Source: Endomychus coccineus (Eukaryota > Arthropoda > Insecta > Coleoptera > Endomychidae). From it: DNA of 64,000 nucleotides. The stretch lies in the NCBI GenBank assembly GCA_958510875.1, contig OY294070.1, forward strand, positions 119,826,703-119,890,702, written 5' to 3'. A model generated the notes under the pieces. That model made no database searches. It saw only the letters and a program-made list of their open reading frames with translations, and had not been told where the DNA came from. This document shows positions 1 through 64,000 of this stretch, one piece after another (position 1 is the stretch's first letter; each line of letters starts with the position of its first letter). The translations under genes and the position numbers were made by a program.

Positions 1-952
1 CGGCTCTAGGAGCTCTCAAATCACCCAGAGTCACATCAAGGATTGTCAAAGAATGCAGGGATACACTGGCTGAACTAGCCAGGAGAAATAAAGTTCAAAT
101 CATCTGGGTCCCTGAACACAGTGGAGGAAAAGCATCCTGCACTTGTTTTTTGATTATCAACGCGTACATGAAATGTTCACGGCTGAAGTATCTATTTTTT
201 CTGCTACAAACTGCTTGTAAGATTCTGAAAATTGACTAAAAACCAGAAACCTATCTGTAATACGCCGCCACATACTAAACACGCGGGAAAATTCAATTAA
301 CTAATCTCAATGAACTTGTTATTATGTTGTGTTTCAAAGCAATGTGTCATCAGAAATAACTTATTTCAATTTCTACCTGCCATTACTCAAATATCAAATA
401 TACATTTATATTCCTGCGTTTGTAATGTAAAATAAATAATTAAAATATGTGAATACAAATTCTGCATGAAATTACTCAAAAATTATGAATTTAACATTAT
501 ATGAATAGAATCATCTTATCATTTTGTTGAAAGCCAAATTTTTCCCAATATATTATACTTGGTGGTGGCCTCTTCTTGGTGGGAGCCTGTGGGTCCTAAA
601 TCCGGCCCTGCCGGAATACTAGCCGGTCACTGTCGTCTTGACAAAAACTCTCATACGATATGCATCACAGATGACCCAATATGTAGGAAGTATAGAAGGG
701 CCGAGGAAATTGCCTCTAATATCCTGTTATGATGCCCAGCATTAGGATCACTCAGGCATCGACACTTCGGAGAATCAAAACTGATCACAGAAGAACTTAT
801 GGAAGCCTACACTGGCAATATTCTTGGTTTCTGGTGGGCCACAAACCTGCTAGAATAGAATAGGCTTCTGATTACGGGGCGCACAATGGGCTTAACTGAT
901 TGCATTTGAGGCGAAGCCCTCTCCCCTCAAACGATGAACGATGAACAATAAA
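1..952 (+). mobile_element. LINE 3' part: RNase H and C-terminal tail, interrupted
   Basis: Frame 3 at 3-143 reads as the end of an RNase H domain of a non-LTR retrotransposon: it ends in a WVPEHSGG motif, equivalent to the family's WVPGHSG. The next recognisable protein (616-860) has the usual C-terminal cysteine/histidine pattern (AGHCRL, then DDPICRKY, then CPALGSLR), with one in-frame TGA at 730-732. About 470 bp of AT-rich DNA with no coding signal separates the two parts and is probably an insertion. A short GATGAAC tandem and AATAAA close the copy near 950. The copy is 5'-truncated by the window edge and not functional. R1/I/Jockey-like affiliation is inference. Confidence 0.7.
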
Positions 953-1068
953 TCTTCGAAAACAATTCTCTAAAAGCAGTTCTTCGAAAAGACATTTCTT
1001 CGAAGAAAGTATTCTTCGAAGAATAGTCCTTCGAAAATTTATTCTTAGAAGAACAGTTCTCCGAAAAT
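953..1068. repeat. Imperfect TTCTTCGAA tandem repeats
   Basis: The palindromic word TTCGAA with flanking TTCT or GAAG recurs about every 17-20 bp, with drift. It abuts the 3' end of the upstream LINE and may be its expanded tail. No coding potential is visible. Confidence 0.6.
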
Positions 1069-1149
1069 AAAATTGTGAAATGAAACATTCAGGTAAAGCG
1101 TAAGCGCACCCTAGGATGGAACCTTCAAAAACGTATCACATCTGTACGT

Positions 1150-1611
1150 ACAAATACAGTTCATGGATTGAAGAAAAACAGTTCAATTCCCTTGATCTAT
1201 GCACTATTGCCGGAGAAGACTGAACAATCTTCCTCAAGAGTTATACAACAGATAATGAAAAGATGTCCGAACGCCACACCCTCCAGCGTAATGATTGACT
1301 TTGAAAGAACAGCGTTCGAAGCATCGACTACAAACCTTCCGGAAAGTCGGGTTCGTGAATGCTTCTTTTATTTTTTTCAGTATCTCTACAGAAAACTACA
1401 GCAAGAGGGTTTACAGAAAAAGTATGACACAGATGCAGACTTTGCTCTTAAAATGAGATTGTTTAACGCTTTAGCCTTTGTGATGTTAGAAGAAGCTTTT
1501 CAGTTGCTGAATGTCTTAATCGAGAATACCTGGATAGGACGACCCACGAGACAGCAACTTCGGTGAGATCCACTATAATAATGCTGTGACCGGTTGGCAA
1601 AACTGAGACTG
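1150..1611 (+). pseudogene. MULE-type transposase domain remnant
   Basis: The reading frame from about 1150 matches the pattern of the MULE transposase domain in insect proteins: IPLIYALLP, then a conserved acidic motif (MIDFERTAFEA), then the region before the HxxW-like part (ECFFYFFQYLYRKLQ) and a conserved TWIGRP tail. The frame breaks near 1566 (TGA), and homology-like sequence (NNAVTGWQN) resumes in another frame up to about 1611. Only about 150 residues of a domain usually several hundred long remain, and no terminal inverted repeats were found. It is a dead fragment. The family call rests on motif memory, not a search. Confidence 0.65.
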
Positions 1612-1811
1612 TGTTTAGTTTGTGAATGTACAAGGCATTACAGTCACCTCACCTCAGCCTGTAAACCATGAAGCAGACCGACTTGAACTTCAGAAGATAA
1701 TATGTTCCTTAAACGACGTCACACGGCGTTTTGGGAATATCCAGAAAATACCGACTTCGGGAGCCCACTTTGAGGAAGCCGTAGCTGGATAAGTTTACCA
1801 CACAAGAATCT

Positions 1812-2293
1812 GTTCACTCACATAACACCAGAAACAAAGACGACTTACGGGTAGATTATCATAGATTGCACAGAACCAAAACAGGTTCTAGTTACTATGG
1901 ACGGAAAATATTTAATAAACTTCCTGTTAAAGTAAGACAATTGCCCATGAAACAATTTAAAACAGTTTTAAAAAATTATTTTATTGAAAATTGTTTTTAC
2001 TCGGTACCTGATATTTTAAATAATGGATTCAATATGTGATATATTAGTTTAAGTTTCTTTTAACTTTGTTTTTTTTTAAATCTATGTTCAAGCAATTTTG
2101 TATTTAATAATTGCGTAATTTTACAGTGTGGATTTTTATTCTTACACTCTTAAAGTTCAGATATTCTATTCTTATGCAATTAAAATATATAAATCATAAT
2201 GTAATACATTAGATTTTGACGTGTTCTATGCAATGTAATACTTCTTGAATAAAATACTACTACTACTACTACTATTACTACTACTACTACTAC
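1812..2293 (+). mobile_element. LINE 3' end with C-terminal RT tail and (ACT)n microsatellite
   Basis: Frame 1812-2039 reads HSHNTRNK, then YYGRKIFNKLP, then FKTVLKNYF and stops at TGA 2037-2039. This is the usual C-terminal tail of insect Jockey/CR1-like reverse transcriptases. About 210 bp of 3' UTR follow, then AATAAA and a TAC/ACT microsatellite (2257-2293), which is how such LINEs typically end. The copy is strongly 5'-truncated. Confidence 0.7.
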
Positions 2294-4167
2294 TTATGAG
2301 CCATTTTTCGACCCCTGTTCGAATTTTTTTCCTATTTTTGGTTATAGAAGCCGTTAGTGAATTTTGGCAGGCTTATCATGGGAAACCTGTATATATTTTG
2401 ACTTTTCTGACAGCTAATATAATCACGGACAATCTATATGACAGACAGATCTCTAGATTATAGAATCAATATTACAATTCAAACTATCTATGCTATGACA
2501 GACAACACATTATAACTCATCAACAAGAAACGTAACTTTTACATGACAGATAGCTGAGATATTGACATTATGTTCGTGACAAACTATTCCATATCATAGA
2601 TGTTTGTTCAAACAAACTTCTTAAACTTCTTGAATAGTAGACTTCCGTGGATAGCTAATCTTGAAAAATCTTGGCTTCCGGATGGATTCCGCGTCACAAT
2701 AGCTCGACTTGATGCCGACTTATCGCCAACCATTACAGATGGCATCTATCAGAGAATAATCTCCTCAAAAATCAGCTTCGTTCATCCACCACATAGACTT
2801 GACTCGATCCATACTGATGCCTACTTCCGATGAATCATGAAAAATAGCATTTCCACAGTAAATGGTTCAGAAACAATTCTAGCATCAAAAACAACGATAT
2901 AACTTGACATATTCGAATCCGCCGTTTGTATATGAAACAATTGTCAAATGTTTTACAAGGAAAACTTGATTTCCCCCCCCCCTTGGCCTGGTTTCTTGAA
3001 TTAGGTAGTTTTTGAATTTGTAGTCCTGTATCTTTTGAGGAAGAATAGGAAGAGAAATATTTTTCGATAAAAATTATCCCAACATTTGGGTATACTCCTG
3101 TCAAAAAAATTACGACAACGTCATTATGACCATTTTTGAACTTATACATTTTTTTCTTTTAGCTGAAAATGTACCTCAGGCCATCATATTTGCGATCCCA
3201 GGTTCAGAATTCAACTATCTATTTTACTTTTACCGTAGTAGGCATTGGGCGCTAACTGTTAGTAGTTTTGTTCACATAGTTTTGTGATCCGGGTTCCACT
3301 CTCTACAAAGATCTGGATTTTTTTGGTTCTTTTTAACTGAATATGTATCAAGATAGCTATTAGACAGACTCGTTTAAGAATCAGTTGAGATAAAGTGACA
3401 TTTTGAAATCCAAATTATAAAAATCATCTGTTTGGAAAATACAATAGTCGTTAGGGCCTAAATTTGACATAAATGTCTGAAATAACTTCCAATAAATAAT
3501 AATTGTATATGCGAGCATCATGAACGGAACATTCTACAAAGTTTTACCTTCCGACAAAGTTTTGCTGTCGCATCGATTGTTCATTAAGGTTTTTTATTTC
3601 ACTTTCGGAAACTGTTATGTATTTAATAAACAGATTCCAAGCGCGTTCTTTGTCGTCTCTGGTTCTTTTTATAATCATAACGAAAAAAGCGAGTAAAGCA
3701 GGTTGTTACAAAAGATATAAAACTTAATAGACTGGTATTTCTCTCGTAAAAGTATCATATTGGAATAATTTTTTGTCCAAAATGAAGTTCTGCTTATTGC
3801 CTGTGCAGACGAGAATGATGCTCGAGGTTTTCGTAGATTTTCCTGTATCTGCACTTTATTAATAAAATTTAAACTTATGGCCCACGCGCCTTTGTGAGTT
3901 AAATATTTAGAAAAAATCTATGATGGAAACCGTTACTCTATTGTAAGTTATCATTATATTTAAATTGAAGCACATCTAGAATTGTGTTGCTACTTGAAAT
4001 CTTTTGCGATTACTATTCCCAAATCATTTGATTTGGTTACTCAAGTTCACGTATTGTTTCACAGTCTATAAGATACTCTCCTCATAATTTATTTCATTAT
4101 CTTTACATAACTGAATAATATTCAAATTAATAATGTTTTCAAGGAAATGTTTTAAAAAACAAATTTT
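2294..4167. other. No gene recognised
   Basis: AT-rich sequence. A short open frame at 2600-2833 has no recognisable motif. There is a run of C at about 2971-2981. No repeats, tRNA or protein homology were noticed. Confidence 0.5.
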
Positions 4168-4236
4168 CCTCTCTGGGAATTGAACCCGAGTTAGTGAGTG
4201 TGAGCCTCATATCCTAGCTCTTAGACCATACCCTTG
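4168..4236 (-). repeat. tRNA-like sequence (tRNA pseudogene or SINE head)
   Basis: On the minus strand a B-box-like GGGTTCAATTCCC and an A-box-like TGGTCTAAGAG lie at tRNA spacing, with a plausible anticodon stem TGAG/CTCA between them. Acceptor and T-stem pairing are poor, so this is not a working tRNA. It shares the CTCGGGTTC...TTCCC arm with the tRNA-like sequence in the Polinton inverted repeats. Confidence 0.45.
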
Positions 4237-4607
4237 GCTAATCGTTTTGTGTTATAGACAGTAAAAGAAGTTTACTTGAATAATTATTTTTGTTCTTGTT
4301 GTTGTAGAACGATTTCTTTGAAATTTGGGTGAAAGCAGTTTTAAAGGACCCCGCAAATTCCTTATGGGAATTGAGTCTCGTTGGATATTTCTGAATTTTT
4401 GGTACGATGTAGTCCATGTAATTCTGAACAATGTTATCATTGCGACAACCCCCGAAAATGGACAGATTCCCTGCTAGGAGGGGTTATATTTACATTTTAC
4501 TCATGACAGACTATTTATTTCTGAAGACGGGAACAATATTTTAACATGCGTCATTCTAGTTTATGCTGCATAATATTGTTATTCTCCCATACAGAAATTT
4601 CTGGAGT

Positions 4608-4830
4608 GCCCCCAATCACCCCAACCCCCCTTGAATAAAAAAAATATACCTTTTTCTGGATCACTTCAAAAATCATTGTAAAATGTTTTAATAAGCTTAA
4701 ATACCGAATCCGCACTTTCATATCAAAAATCAACTCCCCCCCCCCAAATCCCCCTTGAATAAAAAAAAGGCCTTTTTCTGGATCACTTCAAAACATAATA
4801 AGCTCAGATACCGTACCGCACTGCGTCTGT
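4608..4830. repeat. Diverged tandem duplication, period 124 bp
   Basis: A block beginning C-rich/TTGAATAAAAAAA and continuing CTTTTTCTGGATCACTTC occurs at 4631 and again at 4755. The second copy lacks an internal stretch. Each copy is preceded by a poly-C tract. No coding sense is seen. Confidence 0.7.
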
Positions 4831-6079
4831 TATTCACATTGAGAAGAGGTCTGTTTGTCACATTTCAAGAACTACAAATGATTTTTTATCAAAATTTGTA
4901 TGTGAGTTATCATGTTAACAAGCATTTCGTGACGGACATTCAGTCAGACAGACGGATTCTTTCTAAGTTGCTTAAAATTCGACGAAAAATGCTGTGGAGA
5001 AAAAATGTTTGATCTAAGACTGTTTTGAACAATATCAGAAATAGCGTGAGCGAAGGCGACCTACAATGTTCAAGATAATTAAAAATGATAAAAAGGAATA
5101 TTATAGTATCAGGTGCCAAAGAGGTATCCTCAAAATTCAACCTATATTTCTATATCGGTCCGAAACACTGATATCAACTGATCAGTGTTTTTCCTTGATA
5201 TATGATATTTTTGGGGAAGTTTGGATCATAATATTCCCATCAAAATGAATTCAACTGCTTCTCTAGGTATCTACATGTACCGACAACAGAACGGTGGTAA
5301 TAAGTTTCCTATATCTTCCCTACGAGGTAGTATACTCTCCCTTAATGATATTGCCCACATTCAGATAACATGAGCTGTAGGAAAGGTAGTAAAGAAGTCT
5401 TACGTTAAGCTGCGCCAGGACACAATCATGGTTTACGAAGGGTTCTTTATATTTTTTTTTACGCCTCCGATGCTATACTACTCAAGATGAAGATATCAAT
5501 CATGCCACGCGATCCGATATTCCACAACAAAAAAGGAAATAAATGAAATAGCGACGAACGTGAAATTGATTCATTAAGAGGTTTTATCGGACGTAGCAGC
5601 TGGCGGTTGCGTTTTTCAAGTTTCAATATGGATCACGGAGTTTGCAGAAGAATACAGCAGGATTGGAGAGGAATAAAAAGTCAATCGTACTCATTTTCCA
5701 TTGAATTATTTAGCGTAGCTTAATAACTTGATGTATGTTATTGGCATTTCCATTACATCCAACAACCGCAGTAGCACCAAGTTGAAAGACATACATTTAG
5801 GCAGATAATAATTAGGCGGATGTTTGTTTCTTTTGAAGTAGGAACTTCTGGATAATTTCGTTTTTAGGAATAGTGTATATTGATGCTAGTAAGTTTGATT
5901 GGCTTAACAAATTAATAATGAATTGCGGCTGAAACCTGATTTCACATACTCGTACAACAACATAATCAATAGACAATAATTGCTCAGGAATTGAATACAA
6001 TCAGGATACAGTTCCTTGATATTGAATATCAAATAGATGAGTCATTACGGGAGAGATAAATATGTCAATACGAGGGCAA
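4831..6079. other. No gene recognised
   Basis: AT-rich sequence with short unconvincing open frames only. Confidence 0.5.
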
Positions 6080-6905
6080 GGTGTAAAGTCCTAGAAAAAT
6101 TGAACAAGGTACCATTCGGTGGAACATAATCTCCCTGTAGCCCGAAACAGTTCGTCCAACGTTTTTCTAATTTTTTGATCCCTTCCAAATAATACGATTT
6201 CGGCAATCCTTCAAGATAGCCGTTTGCTTCAGCGATGACCTCATTGTTGGAGCCAAATCTCCCCGCAGAGACATTTTTTTAAGTTTGGAAATAGATGAAA
6301 ATCGCACGGGGTCAAATCTGGTGGATGACAAACCGATTTGTGGCGCAATTGATGCAATTTTTTCATCGCGACTGCGGACTTGTGCGCCGGTGCGTTGTCT
6401 TGGTGGAAGAGCACTTTTTTCTTTGACCAATGCGGTCGCTTTCGCTTAAGTTCGGCGTTGATTCGATCCAACAGCTCTGCATAAGATACGCTGGTGATCG
6501 TTTGGCCCTTTTCAAGGTAATCGATATGAACAATAACGTGTTACATCTCAAAAAACTGTTGCCATAACTCTGTTGGCCGATGAACCCACTTTGGCCTTTT
6601 TCGGCTTCGATTCGCCAAGACAAGTCGACTGTTTCGACTGTTATTTGGTGTCTGGTATATTGTAATGGTAACCACGGTTACGAAACAGTCTATCATGTCG
6701 CGCTCGAACATCGCCAAACACTCTTTTGAAGTTGCCATACGGTCGCGTTTGTTTTCAACAAAGAACGAATGCGGCATCTGGCAGATAGCTTCCTCATATT
6801 CAAAAATGTATACAAAATGTTCCTCACCCGTTACCACTACGAAAATCAGTGAACCGTTCCAATCGATGGTGACGAGTACCCATACTTTTTAACAAGCGAT
6901 GCTTC
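6080..6905 (-). pseudogene. mariner transposase, multiply frameshifted
   Basis: The minus strand encodes recognisable mariner (Tc1/mariner, DD34D) pieces in order. First comes TSKECLAMFERDMID (about 6700-6760), then a QQSKQW-equivalent region, then HIDYLEKGQTIT, the second catalytic motif LFHQDNAPAHKSA (about 6390-6430), the third catalytic Asp in CHPPDLTPCDFHLFPN, and the C-terminal YLEG...KLEKRW region near 6100-6180. The first catalytic motif (normally V-DET-W) is destroyed, and at least three frameshifts or stops are visible. Length (about 820 bp) is close to a full mariner ORF, so this is a near-complete but dead copy. Terminal repeats were not identified. Confidence 0.8.
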
Positions 6906-7456
6906 GGTTTGCGAAATGTTTTTTCCACTCAAGAAATAATGTCAAATCAAGACGCGAAATTCACTTTTTCCGTGTTCACAAACATCTCCAAGGTTGCTTG
7001 CTTTCGATGGGTATCAAAACAGAACTGAATGCCATATCAGTCTGAAAATTCTAATCCATTCTATTTGGAGATGATACATCACAACTGTCATAGGGGATAT
7101 TTGATTGTGGTGCCATCTGTTCTATTTTTCAGGCGCTTCCCATCTTGCCCTCGTGTATGTAGAGATGACCTTCCTAAAATATGAAATAATTTTATTATTT
7201 AATGAAGAATCAACTATACACAAATCCACACATTTTGGAGTCTCACCTTGTCTTGTCTGTTGTATCCATTCAAATATTCTTTTTATATTTACTAAAACAA
7301 GCCTTTTCAAGATAAATCTATAGAATCATTTGATTTAATTCATAGAAGGCTTTGAATTCACACTAAGTAGAAATGGGAAACATAGCATAATTTCATATTG
7401 AATCAACACTATTAATAAGAAATATCAACCATAATCCACTTGAAACCGTGTCGAAT
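6906..7456. other. No gene recognised
   Basis: Short open frames around 7105-7323 on both strands have no family motif. No repeats were noticed. Confidence 0.4.
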
Positions 7457-7579
7457 TACTGAGGACTTTTCGGCTACCAAGTATCCATCATCAAAATCAA
7501 CACGGACCAATCAACCATCATCAGAGTAAACACAGTTTACTCTCCTGATGGCTACTCAGTAGCCGAAAACTCCTCAGTA
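7457..7579. repeat. 123-bp hairpin-forming inverted repeat
   Basis: TACTGAGGACTTTTCGGCTA at 7457 is complemented almost perfectly by the sequence ending at 7579. The centre holds a second perfect hairpin (GAGTAAAC/GTTTACTC). It looks like a small MITE or foldback remnant. Confidence 0.65.
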
Positions 7580-8164
7580 CTTCAAGAGTATTTTTGGTGA
7601 ATAAGGGTGAATATTCCTTATTTATAGTGTTATAGTGTATCCACAGTGAGAACTCTTTTATATTTGATATCCAATTAACATTGAAAAGCAAATTTCTTGA
7701 ATATAAACATTAATATAAAAATTACAATAGTAAAGTTAATACAAATTTATTCAAAACATTCAAAAATTTAAAAATTGATTTCAATTCATAACAAATTTAT
7801 ATAAATAAATAAATATTTACAATAAAGCTTGAGTGTTCGTGTTCAAGAATTTATATAAGTGGTGTAGAGCAGTGGCGGCTCGTGAATTTTTGAGAGAGGA
7901 AGCTGAACATAAAACATTTTTGTAAAAATATACTCTATTCACAGCCTTTTAACCTTTGCACAGCGACCGTACCAGCTACTTCAGTGACAAAATTAATTGT
8001 TACCCAGCAAGAACCAACGTGGAGGTATAGAGTTTCTTTTGGCAAAACATTTTTTTGTTTGTTTTTTGTGTTTTATTTTTTTGGATTTTGAATATTTTTT
8101 CTTTTTTTTGGAATTTTTCATATTTTGTATTTTTTTTATTAATTTTGTTAACTTTTTTTATATA

Positions 8165-8562
8165 TTAACGGATTTCTACGGTCTTTAGTTTGCGAAAAAT
8201 TATTAATAATATTATCAAAAAATTTATCATTTTGTGTTTTACTAAATCTTTTTCAATAGATATCAAACTAACATTGTATAAACGATTTTGGCCCATTGTA
8301 TTTCGCATGTAAGTTTTAATTCGTTTGAGAGTAGAAAATGATCCTCCACCGATGCCGACGTGACAGGAATGGTGACTGTCAAACAAAGTAGTTTATAAAA
8401 CTGAGGTAAAACTTGTTGCAAATCATTGTCTATCATATATTTTATCATATCGGCGTGAATGTCGTACTGGCCTAAAATATCTTTATCCGAGTATATAACG
8501 CATAAATCATTGTGCAGTGCCATTTTATCAGAAAATTTATATTTTAGAACTAAGTTATACAA
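8165..8562 (-). pseudogene. hAT transposase C-terminal fragment
   Basis: The minus-strand frames read DMIKYMIDNDLQQVLPQFYK, then a VTSASVE core, then after a frameshift LKRIKTYMRNTMGQ and SLISIEKDL. This is the hAT C-terminal dimerisation motif (family pattern SASCERSFS...LK...R..MG..RL), of the ZMYM1-like group. It lacks the BED finger and the catalytic core. Confidence 0.75.
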
Positions 8563-8966
8563 AAAACTTCAATTCATGTAAATCGGAAAATCGAATCTCA
8601 ATTTGACCTTTAATAGTATCTGAAATTTCATAAAAAAAAGTTGTTTATAATGTAGTTTCTTGTCTACCAAATTATATGTTTTCCTCCTTTAACAATATTC
8701 TGTTTACCCGTTAATTCGAACTTAATACTCTATGTAATATGTTTGTGCAATTTTTCATGTCTGTCTATACCACGAGCTGAATTTTTCAAATCATCATAAC
8801 CCAAGTGCCCCCAACATGAAGTTGTATCAGATGTAAATAGCAAGCAATACCAGCAATATAATTTATTGTGTACCTCAGATCCCGTTAACCTTGAATATTT
8901 TTTACAATTATCAGTATCAAATCATCGATTTTGAAACATACCTGTCATCACTAATCTTATCAGCAA

Positions 8967-9102
8967 GTATTTCTAAGTAATCAGGTTTTTGTATTAATAA
9001 GTCTTCTGATGATGGTCGTGAGACCGAAACGTACGTAAAGACGAGGGTAGAAATAAAAATATATGTGTTAATGTGACCTATTTCCCGAGAATTGTGTATT
9101 AA
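8967..9102 (+). mobile_element. 136-bp PLE-derived insert with hammerhead motif, TSD CTTATCAGCAA
   Basis: Nested in hAT A. The insert is bounded by an 11-bp perfect direct repeat CTTATCAGCAA (8956-8966 and 9103-9113). It contains the hammerhead-like motif and the TGACCTATTTCCCGAGAATT end seen in the PLE repeats at 21,001, 23,928, 24,811 and 46,970. It is a minimal, severely truncated PLE insertion. Confidence 0.7.
9001..9042 (+). ncRNA. Hammerhead-like ribozyme motif (PLE)
   Basis: Order of parts: stem I strand GTCTT, core CTGATGA, one extra T, stem II GGTC-GTGA-GACC with a GNRA loop, core GAAA, a short stem III around CGTACG, cleavage-type triplet GTA, then stem I partner AAGAC. Established knowledge: PLE terminal repeats carry hammerheads with very short stem III. 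The unpaired base before stem II is atypical and may lower activity. Confidence 0.55.
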
Positions 9103-9624
9103 CTTATCAGCAACTAAATCACTACTCAGTTTAACGTTTAATAACCAAAGAACTCTTTGTTAATAACTCACCGAACGACCGAACAGATAAATTATAACTT
9201 AACCTTACATCGCTTCACGGAACACAAACAACAACTGCCAGAGCACGTGTCGTTTTCAGCCGCGGCAAGTAATTGTATTTTATACGACCGCCGGGCAACG
9301 AGGTCTATACCTCGTTGCGCCGGGAGCGTACGAGAAGCTAGCCTCCATAGGCTATTCGCTGTTTTACCCTATTTGTGAATTGAACTGGTTGAAAAAACGG
9401 CAACTGTGTTGACCACACGTATTTAGCATTTGAGATATATAGAGAATCTAGCCTCTGGCCACTGTTGCCAGATAAAAAATAACTACTGAGAACGGGGAAT
9501 TAATTGTAAAATTTAAAGAATTATCAGAGAAACAGGAAATAAAATGGAGAATGATCATTAAGTTAAATTGGTGAGGAGGCTGAGCCTCCTTAGCCTCCTT
9601 CGAGGAGCCGCCACTGGTGTAGAG

Positions 9625-11078
9625 TATTGTTCATATCATACTGTTGACCTTTTGATAGATCTCTGGCCATAGAGTGAACCAAATTCACCACCTTATTGGG
9701 CAGAGCCGGAGTAAATAGAAATTTTATTCTACCTGGAACCATTTTGAGTAGGTATAATTAGATCGTTCGGAGGCATTATATACCTAATAGTATAAATATG
9801 AAACCCAAATTTCTATTTTCAGTTGTCATTGGTTTTCTGACGAGTGAATTTTGTTGTACTGTTAGAATGTGGGGTCCTTGGGCTTGTGCAGATGATAGGC
9901 TATCTTGCAGTGTCACTTTCAGCAGAAACCGTTTATCTCCCGATGCTTAACAAATAATTTGAAATGTAAACTGAATCCTAATGTAATCACAACGTTTACG
10001 GGATTGGCGTCATAAATATTTGATGGCTATTGAACAATATAGAGAGCAGCCTATAGTTAGATTTGTCATATTTGGATTTAGTTTTGTATATTGAAATAAT
10101 AATAGCTGTTTTAAGTATAGTAGGGAATTTGCCGTGAGTGAAAATACAGTGTATTAGATGGGACATTGGTTTCATGAATGATTTGTGATATCTTTCTAAG
10201 AAGTTATTTGTTATACCCTGTAACCATAATTGTTCTCAAGCGAGCTCTATTAGGGAGCGACACAGCTGTGTCTAGAACTATCAGGTGGTAATATTACTGA
10301 TCGATCCAGACTATAGACCTCGATGCAAAATAAAATACAAACATATTTCGTGTTAGAATCAATACGCAGCTATCTGGAACTCTAGACAAAACTTTGTCTA
10401 GAAAGACCTCATCAACCATACCACGGCTGCTTCTTGAAGTAATTATCTCTAACCTTACCAAGTTTCAATTTAATATTATAAGCTGAATAATTAATTAAGT
10501 AAAGTTTCATACAAATTTATTAATCCCTGGAACTACATCTATGAAATTGTATAACACTTCTACTAATTGGAAATTGATGAAAATTGAGTAGATCATGAAT
10601 TGAAAGTTAGGAAAGTTGTGTGTAATGTTTCATCGCATTACAGTATCCTCATCACGGTATCTTCTAATCGAAAAATTGGTATGCACGCCGGGCATGATAC
10701 CTGGGCAACGCGATTTGAACTACGAAAAATGAGTTTTTACTATGCGTCGACTTCACAATGGAGGCAGTGCGTTTTTGGCTGCTAGAAACAATGTAAAGAG
10801 GTGTTCACTTACTGTTTCTTCTTGAGCAAAAAGAACTCGATTATTGAATCTTATCAAAACAGTAGGCTCACACAATACCGACCGATCTATTTATTACAAA
10901 CAATAGAAATAATGAATTCAAGAATTCGCACGTTACCATAATTATGCTCCCCCTCCAGCGTATTGCCTAACCACATTCAAATGATAAATATCACTTTACT
11001 GCTTTATATACTGTTGTATTGAACATTAACCGATGAAGCAATGTTATTCACTTCATCAGAATGTAGAATACTCTTTGC
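9625..11078. other. No gene recognised; degenerate PLE hammerhead relic near 10,231-10,278
   Basis: AT-rich sequence. At 10,231-10,278 stem I GTTCT/AGAAC flanks a decayed hammerhead-like core with a GCTC...GAGC stem and ACAGCTGT. It resembles the minus-strand motif at 33,985-34,033. A palindrome TCTAGACAAA-AC-TTTGTCTAGA lies near 10,380. Confidence 0.4.
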
Positions 11079-11400
11079 TCATATTTCGTGTGCTGCTTTC
11101 CATAGAGCCTCAGTCTTGGTTGCATTAAACTCTACTAGATCGTTTATACGAACGGAGCAGGAGGTCACTTCTAATAGATTGTTGATATGTAGCAGAAACA
11201 AAGTTGGTGCCAAGACAGAGCCCTGTTGAACACCAGCGTTGATAGCTATTGTATCGGAGGATACTCCGTCAACCACTACATGGAGTGATCTATCAAAGGA
11301 AAATCAACAATAAGCGATAAAGTTGAGGCGGCATACCCATAGCCAGAGATGTGTTACGTAGGCAAGTTGATCTCTGCTAATGAAAGCCATATTGTCGATC
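11079..11400 (-). pseudogene. LINE reverse transcriptase fragment
   Basis: The minus strand reads MPPQLYR, then VVDGVSSDTIAINAGVQQGS and VLAPTLFLLHINNLL. This is RT domain 4/5 of a Jockey/R1-like LINE (family form GVPQGSVL.P.LF...INDL, with a Q for P change here). After a deletion a later piece follows (NDLVEFNATKTEALW). The catalytic FADD box is absent. Confidence 0.8.
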
Positions 11401-11487
11401 ATTCATGGTAGATCTTCCATGTATTGGATTAGCTCGATGTTGGTTGCTTCCTTCATCGCTTTACAGATCACATATAGTACTCTCAGC

Positions 11488-11775
11488 CAACAAGTATCGA
11501 ATCCTCCGAAACCAGAGTACAATAAAAAATCTGAAGATATTAACAACATTCGTAATCTACTTACTAAATCGATTTTCGGGAATTCCGGGGACTCAGATTC
11601 AGAGCCCTATGAGTTAACAAGTACCCTTCCTTTGCAAGAGCCCATAACTTTAGAAAAACCATTCTTCGGAAAACCCCAAAAAGTAAAAAATACGCGCCTG
11701 AACTCGGCCTCGTCTGTTTTCGATACTAGAACTAGAGGTAACGATAAGAAACATAAAACTGAATCAACAAAATGA
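11488..11775 (+). CDS. Open frame upstream of LINE, possible ORF1 C-terminus
   Basis: An open frame rich in Asn, Lys, Ser and Pro ends at TGA 11,773-11,775. The residues before about 11,488 are antisense to the neighbouring RT fragment, so the meaningful part starts there. No domain is recognised. Its position about 250 bp before an endonuclease-RT frame suggests a gag-like ORF1 remnant of the same LINE, but this is only inference. Confidence 0.35.
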   Translation, partial: QQVSNPPKPEYNKKSEDINNIRNLLTKSIFGNSGDSDSEPYELTSTLPLQEPITLEKPFFGKPQKVKNTRLNSASSVFDTRTRGNDKKHKTESTK

Positions 11776-14700
11776 AAATTCACAATTCTGCACATATGAA
11801 TCATTGCTCAATTGTCAAAACATTATTATTAGCTATTCTACATATTATTAATAACATTAGTCTAAATCTTAAAATTAATAAAAAACTGTATCTTATAATT
11901 ATATCCATCCCTTCGTTCTCTATTGTCTAACCTACCGTGGCCTACCTACCTTGTGCATTTGTCGTTGATCGGCCCCTCGACTTTGGAAGAGTGTCCCTGT
12001 GTTTTTCCCCAATAGTCTCAATGGATCCATACGTGAGAGACTTCAGTTGTAACAATATTGGAACTTTCATTTTAAATTCAGCCTATGAATTAAATCAGAT
12101 TCTATCTGTAAATAAAAATAATGTAAACTTTTTAATACTTCAACAAAATATTAGAAGTATTGATAAAAATCTTGATAAACTCAAATTATTTTTACATGAT
12201 CTAATAACTAAACTAATAATAAAAATTTTACAAATTATCCAGATTGCATAATACTGACAGAGATATATGTCCTTCACAATATAGATATCTATAAATTAGA
12301 GGGTTATAACATTATCTACAGCGAAGGCGATTTTAACAAATCAGATGGAGTTGTAGTCTACATAAAAAGCGGAATTAACTACAGCTATACAATGAGGAAA
12401 ATTGGTACTTCCATATTAATTGAATTAAATTTGATCTTTTCATGTAATAAAATAAAAATATATTCTGTATATAGGAGTCCTAATCCAGAATCCGACAAAC
12501 AAGCCTTCATCGATGATTTAAATATATTGCTAGAAGATCAAAAGCTAGACCAAACTGAATATACACTTTCAATTGGCGATATAAATTTTAATATATCAAC
12601 AAATGATAATAATTATACTAATGAATATTTGAACTTGATGGCCGAAAAAGGGTTCTCATCAACTATTAACAAACCAACGCGGGAAAATGCTTGCCTTGAT
12701 CACATATTTGCTAAAACAAAATCAATAAATATAGATTTCATCTTACCATTTGTTGTTCAGTGCGACATAACTGACCACTCTCTTTCGGGCTTACAAATAA
12801 TATACCCAAATAAACGAAAACCTACTCAGGTGCCAGTAACACAATTTAAAAAAATACTGAATAAAACTAATCTCCTACAGGAACTTCATTCAACATCATG
12901 GTACACTTTATATGAAATGGAAAACACCGATCTTCTAGCTGACTACTTCTTACATACACTACAAGACAAAATCGAAAAATGTTCCTCACATGTCAAAATA
13001 AAACCCATCGTGAAAAAGAAATGTTGGATTACTCAAGGGCTGATTAATTCAATCAATATAAAGAATAAACTCAGGCAACAACTACTCAAAAATCCTAACG
13101 ATATAAACTTAAATATTCGATACAAATATTACAGAAATACTATAAATAATTTAGTAAAAACAACTAAAACAAAATTTTATCAAAAACTCCTGGAAAAAGA
13201 CGCGAATAACACGAAAAATCTTTGGAACATTCTAAATTTAAGTACGGGCAGCAGTAAAGATATCAAAGAAATCCATTGCATTAAAAATAAAGACGGACAG
13301 TGTATTTATAGTAGCAGAGATATTGCAAATGCATTTAGCAATTATTATGCAGATATTGGACGCGAATTAGCAAACAAGGACCAAAATCAAGTCTTCCATC
13401 CCGACCATATAAGACACTCATCACATACGATGTTCTTATTTCCAACGGACATAAATGAAGTGACACACGTAATACATTCATTAAAAAATGGGACAGCTAA
13501 TGGACTGGACGTATCTCTGTTGATGTGCTAAAACATGTGTGTAGCGAAATTTCTGCTCCATAAACTTTTATAATAAACAACATAATGGAAAAGGGACAGT
13601 GTCCTACTCAATTCAAAAATGCTGTGGTTAAACCAATTTTCAAAAAAGGGGATAATTTAGAGATGGAGAATTACAGGCCAATCTCGCTAAGATCAAACAT
13701 ATCTAAATTATTTGAGAAAATTATAAAGAAAAGACTTACCTCTTACTTAACCATAAACAGGCTTCTATCGACCAAACAGTACGGTTTCAAAGAAGGTCAC
13801 AGCACCGAAGATGCGATTAATAACTTGATACCCAAGATCTATAACAGTCTAGACACTGGAAAAAAATCTATATGTGTATTCATCGACATAAGAAAAGCCT
13901 TTGATACGGTATCCCACGATTTATTATTAAAGAAAATGGAGATGATCGGTATTAGAGGCATTGTTCTTGATCTGATGAAGAGCTATCTTCGAGACAGAAA
14001 ACAATGTGTACTAATCAATAGTGAAAAGAGCGCTTTTAAGACAATTGATTGTGGAGTTGCCCAAGGAACAGTTCTTGGACCAATTTTATTCTTGATTTTT
14101 ATTAACGACTTACTTGAATTGGAAACTGAGGGTGATATCGCTGCATTCGCTGACGATAATGTCGTTTTTTATGAAGATGTTTCCTGGGTAAATCTAAAAA
14201 ATAAAATAGAGAATGATATGAAAATTATAATTGATTGGTATAAACATTACCTACTTACGCTTAACATCAGCAAAACAGTTTACTTACCCTTAACTACCCG
14301 TCTTCGACATATTAAAAATTCATAATACTGACTTAGCTATCAGATCTGTAACCAAAATCACATACCTCGGACCAACGATTGATCAACATTTACATTGATA
14401 AGAAGATTAAGATACCTCTTATACAAACTACGTTATATCAGAGACATTTTTGAAGGAAAGGACTTGAAAACGTTCTACTTCGCACTGGTCGAAAGTCATT
14501 TAACATATGCAATAACTGCCTGGGGAAGCATATGCAAAACCCAAGTACGTGACCTCAGTACTATGGAAAAGCGGATCTTAAAAATGTTATTTCGCAAGCC
14601 AACTAGATATCCTTCGGACAGATCATTCAGAGAACTACGTATTCTCGACATTAGACAATTGTTTTATTCGAAAGTTGCCATTAGGACACACTCTAGAACG

Positions 14701-15127
14701 GATAGCACAATATTGGTTTCCCATTCCTATTATAATACCCGTTTAAATCAAAACTTTTACCAAGTACCCTTTCGGGCAACACAAAAAAGCCAGCGAATTT
14801 TAGATTACTTAGTTCCAAAAATTTTCAACACCTTACCGCAGAACATAATCGAAATTAAAAATGGGAAGCTATTCAAGAAATACCTCAAGCAATATATATT
14901 TCAGATTGAAAGGAAGAAAATCCATTCCATCATTGAAAGTTAAATTATTGTTATATTATCATACTCGCTTCTTAATATTGTTATTACTTTATTGTTATTA
15001 TTTTATTATGTCAAAAACCACCAACAAGTTTTTACTTAGGTGGATATCTCCCTTGTTAATTGTAATATCAACTGTTGTATTGTATTGTATTTAATTTCAG
15101 GAAAATAGAAATTACATTACATTACAT
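11776..15127 (+). mobile_element. LINE with endonuclease and RT, (ATTAC)n tail
   Basis: The element body spans the 5' spacer, an endonuclease-RT region (12,021-14,943), an AT-rich 3' UTR and a terminal ATTAC microsatellite at about 15,105-15,127. This is the best preserved LINE in the window. The EN-RT order, AFADD box and short microsatellite tail fit the Jockey/CR1 group. The 5' boundary is uncertain. Confidence 0.8.
12021..14943 (+). pseudogene. LINE ORF2: AP-like endonuclease plus reverse transcriptase
   Basis: Begins at ATG 12,021 (MDPYVRDF). The endonuclease comes first: LILQQNIRSI near 12,140, SIGDINFN near 12,570, CLDHIFAK near 12,690 and the DITDHS box near 12,770, equivalent to the family's catalytic GDFN and SDH motifs. 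RT follows: VFIDIRKAFDTVSH near 13,880, GVAQGTVLGPILF near 14,055, and the catalytic AFADDN near 14,145. A C-terminal tail with TYAITAWGS lies at about 14,500. Frameshifts near 12,240, 13,530 and 14,325 break it into four frames, so no intact protein can be made. The copy probably encoded about 950 residues, which is normal for ORF2. Confidence 0.85.
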
Positions 15128-16271
15128 TAGTAGTCCACTGGGTCTATAAGTATTAGAAAATCTCTTCTTCCCGTTGTTTTTAATTGGTTGGTCTCTAGCT
15201 GTCTTCGAGCTGGAAGGAAAGACACGTAACTATTCTTGTATATTACATTTCTTAGAGGCGGTTATTGGCACTTCATTCTTCACATTTCATTATTATAACA
15301 GCCTGATCCTTAACGATGGTTAGAAGATTCTTATAAATTCATTCGCAGTTGAAATTCGAATCAATTTTAGAAGTTGTTTTGATCCATTTCACCATGGTGA
15401 TCGACATCATTTTGGAACGCGCTTTATTCAGTCTCTCTTTTATACACGCATATCTGCAGGTAAAAATACGTTCCAATCACAAGAGATTACATTAGGGACA
15501 GCTGCAAAACATATAATTTTCTACAAGAGTTAAAACTCTGTTCAATTCTAATATTCATCACATGTCACAGTCAATGCCGACTACGCGCCATTAAAACGAT
15601 ACTGTCGTATGCTACGTCTCTCTCCAAGCCTTTTGTTGATGACGTTACACTGACCTTCGTACTAAGCGTTCAAGCCTTGTACTATAAAGGGTATTGGCCG
15701 AGTACTGTTTACATGCAACAAAGCCCACAGAGCCAGTATTCATAGCTCCACGCAAGCAATTTAGCAGCAAATGGCTAGGGCCCGCTTTATACAGACATTT
15801 CATTCATTTCTCGAATTACAATTTTCATATCGAGGCACTCAACCTCTGTCGTTTCAACTTTCGTTTAGCTTTTCTCTCGGAATATTTTATTTTCAGGATT
15901 TAAAGTCATTTGCCATTCTGAGGTTAGATGACGATGTGAACCCAAATATCGATATCAGCGCATAATACCGCCCAGAAGAGAATATTTTAGTTCATGATGC
16001 TACAGAAGATTCCCATTCCTGAATTTATAGACTGTGTTTCAATCACAACGGTATTAATTGTATCGTTAATATGCATCCAGTGAAGTTTAAGACCACAGTT
16101 TTATTGAAAACTGTTGATTTATGATTCTGTTTCGTACTGTTGAAGTTTATTTCAGGTCTGCAGTCTAAAACCTGCCATAAAATATGCTTGAATTAATTAT
16201 CCAGACTGAAAATAATGAATATTCATATTGATTGGTTATTGCACTCTAATTTTATTATAATTTCATTTCAG
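15128..16271. other. No gene recognised
   Basis: Short overlapping open frames at 15,694-15,965 lack motifs. The base composition is slightly less AT-rich than its surroundings. It could include 5' noncoding sequence of a host gene (see the exon candidate at 16,272), but nothing shows this directly. Confidence 0.35.
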
Positions 16272-16526
16272 GGAGTACGATGTTGGTCAGTGATGGAGTT
16301 GTGATGAATTAGATATTTGGACTTGCAATGGCCGAACCTCATCGGATTGCGCGCTACAATTAAAAAGTGTTCAACATTAAACTGTTGGAATAAATGTAGA
16401 GGTGAACGTTCAATCAGACTCAAATACAACTGAAAATGAGTGTCAAAATAAATTTGAGTGAAAAATTTCCGGCAAACTTCATGAAGCTAGGATCGGTAGT
16501 GGTTGTGATCTGTGTTATAACTATGG
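16272..16526 (+). CDS. Candidate host first coding exon (signal peptide)
   Basis: A good splice-acceptor context (pyrimidine-rich, TTTCATTTCAG ending at 16,271) and a consensus donor GTGAGT at 16,527 delimit a 255-bp exon. ATG 16,436 opens a frame that stays open to the donor: MSVKINLSEKF, then about 12 hydrophobic residues after MKLGS (VVVVICVI). This resembles a signal peptide or membrane anchor cut by an intron. The upstream part of the exon contains stops and would be 5' UTR. No downstream exon is recognisable, so the gene cannot be named. It may be a first exon of a host gene with large TE-filled introns, or chance. Confidence 0.35.
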
Positions 16527-16599
16527 GTGAGTACCATTTAGAACATTATGCAACTGAACATTTTTTTGATCGGAGTCGAAGACCTGATATTTCGTTCTG

Positions 16600-17237
16600 G
16601 AACACACAACGTTAGGAAAATATAGATTTAGTGCAGTCAAATGGGTATAAATTTAGGCTAAGCCCGTAAATCCTTGGGAAAAGGGGTCGATTTTGATAGG
16701 ACAAACTGCATTCTCTTCAGAATTTTATCAGATACAAAGTATTTCTCATAGATAAATGTCCAAACTGTTTATATTGTTAAAAAACAATAAATTAACAATT
16801 TAATGAACTCATTTTTGAGATTACTTAAAAAATATTAAATTTGACCGTTTTTGATCAGGTGAAGATCAATTTTGGTCAGTAAACATATGAAACTTGTTGA
16901 ACAAACAGTAGAACCAACTTCGTTCGGTATAAACAATTTATTTATTAACAGATATATGAATTCGACCAAAACTACGAGTTTAAGGTCGTTTTCGGGTAAT
17001 TTTGGCATTCTAAGTTCGATTGTATCGTCAATATCGTTGAATGTATACCCACAAACTACTAAACTGATTTGTTATGAGCAAATTATATTTATTAATGAAT
17101 ATACGAATTTGACCAAAATATCGAGCTCATAGTCTTTTTCGTATAATTTTGACCTCTTGAGTACAATTTTATTGCTATTATGGTCTTCAAATGGACACAT
17201 AAATTAAAAAATTGTTATAAAATAATTATTTATTAAT
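16600..17237. repeat. Unclassified repeat family with about 120-bp tandem units
   Basis: The unit containing ACGAATTTGACCAAAA, then CGAGCT...TCGTTTTCGG, then GAGTACGATTTTATTGCTAT repeats, imperfectly, two to three times here. It resumes after the hAT-like element at 19,567-19,728, so the transposon landed inside it. Relatives are at 24,905-25,030 and, in inverse orientation, at 29,250-29,640, which also shares the flank around 16,620-16,860. Confidence 0.65.
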
Positions 17238-19566
17238 AAAGGGCGGAATATATGCAAAGTGCATATATTTGCATATTTTGCATATTTTTACAAATTTCAT
17301 AAAAAATTGCATATTTCAGCAAAAATAAAATTTGTGTGCATATTTTTATGTTTTTCGTTTTATCAAAAGATTAAGTTCGACCCTTGCTGATAATTGAAAT
17401 AATTTAAAAGGTGGGTCGGTTTTATTATTATATGGTTTATGGACCCATTTTATTATTATATGGTTTATTGCCGGCATTTATTGGATGTTTAGGAATTTCC
17501 AAGTAATCAGCTTGCCTAATTCTCCGAACAGAAACGATACAAGAAGGTTCACTTGAAACTCCACCCCTAATGTTGTCTATTTCACTGGCACACTTAAATA
17601 ATCCCTGGTGGTGCCAAGTCGTGTTCGGTGGTAGTAAGTATTGTCACCGAACAGAAACTTCTGTTCGGTGCGCGTGGTCTAGTTGGAATGCGGCGGCTTG
17701 CTTTTATAGTTCGGACTTCAAAGTACCGACGCCAAGTGAACCTTCTTGTCTTGTTTCTTTTCGGTGCCTAATTGGAGAGCAAATGTGGTCTCTTCTTTTA
17801 TATTTATATTGTATAGTTTAGTTTGTCGATAGATTCCAGTGTGAAAAGAGTGATTTCGAAAATATTTATTTCAAACGCCTAAAATGCCGAAAGCCGCTTT
17901 GTGGATTAAAAATTTTCCTGAGTTGGAGTTTAGTGGGGATAAAGTGTTTTGCAAAGTTTGTGCCAAAATCATTGTTTGTGAAAATAAGTTCCAAATTGAT
18001 GAACACTTGAAAACAGCTATGCATAAAGCTAAGTTGCAGAAAAATAAATCTGTGCCTGTTCAGCAGTGTGTGCAAACCGCATTTCAAAATGTCAAACCAA
18101 AGAGTGAAAAGGAGGTGTTTCATCAAGACTTATGCAAAGCTTTAGTCGCAGCAAATATACCTTTGAATAAACTGCAAAATACACAATTCAGAGATTTTTT
18201 GCAAAAATATTGTAATCAAAACATCCCTGAGGAATCCACACTTAGAAAGAAGTATGTGCAAACAGTATACGAAACCGTAATGGAAGAAATTAAAGTTTCA
18301 CTGGGCGATGAACATTTTTATATTATTGTTGATGAAGGCACAGACTCATGTGGTCGATATATCGCACATCTTATTATTGGAGGGCTTCAAGAAAATGAGC
18401 CAGGGAAGCCATATTTAATATCTTCTAAACAGTTAGACAAAACAAATAATGTGACCGTAACTCGATTCATTCAGCAGTCTCTATCAAATTATTTTTTACC
18501 AAATCCAGATCCAGTAGGGAAGTTTTTAGTGTTTTTGTCTGACGCAGCGCCGTAAATGGTTAAAGTAGGCCAAAACTTGAAAATATTTTATCCCAATATG
18601 GTACATGTCACTTGCCTTTTACACGGCATAGACAGAGTTGCAGAAACTATTAGAACAGCATATCCCTTGGTGAACAAATTAATTTCAAATGTAAAGAAAG
18701 TATTTTTGAAAGCACCTCTAAGAGTGCAGATCTATATAGAGAAATTGCCAGGAGTTAGTTTACCTCCAGAGCCCGTAATTACTCGATGGGGAACATGGAT
18801 TTAGGCCGCGATATTCTACGCAGACCATTTTGAAGCCATTAAAGACATAGTTTTAGATTTAGAAGACATTTCACAGTGTGTAGTGCAAAGTCAAGCAGTA
18901 TTCCAAAATGTAAATTAGCTAAGGAATTTGTTTTTATTAAGGTTAATTTTAGTTTTATACCAGATATAATAACTTCGTTAGAAAGTAGGAATATGAGTTT
19001 ATAGAATCAATTAATATTGTTGAAACTTTTTCCGACAAATGCAAAAAAGTTCCCGGTGATGTAGGAAATCAAGTAAGAAGTAAACTCGAAGTTATTGTGG
19101 GAAAGAATGAAGGCTTTAAAAGTATTTAATGGAAGTCAAAAATATTTTTGATACTAAACCATCCAACGGAGTAATACCTTGGCCTTATAACTTACTACCC
19201 AAATTAAAATATTGCCAGATCACATTGGTAGATGTTGAAAGATCTTTTTCTTTGTACAAACATATTTTTACAGACAGAAGGCAAACACTTTTATTGGAAA
19301 ATTTTGAAAAATGTATCGTTATAAATGCATTTTATACTATTTCAGGTTAAAAATTTTACCTATTATATTTTTCTTTTAATTTTACTTAAAATAAATAATT
19401 TTTGTAAGAGTCGGCGTTTCTTTATTTCCATTTTTCCATGTTATATTCAAGGCATATAATTGCATATTTTGACAAATAAATGCATATTGTTGCATATTTC
19501 AAAGAAAAACTATGCATATATATGCGCATATTTTAACTGAATTGACGTGCATATATTCCGCCCTTC
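17238..19566 (+). mobile_element. hAT-like transposon B (CGGBP1-like transposase)
   Basis: The TIRs are AAGGGCGGAATATATGCA at the left and the complement ...TGCATATATTCCGCCCTT at the right. Both ends are followed inwards by many TATGCA words. The flanks carry near-identical 10-bp direct repeats ATTTATTAAT (17,228-17,237) and ATTTATTAAC (19,567-19,576), each one base from the TIR. It encodes a decayed transposase (17,884-19,350). A deletion derivative with the same ends is at 26,537-27,720. Confidence 0.8.
17884..19350 (+). pseudogene. hAT-type transposase, CGGBP1-like, with in-frame stops
   Basis: The start ATG 17,884 gives a 223-residue open frame. An N-terminal BED/C2H2-like finger is visible (FCKVCAKI with the later Cys/His pair HLKTAMHKAK, residues about 20-55). 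A hAT catalytic-type stretch follows (FYIIVDEGTDSCGRYIAHLI, about 145-165). In-frame stops at 18,553 and about 18,802 interrupt otherwise conserved sequence ([20 protein letters not shown], then TRWGTWI). The C-terminal dimerisation piece (TLVDVERSFSLYKHIF, 19,129-19,350) is in another frame. The family usually makes about 550-600 residues, so this was nearly full length before decay. Confidence 0.8.
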
Positions 19567-19728
19567 ATTTATTAACAACTATACGAATTTGACCAAAATG
19601 TCGAGCTTATAGTCGTTTTCGGATAATTGTGGCTTCCTGAGTACGATTTTATGGCTATTATATTCTCGAAATGCATACATAAATTGATACATTGTTGAAA
19701 ACTAATTATTTATCAACAAGTATTAAAA
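19567..19728. repeat. Continuation of the unclassified tandem repeat family
   Basis: Same motifs as 16,870-17,237 (ACGAATTTGACCAAAATGTCG, split here by the transposon). It ends where LINE sequence begins. Confidence 0.6.
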
Positions 19729-20993
19729 ATACTTCATACCCTCGGCATCAGAGGAATCGCTCATGACTTATTATCTGACTATTTATCAAAGCGACAACAG
19801 AGGACTCGCATTGGGAATACTCTTAGCGATCCACAACTAGTTACCATTGGAATCCCACAAGGCCCTGTTCTAGGACCAATTCTTCTTATAGCTTACATCA
19901 ATCATTTATTACAAAACAACAACTTAATCTCCTATCCTGATGACACGGTCCTTGTTTTACACGCACACACATGGGAAGAATTAAAAATGCTTACTGAATC
20001 GGAGCTACATAAGCTGAAGCAAAAGTTAAATTCTTTACAACTTTCTATAAATGAGAAGAAAACTGCTTACATAGCTTTCTCTGTAACGAATACCAAAAGA
20101 CCCAATTTCAATGAATTAAAATTGATAAATTTTGAAAACAGCATACAAGAAAAGAAAACTATCTAGTAGTACCTAGGCCTAACACTAGACAGAAACCTTA
20201 AATGGACATCACACATTCTACGTGACATACTCAACTACAAACAAATCACAATGCTGTACAAAAGCTTTACAGAATCCATAATTACCTACGGCATAACAGC
20301 ATGGGGAGGTGCATATACTAACATCATAAATCACCTAGAAGCAACACAAAACAGTCTACTGAAAATAATCTTGAGAAAACGAAAACGAATGCAAACCAAA
20401 TCTCCATACAATCCACCCTTCTTTGACATCCACGCCCTTTTCATCCATGCAACTTGTAAGTACGTGCATAACCATCAATCAGATCACTATTATATAAGGC
20501 AACTATAACACAAAATCAGAATAAGACAAAAATTATCTATTACCACAAAATTCTCGCAATATCGCACACCGTCATAGTACCTACTTTGCCCCTAAACTCT
20601 ATAATATAATCCCACTCCAACTAAAAATGCCCACAGAAAAAGTTTTTGATAGCAAAATTAATGAATATGTACAAAGAAGAATTTATGAAATTCTTCTGAA
20701 TCTACCAATTGACAAATATACCAATTACCTAATGATTATGATTATATAACGTGATATCTACGCAACGATTTCTAACACAAACGGATTTCACACAGTTGCC
20801 TTGTGTGAAATCGCTGTGTTCATACTGTTTACCTGACAATATTATACAAACTGCCAAAGTAGAAATATTACATATTATTATAATGTCACTTAATAGTTTA
20901 TAGAAGCGCAATTTCCATTAAGTTTGTATTACTGTTACTTATTTTTCATGTATACCACGATTTGCAAATAAATATTATTATTATTATTATTTT
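19729..20993 (+). mobile_element. 5'-truncated LINE with RT C-terminal half, (ATT)n tail
   Basis: Reads LGIRGIAHDLLSDYL, then the RT motif GIPQGPVLGPILL (about 19,850), then SYPDDTVLVL at the catalytic box (YADD family form, with P for A), and after a stop the tail TYGITAWGGAY (20,283-20,330). A 3' UTR and an ATT microsatellite end at about 20,993. Frameshifted and truncated, hence inactive. Confidence 0.8.
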
Positions 20994-21000
20994 TATATAA

Positions 21001-21312
21001 AAATTCTCGGGAAATAGGTCACAATAACACTCTGTTTTAAATTTTCGTCTTTACGTACGTTTCGGTCTCAAGACCTTCATCAGAAAACTTATTATGTAAA
21101 AAGTGGTTAATTAAAACTAATTAGCACAAGCGTCCATATCGCACAATTTTCAATCAAAAAGTCCACGCCGTCGAAACGAACAGAACCACGAATAATCGAA
21201 AATTGTATCGTTAATATTAAAGTATAATTTTTTGTAACAAGAATCCACTGTTCAGTAAAATTCTCATAATATACAAACGCATATTGCTATGGTCTCAAAG
21301 CAACTGAAGTTC
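21001..21312 (-). repeat. PLE terminal repeat (pLTR), left copy
   Basis: Direct repeat of 23,928-24,231 (offset 2,927 bp), about 95% similar by eye, in the minus orientation like the coding region between them. It carries the hammerhead-like motif at 21,047-21,089. Established knowledge: PLEs are flanked by such pseudo-LTRs. Confidence 0.75.
21047..21089 (-). ncRNA. Hammerhead-like ribozyme motif (PLE)
   Basis: Minus strand: CTGATGA, A, GGTC-TTGA-GACC, GAAA, CGTACGTA, AAGAC. Stem I is weakened (TTTT for TCTT on the 5' side). Confidence 0.5.
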
Positions 21313-21462
21313 GAAGCTATTTGTTGATATTCACTCGAAACCAGATGTAGATTTATGACGAACTTGAAAAGGTTTTAGACCTGCATTGGAATTTACTTTA
21401 AGCGTTCTTCCTAAAATATACTTTTAACATTATGAAGACGCATGTAGGAATTTGCAATAGTT

Positions 21463-23719
21463 TTAATTAATCAAGTTAGTATAAATCTGACTCAATCCCT
21501 GAATATCATTCCTATGGTTCACAGAATTGGAATCCCGTTTTATGTGAATCATCTCCAGGATAGATCTTTTATAATAATTGGTTTCTTTAGTTAAAATATT
21601 AACATTTTTGTAATCAAACTGATGGTTATAATCAAAGCAGTGTTCAGCAAGGGCGGTGGAATTTTCTAAGTTATTATTTCTCGTGCTATACTTATGGCTG
21701 TACATTCTTTTTTTGCAAATATTGTTTAGAGATTCCAGTATAAGTTCTATCACAATCTAAACAATTCAATTTATATACTGTGTGGGTTTGTTTATCTTTA
21801 GGTATTACAGGTTTTAGATTTGAGAAATATTTCCCAACACAGTTAGTAGGTTTATGCGCAACTTTTATATCGTACTTTTTCAAACAATTCTTAATTTTTT
21901 CTGAGGTCTCCGGAATGTATGGTAAAGTTATATAATTGTCTGTATTACCTATTATGTTATTTTTATATGAAGAACCATTATAGATTTTGTTTATTCTCTC
22001 TTTAATGATAGGATTGAAGAACGTTTTTGGGTAGACATTCATTTCTAGTGTATTACGAACAATTTTTAAATTTTTGGGACGGTCACTGCATGGGACAATT
22101 TCATCGCGCGGTCTGTAATGCTGTTAATGACACTTTTTTCATAACAAGCTGGTGCAACGGAATTGAAATGAAGATAACGTTGAGACCAAACTTCTTTGGT
22201 AAACCAAGAAGTTTTTATTTTTCCATCTGCATCATGCCTAATGTTCATATCTAGGAAATTTATGTTTTTGTTTATTTCTATTTCACAAGTGAATTGAAGT
22301 TTACAGTGGAAATTGTTGAATTTATTAATCACATATTGAATTCTATCGTTTGGGAACACACAAAAGGCAATCATCTACATATCGTTTAAAGAATACAGGC
22401 TGAAAATCTAATGAATTTATAACGGATTCCTCTAGGCATTCCATAACGATGTTAGCAATGGTAGCTGAAATAGGAGATCCCATTGCTGTGCCGAAAATTT
22501 GTCCAAAATATTGCTCACCGTACTGAAAATAAGTGCATTCTAAACAAAACTTCACCGCATTTATAAAATCCAATTGATCAAGAGGTGTGTGGTTTTTAAT
22601 CTCTGCTCAACGTTTTTTGATGCAATTCAATGCCAAAACGACAGGTATATTTGTAAATAAAGAAACAACGTCCAAGGAAATTAGTTGATGGTTTACTGGT
22701 ACGGATTGATTTTTTATAAATCCATTAAAATGCCATAAGTCTTTCACATAAAATTCATTTTTTCCCATTATATTATTGATAGATTTTGATAGAAATTTTG
22801 ATAAATTGTAAGTAGGAGCTCCAATATTACTCACAAAGGGTCTTAGGGGTATTTAATTTTTATGTAGTTTCGGAAGCCCATAGATATAAGGTGCTAGCCC
22901 ATTATGGCAAATTAATTTATTTTTTAATTCAATAGGGATTATCTTATCTTTATGCCATTTATTTATCAATTTATTCATGTTATATTGTACTGATAAAGTA
23001 GAATCAGATTTTAATTTCTTATAAATTGTTTCATCATTTACAAGGTTTCCCATTTTGTTTTCATAGTCATTTCTATGCATTATGACGGTTTTATTACATT
23101 TATCCGCGTTCAAAACTAAAATTTGAGGGTTAGCATCTAAGAACTCTTTTGTTATTTTTGTATGATAGTTAAAACGATTCTTTGCAATACCTATTTCTGC
23201 TTTCTGTTTGTTCTTTTTGTTTGTCAAGATGTTACAAACATTGTTTCTAATTTCATTTTTTTCTTCTAAATTTTTATTCCTGATTCCGCATTCTAAATTT
23301 GCAATAATACTGTCAATAGGCAGTTTTTTATTATTATTCGGCAAAGCAAACTTCGGACCTAAGCTTAACGTGTGCTGCACCTCATTCGGAATTTTTGTGT
23401 CAGTTAGATTTTTTAACCATTGTTCATTGATATTCTGTTTTTCATAAGCTACACCTTTCATTAAATTATTTATCTTTTTAGATTGAATGGCTTTGATTCT
23501 GTTGAAATTTTTTTCGAAATTGTTATGCTGAATTTGAAAAAATTGCGATATAAAGTTGCTATCATAATTTTGGTAACAGGTTTGTTTAACGAGTTTAATT
23601 TTGTTTTCAACCTCTGCTACATTTGTACATGCTTCTTTAATGCACAAGTTCAAACAATTTTTATGCAGAGAGTTTAATAATTTTGCATACGCCTTCTTAT
23701 TTTGCACCTTGTTAAACAT
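21463..23719 (-). pseudogene. Penelope-like element RT plus GIY-YIG endonuclease
   Basis: Five minus-strand frames in order make up a nearly full PLE protein. The N-terminal region is 23,719-22,853, containing the PLE motif LNADKCNKTVIMHRNDYENK and ending at GLPKLHKN. RT follows: APTYNLSKFLSKS and ISLDVVSLFTNIP (22,834-22,607), GTAMGSPISATIANIVMECL and the catalytic KRYVDDCLL box (22,573-22,343), then FLDMNI (22,374-22,066). The C-terminal GIY-YIG domain has VYKLNCLDCDRTYTGIS (about 21,790) and ALAEHCFDYNHQFDY, then NHRNDIQGLSQIY (21,753-21,463). Frameshifts separate the pieces, so the copy is dead, but the catalytic motifs are intact. Confidence 0.88.
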
Positions 23720-23927
23720 ATTCTCCTTTGATTTAGATATAATGAATTTGGATATACTTGCAAGTTCCTACATCTTACCAGATAAATTCTACTATTCTTC
23801 TCTCTTGTCAATACTTTCCGTATTCCTTCAAAACTCTAGGATAGGTGGTTGTTCCTTCCATATTAAGGCTTATATCCCAGCCGAAATAATGATATAAAGA
23901 TTCTTGACCCAGTATGAATTTATATCA

Positions 23928-24231
23928 AAATTCTCGGGAAATAGGTCACAATAACACTCTGTTTCAAATTTTCGCCTTTACGTACGTTTCGGTCTCACGA
24001 CCTTCATCAGAAGACTGATTATGTAAACAGGGGTTAATTAAAACTAGTTAGCACAAGCGTCCATATCGCACAATTTTCAATCAAAAAGCCCACGCCGTCG
24101 AAACGAACAGAACCACGAATAATCGAAAATTGTATCGTTAATATTAAAGTATAATTTTTTGGATCCACTGTTCAGTAAAATTCTCATAATATACCAACGC
24201 ATATTGCTATCGTCTCAAGCAACTGAAGTTC
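23928..24231 (-). repeat. PLE terminal repeat (pLTR), right copy
   Basis: Same orientation and sequence as 21,001-21,312. It lies upstream (in minus-strand sense) of the PLE coding region and contains its own hammerhead-like motif. Confidence 0.75.
23974..24015 (-). ncRNA. Hammerhead-like ribozyme motif (PLE)
   Basis: Minus strand: GTCTT, CTGATGA, A, GGTC-GTGA-GACC, GAAA, CGTACGTA, AAGGC. One stem I pair is altered (AAGGC for AAGAC, a G-T wobble). Confidence 0.5.
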
Positions 24232-24886
24232 TATTCAGTTTGATTACAAAAATGTTGATATTTTAACTAAAGAAACCGATTATTATAAAAGATCTATCCT
24301 GGAGATGATTCACATAAAACGGGATTCCAATTCTGTGAACCATAGGAATGATTTTCAGGGATTGAGTCAGATTTATACTAACATGATTAATTAAAACTCT
24401 TGCAAATTCCTACATGCGTCTTTATAATGTTAAAAGTATATTTTAGGAAGAACGCTTAAAGTAAATTCCAATGCAGGTCTGAAACCTTTTCAAGTACGTC
24501 ATAAATCTACATCTGGTTTCGAGTAAATATCAACAAATAGCTTCGAACTTCAGTTGCTTTGAGACCATAGCAATATGCGTTTGTATATTATGAGAATTTT
24601 ACTGAACAGTGGATTCTTGTTACAAAAAAATTATACTTTAATATTAACGATACAATTTTCGATTATTCGTGGTTCTGTTCGTTTCGACGGCGTGGGCTTT
24701 TTGATTGAAAATTGAGCGATATGGACGCTTGTGCTAATTAGTTTTAATTAACCCCTTTTTACATAATAAGTCTTCTGATGAAGGTCGTGAGACCGAAACG
24801 TACGTAAAGACGAAAATTTAAAACAGAGTGTTATTGTGCCCTATTTCCCGAGAATTTTTATATAAATTGATACTGGGTCAAGAATC
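24232..24886 (+). mobile_element. Inverted PLE 3' fragment abutting the pLTR
   Basis: The sequence from about 24,237 is the reverse complement of the PLE's GIY-YIG C-terminus, 3' UTR and pLTR: the coding motif QFDYKNVDILTKET is readable on plus, followed by NHRNDFQGLSQIY. Together with the preceding pLTR it makes an inverted repeat whose outermost ends (TTCTTGACCCAGTAT near 23,891 and its complement near 24,882) also match. Inverted tails are a known PLE feature. Confidence 0.75.
24770..24811 (+). ncRNA. Hammerhead-like ribozyme motif (PLE)
   Basis: GTCTT, CTGATGA, A, GGTC-GTGA-GACC, GAAA, CGTACGTA, AAGAC: all paired elements intact apart from the extra A before stem II. Confidence 0.55.
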
Positions 24887-24904
24887 TTTATATTATTATT
24901 ATTA

Positions 24905-25030
24905 TTATAGTATACGAATTTGACCAAAATGTCGAGCTCTTCGTCGTTTTCGGATAATGTTGGCCTCCTGAGTACGATTTTGTTGCTATTATGGTTTGTA
25001 AATGCAACAAATAAAGAAAAATGGAACGTA
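24905..25030. repeat. Copy of unclassified tandem repeat unit
   Basis: Contains ACGAATTTGACCAAAA, TCGTTTTCGG and GAGTACGATTTTGTTGCTAT as at 16,870 and 19,577. Confidence 0.6.
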
Positions 25031-25085
25031 ACATTTTCATTTATTTTTATGTAATATGCACACTCAGAACTTGATTTTTTTGACA

Positions 25086-25263
25086 AAATTAATGAAATAA
25101 TAGTATAATAGTATAATTAGTATAATCAGATTATTTAGATTTAATTTAGATACTAATTGTTAGTATATTAATTTTGTTATGCATTGCCCTGATCTTTAAT
25201 TGGGTTTATACCTGTTGATCAGTTAACGAATGAATAAATAAATAAATAAATAAATGAATAAAT
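25086..25263 (+). mobile_element. LINE 3' UTR remnant with (AATA)n tail
   Basis: An AT-rich 3' UTR-like stretch ends in GAATGAATAAATAAATAAAT and further AATA units (25,227-25,263). No coding sequence is left. Confidence 0.45.
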
Positions 25264-25349
25264 GTATCAAATCTCAATATAATGGAAAAATGACATGCTC
25301 AAAAAAATTGTTTAATTCATATATGTATATATGAGAAATAATGAGTTCA

Positions 25350-25720
25350 TGCCGGAGTATAAAGTTTGATATGTACTCTGGATCATAAGCGCCTCACAGA
25401 TAATATTCATGGTTAGTACCATAATGATTGTTATTCCTTTCATAACATAAATAACTATTTTTTACTACCGCTTTATAGTACGCGAATTAAATATTTTTTA
25501 CCGATTATTGATGCACTCCATTATAACACGGATTATGTTTATGTAACAGATTTTGGCCAATTAAACGCGATATTCTGTCAATATCAAATATTACCTTAGA
25601 CATCTGACAGATCTAAAATGTATTTATTTCGACAATTACCCACTTATTTACCGTTAACCTAACAAAAATAAAGTGTTAATATTCTTATTTTATTATGACA
25701 GGTCGTAGAAAAAATTAAGT
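25350..25720 (-). mobile_element. LINE relic related to 27,790-28,300
   Basis: Shares GATCATAAGCGCCTC and, further on, TTACCGTTAACC plus surrounding bases with the LINE at 27,764-29,114, in the same order. Too decayed to translate. Confidence 0.45.
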
Positions 25721-26526
25721 ATGCCACGATCATATAATGGGTATCAATACACTCGCACAAGTTTAACGACACTCCCCTAGGTCTATGATATACTATTCTC
25801 ACAAGCTAACGAATTTAACAGATTTATGATATGTTAGGAACATTTTGAACATATTCACTTCATTAAATATACCCCGGATATTTTGGTCTTACTATGAGAT
25901 ATAACAATTCTAAATACCGAACCTTCCTCACGAATATCTTCTGTCCATAGGTTTTTCATTCTCCCCTTATACAAGTACCAATTAGGCCAATTAACATTAC
26001 TACGTTTATAAGGAGACATGTTTTGTTATCCTCCGCGCCTCCAGCGAACAGCTTGTGATATTTTCTCTGGTGAGTATTCTAGATTGTTTTGGTTGATATG
26101 CATCTAAGTTTCGCTTTAAAAATAAATTAATGAACATATTTACTCATATCAATATTTTTTTAATCGACAACATACTCCGTATCATGGAGTAATAATGACT
26201 TCTTGAAAATTCATTTGAAGAGGCTACCAATGCCTTTCCATGTGAGATATTCTCAACATTCTACTGATTACACCAATCTTCGTATCAGCCCTTACTTTTT
26301 TCATAGACGTCCTTAGTTTTTTCTGGAATAAGGGCAGAAATTGGGTTTTCCGCCAGTTTTTCGATTTCTGGCAGTAAACTATTCTCAGAATCGCCCATAT
26401 TTTTCAAAATACTCGAAAAACTTCAGAAAAAAATATCATTTTGACGTGAATAGAAACAATCCATAAACAGTATCTTAGAAACGTGCACGCGTCATATCAA
26501 AGGTGCCCACTTGAATATCTGTTGAA
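25721..26526. other. No gene recognised
   Basis: AT-rich DNA; nothing coding or repetitive was noticed. Confidence 0.5.
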
Positions 26527-26536
26527 AGTAATTACT

Positions 26537-27720
26537 AAAGGGTGGAATATATGCACGTCAATTCAGTTAAAATATGCGCATATATATGCATAGTTTTTCT
26601 TTGAAATATGCAACAATATGCATTTATTTGTCAAAATATGCAATTATATGCCTTGAATATAACATGGAAAATGGAAATAAAGAAACGCCGACTCTTACAA
26701 AAATTATTTATCTTAAGTAAAATTAAAAGAAAAATATAATAGGTAAAATTTTTAACCTGAAATAGTATAAAATGCATTTATAACGATATATTTTTCAAAA
26801 TTTTTTAATAAAAGTGTTTGCCTTTTGTCGGTAAAAATATGTTTGTACAAAGAAAAAGATCTTTCAACATCTACCGATGTGATCTGGCAATATTTTAATT
26901 TGGGTAGTAAGTTATAAGGCCAAGGTATTACTTCGTTGGATGGTTTAGTATCAAAAATATTTTTGACTTCCATTAAATACTTAAAGCCTTCATTCTTTCC
27001 CACAATAACTTCGAGTTTACTTCTTACTTGATTTCCTACATCACAGGGAACTTTTTTGCATTTGTCGGAAAAAGTTTCAAAAATATTAATTGATTCTCTT
27101 AAACTCATATTCCTACTTTCTAACGAAGTTATTAAATCTGGTATAAAACTAAAATTAACCTTAATAAAAACAAGTTCCTAGCTAAATTTACATTTTTGAA
27201 TACTGCTTGACTTTGCACTACAAACTGTGAATTATCTTCTAAATCTAAGACTATGTCTTTAATGGCTTCAAAATGGTCTCTGGAGGTAAACTAACTACTG
27301 GCAATTTCTCTCTATAGATCTGCACTCTTAGAGGTGCTTTCAAAAACACTTTCTTTACATTTGAAATTAATTTGTTCACTAAGGGATATGCTGTTCTAAC
27401 AGTTTCTGCAACTCTGTTTATCCCGTGTAAAAGGCAAGTGACATGTATCATATTACTTGGAAATTTCTAAACATCCAATAAATGCCGGCAATAAACCATA
27501 TAATAATAAAATGGGTCCATAAACCATATAATAATAAAACCTACCCCCCTTTTAAATTATTTCCATTAGCTGCAAGGGTCGCACTTAATCTTTTGATAAA
27601 ACGAACACATAAAAATATGCACACAAATTTTATTTTTGCCGAAATATGCAATTTTTTATGAAATTTGTAAAAATATGCAAAATATGCAAATATATGCACT
27701 TTGCATATATTCCGCCCTTA
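26537..27720 (-). mobile_element. Deletion derivative of hAT-like transposon B
   Basis: Same TIRs as the element at 17,238 (AAGGGTGGAATATATGCA at left, ...TATTCCGCCCTT at right), inverted orientation. It is flanked by the perfect 10-bp direct repeat AGTAATTACT (26,527-26,536 and 27,721-27,730). The transposase keeps only C-terminal parts (27,108-26,752 with SVDVERSFSLYKHIF; 27,451-27,251). The N-terminal half is deleted, with 5' UTR joined directly near 27,465. Non-autonomous, 1,184 bp. Confidence 0.82.
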
Positions 27721-27763
27721 AGTAATTACTATTGAAGAAGTTCTAAATGCAATCGAAATTCAT

Positions 27764-29114
27764 TCAAAATTCACGACAGAAGATACAGTTTTGTATGTAC
27801 TTCGGATCATAAGCGCCTCGCAACTCAATGTGTAGTTTTTTTTTCATATAGCTTTGTAGTTTCATCTTGCTATAACTATTTTTGATTGGTGTAACTAGCA
27901 GATTATTAGTAAAGTCTTTACAGCTGAATATTTCGGACTCTTTCTCAATTTCCAAGATTGCTTTGAGCAATACTATACCTTTGTTTCTTGTTTTTGATAA
28001 ATTATTTATGAATTTTTCTGATAGATCTTCATGGTAGTATGCCAGTGCCTCAAGCATGTATTTCTTATCTAGTTCAAGTGGTATAGTCATATTATTATCT
28101 TTTCTTTTGAGTATTGTGATAATTCTTTCATGAATGTTAAATATTGATTTCTTCATTGTAGTATCAACCGTTCCCGAAGCAATGATACCATATGTGACCA
28201 CGCTATAATATAAACCATATACAATTGACAGTGAATTCTTTGGATTTATTCTGACAATTAGCCACTCACTTACCGTTAACCCAACAGATATAACGTGTTG
28301 ATATTCTTATTGATTCTGAGCTACCTTGATTAACTTCGCAATGTCGTAATTAACGTCAGTACAGGCTGTTTGAACATGCTTTGAAAAGAAAGATTTATAA
28401 ACTTGAGAGTCATCTGCATATTGATGATATTTGCAATGTTCCAGGAACTCCTTTATTCAACTGGTATAAATAGTGAACAGTAATGGACCGAGAATTGATC
28501 CCTGTGGTACTCCAGATTTCAAAGATAAAAAGTCTGATTTATTGTTATACAAACTAACCTGTTGAGTTCTACCATTTAGATAATTTGAAAAAAAATCAAC
28601 TGCCTTCTCAGAAAGACCTAAAATTCAATGTAGCCAATAGTGAATTCAAGTTTAATGTATCAAACGCTTTGCTGAAATCTAATAAAATTGAAATGGTTTG
28701 AAGTTTTTGATCATTAGCTGTTATAATTTCATCTACTACATGAAGGAGAGTGGTAGTACAACTGTGACCTGACCTAAAACCGGACTGAAAAGTGGGTATT
28801 GTCTTGTTTATAGTAAGATGGTGCCTTAGCTGCTGATCAATAATTTTTTCTATAATTTTGGATAATGTTGGCAATATACTTATTGGCCTAAGGTCTTTCG
28901 ACTCATAGGGATTAGATGTTTTGTGCAGAACAGTGACTACAGCGCATTTCCAAGAGGTTGGAAAAACACCTTGTATGAGGCAAAAGTTTATTATATGAGT
29001 TATGAACGGTATAATATGTGGGCAACATAATTTTAAAAATTGTAAATTCATGCCATCGTGACCCATTATCATTATTATTATTATTAAATCTTGATATAAT
29101 AAAAAAAATGGCAT
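27764..29114 (-). pseudogene. LINE reverse transcriptase, degraded
   Basis: Minus-strand order: FCLIQGVFPTSWKCAVVTVL and LRPISILPTLSKIIEK (about 28,960-28,850), SGFRSGHSCTTTLLHV, ISILLDFSKAFDTLN (about 28,690), SGVPQGSILGPLLFTIY (about 28,500), the catalytic YADDS box (about 28,425), and after a gap a C-terminal piece VTYGIIASGTVD (28,201-27,764). Stops and deletions occur near 28,460 and 28,320-28,200. Jockey/CR1-like by motif order. Confidence 0.82.
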
Positions 29115-29249
29115 GCCACTAATTTTAAATTATCGTTTTATTCGATAACAACTCTCTCATACCTCCTTAAACAATTAATATGTTCAATTTTATATATATT
29201 TATTGATAGTTTGTCATACTGAAACATCAAAATTATTATTATTTTCTTC

Positions 29250-29640
29250 TAATTCGCTTTTGACAATTTCCACGAGAATGCATTTAAAGACCATAATAGC
29301 TAATAAAATCGAACTCAGAATATCAAAATTATCTATTCATCTATTTTGTTGTTAGTTAAATTGTTTATAAATAAAAATAGTCTTTATCCGATTGAAAACG
29401 GTCAAACTTTGCATTTTTTAGAAATTTTTATGTAATCTCAAGAATCAGCTAATTAAATTGATATTTATTGTTTATGAACAATATGTACAATTTGCGCAAC
29501 ATTATTTGTGGTCAACTTTTTTTCTGATGACATTCTGAAGAGAATGGCATTTTGTCCCATCGAAATCGATCCATTTCCCAAGGATTTACGGGTCCAATAC
29601 CCATTTAACTGCACTATTTGGAAGAATTTCTGCAAAGGTT
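29250..29640 (-). repeat. Inverted copy of the unclassified repeat family
   Basis: Reverse-complement similarity to about 16,610-17,000: shared words include AACGGTCAAACTTTG-type sequence, CCAAGGATTTACGGG and CCCATTTAACTGCAC. Confidence 0.55.
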
Positions 29641-30587
29641 TATGTAACTATTGAAGGGTCTTCATACTTTCACAGTTAGTGGACATCTTTCACCGTATTA
29701 ATCTCCAATTATATATAATTTCACACTTCGTTGATTCCTTTCATAACCTTCCGTAAAATGTCTTTTTTAGAATTGAGAACTGAATATTGTGGGTCGCTGT
29801 AGATGATTAATGAAACGTTCATATAAATGGTCTCGAAGTACCGGGGACATTTCACGGTGATAATGTTATGCAATGCTGTAAATTTCCTACACGATCTTGA
29901 GTCAAACTTCTCGAAAACAATATGCCGAGGGAGAGACAAAAAGTTCGAATTCTAATCCCTTAAGGCGCTCGGAGTCCTGACATAATCCCAGATTGCATTT
30001 CCACGGTAATTTTAAAATAATTTGCCTCGCTTAATTGACTGCGATTTAATAAAGTACGAGGGACAAAAATGTTTTCGGTAAGCGCGGAAAAACCTAACGC
30101 CGGATGATTTCTCCGAGGAAATTAATTATTGTTTGATGCAAAATGCGGTTGCGCTCTTTGCGACAAACTAAGAGGATTAATGGCTGGAATATGATGTGAA
30201 TGTACGAAAATATGCAGAACGGACGTTTTTCATACAATTATTATTACTATCGAAGGGAAATCTTTATCATTATTTTACGTTCCAAAAATTTTGCTAATCT
30301 CAAATTTTGTTGTAATCGATTATACGCCAATAGCCTGGAACGTATGAATCTTCTGGAATATTTAGCTTCCAAATTCTGCTAACGGATTTCAGCATCAGGC
30401 TCTTTTTGCTATCATCCACGATCACAGTTTTCAATTCCTATGAGAACTTCTTCATAATAATAAGAATTGTTGAACAACTGTAGCCTGATGAGCCTACTGC
30501 CAGGTTCCTCAAAGTTTTTCGAAATGGTTTGTGTGAATGGATATTACACTTCATGGAAGGATGTGGAATTTTTTCAGATAAATAGCA
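29641..30587. other. No gene recognised; contains shared 25-bp word
   Basis: 30,121-30,145 is identical to 34,370-34,394 (core TTAATTATTGTTTGATGC). The surroundings are similar too (TCTCCGA before, GACAAA after). No reading frame explains this. Otherwise unremarkable. Confidence 0.4.
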
Positions 30588-31420
30588 TTGGTGTCTCAAC
30601 TCAAACATCAATTTTCCAATTCATTCAAGCAATTTTGTGAGACTTGGAGGAGAGTAAATATTCTTGGATCTTTCGAAAGCATATGGATTGTATCAACAGA
30701 TTTGCTGCTAAAAATGTTGGAATTGTATGGAATAAGAGGAAAAACTCTAAGAAGGCTTAATTCTCAGGTACATAAGTCAAAGAAACAAAATGGTATCAAT
30801 TAGAATTGTAAAATAGAGTAGGAATTCATCAACGGAATATTCTGGAACATATTTCATTCACTATTTTTATAAATAACATCAATTTTGGAATTGAGAATTC
30901 ACTTTTTGGTATAACATCATATTGTAGACGATAGAAATTCAGATTCATGACTTGGTGAAAAACGCAAAAACCTTTCTCACTAATAGTATAGTCTGGTTGG
31001 AGAAAAATAAGTTATTTTTGAATAAAGAAAAACTTATAGAGTGTTATTCAAAACGAAACTAAGTAGGAAAGGAAAACCGGAATTAATTGAAGTAGATCAG
31101 AATACTTTTTCATTGCAAGAAAGAACAAAATTTCTGGGTATATACATTGATGAAAATCTAGATTGGTTATCGCATACTTGAGTGGAAAATAAACAGAATT
31201 TGTTATGGAATGCGTGTTGTATCAAAGTACCTAGAGGAATCACCAATAGGAACACTGTATTCTCCAAATTTTGACGCAATAGAGATTAGGCATCATATTT
31301 TGTGCGGCATACTCGAAATTGCCAAAATTTCGTAATCCAGAAACGTCCTATGAGCGTAGAAGCATTCTCAAATCTGAAGCAATATTAACTATTTGGGCGT
31401 TATATAGTTTTGAAGCTGTT
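30588..31420 (+). pseudogene. Highly decayed LINE reverse transcriptase
   Basis: Pieces in shifting frames: LDLSKAYG then LLKMLELYGIRGKTLRRL (30,665-30,760), FHSLFL near 30,858, WLEKNKLFLNKEK near 31,000-31,030, and FLGIYIDENLDWLSHT near 31,130. Many stops; no intact domain. Confidence 0.6.
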
Positions 31421-31439
31421 ATGTTTTAATATAGAAATT

Positions 31440-33012
31440 TAAAGTGCAAGCTTTCCATGGTCTGGATTGACAACCGCAAGGCATTTGATTTACCATCACA
31501 TGAGCTATTATTATACTTGCTCCAATGCCTTGCGGTGCCAACCATTCTAGTGAGATGTATGGAACATCTGTTGCCATTCTGAAAGACTCGTTTTGTCATC
31601 ACATCAGGCACACGACGAGCCTCGGCCTAATTGAGAGGTGTTTCACAAGATGACTCCTTGAGTCTTCTCTTATCATCTCACTGCTGCCTCTCTTTATTGC
31701 GTTAAGACGGACTTGTGGATATTACTCTGAACCACTGAACGACCGGAGGCATCAGATCATCCATTTATTTATTTTACATAGATGATCTGAAACTGTATGC
31801 CTATGGTGAGTAAGCCCTCCATTAATCTTTCAACGTGGTTCAAGAATATACACGAGTCGTAGGCATGAAGTTGGGACAAGTACGCAGTGTTTTATTTGAG
31901 GAGAAGACGATCCCCGGAAGTCCACGAGAATATGCAACTTGACGACGTAAGCATCTTTAAGCATCTCGATGTTGGAGAGACCTAGCGGTACCTGCGTCGT
32001 GATTACGATGCTTCCCAGGTAAAGATGGCTTTCCGCGGAAATATAGAAGCCTTGCTTGGAAGATTTGGTCTTTCGGACTTTCGAGTGTGAACTAGGCATC
32101 TGCAACAATAATGCTTGCCGTTCCAGCCCTGCTAAACTCTTTTCGTGTGGTGAAATGGACGATCGATGAGCAGCATAGACTCGACAAAGACACCCGGAAA
32201 ATGATGCATATCCATCACAGTTTGCATTCTAGATCTTCCGTTTCCCGCATTTATCTCCCACGTCACCGGAGAGGTAGAGAACTCCTCAATCTAAAGGGGC
32301 TGCATTGAAGTGTGGTTCTAACTATAGCTTGTATAGTTCTTAGGAGCTCGGACCCCCTTCTGTGCCTTGTTCAAAATTAAGAATTGGCCGGAGTGGGGGC
32401 ATTTAACCTCAAGGCAGCACAAAAAGCTGCGAGAGAGCTTGGTCTCGGAATTCACATCAGTCGAGGATGCCAACTAGAGATCAAACTAGAGTTTCAACCT
32501 TCTTGCCTGAAAGCCCAGATAAATGCCGCGGAGCAAGATCTTATGTTCAGGCGGCACGTTGATAAGTCGATACACGGTGTTTCTTACCGAAACATGAAAA
32601 CGCTCAGCTTGTCAACCAGGCTGACCTTCGGATACCTAAGGTAAGCCGGTATTACATCCGAGACCGAAGAATTTACCGCAGTTTGCCAAGATGGCGTAAT
32701 CAATATCTTGGTATTTCGCCGCAACGGATAAGTGCGCAGGTTCCTGATGTCAGCTGGAGGGCCTGTCGGAAGGGGCCTGAGACGCTTTTCCACCTGCTGT
32801 CGGCATGTCATTCTAGGTTCAATAAGACTACTTAGGGCAAACGACCGGGGGGAGGAGAAGCTTCGGTAAACTGGTTATTCTGGTACGATTGTTACGATAT
32901 CGTCGAAGCGTGCAGCAGCCCCCACCTGGCTGCTGTTTATACGTGGTGAAAAGAAAAATATAATTCAGGAATAAATAAATTTCTATTCTATTCGATTCTA
33001 TTCTATCTTATT
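31440..33012 (+). pseudogene. LINE RT and C-terminal remnants with (TTCTA)n tail
   Basis: Starts inside the RT palm (MVWIDNRKAFDLPSHELLL, 31,458-31,515). It continues through unclear frames into a C-terminal part at 32,384-32,830 (MAGVGAFNLKAAQKAARE, later LSTRLTFGYLR and a Cys-rich TCRQ-type end). It closes with AATAAATAAATTTCTATTC repeats at about 32,970-33,012. The group is uncertain (R2/R4/Dong-like palm wording). Inactive. Confidence 0.55.
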
Positions 33013-33900
33013 TACTGTCCTGAAATTTCATCTAAGCTGAATTTTCAGGTGCAACATTTTAAAACTTTTCATGATGTTCGAAAAATTATGCTTCCCACAA
33101 AAGTTTTATTTTTTTACTTCGATTATCAACAAAATTACACAAACGATAGAGTAAGCTACAGTGTCTTCATATTCTCTATACAAGGCCTTGACTTAGAATA
33201 GTTTTGATTGCATTCACAATTTGGTCACTACACTAGGACATGCATTGTGCCACATAAACCGATTCAAGACACGACTTCGGTAGCTATCCTCACTCCGTTA
33301 TCATAATGCTTTTGCCTGGGCATTTGCTATATATCCTTGTTTTCGCATGTCCTTGGTTGCCAGCTCCCTAGGTACTAACTTTGTTTAGTAGGGCTGATGG
33401 GATATTATTATTCAGTGAATCTTCTTTGGAGGAGCGGTAGTTCTTATCCAAGATGTATCTTGAGGACAGCCTGTCCGGTCTCATTGAATAATCATAGCGT
33501 GTCTACCTTTTGCCTTTCCCAGTTCTATTGACATAATTCTGTTGGCAGTTCTTGTTGCCGTTTCTCTTAATGATTTGATACAATGGTTCCACCCTCATTA
33601 GAGCTCCAAGTGTACTTGCGGAAGTAGGTTTCATGGTCGCATCAAGAATGAACTTCCTCAGATGCTACAGGCCTGATGTGGTCGTGTTGGACTGTTCTTT
33701 CCCATCACACTACTGAGGCAAAGGCATATGACAGCCTGGATTTAAGACTTACCACGGGAATCCCCCTCATGGTATTTGTTCTGAGGCCGCAGTTCTGGCC
33801 AATAGCTCACATGAATATTATCCCACTATGGATCAGCTCACCCTATTCCATGGAAACTGATCTGATTATATTTAAAATCTACTAGAATCGAACCAGAGAG
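33013..33900. other. No gene recognised
   Basis: One less AT-rich stretch (33,340-33,890) with an open frame at 33,676-33,885 but no recognised motif; possibly old transposon sequence. Confidence 0.35.
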
Positions 33901-34033
33901 ACAAACAATTGAGGAATGAACATATCTTATCGGTTATTAATGGTAAGGTCTTTCTAGTCTAGACCGATCAGTAATATTACAAACTAATAGTTCCGGGCAA
34001 CTGTTTCGCTCTCTCGAGCTCATCACTGAACGA
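33901..34033 (-). mobile_element. PLE end fragment with second-type hammerhead motif
   Basis: Minus strand: stem I GTTC/GAAC, GTGATGA in place of the core CTGATGA, a perfect stem II GCTC-GAGA-GAGC, GAAA, then CAGTTGCC. The downstream text GGAACTATTAG...TACTGATCGGTCTAGAC also occurs, mutated, at 10,270-10,320 on plus. One invariant core base is changed, so activity is unlikely. Confidence 0.5.
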
Positions 34034-34784
34034 TCATTTTGCCGAGGATATGGATAACCCGACTATAAGAATTCTGGAGATAACTATGAAATAGAGATAT
34101 ATAATATATGGTATTCAATTTAGGATCTCATCGTGGAGGGAATTGGATACAACTCGTTCGGAAGTTGTTTTAAAGTGACAAAAATGTATGAATAACACAT
34201 CGACTCCTATGCAGATACATTAATTTAGAGAGTTGCGGGGAACAGAGGATAAAGGACTTGGAGGAAATTGAAATAACAGTTTCCAGTCGTATCAGGTTCA
34301 ATTATTTATGAAAAGATTATCCTCAATTCATTTTTTCTCCATCGCGTTCTCTCCGAATTCTCGAAAGGTATTAATTATTGTTTGATGCAAAATGTGATTA
34401 CGTTTTTCAGTTTGACAAATTACATACGAAACGAAGGAGAAATATGAACCGGAGGTTCGGTTGTAATTACTCTCGAAGAAAAATCTCCTATCAGAACTAA
34501 TCCCGATTTAACAAATGTTTGGAAGTGTCAAAGGTTCAGGGTTATAAATCTGTTTGTCGGTCTGTAATGAACAGAATAATGAGTGTATGCAAACATATAT
34601 CTCGATATGGGGCGTTATTGACACGCCCTCTGTCCGGAAATACTAACTATCTCCATTAAATTTCCAAATTATTATCGAATTTTGTTCATTTCCATACATT
34701 CAAGCGTTATGACTATCAACGATTGCTATGATGTATAAATGACCAGAAGGAATTAATTGCAATATTTGTAGTGTTCCAAGTATT

Positions 34785-36000
34785 TGCCGCAAATTCTGTG
34801 TCGTCTGTCGGTTGATGTCCATTGTTGGACATATACGAGTTCTATATTCAATTGAATATTGACTGAGCCAAAAAAAATCAGAAGCTCCTGCTGTTAATGA
34901 TTAATAGATTATATTGGTTTTCAGCTAGATTCCTCATACGATAATAATATAAGGGGTCTCATCGCAGGAAAAAGACTGTTATTACTTGAAAGCAGATGAG
35001 GAACATTCCATCGTGATTATGGGCAAAGAGGATTATCACAATTCGGTGAAAGCCTTGTTGAATGATGGTCACTATGAACAGATTACCAGGAACCCTTCCT
35101 TTAAATTTGTAAAATTAGTGAATCGAATATTAAAATGGTGTACAGCTATAACCTCCGATAATGCCCTGAGACCAATCAGTTGACACATTAATGGTTCCAC
35201 GTATAACATCACGAAATGGTTAGTAAAATATTTTAGCAACTTCTGTGTCGTCCGTCGGTTGATGTCTATATTCAGATAGACATAGACTTAACAAACAAAA
35301 AATGGAGGCTCCTGCTGGTAATGATTCTCAGACGATATTGGTCTCCAGCTAGATTCCGCACACGAAGGAAAAATACTATTATTACTTGGAAGCAGATAAG
35401 AGAAATTCCATCGTAATTATGGACAGAGAGGATTATCACAATTCGGTGAATGCATGGTGAACAGATTATCAGGAATCCTCTATCGAAATTCGTTAAATTT
35501 GTGAATCAAACGTTGAAATTGTGTACAGCTGTAATCTCCGATAATTTAAAATGCAAACTTAGACTTCCCGAACTATATTGCTGACGTAAGATTCATAAAC
35601 CGGGTAATATCATGAAACCAATCATTTGAAACATTAATTGTCTCACGTATAACATAGCAAAATGCCTAGTTAGGAAAATTAGCAACTTCCAAGCCACACC
35701 AGGTTTGTCTGTGAAAAATTATCTGGCACTAATTGCAAAATTGAAAGATTTCAAACTTGAATCTGGTGATACTATCGTTTCATTTGATTGCATTCCGCCA
35801 TTCACCACTACTCCAATCCCTGAGTAGATTTACATTCTGACGAATGGATTCCAAATATCAATATCCCCGATACAAACTGCACGGATTACGTAATCTTCGC
35901 ATCTTCAAGTATGCTCCATACTTGAAGCAAAATGATTTGACTTTCAACAAAAACTACTGTGACATGGTTCTCTCTCTATTAAACTTTACTCAAGGAATTC
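34785..36000 (+). pseudogene. PLE coding remnants, partly in tandem duplicate
   Basis: A unit of about 447 bp occurs twice (34,785-35,231 and 35,232-35,690), each with the PLE N-terminal motif: HSIVIMGKEDYHNSVKALLN at 35,005-35,065 and SIVIMDREDYHNSV at about 35,408. RT continues only after the second copy: ISNFQATPGLSVKNYLALIA, then DTIVSFDCIPPFTTTPIPE (about 35,778-35,826), the equivalent of the PLE VSLDVVSLFTNIP box. Several stops. A different PLE family from 21,463-23,719. Confidence 0.65.
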
Positions 36001-37082
36001 ACATTATTCTTATTCACTAATGATTATTTATCTGCAGTGTGGTCATTTAATTTAGAGAAAATGAGATTTTCCAAGAGACGTGATTTTCCAAGAGACTAAT
36101 TCAAGTCAAAAAATATAACTGTAGGTTTTTCCGCATTTTGTCGATATTTATAATGCGTCTTTTTTCTGCAATTAGCGAAGGATCCCCGAATTGCTCAACC
36201 AATGATTTTACTTATAGTGATCCTGATTTTAATTCCGTACCAATAATATTACTAGTAAATTTGGAAGAATGGTTAAACCAATAAGCAGTAAGATATTTTA
36301 TCATTCTTTTCCTCTTTCTTGAAACCTCTCCTTCAGAATTTTTACGGTGGGGATTTTTAAACTTATCTGTCCTTTCCTAAATATTACTAACTGATTATAA
36401 TGTACATATTATTTCAACTTTAATCAAGACTATATTCAAGTACAATTTTGGTGATCCCCAGATGGTTCAGATTGAGATTTATCATGTAGCTATCCATTAG
36501 TTCCTCGTCCTATATTGCTTATTGATCTTGACAGGTTTATGATGTCCTTCACAATCAAACTTTTGTGAACTTATTGCAACTCTCTTGACCCTATCAGATA
36601 TGATATCATATCACCCGCCTTGAAGCGAGTGTGAAACTAATTTCGTGTTTTATTCATGTAATGTGCTGCAATTCACTCATTTGCATGGCCTGCATCAAAT
36701 GTATTTATCATGAACTATAATTTCAATAAATTAATTCACAAATTCATTTATTTTAAATTGGTAGTCGCCTCACAAAACGGCTCTCGCATTGCGCAAGATA
36801 CTCGAACCTATAAAGGAAAACAACTAAAAAAATAAATAAAAAAAACGTGTGGCTCTCGGGGACTGCCGCGGTAAAGCTATTGCATAGCATTTTTTATCAA
36901 CTTATGCAATTATAATCATTCGTTTATTTTTTATTTATGCAGTATTTTTTTTCTTTGATATTAATTCAAGTTACACTTTTTGAGCGTGGTGACCGATAAG
37001 AAAACATTTTTTTTTCTTTTATTGAACAAATGAGAAGTTAATATCGTTTAAAATATTTTTATTATCTTATAATACATGTAGG
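36001..37082. other. No gene recognised
   Basis: AT-rich DNA. A GC-richer word GGGGACTGCCGCGGTAAAGC near 36,857 looks like transposon debris. Confidence 0.4.
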
Positions 37083-37671
37083 TTATTCAGGAATTTTTAT
37101 CATTGAAACTGTAGGTTTATGGTAACTGAAATAAGAAACATAAGTTTGAGACTTGATATCCTCTAAATATCTGGAAAATACCGCGTCAATGGTGGTCCCA
37201 TATTTTGTTGTGGATTCTTGTGTATCATTATTCATTTTCAAATTCAATATTTCCGAAAGGAAAGTTGTCAACCGCTCTGATTTTTTATCAGCGAAGTTGA
37301 TGTTGAAATCGCCAGCCAAGATGAGTGGAAATTTATTACCATTTGTACCAAGTATTTTCGACCCTTCTTCAGTGTACTCCAGTAAAGTGCGATGAATAAA
37401 ATGCTCTACCTCGTCCAATTTTGGATTCGGAGAAATGTAAATTGCTACCATGACTATGTTTGCATAAGCACGCACAAATATCTCCAACAAATGAGCGCCT
37501 AACATTAACATCGCTAACGTGTGCAATATTCATTTCAATATTCGGAGTCATAATATTAGTAACATTATTATTATTTTTGTAAATAGCTACCCCTCTTTTT
37601 GGAACAGTATCTACAACAGTATAAATACTTACATGTATACTTACGGGGCGCACATGCGGTGAGTGTGGCAT
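37083..37671 (-). pseudogene. Helentron-type endonuclease (EEP) domain remnant
   Basis: The minus strand reads VAIYISPNPKLDEVEHFIHR, then ILAGDFNINFADKKSERL, then TTKYGTTIDAVFSRYLEDI and TYVSYFSYHKPTVSMI. This is an exonuclease-endonuclease-phosphatase domain with the catalytic GDFN and a terminal YHKP-type histidine motif. Such domains sit at the C-terminus of PIF1-like helicases in Helentrons (Helitron-2) of insects. No helicase or Rep sequence is seen nearby. A frameshift near 37,500 separates an upstream piece (RGVAIYKNNNNVTNI). An isolated fragment. Confidence 0.6.
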
Positions 37672-39459
37672 TATAAAGATATGATAGATACCTATACACC
37701 TATATACTTTCCCACAAACAGCTGCTTACTTATCCGTCCGATTTCGGAGCAGCTCGTCTCGATCCGTGCGAGCTTCGTACATTCGTACCATATACATACA
37801 CGTTAAGCGAACGCTCGGCCGAGCCACATGGTAGGCGGAGTGGGGGGTGTTAGGTTTTATTTTCGTTACGGAATTTCTTAATTCGGTCGTCGCGCTCAAC
37901 GCCCGCGATGGAAGCAATAGCTTAATAAACAACACAACTAATTTCTGAGAAAAGAGAATATATTTTCAAAATTGAAACTAGGGAGAAACAATGTTACGTA
38001 GAATGAATCCAAAATATTTCATCCAAAAAAAAATAGAACTCTTTCGCTACCTTAGCTGTTATGCTGGAAAATCAGAGAATCTGATTGACAAAAGATGTCT
38101 GGAATAAGCTGTCAATACAAGCTTGGCAACGTCTTATAGTTTCTTGCCTGATATGTTTGAATCTGTTGTACTGCATCTCACCACAGATTTATGATGAGAA
38201 TAATTAATTGATATAATCTCCAACTTCAACGTCTTATAATTTCTTGCCTGATATATTGTAGTTGAAATATGCTTTACAGATCGCGCCATCGATTCATGAT
38301 AAGATTAATTAATCGATCGAATTTGATTAAGCTTCAATAGTTTTTCATAAAAAAAAAATTAATGGAGTCACATCGAGCGAGCGGGTCGGCCACATTACTG
38401 ACCCTCCTCTACGAATCCAGGAGTTCAGATAAGATTAATTCAACCCTTCAATAACTCTATGTGGCCATCATGTGTAGGAACACTGTCCAACTTGAATTCC
38501 TCTCAAGGATGAGAATGCGTTATGTTGATTGGGATGATTAAATTCCACGTCGAGTAAAACAGGCTTCATCAGTTCACAAAATTTTTCTCTGAAAAGTCCA
38601 ATCTGTTTTCCACAGTATCAACTATTCAGCGGCAAAAGTTCAGACGACGAGGTGAATCTCAGATAATAATTATTATTCATGGAACGTGTTAACTTTTATA
38701 TAACAAGAAATGCTTTTCTACATAAAAACAACTGTAATATAATTATGGAAAATAGTTTTCATAACTTTTTACGTATCATTTGCAATTTCATATAGAAAAA
38801 GTTTGCCACTAGGTAAGATTTTCACTTATATAAAAATATTTGTTAGCCAAACAGCATTATCAGAATATCATACAATTACTTATGACACGGTACGTAAATA
38901 TTATTATAATCTTTATAAATTATTCCTGTGATTTTTGAAATAATTCTCTAATTTTATTTATTTATTTAGAGTTAGATTTCAATCGATTGTGAATGATCAA
39001 TTGTGAAAATTCCCACTAAGACTCTCTTCATTTTTTTGTATATAAAAAGTGCTTTTCTGGTAATAATTTTATTTATTTTTATTTATTATTATTATTAAAA
39101 AATAGAATTACAGTCAATCCTGATTAAATAATGCATCAATAATAATTATTAATTACAATTAATATAGAATACAAATAATTAAATTAAAATTATGTTATTT
39201 CAATGAGATTATTTGAAGATATATGTTTACGCCTAGATTAAAACCTGTATGTATAGAACGAAAATAATGCATTTTACATATTCATTATTACAGTTAGTAT
39301 AAAATCCAGGTTCATAGATATATTGTTCATTTGCTGAATTATGAATCAGTCTGTTGAAAGACGTGAATAATTATTTTGATTTAATTCAATATATTGCTTG
39401 CTTTTTTTCTAAAAACTGCACATATCATTAATGTTTTTGATATAATGTGGCAGTGAATT
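37672..39459. other. No gene recognised; 100-bp tandem duplication at 38,127-38,330
   Basis: CAACGTCTTATARTTTCTTG starts at 38,127 and again at 38,227 (exact 100-bp period, then divergence). 37,720-37,930 is GC-richer than its surroundings, without a convincing frame. The remainder is very AT-rich. Confidence 0.5.
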
Positions 39460-40160
39460 GAATATTATGGGTGCTACGCTCGTAATAAATCCTTGCATCT
39501 CTTTGGCAGGAAGGGGTTAATAATGTGTTGTTCGATTTAGCTCTAGTTTCATGACAATGCGTTTGTGAGCGTCTTAAATGAATAATAATAGTAATTAAAT
39601 ACAAAACAGTGATCTCATATTTAAAAATTGCTCATTAGGTAGTGATTTTGTGGGATATAGTCTACTTTGGCTTAATATTATCTTAACAATAGTGTTTTGA
39701 AAAACCGATAATGGTTGCAGAGCGTTTTTATAAAGACCTCCCCATATAATGATACCATATCGTAAGATATTTTCAATTGGAGATGTATATAAATCTAGGT
39801 AGTTTTACTGTGAGTATATTTATTTGATCTGTCCACTTAAGATATTTGTCTATCATTATACCAAGGTATGTTATTATGTTGACGCTATTTATTTCTTGAT
39901 TTTTGTTCCCGATGATTATTTTATGTCTGACCTGTTCACTTTTGTTATAGAAAATGCTATGTAATATGTTTTGCTTATATTCATCGACAATTCATTCAAA
40001 TCTAACCAGTTTTTAATTATAGATGTACCAGCTTCTTCTTTCTTAACATGCTGCCACGTTTGTCCTTCGAATATCAAGACTGTCATCTGCATACGATATC
40101 ATATCGCCTCCTATTTGTATATGGAACAGTGAGATCATATGTAGAATAAATAATAATGGT
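39460..40160 (-). pseudogene. LINE RT C-terminal remnant
   Basis: Minus-strand pieces include GGDMISYADDS (catalytic YADD, about 40,110), INSVNIITYLGIMIDKYLKW (about 39,850-39,900) and IWYYYMGRSL (about 39,740). Many stops; an old copy. Confidence 0.6.
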
Positions 40161-40875
40161 TCAACCTTATCTCATTTTGGTAAGCATCAAAAGTGGAAGT
40201 GAGCAATATTACCAGAATGTACCTTCTTAGTTGCATCTGACATTGAATCAATTATTTTCAGTTTTACGTTTTTTTAATACTACACGAGGGAAACCCAATA
40301 ATGTTCGAAGAACATCGTGTGACTCAGTGTGCCAGAATGTTGGGAGTGGAATTCAAGGCTTGGAGCTTATACGCATAAGAAAAGATCTTACTAGGCAGAA
40401 AGTTCCATCGGAAAAATGAAGTCTGAATCTCTCGTTTTGGAACAACAGGCAAGATTTCTGATGAACATCGATCATAAAAATATCTCTAGAAAAGGGAGAG
40501 ATCGCACACCTCGCTACGATGTTCTAGAGAGTTCAATGATTAGCAAGCGTGACATTAAATAGCTCTCTTCTGAATATAATTCAAGAGCTTCAGTGTATGT
40601 TTAAGAGCCGAACTACAATCATGTGAACAGTACTTCAGGACGTCGAATCTGTGCTTTGTAGATTATCAGAACCTGTTGAGATTGTAAGCGGCTCTTAGCA
40701 AGGAATAAAAAACCATGTTTTTGCAATGGACCTCACATGATCATCCCAAGAGAGGAGGGTGCTGTTAGTGGTGATCCCGAGAATGATGTTTAGCTTAATT
40801 TTCTGCAATTGTCATCAGTTTATCACCAACATATCAGCCATGTTGTTATTCGATGCATTTGTTTCTTCATAGATA
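40161..40875. other. No gene recognised
   Basis: Probably ancient transposon-derived sequence (no frame kept). Nothing specific can be named. Confidence 0.35.
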
Positions 40876-42540
40876 ATTATGTGCAGAGGCGTTGCGATGA
40901 TTCCGAGCATGGGGGGGGGGTGATTTCCATAAAAATGCCGACTATTAGTTCAGCAATTTGCCGACAACATTGTCAACAATGATTATATAATTTGTTTATG
41001 AAGGCTAGACAATGTGACTAAATTGTAGATGAATTGTAAATGGAGAGGAATGAAAAAACCAACAATTATAAGTGATGATTTTATTAGCAAGCAATTTGCG
41101 TCGAATCATTATTAGAACAATAAAATATAAAGCATAAAGCCGAGTCAAATTTTTACTCTGCGGAGTTTCAAAAGGGACCACTGCCTAACCACTTCATGGA
41201 TGTCCATTTTATCTAATTATCTTTTGATGAAAAAAGTAGCATCATTGAATTCAACCGATCATTTCCCGTAGTTGAGCGCAAATAGTTAGCTACTATTTTC
41301 AATTTACTAAAGGAACGTTCACAAGAAGGTGAAGTGACCGGTGCAGTTAAAATGTAACGAATCAATTTGTATGCGAGTGGTAGAACATTTCGCAGTTTGA
41401 ATGCATGCTCAGTAACGTCATTGAAATTGAAACATTCTTCACATGAATCAAAAAGAATTTGTACCTCAGCAAGCAAACATTCCGGTTCCGACTTGAAAAA
41501 TGCAGGTTCCAATCGTTTTATTGATTCTATCAATACAATTGAAAATTTTTCTGAAAAAGTGCTACTAAGTTACCATACTCAACAGAAATGGCCGAATGAA
41601 AGGCAAATTCGCAAATTGGTCGAATTTTACCTTACCTCACTCGGTAAATATTCATCGCACTTTCTGATGATAATTCTTAAATGAAGATCGAAAAAAAAAG
41701 TCCCGTACTTAATACGTGAAAATTTTTTCATCATACAGCGCGGCAAATTTGTATGCCCTGTCTGAGAAAAGTTCGAACACTTGTGGCAAAAATGAGTGAA
41801 AATTCACGAACTAATTTGGATTTTGCGCTGTATCCCGTCATTCTTGTTTAGTATGGTAATTTCTTTCAACTACATCGTAGCACTTTTTAAGAAAAATGTT
41901 TCTCGGTGTGTTAAAGTTTTTATGGCATTAGAGTAATCGATTCAATAGATTGTTATTGCTTTCGGAAGGAATAGAAAATTGTTATATAAGCATATAATTA
42001 CGACTTACCTCAAAACTTTTTTCAACGAATGTATTCGTATTGATAATATTTTAATATTTCGTTGATATCGGAACTCCTTCAGCAACGTTGTTCTCGTATT
42101 CTAGTACCAGACCGCAATGGAAGCACGTTTGACGTTTTTTATTCTGGTCCTTGTGGATGCTTGTCAATTAAGGTTAAGTTTCCGTCTCAGGTTTGTGCTA
42201 TAGTCATGTTTAACGAAGCAGACAACGCCGACTCGTCTGAGTGATGTGCTTGAGTCGGCGTTTCCGATTGGTTGCTTTCGGAGAGTTCCTGAAGAATATC
42301 TGTCCCTTTCTAGTGCATTCGAAAGAATAGGACGAGAAAGTTTCCTAAAACTGACTCGCATGTCATCGGTGCGGGCGAAGATTCAAAATGTATTCCTGAT
42401 TTTGTAACAAGGATGACGATTTTTTCGGGAATTATAAAAATGTTGCTAATGCCATCGCTGAAAACTCTGGAAATGCCGACTCCCGAAAAATATGGAGGGG
42501 TGAGACACCCCCTCCCCTTCGCGACGTCCCTGATTATGTG
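40876..42540. mobile_element. hAT transposon C, TSD ATTATGTG
   Basis: The element is 40,884-42,532 with imperfect TIRs (CAGAGGCGTTGCGATG at left, complement of CAGGGACGTCGCGAAG at right) and a perfect 8-bp direct repeat ATTATGTG on both sides (40,876-40,883 and 42,533-42,540). It contains a C-terminal transposase fragment at 41,213-41,533, a poly-G tract near 40,911, and otherwise noncoding sequence. Non-autonomous. Confidence 0.88.
41213..41533 (-). pseudogene. hAT transposase C-terminal dimerisation domain
   Basis: The minus-strand frame contains APVTSPSCERSFSKLKIVAN followed by YLRSTTGNDRLNSMMLL, the canonical hAT C-terminal motif. Only about 106 residues remain of a protein normally over 500. 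The frame opens without a conserved start, so it is a fragment rather than a gene. Confidence 0.82.
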
Positions 42541-43129
42541 GGATCCTTTTTGTAAAATATACGCACACACACTTAAACGTCTGAAACGACGTCTTCTAGC
42601 ATTTCAAAATTTCAAGGAAGATGGTGCTTATCTGGCTTGCAAATTCCCACATCCTGTTCTCAATTTATTTTTCTTAAAATCAAATCATCACAAGCTTCGA
42701 TAAAATAGAAACACAATTTCGTATTATCAGATTCGATAATTTGATTGACAAAAAGCAAAATAAATTTTTACGTGATTTGTACCACTCAATTATGCTCGTT
42801 ACACTTTTCACTCTGATATTTCATATTTTCCGTTCACATTTGTACACATCAAACTATCAGCTCGATGGAGTAAAAGGGCACCATGTACAAATACGGAGTG
42901 AAATGTGAAGTTGTGGAAATTAACGTATATTTATTTGAAAATTAAATTTCAGGCACGTTATGGGAACAGGTTTAAAATTGGAAAATATATCGTTATTAAT
43001 ACACGTGCAAAGCTAATTTCACGCTGGAATACCAATCAATATTGTTGTCGAGCAATATTTACGATGTTAAGTATATATCTCAACAGTCCGTTTCGTGATG
43101 TTTTATATTAACGTATCCAAATATCAGAA
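42541..43129. other. No gene recognised
   Basis: AT-rich; short open frames without motifs. Confidence 0.4.
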
Positions 43130-43565
43130 TGTTGTTAATCACAATCATCAATCACCTGTACAACGTACATTGTATATTCCGATCCTTGTAAATATTGTGA
43201 AAAACTCTACCTCGGCCAGTTTGCCTGATTTGTGAATTGCAGATAGAGTGGCAACAATATACGAAGAACTCATTCACTGTACTTGATAAACACATGAGAG
43301 ACAAATTCATTCTTCTCACTACAACAACACAGAAAATTTGGATAGTAAAAAAAATAATGATAAGCGGTTGGTATTAGAAAGTATCGGAATTGAGAAAAAA
43401 ATTGCATTCATGATAAACTTCATTTTATACTTCAAAATAATCAAATTAAATGAAGAATCAAGCATAATCAAATTAGGATATTTTGAAGTATCACTGTATC
43501 TTGTGTATAGTTATCTTTTAGATGAGTTTAACCCTGAGAGACAACATTCTAATAACTATTGTTAG
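43130..43565 (+). pseudogene. PLE GIY-YIG endonuclease remnant
   Basis: Frame around 43,170-43,228 reads YSDPCKYCEKLYLGQFA and stops: the GIY-YIG start (PC..C...Y.GQT in PLEs). Later words (LDKHMRD near 43,285, NNDKRLVLESIGIEKK at 43,350-43,400) match the downstream PLE pattern of a histidine-rich piece and an R..LE.I.I motif. Decayed. Confidence 0.55.
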
Positions 43566-43996
43566 AGCACTATCTATATAGTACCTTCGTATAATCATGA
43601 ATTAAGTATAGTTCAATAGCTACATAGAACCTTAGTATAGTCTAACAGATCTCAGTTAAATACATAGAAATATGTTATATGTGTAAAAATAATAATTTAT
43701 AAAAAGTGTATAGGTATTCAATTTGATTTATAGGAAAGATATTTACATGTTATCGAATCCACAGAGACAGATAGATAGATATGTTCAACGAACATAATGT
43801 TACAATTTTTATGTACACCTGGGAGATAAGAAATTCTTATACCACTCATTTTACGTGAGATAAAGAGTTCATTAAAGCACGCGTTTTCATTATTGCACTG
43901 CTTTTCGATCAATGAATTAGGTCAATGAGAAGTGCAATATTGTGGTTATCAAAGGAACGAATTTTATTGATGACAATTTTGAATAACGTCAGTAAT
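43566..43996. other. No gene recognised
   Basis: AT-rich; no motif seen. Confidence 0.4.
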
Positions 43997-44979
43997 AGTC
44001 CAGGCAATAAGCCGAGAAAAAAGCCATAATAAAAAAAAATATATAGTAATCTAGAATTTCAAAATCTTTTTGCATTTTGTTCCTACTACCCCATAGATCA
44101 TTCATGACTGTCAAGACCGCGGGGTCGACCATTCTACCCCCCTAAAACGGGATTTCAACCCCTCAGAGGAGCATTCTTATAAAAACAATCCAAAAGTTTA
44201 GAAAATTAATGAATTAAGAGCCGAAAATGAGCCCCAGTATGTTTTTTGAGTCGCTGATCACGATTCCGCAGTTAGTTTTTTTCGGAAAACTCCCTCCAGA
44301 TGGGAAATTTGGAAAATTCATATATAATATATAATTTATAATTTTGTTGCAAAAATGACCTCAAGTATGTATTTTGGGTCGCTCATCACGATTCCGCTGT
44401 TATATTTCCCAAAAAACTCTTTCCAGATGGAAAATTCGGAGAAATTTGAAATTTTCCCGATACGGTTATGAATAATAAGGTGTAATTTTGTTGCAAAAAT
44501 AACTACAGGTCAAAAATGACTAGAGGTAATTTTTGCAACAAAATTGTATTTTATTATTCATAACCGTCTTAGGAAAATCTCAAATTTTCCGAATTTTCCA
44601 TCTGGAGAGAATTTTTTGGGAAAAATAACAGCGGAATCGTGATCAGCGACCGAAAAAACATACCAGAGGTCATTTTTGCAACAAAATTATAAATTATATA
44701 TTATATATAAATATTCCAATCTGGAGGGAGTTTTCCGCAAAAGCTAACTGCGGAATCGTGATCAGCGACTCAAAAAACATACTAGGGGTCATTATCGACT
44801 CTTAATTCATCAATTTTCTAAACTTCTGGATTGTTTTTATAAGAATGCTCTTCTGAGGGGTTAAAACCTAGTTTTGGGGGGGTAGAAGGTTCGACCCCCG
44901 TGGTCTTGATAGTCATGAATGATCTATTTTGAAATTCTAGCTTACTATATATTTTTATTTCCGGTCCGTTGCCTGGACT
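43997..44979. mobile_element. 983-bp foldback (long inverted repeat) element
   Basis: AGTCCAGGCAA at 43,997 is complemented by TTGCCTGGACT ending at 44,979. The arms (about 485 bp each) remain complementary nearly to the centre at 44,488 with modest mismatches. Each arm itself holds a diverged tandem duplication of about 127 bp (GTCGCTSATCACGATTCCGC). No coding region. Typical of foldback or snap-back MITE elements. Confidence 0.85.
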
Positions 44980-45805
44980 ATAAGTCTGAGACTATCCTCC
45001 TGAGTTTAAGCTGCTGCAAGTCAAACAGCCGTAACTCAACTGGATAAGTGCCATAATCAGGCAGGTGACCATTCACTCTGAGAAACAGATAACGAGTGAA
45101 TCTTCTTTGTGTCGATTTCAACCGCTGAATGTATATAATGTACGACGGAGACCATACAACACTGCAACACTCCAAATGAGAACTTACATGGGCAAAGTAA
45201 AGTTTTTTGAAGCTATCCAATGTTTTAAAGTGTTCACCAACTCGGAAACTAAACCCCATCATAGAGTATGCCTTTCGGACTATGTGCTCCACGTGCAGCT
45301 TAAAATTTAGTTTAGAGTCGAATGTCACTCCAAGGTTCCTCATACTCTCTACCCTTCAATGGTTTATTGTCCAATATCTATGACGTAGTTGGGTAACTTA
45401 TGATATTTCTTTAGAATGAAATGGTACAGCATTTATCACAGTTTAGTAGGACTTTATTCAGTCGAGTCCATTCTAGAAGCTTATCAAGGTCATTCTGTAA
45501 CAAATCACCGTCCGCCATCGATGAAATAATTCTGAATATTTTCAAGTCGTCAGTATATAGAAGGCTGTCTGAACTATATATTCCACAAAGATCAATAATG
45601 AAAATTATAAATAACGTCGGCCCCAAATTTGATCCCTGTGGAATGCCCGATGTGGATGTATATTTTTCTGATGCGAAGCCATTTACTACTACTTATAGCT
45701 GACGATCATCTAAAAACGACTCGAACCACCTCATCATATTCCTTACAACACCATACATTGCTAGTTTTTTAAGAAGCAAGCAGAAATTGACCTTATCAAA
45801 ATACT
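44978..45805 (-). pseudogene. LINE reverse transcriptase fragment
   Basis: The minus strand reads TSGIPQGSNLGPTLFIIFII (about 45,650-45,590), then the catalytic box LLYTDDLKIF (normally YADD, about 45,560), and after a frameshift a tail MRNLGVTFDSKLNFKLHVEH to LECCSVVWSP (45,343-45,100). The 5' part of RT is lost. Distinct from the other LINEs here. The foldback element abuts it. Confidence 0.8.
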
Positions 45806-45978
45806 TCTAACCCAATTTTTAAGACCGCCATCTCAATTATTAGTTTTAATATTCTGGTTTTCTCAATTGATCATAACAAATTTTAAATTATAATTACCGT
45901 TTACTTCTTGACCCAGTATGAATTATATATAAAAATTCTCGGAAAATAGGTCACATTGACACTTTGTTTTAAATATTC

Positions 45979-46020
45979 GTCTTTACGTACGTTTCGGTCT
46001 CACGACCATCATCAGAAGAC
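45979..46020 (-). ncRNA. Hammerhead-like ribozyme motif (PLE)
   Basis: Minus strand: GTCTT, CTGATGA, T, GGTC-GTGA-GACC, GAAA, CGTACGTA, AAGAC; identical to the copy at 9,001-9,042. Confidence 0.55.
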
Positions 46021-46933
46021 TCACTATGTCTAAAAAGGGGTTTATTAAAACTAATTATAGCACAAGCGTCCAAATCGCACAATTTAACTTCAATCAAAAC
46101 AGCCCACGCCGTCGAAACGAACAGAACTACGAATAATCGAAATTGTATCGTCAGTATTAAAGTATAAAAAATTTTTTTTGTAGTAAGAATCCGCTATTCA
46201 GTAATATTATTAAAATATATGAGTGCATATTGGTATTCTCACAACAACTGAAAAGAACGAAGTTATTTGTCGAGTATCTACTTCCGAAACCAGATGTGTA
46301 GGATTTATGAGTAGGTACTTAAGAAAGGTTTCAGACCTGTACTGGAAAATTACTATTACGCATTCTTCCTAAAAACATTTCCAACAATTATAAAGACGTA
46401 TGTAAGAATTTGCAAGAGATTATTTAATCAAATTAGTATAAATATGACTTAGATTTTGTGTGTCTACCCCAAATCTGTAAATCATAGGGTAGACACACAA
46501 AATCTAAGTCATATTTATACTAATTTGATTAAATAATCTCTTGCAAATTCTTACATACGTCTTTATAATTGTTGAACATGTTTTTAGGAAGAATGCGTAA
46601 TAGTAATTTTCCAGTACAGGTCTGAAACCTTTCTTAAGTACCTACTCATGAATCCTACACATCTGGTTTCGGAAGTAGATACTCGACAAATAACTTCGTT
46701 CTTCTCAGTTGTTGTGAGAATACCAATATCCACTCATATATTTTAATAAAATTACTGAATAGCGGATTCTTACTACAAAAAATTTGTTTATACTTTAATA
46801 CTGACGATACAATTTCGACTATTCGTAGTTCTGTTCGTTTCGACGGCATGGGCTCTTTGATTGAAGTTAAATTGTGCGATTTGGACGCTTGTGCTATAAT
46901 TAGTTTTAATAAACCCCTTTTTAGACATAGTGA

Positions 46934-46975
46934 GTTTTCTGATGATGGTCGTGAGACCGAAATGTACGTAAAGAC
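46934..46975 (+). ncRNA. Hammerhead-like ribozyme motif (PLE), mutated
   Basis: GTTTT, CTGATGA, T, GGTC-GTGA-GACC, GAAA, TGTACGTA, AAGAC. Stem I and stem III each carry a change relative to the other arm. Confidence 0.45.
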
Positions 46976-47029
46976 GAATATTTAAAACAAAGTGTTAATG
47001 TGACCTATTTCCCGAGAATTTTTATATCT

Positions 47030-48087
47030 AACTATTATTACCATGGTTTTTGAAATTGATATTTGAATCATTGCTCCATAATTGTTCTAGCATATATAAT
47101 GAAATTCTCTTCAATCATTGAGGAGCGTTCAATATTAATTTCAATCCCGAACCTGTAAAGGATCCAATGTAATCGTACCAACACTGAAAGTTAGTCAACC
47201 CGCGTAGATCTAGAATTTGTAAAGACTGCAAAAGAATAGGTAAAAAGACTGAAACTCTTGAGTAGGAATAAAAGAAAGGTGATCCTTTCCGCATATAAAT
47301 TGAGGAAAAACAAACAACTGCTAATAAAAAATTAATGTATACACAACGGAATGCAAATGAAGGTGAAAATTTAAAGATAGACCCACTTTAGTCTTCACTT
47401 AGGTGAATTGGAAATTTTTCGAGCGTGCTTGCAATCAAACACACAGACAAGCCGGGTTCGTTTTAATGAAAAGAGTTCTTAAAACTTCGTTAGAATAATC
47501 CCGGTTCGAACTTGTTAAAGTGTTCAAATTGAAAGGAAAGAAAACTAATAAATTCACTACCGCATTCATCCCAAATTAAACTCTGTCTAAAACGTCACGT
47601 TATTACACCTCATGAACTCGCCCTATTAAAGTCTTGAAGAATATGTTTGATTTCAATTTGAGCATCTTCAAGAGTGCATTCGACACTGTAATGCCCACAT
47701 GCCTTGCGTATTTCCGTTTGATCCGCAATCACTTTGAATATCTACGAGTTTATAGTTGGTTATTCGAACTTGCTGTAAAAGGATGAACTAATGTCATGCA
47801 AGATGATACTAAATGCTGCTTTTGCATGAAAAATTCTGATGCCTTCAAATGGACAATGGCTAAGGATAATAAGAAACCAATAGATATGACAGTTGGGCCT
47901 TTGATGAAGTTCCCAAATTTAGTTTTTTTGTAACTAAATTTCAGCATCATGGTATTTTGGTCTAATGTGTTGGGATGGATAACAGCTTTCTGGTCGTACA
48001 TTGAGAATAAAAATTGGTTGATTTCTTAGGCAATATGTGGAGGTAGTTAGGTCCATTATTCATTTTAATTCATATTTCCTATATTCT
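47030..48087. other. No gene recognised
   Basis: An open frame on the minus strand at 47,750-48,001 has no known motif. AT-rich. Confidence 0.4.
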
Positions 48088-48095
48088 CTCCTTCA

Positions 48096-49984
48096 CAGTG
48101 GCGGCTCCTCGAAGGAGGCTAAGGAGGCTCAGCCTCCTCACCAATTTATCTTAATGATCATTCTTCATTTTATTTCCTGTTTCTCTGATAATTTTGAAAA
48201 TTTTACTACTAATTCCCCGTTCTCAGTAGTTATTTTTAATCTGGCAACAGTACCCTGAGGCTAGACTCTCTGTATATCTCATACGCTGAGCATGTGTTGT
48301 TCAACGCAATTGCGTTTTTCCGACCAATTCGAACGCCAACTGGGTAAATCAGCGAAAATGGCAACACCCTCTGGAGGCTAGCCTGCGGTAGCCGCTAGCA
48401 ATCTATGAAATACGAGACGTGCGTTTTGCCGACTGCTGAGTGGGTCAGTCAGTGCTTGTTTATGTGTTGTCACGCCACGCGAAGTAAGGTTAGATTGTTG
48501 TCTGTTGTAAATTTGAAATGAGTGTTAGTGAGTTAGTTGCTGCCTTTTAGAAAATCCGTTTAGTGAATTAACATATGATAAAAGTGTTTCTTTTAAGTAA
48601 ACGGCCTTTACCGGATTTGAAAGGATTAGTAATGTCAGGTAACTATCAAAATCGATCATTGTTAATACTAATAGTAGTATTGACAAGACGAAGTTTAAAA
48701 AAAAATCATTGATTTCCCTGTAATGCTCCAACTCGATGGAATTTTACATCACGTGCAGTATTTACCATCCATAAAAATAAAGACAAATTAATTGAAACAT
48801 TTGATTTTGTATTAAACAGTGATGACTTTCCAACAGATCAGGTTTCATTAAATGCTGCTGTTGGTTTGAAATCTTATTTAGAAAATGAAGAATTTTTGTT
48901 TTTTCTTGATAATTTTAAATTATTATTTGAACAAACTGATCTTATTTTTCAAATTTTACAACATAAATTCACTGATATAATTTATTCAAGAGATCGTTTG
49001 AAACATCTTATTGGAAAAATTTCAAGTTTCCGTAATACAGAATTTCATTTTAATATTTTATTTGAAAATTTTCCAACTGATGAGGCTCCTCCCGCGAAAA
49101 GGAGGAAAACATATAATTTGGTAGACAAGAAACTACATTATAAACAACTTTTTTATGAAATTTTAGATACTATTGAAGGTCAAATTGAGATTCGATTTTC
49201 CAATTTACATGAATTGAAGTTTTTTGACTTGACGAATAGAAGATTTTTCGAATATTTTTCAAAAGAGTTCCCCAATATACTTTAAGATAACTTAGTTCTA
49301 AAATATAAATTTTTGATAAAATAGCACGGCACAATGAATTATGCGTTATATACTCGGATAAAGATATTTCAGGCCAGTATGACAGTCACGCCGATATGAT
49401 AAAATATATGATAGACAATGATTTGCAACACGTTTTACCTCAGTTTCATAAACTATTTTGTTTGACAGTCACCATTTCTGTCACATCGGCATCGGTGGAG
49501 AGATCATTTTCTCCTCCCAAACGAATTAAAACTTACATGCCAAATACAATGGGCCAAAATCGTTTATACAATGTTAGTTTAATATCTATTGAAAAAGATT
49601 TAGTAAAACACTTAAAACAAAATGATAAATTTTTTGATAATATTATTGATCATTTTCCGCAAACTAAAGACCGTAGAATCCCGTTAATATATAAAAAAGT
49701 TAATAAAATTAATAAAAAAAAACAAAATATGAAAAATTCCAAAAAAAAGAAAAAATATTAAAAATCCAAAAAAAATGAAAGACAAAAAGCGAACAAAAAC
49801 ATTTTTTGGCAAGAGAAACTCTATACCTCCACGTTGGTTCTTGCTGGGTAACAATTAATTTTGTCACTGAAGTAGCAGCTGGTACGGTCGCTGTGCAAAG
49901 GTTAAAAGGCTGTGAATAAAGTATATTTTTACAAAAACGTTTTATGTCCAGCCTCCTCTCTCGAAAAGTCACGAGCCGCCACTG
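48096..49984 (+). mobile_element. hAT transposon A, second copy
   Basis: Ends CAGTGGCGGCTC and GAGCCGCCACTG match hAT A at 7,870-9,616, in the opposite orientation of coding content. The flanks share CCTTCA directly at both ends (left CTCCTTCA, right CCTTCATT), so the 8-bp duplication is imperfect, perhaps after a 2-bp loss. It carries two transposase fragments (48,866-49,285 and 49,396-49,761) and lacks the central catalytic part. Confidence 0.85.
48745..49761 (+). pseudogene. hAT transposase fragments (ZMYM1-like)
   Basis: Pieces: SRAVFTIHKNKDKLIETFDF (48,750-48,810) leading into a 139-residue open frame (48,866-49,285; KFTDIIYSRDRLKHLI, then APPAKRRKTYNLVDKKLHYK). After a break comes the dimerisation domain TISVTSASVERSFSPPKRIK followed by MGQNRLYNVSLISIEKDL (49,396-49,761). 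The C-terminus is a low-complexity lysine/asparagine run. The BED finger and DDE residues of a full hAT transposase are missing. Confidence 0.75.
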
Positions 49985-50204
49985 CCTTCATTCTCGCAGT
50001 ATGCAGTTGATATGAAAGTGGTATTGTTTCTGGGTGATGCAACATACTTCCACTCAAGGAATATATCCCACCACTTAGTTCTGCTACTTCTCCTGCTCAC
50101 ACTTGGGTACATATTTTATTCCTTCCTTCATACGAATGATTTGAAACAAATAAATGTGAAATGTCGATATAAAGTATTAATACAAAAAGCATCGAAATAA
50201 TTCT

Positions 50205-51130
50205 TTGCAAAGCAAAATACAATATTTAATAGTCGAGAAATTGAAAATAATCAAGACAAATTTGGAATATTACTCAGCAAAATCAACGATGAAAACACAA
50301 AAACATATCATAGAAAAAATAATACATCCTACTGCAAATGAAAATCTAACTGATGGAATACAAATTACAAACACGTTCATTACAGCTTCTGTAGAGATTT
50401 GCAAAGCTCTTGCTAGCAAGAATGAGGAAACATTAATGTACAAATACAGAGAACATAACTTCAAACTCTCTTTTTTGAACCAACTAAAAGAATAGGAATA
50501 TGGAATACAATTTTTGAACTCAAAACAATGAGATAGTGGGTTGTGGTGACATAAAAGCAGAATATATAAAACTGATATCCATATATATTCTAGATTCACT
50601 GACTTTAATTTCAAATCAATGTGTGGGAGAAGGTTTCCACCCTAATGAATTCAAAAAACAATTGTGATACTACTGCTAAAAAAAGAGGATACAACTGTCA
50701 TAAGAACTATCGTCCAATCTCATTAGTCACTCATTTGTCAGAATATTTGAAATAATTATTAAAAGGAGTCGTTTATTTTCTTGTCAAATATAAAATAGTT
50801 TTTAATGATTCATTCGGGTTCAGGAAAAAAATTTCAACTCAAGATGCTATTCTATCATTGACTTCGAAAGTTACTGAAGTGCTATATGAAAGCAAAGCGT
50901 CTTTATATGTATTCATATACTCATCGGAAGCTTTCGACACTTTTAGTCATCACCTTCTTCTGTAGTCTGTGAAAGGCATTTGAAATCACGCCAACTTATT
51001 GAATTTACTTAACAATAACATACCATACAGTAAGAATTGATGATGTATTGAGCAACGTACAAGTGATTGACTCTGGAATAACACCGGGTTCCGTGCTAGG
51101 ACCAGCCCTATACAATGTATAGATATATAT
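50205..51130 (+). pseudogene. LINE RT remnant interrupted by frameshifts
   Basis: A 96-residue open frame at 50,205-50,495 precedes RT pieces in changing frames: CVGEGFHPNEF (about 50,620), NYRPISLVTHLSE (about 50,705), a KAFDT-equivalent (SSEAFDTFSHHLL, about 50,930) and SGITPGSVLGPALYNV (about 51,070-51,120). No catalytic ADD box is preserved. The Polinton-like element starts 72 bp later, and I could not find the LINE's continuation beyond 63,505. Confidence 0.6.
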
Positions 51131-51476
51131 AGACGGACTTTTCCACTTTGCAATTTAGCAATTATTCTATATAAATTCCTATCACTAGATCATATGAAAT
51201 CAGTAGGTATCGGGTCACTTGGGGCGGCCAGACAGAGAGCCTTATCAGATGTAGGCAACCAGTGATACACTCGTGCATGCGCGGTATGCCCAGACAGGTA
51301 TCGGTAAGTACTGACCCTGTATTACCGGCCTGGGTAGACGGTTAGGGTGTGGTCTCGCCTCTGACCTCTAGGTGTTACCGGGTAGACGGCTAGGGCTTGA
51401 TCGTTCAAGGTGGACAGCAAGCAATATGTGAGGTTAGGGATAACTTCAATGTAAAGCAGCATCAAAATATTTTTTT

Positions 51477-51543
51477 CTCCACACGGGAATCGAACCCGAG
51501 AAATGAAATCCAAAGCCGGCTCCTTAACCACTCAGCTATGGAA
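51477..51543 (-). repeat. tRNA-like sequence in left inverted repeat
   Basis: Mirror copy of the tRNA-like sequence at 63,158-63,224. One base differs (51,480), in the acceptor-like 3' strand. Pol III-type A and B boxes are retained. Confidence 0.55.
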
Positions 51544-51824
51544 GACTTGAGAATAAGCGATTTTAATATTGTAGATATAACCGCGGTGTATCCGGTCTGA
51601 GTGATAAGTGTGAGTATATTGCAGTCTATATGATGCAGGTAATTGTTTTACATGACGTTAGTCATGCAGGTATGTCACGAAGCGAGGTATGGAATGTGAG
51701 ACTTCATAGCGCTAGCCCATAGGGGTTTTGAAATAGTGTTGTTTGTACATGTCGTCAGTCACGTGATTTTTGAAAGAGACCGGGCATTCATCGGAGGTAT
51801 CATGGGAGGGCTGCTGTTCCTTGA

Positions 51825-52319
51825 ATGCATAGATGGAATGTTATATATAGTATAGAAATGATATCTTCTGCATCTCTCTCAAACGCGATGTTTATAAGGA
51901 AATTACTTTCAAAAACGTTTATTCAAGCTGTCTGTACCTTACTTGATTGCTATATTACAAAATGCGATTTCAATCATCTTAAACATATATGGAAATTATT
52001 TTTAGTATACAAAATGGAGTTGGGAGACTTCAATGGGGTATGGAATGTGAGGTTATACAGATTGTTTATGTATGACGTGAGTCATGTGAATTTGAATGAA
52101 GCTGGCGCGATCTCCAACGAGACAGGTGTGTATGTGAGGTTATACAGAGTGTGCAGGTATAATGATGTCTATCACGCAGGTCTTCAGCGAGGTATCTACC
52201 TTGCAGGAGCCTTCAATGAAATGTGGGGTTGTTTGTACATGCCGTTAGGCGCAGGGTTTTGTCTGAGTTATAATGATATCGTACGCGGCGCATTGTCTGC
52301 CCCCACAAGTCTTCAATAA
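51825..52319 (+). CDS. 164-residue open frame in left inverted repeat
   Basis: An open frame of unknown function, identical at protein level to the one on the minus strand at 62,382-62,876. The opening residues carry a moderately hydrophobic stretch, and later parts repeat a theme (VWNVRLYRL, VYVRLYRVC, YLAGAFNEMWGCLYMPLG). Part of its DNA recurs noncoding at 52,964-53,032 in the same repeat. The perfect identity only reflects inverted-repeat homogenisation, so it does not prove coding. It may be a real early-type gene present twice, or a chance frame. No family recognised. Confidence 0.35.
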   Translation: MHRWNVIYSIEMISSASLSNAMFIRKLLSKTFIQAVCTLLDCYITKCDFNHLKHIWKLFLVYKMELGDFNGVWNVRLYRLFMYDVSHVNLNEAGAISNETGVYVRLYRVCRYNDVYHAGLQRGIYLAGAFNEMWGCLYMPLGAGFCLSYNDIVRGALSAPTSLQ

Positions 52320-53237
52320 GGGGTCATAACATCTAACATGCGATAGTTTACAAAAATGCTGCTTCTCATAATAGCGATATTATGAAGCGTTTGCAGAAAT
52401 AACTATTAAATCATCTAAGGACTTTTTGCTTGATTAGAACTAGCGAGTACAAAATTCGTTATAATATTATAAGTATGTATCATTAGCTTACTTGTGCGAT
52501 AAGGTCGTGCTAAACCATGTCCAACAGCAATGTATTCAACTTGGAATTATCGTAATGATGCGCGCGATCCTTCAATGTTAAAGTAGTTTCATAAGTTATC
52601 CGAAAGTAATATGAATATATAAAATGTTTTTCCAAAATTAGTTCCGAAGTAAACATAATTCGCTATAATATTCATTCATGTATGTTACATAAATTATCCT
52701 ATATAATTCAAATAAGGTTGAACAATATTCACTATCATATTTTGCGGTAGAGCTACAGCTCGCTCGAGAGAGATAAGAAAGATACGCCGATCACCTTCAA
52801 ACGCGATGAGAATACTTTATTTTAAATCACACATATAGTATGTATATATTCGAATCATATTGATTGTAAATCGCATAATATGATCCGAAATCTAGCTGCT
52901 GCTGGGTGTAGCCCTATACAGAATGTAGACGAAGCGGTGTTACGCATCACGATGATTATTCGAACTGTCTGTACAGCTCGATTGCTATATAACAAAATAC
53001 ATTTTTTTTAATCATCTTAAACATATAGATGTGCTAATATAATTTTTTCAGTATACAAAAATATACTAATAAAACATTTTTCATCGACACACATTTCTTC
53101 ATAGGATAGTTGGCTTTTTATAAAATTCAATCAATTTCAATGGGAAACATATATGCGAGGGAGTTTTATAGAGATCGAACTCATTTCCCCAACCTCCCAA
53201 GAGGTAGAACTATGATGAGGAATAGATGTGGATAATA

Positions 53238-53760
53238 ACCATATGAATATCTTCATAAGCGCTAATCTATACGACATTCAAACACGTGCTTCATAAAAGT
53301 CTGAATATTGAGTAGAGCTATAGTATCTTCTTCATAAGCGATCATTATCATCATTCAGACACTTGTTTAGCACGTGATTCAACAGCCTGGCATCATCGTT
53401 CACGAACTATGATGGGCTGATGAGGAATAAAATACCAATAATAATTATATAAATATCTCCATTAGCAATCTGTACTATTTTCCTTCACGAGCACGACTTT
53501 TACAAACTCCATACGTTCGCGTAAAAGATTATAATGATAAACACATTTTTGTTCACGGGTTTACATAATCATATGAATATCTTCATAAGCGCTAATCTAT
53601 ATGACATTCAAACACATGCTTCATAAAAGTCTGAACATTGAGTAGAGCTATAGTATCTTCTTCATAAGCGATCATTATCAACATTCAGACACTTGTTTAG
53701 CACGTGATTCAACAAGCTGACATCATCGTTCACGAACTATGATGGTTCGATGAGGACTCA
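53238..53760. repeat. Partial tandem duplication inside left inverted repeat
   Basis: The segment with ATATGAATATCTTCATAAGC, then CATTCAAACACRTGCTTC, then CGTTCACGAACTATGATG occurs at 53,238-53,424 and again at 53,571-53,757. The right inverted repeat has it once (about 61,280-61,460). Confidence 0.8.
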
Positions 53761-54229
53761 AACATTGAACAGATGAATCTTTGAGGTTAAATATCTGCTG
53801 TAGAAATTACCCCACCTTTATTACCTTTTATTTGACAATATCGATATTTCCCATGTAACTAACCTAAAGCTATTTTGTATGCAACATTGTTATCATTTGC
53901 GAACCTTCGAGAAATTTGACTGGGGCTAAATGAATATGTTTGACTATTATTACCTGTAGATTTATTTGAGATTCTTCAAGTTTGAGATTGATAACCCACA
54001 TGAAGAAAGAAGCTTCAACGAATTGATATCAATGAATATTCGCTATTCTGAATGTGACAACTTTATCGGCTTCAACACTCGAGATAAGAGAGAATATTTA
54101 CCGCTGATGTAGGGAAAATCAATATGATGCATACAAATTGGGGGTGGGTGAGAACATCAGACTATAGCTTTATGTGTATCGAAATACATAAGGATTTTGA
54201 CGAGTAAGTGGTGTTTTATTGAATTGAAG

Positions 54230-54560
54230 ATCCGGCGACCATCGTTCACGAACGATGATGACGTCACTGCTTCATACCAATGACAGTAACTGATTCAATC
54301 CGGCGACCATCGTTCACGAACGATGATGACGTCACTGCTTCAAGCCAATGACAGTAACTGATTCAATCCGGCCACCATCGTTCACGAACGATGATGACGT
54401 CACTGCTTCAAGCCAATGACAGTAACTGATTCAATCCGGCGACCATCGTTCACGAACGATGATGACGTCACTGCTTCAAGCCAATGGCAGTAACTGATTC
54501 AACCCGGCCACCATAGTTTACGAACGATGATGACGTCATCATCGTTCATGAACTATGATG
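54230..54560. repeat. 68-bp tandem array with CRE-like palindromes
   Basis: Units start at 54,230, 54,298, 54,366, 54,434 and 54,502 (the last partial). Each has an interrupted palindrome CATCGTTC-AC-GAACGATG followed by TGACGTCA, the consensus ATF/CREB site. Units differ by only one to three bases except the last, so the array is young or homogenised. The same palindrome occurs singly in both inverted repeats (near 53,395, 53,729 and 61,295). Confidence 0.9.
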
Positions 54561-54649
54561 GCCAGATGAGGAATGAAATGCGAGTAATAATAATGTTTGT
54601 AATACATTCATGCACATGTTTTATCGCATGATTCAACACATGCTTTAAC

Positions 54650-55195
54650 ATTCAGACACGTGTTTCAACATTCAGTCACGTGTTTCAGCATTCAGACACG
54701 TGTTTCAGACACGTGTTTCAGACACGTGTTTCAGACACGTGTTTCAGCATTCAGACACGTGTTTCAGCATCCAGACACGTGTTTCAGACACGTGTTTCAA
54801 CATTCAGACACGTGTTTCAGCATTCAGACACGTGTTTCAACATTCAGACACGTGTTTCAACATTCAGACACGTGTTTCAGCATTCAGACACGTGTTTCAA
54901 CATTCAGACACGTGTTTCAGACACGTGTTTCAGCATTCAGACACGTGTTTCAACATTCAGACACGTGTTTCAGACACGTGTTTCAACATTCAGACACGTG
55001 TTTCAGCATTCAGACACGTGTTTCAGACACGTGTTTCAACATTCAGACACGTGTTTCAACATTCAGACACGTGTTTCAACATTCAGACACGTGTTTCAGC
55101 ATTCAGACACGTGTTTCAGACACGTGTTTCAACACTCAGACACGTGTTTCAACATTCAGACACGTGTTTCAACATTCAGACGCGTGTTCCAGCAT
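54650..55195. repeat. E-box satellite: 29 CACGTG sites in 20-bp and 13-bp units
   Basis: Units are variants of CATTCAGACACGTGTTTCAR (20 bp) and GACACGTGTTTCA (13 bp), mixed irregularly. I count 29 copies of CACGTG plus one CGCGTG. Three overlapping open frames run through it only because the unit lacks stops in every frame. It ends about 125 bp before the ATPase gene. Related degenerate units (CACTTGTTTAGCACGTGATT) are in the inverted repeats, suggesting the array grew from them. Confidence 0.92.
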
Positions 55196-55294
55196 TCATA
55201 CCTATTTAACATGTATTTGAAACCTAATTTTGAGAGAAGCGTAGAAGTACCTAACCGCGTGATCAGACATACACAATATAACATCATCAACTAG

Positions 55295-55302
55295 TATATA
55301 AA
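55295..55302 (+). promoter_or_regulatory. TATA box of ATPase gene
   Basis: TATATAAA, 18 bp before ATG 55,320 and 51 bp before ATG 55,353. A start of transcription about 30 bp downstream would skip the first ATG and favour Met12/13 (55,353/55,356). Confidence 0.5.
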
Positions 55303-55319
55303 CAAATGCTTATTAACAT

Positions 55320-56030
55320 ATGTTTCAGTATGATTTCGAATCGCCTTCAGGCATGATGAAGATTGTTAAGCAAAAAGACTCGTTGAGTATTATGAACTTA
55401 GGGTCAAGCAATGAGAATGTTGAACAACCACAACGTCACAGCTCTTTGCTGCCTAATACTCTACGAACAATAATCTGTGGTCCAAGTAATTGTGGGAAAA
55501 CAAATGTGATGTTATCTCTATTGTTAGATGCTAACGGCCTGAAATTTGAAAACGTGTACATATATTCAAAGTCTTTACACCAGCCAAAATACCAGTTACT
55601 AAAGGAGACATTGAAGAAAATTGAGGGGCTTGGATATTTTCCTTGTACCGAAAGTGATGAGGTCATAGACCCCACAGAAGCGAGGCCTAATTCGATAATA
55701 ATATTCGATGACGTGATGTTTGAGAAACAGCAGAAAATTCGTGCTTATTTTTCAAGAGGGAGACACAACTCAATTGATAGTTTCTATCTTTGCCAGTCTT
55801 TTGCTAAATGTCCAAAACATGGATTGCGCGACAATGCCAATTGCTTGATTATTTTCAAACAGGATGAGCTCAATTTGAAACATATATTCACCGATCATGT
55901 AAGTACCGACATGTCACTCGAAAAATTCAAAGAGATATGTAGCGTATGTTGGAAAGATAAATATGGATTCCTTATGATAAACAAAGACTGTGATATGAAC
56001 AAAGGTTTTGATAGTTATATATACATCTAA
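55320..56030 (+). CDS. A32/FtsK-HerA-type virion packaging ATPase
   Basis: A 236-residue P-loop NTPase of the kind that pumps DNA into capsids in Polintons, adintoviruses, virophages and larger DNA viruses. The Walker A motif is GPSNCGKT (residues 54-61) and the Walker B is SIIIFDD (125-131). The following RHNSIDSFYLCQSF (148-161) and CPKHGLRDNANCLIIF (164-179) match the family's sensor glutamine and arginine-finger region. Length is typical (about 220-280). It is intact, with no frameshift. The TATA box position suggests that ATG 55,353 may be the true start, which leaves all motifs in place. It is the first gene of the plus-strand block, 42 bp before the next. Family assignment is strong; subfamily is inference. 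Confidence 0.85.
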   Translation: MFQYDFESPSGMMKIVKQKDSLSIMNLGSSNENVEQPQRHSSLLPNTLRTIICGPSNCGKTNVMLSLLLDANGLKFENVYIYSKSLHQPKYQLLKETLKKIEGLGYFPCTESDEVIDPTEARPNSIIIFDDVMFEKQQKIRAYFSRGRHNSIDSFYLCQSFAKCPKHGLRDNANCLIIFKQDELNLKHIFTDHVSTDMSLEKFKEICSVCWKDKYGFLMINKDCDMNKGFDSYIYI

Positions 56031-56034
56031 CATG

Positions 56035-56042
56035 TATATATA
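56035..56042 (+). promoter_or_regulatory. TATA box of second structural gene
   Basis: TATATATA 31-38 bp before ATG 56,073, just after the ATPase stop. It implies a very short 5' leader. Confidence 0.5.
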
Positions 56043-56072
56043 CTTTCATTTGAAATAGACAACCCGCTCAGC

Positions 56073-57128
56073 ATGGACGTGGGTGTGAGTAACATGCTAA
56101 AGGAAAAACAACAATTGAAGAAAAAAATTTGGGAGTTAGCAAACGTTGTGAGGAAAAAATATATGGCTGTGAAATTGGGTAAAGCTGAAAATGATGAGAT
56201 TCTAGATAATATGTTCAGGAATGTATCTAAACCTCTGGAGGAAATTGCGAAAAATGCTGAAATAATCAAACAAAACTCGTTGGTTAAACCTAAAAGTATT
56301 GTTTCTACAGCAACACAAATGGAGAACATACCAATCCCAAATATTGTAACTGAAGGTGAAGAATTCGTATATAACCCCCAAGATACTGAGGAGGATGTGT
56401 TTACACCCGAACCTACTATCGATCAGATTCGTGAAGAATTCAGAAAACATAAGAAAGATAATGCAGCGGCTACAGAGGAGTTTCTGCAACAATACCCCAC
56501 ATTAGCACGTTATTACTTGGAAGGATTCCTATTGGATGATGATGTTAAGAGATATGATGATAAAATGGGTTTGCAATATAATTCAACTTTAGACAAATGG
56601 TTCATGGGTAATCAACCTATAGAAATTGATAGTGAGAGTAATATAATTATCAAGGGTACTCCGTTCAAAGGTACCACAGGACTGTATAATTTGATATTTT
56701 ACAGAGATGTTCTACCTGATACTTACACTGTGGAAGATGGGAAAAATTACAGTCAAATGATGGAAATGACCAGTGCCCATAGACGTAATAACGATCCAGC
56801 TGATCGAATAAGATACACAGTGAAATACAAACATGTACTGAAACCATTGATTAATTCCATGAAAAAACCCAGAGCCAAAACATACACTGGAAGTGCATAT
56901 ATCAAAAATGATATGCTTGAATATAACGAGAAACCTATCGAATATGTTTATTGGGATGACGTTAACGAAATTGTGGATAGACTGAGACTTCTTGTTGCAT
57001 CCTCGTATGCAGGTAACCATAATGAGATAATCTCTATAATAGAAGAATTGATAGAGGCAGGGGTAATTGAACAAAAACCAGGTGTAAGACAAATTCATCA
57101 CAGTTATAAAGATGGTTTCAATGGATAA
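56073..57128 (+). CDS. Conserved Polinton/adintovirus-type protein (DUF8207-like)
   Basis: An intact 351-residue protein, probably a virion or assembly component given its neighbours. Residues 1-65 are charged and helical (KEKQQLKKKIWEL, then RKKYMAVKLGKAENDEIL). 66-135 are low-complexity and acidic. 165-262 form a domain seen in many insect transposon-encoded proteins (DKWFMGNQPIEID, then GLYNLIFY, then NYSQMMEMTSAH, then YKHVLKPLI), which I associate with the family called DUF8207. The C-terminus has AGNHNEIISIIEELIEAGVI, also typical. Biochemical function unknown. The frame overlaps the next gene by 17 bp. The DUF name is from memory and should be checked with a profile search. Confidence 0.65.
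   Translation: MDVGVSNMLKEKQQLKKKIWELANVVRKKYMAVKLGKAENDEILDNMFRNVSKPLEEIAKNAEIIKQNSLVKPKSIVSTATQMENIPIPNIVTEGEEFVYNPQDTEEDVFTPEPTIDQIREEFRKHKKDNAAATEEFLQQYPTLARYYLEGFLLDDDVKRYDDKMGLQYNSTLDKWFMGNQPIEIDSESNIIIKGTPFKGTTGLYNLIFYRDVLPDTYTVEDGKNYSQMMEMTSAHRRNNDPADRIRYTVKYKHVLKPLINSMKKPRAKTYTGSAYIKNDMLEYNEKPIEYVYWDDVNEIVDRLRLLVASSYAGNHNEIISIIEELIEAGVIEQKPGVRQIHHSYKDGFNG
57105..57110 (+). promoter_or_regulatory. TATA-like box near fibre-like gene start
   Basis: TATAAA directly before ATG 57,112, inside the end of the upstream gene. It is too close for a normal leader at that ATG or at 57,121, so its role is doubtful. Confidence 0.25.
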
Positions 57129-57765
57129 GTTTGGCAGAGCCTCCTCTTCCATGTGGATATATGATACAAATGTATTTAATAATAATTTCAAACAAGTTCA
57201 CGGACAAGGATTATTCCTAACGAGCGATGGAAGTTATGATATGGAAAATCGTAGATTGTGCAACGTAAAATCACCGAATGATGATGGAGATGTTGCAAAT
57301 AAAGTATATGTTGATAAATTAACACACAAACTGAATCTGAAAACGGAAACCAGTCTTAAAGATACCTTCAATGTTAGGGTTGATAATTTGATCAAAGATA
57401 TCAACAAGGATCTGGATGAACATAACTTAACGAATGATAAGGTTATTCTCAACATTGATAAACATCTGATGGACATTCAGAATAAATATAATGAAATGGG
57501 AATCTATATAAAATCAGAGTATAAAACAATCAGTGATAGTGTGAGGGAGAACAGAAATGAATTGGAAGAGATCAATAACACATTTAACAGTATGAACATG
57601 CGTCTAAATGACATTACTAGTAAAGTGGAGGCGTTAGAACGACGGATGACATCTGTGGAACCTTCTAAGAAGAGACCTTCATCATCCACAACATCAAAGC
57701 AGGCCTCTGTGAAACGTATATCTCCAAATCCTGTGAATATACCCAAAAAATTAATTCTACACTAG
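57112..57765 (+). CDS. Fibre-like coiled-coil protein
   Basis: An intact 217-residue protein; Met 4 (57,121, MDKFGRAS) may be the real start. Residues 30-70 contain GQGLFLTSDGSYDMENRRL followed by NVKSPNDDGDVANKVYVDKL. This pattern (NRRL-N-V, D...A-NK-YVD) is characteristic of phage tail-fibre/spike N-terminal repeats and of insect adintovirus-like fibre proteins. Residues 75-185 show heptad-type spacing and are probably a trimeric coiled coil. The C-terminal 30 residues are basic and Ser/Pro-rich (SKKRPSSSTTSKQASVKRIS). Likely an attachment or vertex protein; the role is inferred from shape and context. Confidence 0.6.
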   Translation: MVSMDKFGRASSSMWIYDTNVFNNNFKQVHGQGLFLTSDGSYDMENRRLCNVKSPNDDGDVANKVYVDKLTHKLNLKTETSLKDTFNVRVDNLIKDINKDLDEHNLTNDKVILNIDKHLMDIQNKYNEMGIYIKSEYKTISDSVRENRNELEEINNTFNSMNMRLNDITSKVEALERRMTSVEPSKKRPSSSTTSKQASVKRISPNPVNIPKKLILH

Positions 57766-57988
57766 ATTACAACATTGATAAGATGAGTGAAAACAAGTTG
57801 TTCATGAGCTTCATGAGCACAGAAGAAAGAACTTTTACCAGCGTCGAACATACATAAAAGGACTTCAATATAGGTGGAAGGGGTAGGAATATACAATACG
57901 ACTAGGACGATGAATCAAGAGTCAAGATTGAGATATTTGGAACATATATTGTTAAGATTATACTTAAGTCTTTTGTATTGAGAAAATT

Positions 57989-57994
57989 AATAAA
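57989..57994 (+). terminator. Poly(A) signal after fibre-like gene
   Basis: AATAAA followed by a run of A, 224 bp after the stop. It would end transcripts of the first three genes. Confidence 0.4.
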
Positions 57995-58077
57995 AAAAAA
58001 AAATTATTTTGAGATCTTTGGTCTTCCTCCCACCCCTCGTTAAATAACGGTGCAATCTTGAATTCTCATCAGTCTGT

Positions 58078-58317
58078 ATGGAAGCGTGCGTGGAAGAAGT
58101 TGTTCTCAATACGCTTATAAACAAGCTCCCGATTGAACTTCAAATCAATACCAGGGGCAAAATTAGAAGAACGGTTGAGGAGATTCAGGGTATCAATTCA
58201 TTCGATAAAGCTTGCCGTCTACACGATATTTCATGCAATATAACACTTATAATTGTAGCCAGTTATATTTGGAATTCCTCTCTAACTCTTCAGTTGTGCT
58301 CGACTAACATTTATTAG
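58078..58317 (+). CDS. Small ORF with weak phospholipase A2-like motif
   Basis: 79 codons; TTAAATAA 30-37 bp upstream could serve as a TATA box. Residues about 38-52 read GINSFDKACRLHDISC. This resembles the catalytic D-x-x-C/A-x-x-H-D stretch of the small PLA2-like proteins of Polintons, adintoviruses and parvoviruses. The calcium-binding GPG loop that should precede it is absent, and the tail after HDIS differs, so the gene is probably a truncated or frameshifted remnant. It may equally be a chance match. Confidence 0.3.
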   Translation: MEACVEEVVLNTLINKLPIELQINTRGKIRRTVEEIQGINSFDKACRLHDISCNITLIIVASYIWNSSLTLQLCSTNIY

Positions 58318-58325
58318 TATATAGA
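58318..58325 (+). promoter_or_regulatory. TATA box of penton-like gene
   Basis: TATATAGA 29-36 bp before ATG 58,354, the spacing expected for a short-leader transcript. Confidence 0.45.
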
Positions 58326-58353
58326 TAGATTGTTGGTAAAGTTTTCATCAATC

Positions 58354-59096
58354 ATGTCTCAGACGTTCACTATCACGGGTAAGAGCTCCCGCTTATCTGT
58401 AGATTTTCACCCACCTATAGAACTAGATCCTCATTCATATTATTCTATAGCACTTGTTGGTTTGCATACGTACAATAGCATCCCGAACATTGAAGAAGGT
58501 TTTAATAAATTTTATTATGAAGATGTGAAGGGTGAGGAAAAAGTAGTCACTATACCTACGGGGTCCTACGAGTTGACAGACATCGAAGATTTCATACAAA
58601 GTACAGTTTGTGGGATAGGAGTGAAGCAAGAAGAGCGTGACCGGAAATTATCAATAAAATCTAACAACAACACTCTACACACAGAGCTGAAGAGTGATTT
58701 TAAAGTGAATTTTATTCCTAAAGATAGTATAGCGAACTGTTGGGATTCAGCAAAAAGAAATTGACATCTCGTGAACTACACGTATCTGATCGACCTATAA
58801 ACATAATCAAAGTTCAAACTATACGCGTAGAGTGTAACTTAACCGCGGGAGCATATTATAACAATAAGATAGCTCATACGATATATGAGTTCTCACCTCT
58901 TGTACCACGTGGGTTTTCCATTGATATAGAGCCGAAGAATCTTATTTATCTACCGGTCATCAGCAAGACGTCCTTCGATAACATCACACTGAATATTCTA
59001 GATCAGAATTGGAAACCGGTAAATTTTCGTGGAGAAGAAATTATTATACGATTGGAATTGAAAAAGATCGCTAGGGATTATGGCTCACAACAATAA
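58354..59096 (+). pseudogene. Penton-like minor capsid protein, single frameshift
   Basis: The start ATG 58,354 (MSQTFTITGKSS) is favoured over an in-frame upstream ATG (58,330) by the TATA spacing and a typical N-terminus. The first frame gives 136 residues with the pattern of Polinton/adintovirus penton (minor capsid) proteins: HSYYSIALVGLHTYNSIPNI and later IPTGSYELTDIEDFI. Sequence continuing the same domain (VSDRPINIIKVQTIRVECNL, then DNITLNILDQNWKPVNFRGE) is in the next frame down to the TAA at 59,094. The break is a one-base loss within about 58,725-58,742, so this copy makes no full protein unless slippage occurs. It is placed directly before the major capsid gene, as usual. Confidence 0.75.
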
Positions 59097-59097
59097 A
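59092..59097 (+). terminator. Poly(A) signal overlapping the penton-like stop codon
   Basis: AATAAA spans the stop TAA (59,094-59,096), a compact virus-like arrangement. Confidence 0.35.
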
Positions 59098-59176
59098 TAA
59101 TAATCCAATACTCACCACCACTCATTATATGAAAGGAATTCAACTGAGAAGGTTGCAGTAGCCATCACTTGAGAAT

Positions 59177-59392
59177 ATGGGTTTGGATTTTAGCAATAAA
59201 AGACATCTCCATAGTGGTCATCAGTCATTATCTACAACGAGCTCGAGGGAGAAGGTTGCTTCTGCATCACTGTCATTGAAGAAGGAGAAGGTTGCTTCTG
59301 CATCACTATCATTGGAAAATATAAATTTTTTGAAGTCCCTTGGTTACAATGTCGGAAAAACTTCAAATATTCAACGAGCCAAACTTCATTGA
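59177..59392 (+). CDS. Small ORF before the capsid gene with 36-bp repeat
   Basis: 71 codons from ATG 59,177, overlapping the capsid gene start by 44 bp. It contains two copies of an EKVASASLSL decapeptide encoded by a 36-bp direct repeat (59,249-59,320), and ends with NINFLKSLGYNVGK, a phrase that recurs (as FLKSLG-x-x-V) in insect adintovirus-like minor proteins. Function unknown. It could also be the capsid gene's leader only. Confidence 0.35.
   Translation: MGLDFSNKRHLHSGHQSLSTTSSREKVASASLSLKKEKVASASLSLENINFLKSLGYNVGKTSNIQRAKLH
59320..59325 (+). promoter_or_regulatory. TATA box of major capsid gene
   Basis: TATAAA 24-29 bp before ATG 59,349. Confidence 0.45.
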
Positions 59393-60551
59393 AGACATCA
59401 TCCGGGAAGAAACTCATACCTACTATCCACACACAACATCTTTTGGCAACAGCGATGAAATTGAGATATTAATCAATCAACAAGATGTGTTGGTAGATTT
59501 GGCATCGTCTGCTTTATTCATCGAGGCAGAATTCCAGCCAGAAGCAAGTGGTGATGGTGAATGTAAACTAACGAATAATTTCGGAGCGTTTCTCTTCGAA
59601 TATATTAGTTATGAATTGAATGGAAAAGAGATAGACAAAGTACGTGATCCTGGTATTGTTAGCACCATCAGAGCTCATCTAACATATGCCAAACATGAAT
59701 CTATACCTCTAGCTATTTCTGGATGGTCATTTAAGGATGCATTGAGTTCAGTCTACAATAATAAAATCAATTTATGGATACCGTTGAATTTTCTACTAGG
59801 CCTATTCATTGACTATAACAAAGTCTTGAGTGGAAAACATAAGCTGCGCTTGATAAGGTCTCGAACCGATAACGATTGTTATACCAATAGCACAGGTACG
59901 AAGAGGGCTAAAATAAATGTGAAGACGATAGCATTAAAAGTGCGACATGTGTTTCCAAGTGATCAGGTTAAATTTCAAATGTTGGAGAATTTGAGTGCTG
60001 AGAAGCCTATTTTGATTCCATTTCGCAGCTGGAATCTGCATGAAAATCCGTTGATGAAGGAGAGCACTCGTGACATTTGGGCTGTTAAAACATCAATGAA
60101 TTTGGAACGACCCAGATATGTGATTTTAGCTTTCCAAACTGATCGAAAAAATAATCCTGTTAAGCACAGTGCATATTTCGATAATATAAACTTGCTAAAT
60201 GTAAAATTATACTTGAATTCAGAGTGTTATCCATATGAAGCAATGAAATTGAATTTCACCGACCAGCAATACGTGGAAGCATACCAGATGTACTATGATT
60301 TCCAGAAATCATTTTCAAATAAAATAATAAGCGAACCCATGTTAGATTATATAGCATTCAAGAATAGAGCAATTTTTGTGATTGACTGTTCAAAACAAAA
60401 CGATGCTATAAAGTCATCAACAGTTGACGTCAAACTAGAGATGGAAAGTTTCCTGAATTTCCCCAAAAACACCAGGGTTTATTGCATCATCATTAACGAT
60501 CGTATAATGGAGTATTCTCCAATTACAGGATCAGTTCGGAGTTTAGTGTGA
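59349..60551 (+). CDS. Double-jelly-roll major capsid protein
   Basis: An intact 400-residue protein from ATG 59,349 (MSEKLQIFNEP); the frame also runs open to TTG 59,340. It matches the DJR major capsid proteins of insect Polinton/adintovirus-like elements, the family often labelled F54H12.2-like. Cues: TTSFGNSDEIEILINQQDVL near the N-terminus, FEYISYELNGKEIDKVRDPG in the first jelly roll, IPLNFLLGLFIDYNKVL (about residue 140), ERPRYVILAFQTDRKNN, NVKLYLNSECYPYEAMKLNF, and a C-terminal FVIDCSKQNDAIKSSTVDVK. The expected role is to build the icosahedral shell with the penton-like protein. Length fits this family's shorter members. AATAAA follows at 60,602. Confidence 0.8.
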   Translation: MSEKLQIFNEPNFIEDIIREETHTYYPHTTSFGNSDEIEILINQQDVLVDLASSALFIEAEFQPEASGDGECKLTNNFGAFLFEYISYELNGKEIDKVRDPGIVSTIRAHLTYAKHESIPLAISGWSFKDALSSVYNNKINLWIPLNFLLGLFIDYNKVLSGKHKLRLIRSRTDNDCYTNSTGTKRAKINVKTIALKVRHVFPSDQVKFQMLENLSAEKPILIPFRSWNLHENPLMKESTRDIWAVKTSMNLERPRYVILAFQTDRKNNPVKHSAYFDNINLLNVKLYLNSECYPYEAMKLNFTDQQYVEAYQMYYDFQKSFSNKIISEPMLDYIAFKNRAIFVIDCSKQNDAIKSSTVDVKLEMESFLNFPKNTRVYCIIINDRIMEYSPITGSVRSLV

Positions 60552-60601
60552 AGAACCATGAATCATAATGTTATTATTTTAATTCTAAATGTATTTTTCT
60601 A

Positions 60602-60607
60602 AATAAA
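60602..60607 (+). terminator. Poly(A) signal after capsid gene
   Basis: AATAAA 51 bp beyond the stop, then TTATT repeats. The stretch 60,608-60,864 has no gene. Confidence 0.45.
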
Positions 60608-62381
60608 TGTTATTATTATTATTTTTCGTATTTTATTTCTCTCACTTTCCCGCAAGACATCACAATAATGAACGAGCCATTTGGTAAAGTACAGTCCCTT
60701 GGATCAACCCATCAGGATTGTAATCTAAATTTTAAATATCGCTTCAGGTCTAGAAACAAAAATTTATGCAACTATCTAATTAATAAATATAAAAGTGATT
60801 CAGATTATTATGTTATCTTTTCAATTATTATAATATGTAGTACCTAGTGGTTATAAGACAGTTTGCTGTAAATATTCTCTCTTATCTCGAGTGTTGAAGC
60901 CGATAAAGTTGTCACATTCAGAATAACGAATATTCATTGATATCAAATCGTTGAAGCTTCTTTCTTCATGTGTGTTATCAATCTCAAACTTGAAGAATCT
61001 CAAATGAGTCTCTACAGGTAATAATAGTCAAACATATTCATTTAGCCCCGACCAACACACAGGCCCTCGTACGCTCCCAAATGATAACAATGTTGCATAC
61101 AAAATAGCTTTAGGTTAGTTACATGGGAAATATCGATATTCTCAAATAAAAAATGTGTTTATCATTATAATCTTTTACGCGAACGTATGGAGTTTGTAAA
61201 AGTTGTGCTCGTGAAGGAAAATGTACAGATTGCTAATGGAGATATTTATATAATTATTATTGGTATTTTATTCCTCATCAGCCCATCATAGTTCGTGAAC
61301 GATGATGCCAGGCTGTTGAATCACGTGCTAAACAAGTGTCTGAATGTTGATAATGATCGCTTATGAAGATACTATAGCTCTACTCAATATTCAGACTTTT
61401 ATGAAGCATGTGTTTGAATGTCATATAGATTAGCGCTTATGAAGATATTCATATGATTATTATCATTATCCACATCTATTCCTCATCATAGTTCTACCTC
61501 TTGGGGTGGTTGGGGAAATGAGTTCGATCTCTATAAAACTCCCTCGCATATATGTTTCCCATTGAAATTGATTGAATTTTATAAAAAGCTAACTATCCTA
61601 TGAAGAAATGTGTGTCGATGAAAAATGTTTTATTAGTATATTTTTGCATACTGAAAAAAATTATATTAGCACATTTAATCATTTAAGATGATTAAAAAAT
61701 GTATTTTGTTATATAGCAATCGAGCTGTACAGACAGTTCGAATAATCATCGTGATGCGTAACACCGCTTCGTCTAGATTCTGTATAGGGCTACACCCAGC
61801 AGCAGCTAGATTTCGGATCATATTATGCGATTTACAATCAATATGATTCGAATATATACATACTATATGTGTGATTTAAAATAAAGTATTCTCATCGCGT
61901 TTGAAGGTGATCGGCGTATCTTTCTTATCTCTCTCGAGCGAGCTGTAGCTCTACCGCAAAATATGATAGTGAATATTGTTCAACCTTATTTGAATTATAT
62001 AGGATAATTTATGTAACATACATGAATGAATATTATAGCGAATTATGTTTACTTCGGAACTAATTTTGGAAAAACATTTTATATATTCATATTACTTTCG
62101 GATAACTTATGAAACTACTTTAACATTGAAGGATCGCGCGCATCATTACGATAATTCCAAGTTGAATACATTGCTGTTGGACATGGTTTAGCACGACCTT
62201 ATCGCACAAGTAAGCTAATGATACATACTTATAATATTATAACGAATTTTGTACTCGCTAGTTCTAATCAAGCAAAAAGTCCTTAGATAATTTAATAGTT
62301 ATTTCTGCAAACGCTTCATAATATCGCTATTATGAGAAGCAGCATTTTTGTAAACTATCGCATGTTAGATGTTATGACCCC

Positions 62382-62876
62382 TTATTGAAGACTTGTGGGG
62401 GCAGACAATGCGCCGCGTACGATATCATTATAACTCAGACAAAACCCTGCGCCTAACGGCATGTACAAACAACCCCACATTTCATTGAAGGCTCCTGCAA
62501 GGTAGATACCTCGCTGAAGACCTGCGTGATAGACATCATTATACCTGCACACTCTGTATAACCTCACATACACACCTGTCTCGTTGGAGATCGCGCCAGC
62601 TTCATTCAAATTCACATGACTCACGTCATACATAAACAATCTGTATAACCTCACATTCCATACCCCATTGAAGTCTCCCAACTCCATTTTGTATACTAAA
62701 AATAATTTCCATATATGTTTAAGATGATTGAAATCGCATTTTGTAATATAGCAATCAAGTAAGGTACAGACAGCTTGAATAAACGTTTTTGAAAGTAATT
62801 TCCTTATAAACATCGCGTTTGAGAGAGATGCAGAAGATATCATTTCTATACTATATATAACATTCCATCTATGCAT
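62382..62876 (-). CDS. 164-residue open frame in right inverted repeat
   Basis: Protein identical to that at 51,825-52,319. Both copies run from the element's outer end towards its interior. No family recognised; see the left copy for doubts about coding. Confidence 0.35.
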   Translation of the reverse strand: MHRWNVIYSIEMISSASLSNAMFIRKLLSKTFIQAVCTLLDCYITKCDFNHLKHIWKLFLVYKMELGDFNGVWNVRLYRLFMYDVSHVNLNEAGAISNETGVYVRLYRVCRYNDVYHAGLQRGIYLAGAFNEMWGCLYMPLGAGFCLSYNDIVRGALSAPTSLQ

Positions 62877-63157
62877 TCAAGGAACAACAGCCCTCCCATG
62901 ATACCTCCGATGAATGCCCGGTCTCTTTCAAAAATCACGTGACTGACGACATGTACAAACAACACTATTTCAAAACCCCTATGGGCTAGCGCTATGAAGT
63001 CTCACATTCCATACCTCGCTTCGTGACATACCTGCATGACTAACGTCATGTAAAACAATTACCTGCATCATATAGACTGCAATATACTCACACTTATCAC
63101 TCAGACCGGATACACCGCGGTTATATCTACAATATTAAAATCGCTTATTCTCAAGTC

Positions 63158-63224
63158 CTCCATAGCTGAGTGGTTAAGGAGCCGGCTTTGGATTTCATTT
63201 CTCGGGTTCGATTCCCGTGTGTAG
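63158..63224 (+). repeat. tRNA-like sequence in right inverted repeat
   Basis: An A-box-like TAGCTGAGTGGTTAAGG and a B-box GGTTCGATTCC lie at tRNA spacing. Acceptor-like strands (CTCCATA with TGTGTAG) pair at six of seven positions, a Ser-type D-stem GCT/AGC and a four-pair T-stem can form, and T residues/A-rich DNA follow. The anticodon stem does not pair, so this is not an ordinary tRNA. It may be a Pol III promoter or tRNA mimic. Confidence 0.5.
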
Positions 63225-63505
63225 AAAAAAATATTTTGATGCTGCTTTACATTGAAGTTATCCCTAACCTCACATATTGCTTGCTGTCCACCTTGAACGA
63301 TCAAGCCCTAGCCGTCTACCCGGTAACACCTAGAGGTTAGAGGCGAGACCACACCCTAACCGTCTACCCAGGCCGGTAATACAGGGTCAGTACTTACCGA
63401 TACCTGTCTGGGCATACCGCGCAGGCACGAGTGTATCACTGGTTGCCTACATCTGATAAGGCTCTCTGTCTGGCCGCCCCAAGTGACCCGATACCTACTG
63501 AAATC

Positions 63506-64000
63506 TTTAGACATTTCACATAAGATATGGAATAGTAGTGTCAGGCGGAGCTTGGAATATGAATATCCATTCGATTGAAGTTATGCGAGGCGTTTTCTCA
63601 AATTTATATTTCCCAAAAACAGTAGATATTCTTATGACAATGTATAAACTGAAACCAAAATTTCTCCAAGTTGTATTTTGAATTCTCTAGTATTAAATTG
63701 TATGGAAGCAAACACAAAGCACTAGTCCTTTCCTACAAGTGTATTCATGTAACACCTTCGATGGTTAAGGTTACATAATATAAAGAGATGTGAAGGGGAC
63801 AAACTGAAAATACATCATAAGATTTGAAAGGAGCTTCTTGCACAAGTAAGATTATTTAGGGAGTGCACAAAATAAAAATTGGTGCATATTGAGTTCATTC
63901 TTCTAAAGTATAATTTTGCTGGGGTCATAACCTCGAGGATGACCCATACTCAGAGCCTTGAAAGGCTGTAACTTGGTTAATCATTGTCTTAGGTTGCAAA
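63506..64000. other. Flank after the Polinton-like element; no gene recognised
   Basis: AT-rich DNA; no frames, repeats or motifs that I can name. It does not continue the LINE seen before 51,130. Confidence 0.4.

What the first reader, a model, noticed from the sequence alone, without database searches (positions are those of the whole stretch)
51196..63505. Polinton-type element that carries only virion genes
Ends AG...CT, a perfect 6-bp duplication GAAATC and a gene set of packaging ATPase, fibre-like, penton-like and DJR capsid proteins place it with Polintons/adintoviruses. None of the replication or integration genes (PolB, integrase) or the protease is visible in 12.3 kb. The ends are intact, so it moved as this reduced unit. 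A capsid-only Polinton derivative with mobilisation-competent ends is unusual.
Basis: partly seen in the sequence, partly recalled or inferred. Interest (0 to 1): 0.9.

Follow-up and report, generated by a model that had tools for sequence, protein, structure and literature searches.

The report
Polinton remnant with only capsid genes
An insect-type virus-like jumping element sits in this genome with clean ends and its shell-building genes, but no genes to copy or insert itself were found, and one shell gene is broken in the sequence given.

Summary
A 12,298-bp element lies at 51202-63499, flanked by a perfect 6-bp duplication (GAAATC). Its ends are AGTAGG...CCTACT and its inverted repeats are 2.9 kb (left) and 2.6 kb (right). 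Between them, all on the + strand, are an A32-type packaging ATPase, a DUF8207 protein, a weakly fibre-like coiled-coil protein, a penton and a double-jelly-roll capsid protein (PF21738, E=4e-87; the folded model confirms the fold). None of the 38 ORFs of 60 aa or more gave a listed Pfam match to PolB, rve integrase or adenain/Ulp1 protease.

Three corrections. The penton gene is frame-broken in this sequence. Clean ends do not prove that it moved as this reduced unit, because an internal deletion after insertion leaves the same ends. The repeats are two-tiered: 0.39% different in the outer 1.8 kb, 2.4-4.7% further in, with gaps.

Best reading: a non-autonomous, defective Polinton/adintovirus derivative that relied on a helper's PolB and integrase. 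Rivals: deletion after insertion, or one part of a split genome. Animal-virus genomes with such virion genes but no recognisable PolB/integrase are already reported (PMC11071296, passages). The deciding test, other copies or a helper in the host genome, could not be run: the genome search failed in eleven calls.

The parts
51196..51201 (.). left target-site duplication GAAATC
63500..63505 (.). right target-site duplication GAAATC
51202..54104 (+). left terminal inverted repeat (outer 1.8 kb nearly identical to the right copy; inner part diverged, with a 275-bp stretch lacking in the right copy)
60865..63499 (-). right terminal inverted repeat
54230..54538 (+). 68-bp tandem repeat, 4.5 copies
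54631..55198 (+). tandem repeat of about 20 bp, 30 copies; 54217-55200 holds 29 CACGTG motifs (a regulatory role is inference)
55320..56030 (+). A32-type packaging ATPase, 236 aa, open frame, Walker A GPSNCGKT
   Evidence: PF04665, 5e-6; for the Walker A match; no significant PDB relative by sequence
56073..57128 (+). DUF8207 protein, 351 aa, open frame; insect relatives
   Evidence: 120 of 120 listed relatives carry PF26634; best-scoring 40% identity; not listed in the direct Pfam scan; model mean pLDDT 77.8, pTM 0.51, no significant PDB match
57112..57765 (+). fibre-like protein, 217 aa, coiled coil with a short tail-fibre-like N-terminal stretch
   Evidence: weak
58102..58317 (+). short ORF; phospholipase-A2-like motif recognised from memory only, looks eroded
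   Evidence: no Pfam or PHROG family
58354..59096 (+). penton gene, broken: the N-terminal part (ORF 58330-58764) and the C-terminal part (ORF 58728-59096) lie in different frames
59340..60551 (+). [quoted passage not shown]
   Evidence: PF21738 3.9e-87; 461 relatives, best-scoring 54% identity; fold

Best explanation
A non-autonomous, defective derivative of an insect Polinton/adintovirus. It keeps what a helper needs to act on it (both termini) and the virion-assembly module, but lacks PolB, integrase and protease. Inferred mechanism: a helper's protein-primed polymerase copied it from its inverted repeats, the helper's integrase inserted the linear copy with a 6-bp duplication, and the element supplied or shared capsid proteins; it behaved much like a defective-interfering genome with long terminal repeats. 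After insertion it began to decay (penton frame break). Shown: ends, duplication, gene content, no recognisable replication or integration family, penton break in the sequence given. Inferred: an ancestor that had those genes, the helper, movement as this unit, packaging.
For: Exact duplication and near-identical outer repeats. Virion-gene set. No PolB, rve integrase or protease family listed for any of 38 ORFs of 60 aa or more. Little room outside the genes and repeats: the left repeat edge to the ATPase is 1,216 bp, mostly minisatellite, and the capsid gene to the right repeat edge is 314 bp. If the ancestor was an ordinary Polinton, the losses follow function: copying, inserting and protease genes gone, the virion-type genes and both termini kept. 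The capsid copy matches 58 of 62, and the DUF8207 copy 40 of 42, columns conserved in at least 90% of relatives, so decay is recent or slight.
Against: No second copy and no helper was seen: none in the rest of the window, and the host genome could not be searched. Clean ends fit a deletion after insertion equally well. The penton break suggests that this copy is decaying. The conserved-column match only shows that little time passed; in both alignments the window copy is slightly below the median at the 90% threshold, and at 0.39% repeat divergence few mutations are expected anyway.
Confidence: 0.5

Rival explanations
1. An ordinary full-length Polinton inserted here and later lost PolB, integrase and protease by internal deletion; the reduced form never moved.
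For: Most Polinton loci are degraded: 96% of 3,511 vertebrate loci had lost coding capacity (PMC8097293, passages). The penton is broken. Ends and duplication would look the same.
Against: The virion-type genes and both long repeats survive in full extent; in vertebrate Mavericks PolB and integrase lie in different modules on different strands, so a single deletion would not remove both there. The order in insect relatives was not tested.
Confidence: 0.3
2. A part of a split (bipartite) Polinton genome: this part carries the virion module, a partner with the same terminal repeats carries PolB, integrase and protease.
For: Clean division by function and repeats of 2.6-2.9 kb. Segmented viruses with an adintovirus-type PolB exist among the bidna-like viruses (PMC11071296, PMC8363768, passages).
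Against: No partner seen; the host genome could not be searched for one. The three Drosophila-associated adintoviruses of PMC8363768 are single contigs of 13.3-14.6 kb.
Confidence: 0.08
3. It is autonomous with a replicase that is not recognisable (for example within the DUF8207 protein or the ORF in the repeats), or it recruits host polymerases.
For: No function is known to me for DUF8207 and its model has no significant PDB match; PMC11071296 raises unrecognised replicases and host-recruited replication as options for other viruses.
Against: DUF8207 relatives seem to share contigs with capsid genes (at least three shared contig lengths), so it looks like part of the virion module; no polymerase, helicase or primase family reaches its Pfam cut-off in the scans of 38 ORFs.
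Confidence: 0.07
4. Assembly artefact: an internal segment was collapsed or lost during assembly.
For: Kilobase-scale near-identical inverted repeats and minisatellites are hard to assemble; no reads were available.
Against: No Ns in the window, different flanks on the two sides with the same 6-bp duplication, and the two repeat copies differ from each other, so they are not one copy used twice.
Confidence: 0.05

Closest known systems
Polintons / Mavericks (autonomous; 15-30 kb by PMC8504770, passage)
   Same: 6-bp duplication, terminal inverted repeats beginning AGTAGG (one letter from the (AGT)2 end reported for vertebrate Mavericks, PMC8097293), packaging ATPase, DJR capsid protein, minor capsid protein
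   Different: No PolB, no rve integrase, no protease found; 12.3 kb, of which about 5.5 kb is repeat
Drosophila-associated adintoviruses 1-3 (PMC8363768, passages)
   Same: Capsid and packaging ATPase genes, similar overall length (13.3-14.6 kb there)
   Different: Adintoviruses 1 and 2 there carry PolB, integrase and protease; none found here
Animal 'meldviruses' with adenovirus-class virion proteins but no recognisable PolB/integrase (PMC11071296, passages)
   Same: Virion module without PolB and integrase in an animal
   Different: The one detailed in the passages (Meld19810) carries another replicase (Prim-S2H) and a tyrosine recombinase; none was found here
Polinton-like viruses (PLVs)
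   Same: DJR capsid; mostly no pPolB/rve integrase (PMC11071308, passages)
   Different: PLVs encode other replication proteins; none found here; beetle relatives and the 6-bp duplication point to Polintons proper

Membership tests
Polinton / Maverick | terminal inverted repeats with 6-bp target-site duplication | tested here: met
Polinton / Maverick | DJR major capsid protein | tested here: met
   PF21738 3.9e-87; model pLDDT 91.2 matching PBCV-1, Sputnik and mavirus capsid proteins, best 4e-15
Polinton / Maverick | minor capsid (penton) protein | tested here: inconclusive
   57% and 61% identity of the two parts to P0241, but none of the 42 relatives bears a Pfam domain or a telling name, the profile has no significant PDB match (best 0.062) and no fold was made; the name 'penton' rests on recall of insect Polintons. 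The gene is frame-broken
Polinton / Maverick | A32/FtsK-type packaging ATPase | tested here: met
   Pox_A32 26.6 bits, cut-off 22.8
Polinton / Maverick | protein-primed PolB | tested here: not met
   no Pfam match listed for 38 of 38 ORFs >= 60 aa; no motif set
Polinton / Maverick | rve integrase | tested here: not met
   same scans
Polinton / Maverick | adenain/Ulp1 cysteine protease | tested here: not met
   same scans
[quoted passage not shown]
Adintovirus (definition in PMC11071296) | Hexon reciprocally recognisable by BLASTp | not tested
   reference adintovirus hexons were not at hand; no relative listed is labelled as an adintovirus
Non-autonomous mobile element | several copies of the reduced form at different sites, and an autonomous helper with the same ends | not testable with these tools
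   The genome search unreachable (eleven calls); no second copy inside the window

The most novel reading that the evidence does not exclude
A bipartite Polinton: the virion module on one integrating segment and PolB/integrase/protease on another, both ending in the same long repeats, so that the two must meet in one cell (or one particle set) to complete a cycle.
Probability: 0.08. Interest if true: 0.85.

Novelty: new variant of a known kind. Interest (0 to 1): 0.38.

Why it matters
If reduced copies like this recur, animals carry Polinton derivatives that specialise in virion proteins and depend on others for copying and insertion, which would bear directly on whether Polintons behave as viruses with helpers, satellites and defective genomes. 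As a single decaying copy it is an ordinary fossil with an unusually clean functional split.

Tried and rejected
Relatives with genomic context: the capsid protein and its alignment, the DUF8207 alignment, the ATPase and the penton alignment were sought in viral contigs and the capsid alignment in genome contigs; none of the six scans gave a relative, so no neighbouring gene order could be compared. The scans start from short conserved peptides, and the collections are IMG/VR and bacterial/archaeal genomes, so this says nothing about insect genomes. No positive control was run. The phage collection gave one match at E 0.9.

tRNA gene in the repeats: the outer repeats hold box-A/box-B-like letters (51480-51550; my reading), but ARAGORN found no tRNA in the window and Rfam none in the window at gathering score; in 51202-55300 at E<=1 it gave three weak microRNA matches and no tRNA. 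Rejected.

Programmed frameshift in the penton: considered because PMC11071296 suggests it for some pentons near the 3' end. Here the break falls mid-gene (the N part aligns to residues 1-130 of the 246 of P0241, the C part to 130-240), 42 of 42 relatives listed are continuous proteins of 205-251 aa (the search admits only 79-252 aa), and there is no in-frame X XXY YYZ heptamer in 58690-58764. A mutation or a sequencing error is likelier.

DUF8207 fold: mean pLDDT 77.8, pTM 0.51; 35 PDB matches with E<=10 and none with E<=0.001; no function assigned. A paper search for DUF8207, PF26634, PF21738 or 'double jelly roll-like' gave nothing.

Papers: passages only were seen, of nine papers: PMC11071296, PMC11071308, PMC8097293, PMC8363768, PMC12567637, PMC10675110, PMC2836005, PMC6431247, PMC8504770. 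The adintovirus proposal paper by Starrett et al. is not held under the DOI tried and was not seen. Ten paper searches were made; in the listings, which are capped, I saw no title or abstract start that names a virion-only Polinton; the other papers listed were not opened, so this does not show that none is in print.
Full report
What is there. The element spans 51202-63499 (12,298 bp). Directly outside its ends lies the same hexamer, GAAATC, at 51196-51201 and 63500-63505; the ends read AGTAGGTATCGG and CCGATACCTACT. The window has no N. Neither the left repeat, the minisatellite stretch nor the core recurs in the rest of the window (blastn and tblastx at E 1e-3; blastn again, and tblastn of eight ORFs at E 1e-2). 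Of the 36 ORFs of 100 aa or more listed for the rest of the window, 10 were scanned: seven show reverse transcriptase, endonuclease, hAT or MULE matches and three show none. The surroundings look like ordinary transposon-rich animal DNA.

The repeats. The outer 1,808 bp differ at 7 of 1,806 aligned positions with one gap; the next 541 bp differ at 13 of 534 with six gaps; a 275-bp stretch is present only on the left; the last 279 bp differ at 13 of 274 with three gaps. Leaving out mismatches within 6 columns of a gap, outer against second block is 7 of 1,806 against 12 of 534 (Fisher P = 0.0002); second against last block does not differ (12 of 534 against 8 of 274, P = 0.63). Counts in the inner part depend on the aligner (one search gives other gaps there). 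If the repeats had been identical throughout at insertion, divergence should be even. So either only the outer part was kept identical by replication (or by later gene conversion), or the inner part is an older, unequal extension. Long terminal repeats that grow inward by copying one end onto the other would be one way to lose a terminal gene module; this is inference.

The genes. From left to right, all +: packaging ATPase (Pox_A32, 26.6 bits against a cut-off of 22.8); a protein whose relatives carry DUF8207 (243 relatives at E<=1e-3, 120 listed, best-scoring 40% identity; the direct scan did not list the family); a fibre-like protein (weak: PHROG tail-fibre families at about 5e-4 over residues 35-72, otherwise coiled-coil matches); a short ORF that recalls a phospholipase-A2-like protein, without any family match; the penton in two frames; the DJR capsid protein (PF21738, 292.9 bits). 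The capsid model has mean pLDDT 91.2 and pTM 0.89; 193 PDB chains match at E<=0.001, led by PBCV-1 and Sputnik capsid proteins, with mavirus at rank 20. By sequence the capsid protein has no significant PDB relative. It has 461 relatives at E<=1e-3, best-scoring 54% identity; of the 120 listed, 16 rows name an organism, nine taxa in all, and all nine are Coleoptera. Named DUF8207 relatives are from Popillia, Trachymyrmex, Cataglyphis and Diachasma, which I know as a scarab, ants and a braconid wasp. The host is therefore probably an insect, perhaps a beetle; this was not established.

The module seems to belong together. Of the 42 penton relatives, 10 have the same longest-contig length as one of the 120 listed capsid relatives, and one of these lengths (9,638) also appears for the best DUF8207 relative. 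Equal contig length is only a hint; no gene order was seen.

What is missing. One search lists 38 stop-to-stop ORFs of at least 60 aa overlapping the element; all 38 were scanned against Pfam (9, 10, 10, 9; five of those were given from a start codon). PolB, rve integrase and adenain/Ulp1 do not appear in the lists (E up to 10, up to 1 in the others; one list was cut at 25). A motif scan of the six frames found the ATPase's Walker A and scattered single matches, no PolB or integrase motif set. There is little room outside repeats and genes: 1,216 bp, mostly minisatellite, before the ATPase, and 314 bp after the capsid gene; a PolB gene of some 3 kb (size recalled) would not fit. Fragments shorter than 60 aa were not tested by profile.

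State of decay. The N-terminal penton part matches residues 1-130 of P0241 at 57%, the C-terminal part residues 130-240 at 61%, in different frames: the gene is broken, by mutation or by a sequencing error. The other four main genes are open. The capsid copy matches 58 of 62, and the DUF8207 copy 40 of 42, of the columns that are at least 90% conserved in the others, ranks 16 of 41 and 11 of 50 from the worst, slightly below the median in both. With 0.39% outer repeat divergence only about ten substitutions would be expected in the 5.2-kb core, so open frames are no proof of selection since insertion (my arithmetic).

How it most likely worked. A helper Polinton's PolB would start at the termini and copy the linear unit, and the helper's integrase would insert it with a 6-bp stagger; the capsid genes would be expressed for shared particles. 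The functional split (termini and virion module kept; copying, inserting and protease functions absent) is what a trans-dependent genome would look like. I put 0.5 on the trans-dependent unit, 0.3 on deletion after insertion, and smaller shares on a split genome, an unknown replicase and an assembly fault.

Regulatory-looking repeats. Upstream of the ATPase lie a 68-bp repeat (4.5 copies) and a repeat of about 20 bp (30 copies). CACGTG occurs 29 times at 54217-55200, 36 times in the element and 4 times in the rest of the window; TGACGTCA 5, 6 and 0 times. They could be enhancer or origin elements; untested.

Against the literature (passages only). Intact vertebrate Mavericks have 6-bp duplications, (AG)3 or (AGT)2 end motifs and two gene modules, one with PolB, ATPase and PZ, the other with integrase, minor capsid, PW, major capsid and protease (PMC8097293). 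Here the ATPase lies with the capsid genes on one strand, a different order. The Drosophila-associated adintoviruses 1-3 of PMC8363768 are 13.3-14.6 kb; 1 and 2 encode PolB, integrase, capsid, protease and FtsK. PMC11071296 reports genomes with adenovirus-class virion proteins that lack recognisable PolB and integrase, and uses the name meldvirus. So the absence itself has precedent; an integrated copy with clean ends and no replacement replicase is the variant here.

Verdict. Real, correctly delimited, and correctly read as a Polinton derivative with virion genes only; overstated as mobilisation-competent. Interest 0.38, because one decaying copy cannot tell a helper-dependent lineage from a deletion.

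Noticed in passing
54217-55200: Minisatellite arrays with 29 CACGTG and 5 TGACGTCA motifs directly upstream of the ATPase gene; 4 and 0 in the window outside the element.
   Followed up: partly
51202-54104 and 60865-63499: Two-tier inverted repeats: outer 1.8 kb 0.39% different, inner part 2.4-4.7% with many gaps.
   Followed up: yes
51480-51550 and the mirrored stretch 63151-63221: tRNA-like box A/box B letters in both repeats (my reading); ARAGORN and Rfam call no tRNA.
   Followed up: partly
51825-52319 and 62382-62876: A 164-aa ORF in each repeat copy, no family above its cut-off.
   Followed up: partly
59245-59316: 36-bp tandem duplication in a short ORF just before the capsid gene.
   Followed up: no
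12212-14325: Non-LTR retrotransposon pieces: weak endonuclease match (1.4e-4, below cut-off) followed by reverse transcriptase (1.3e-34).
   Followed up: partly
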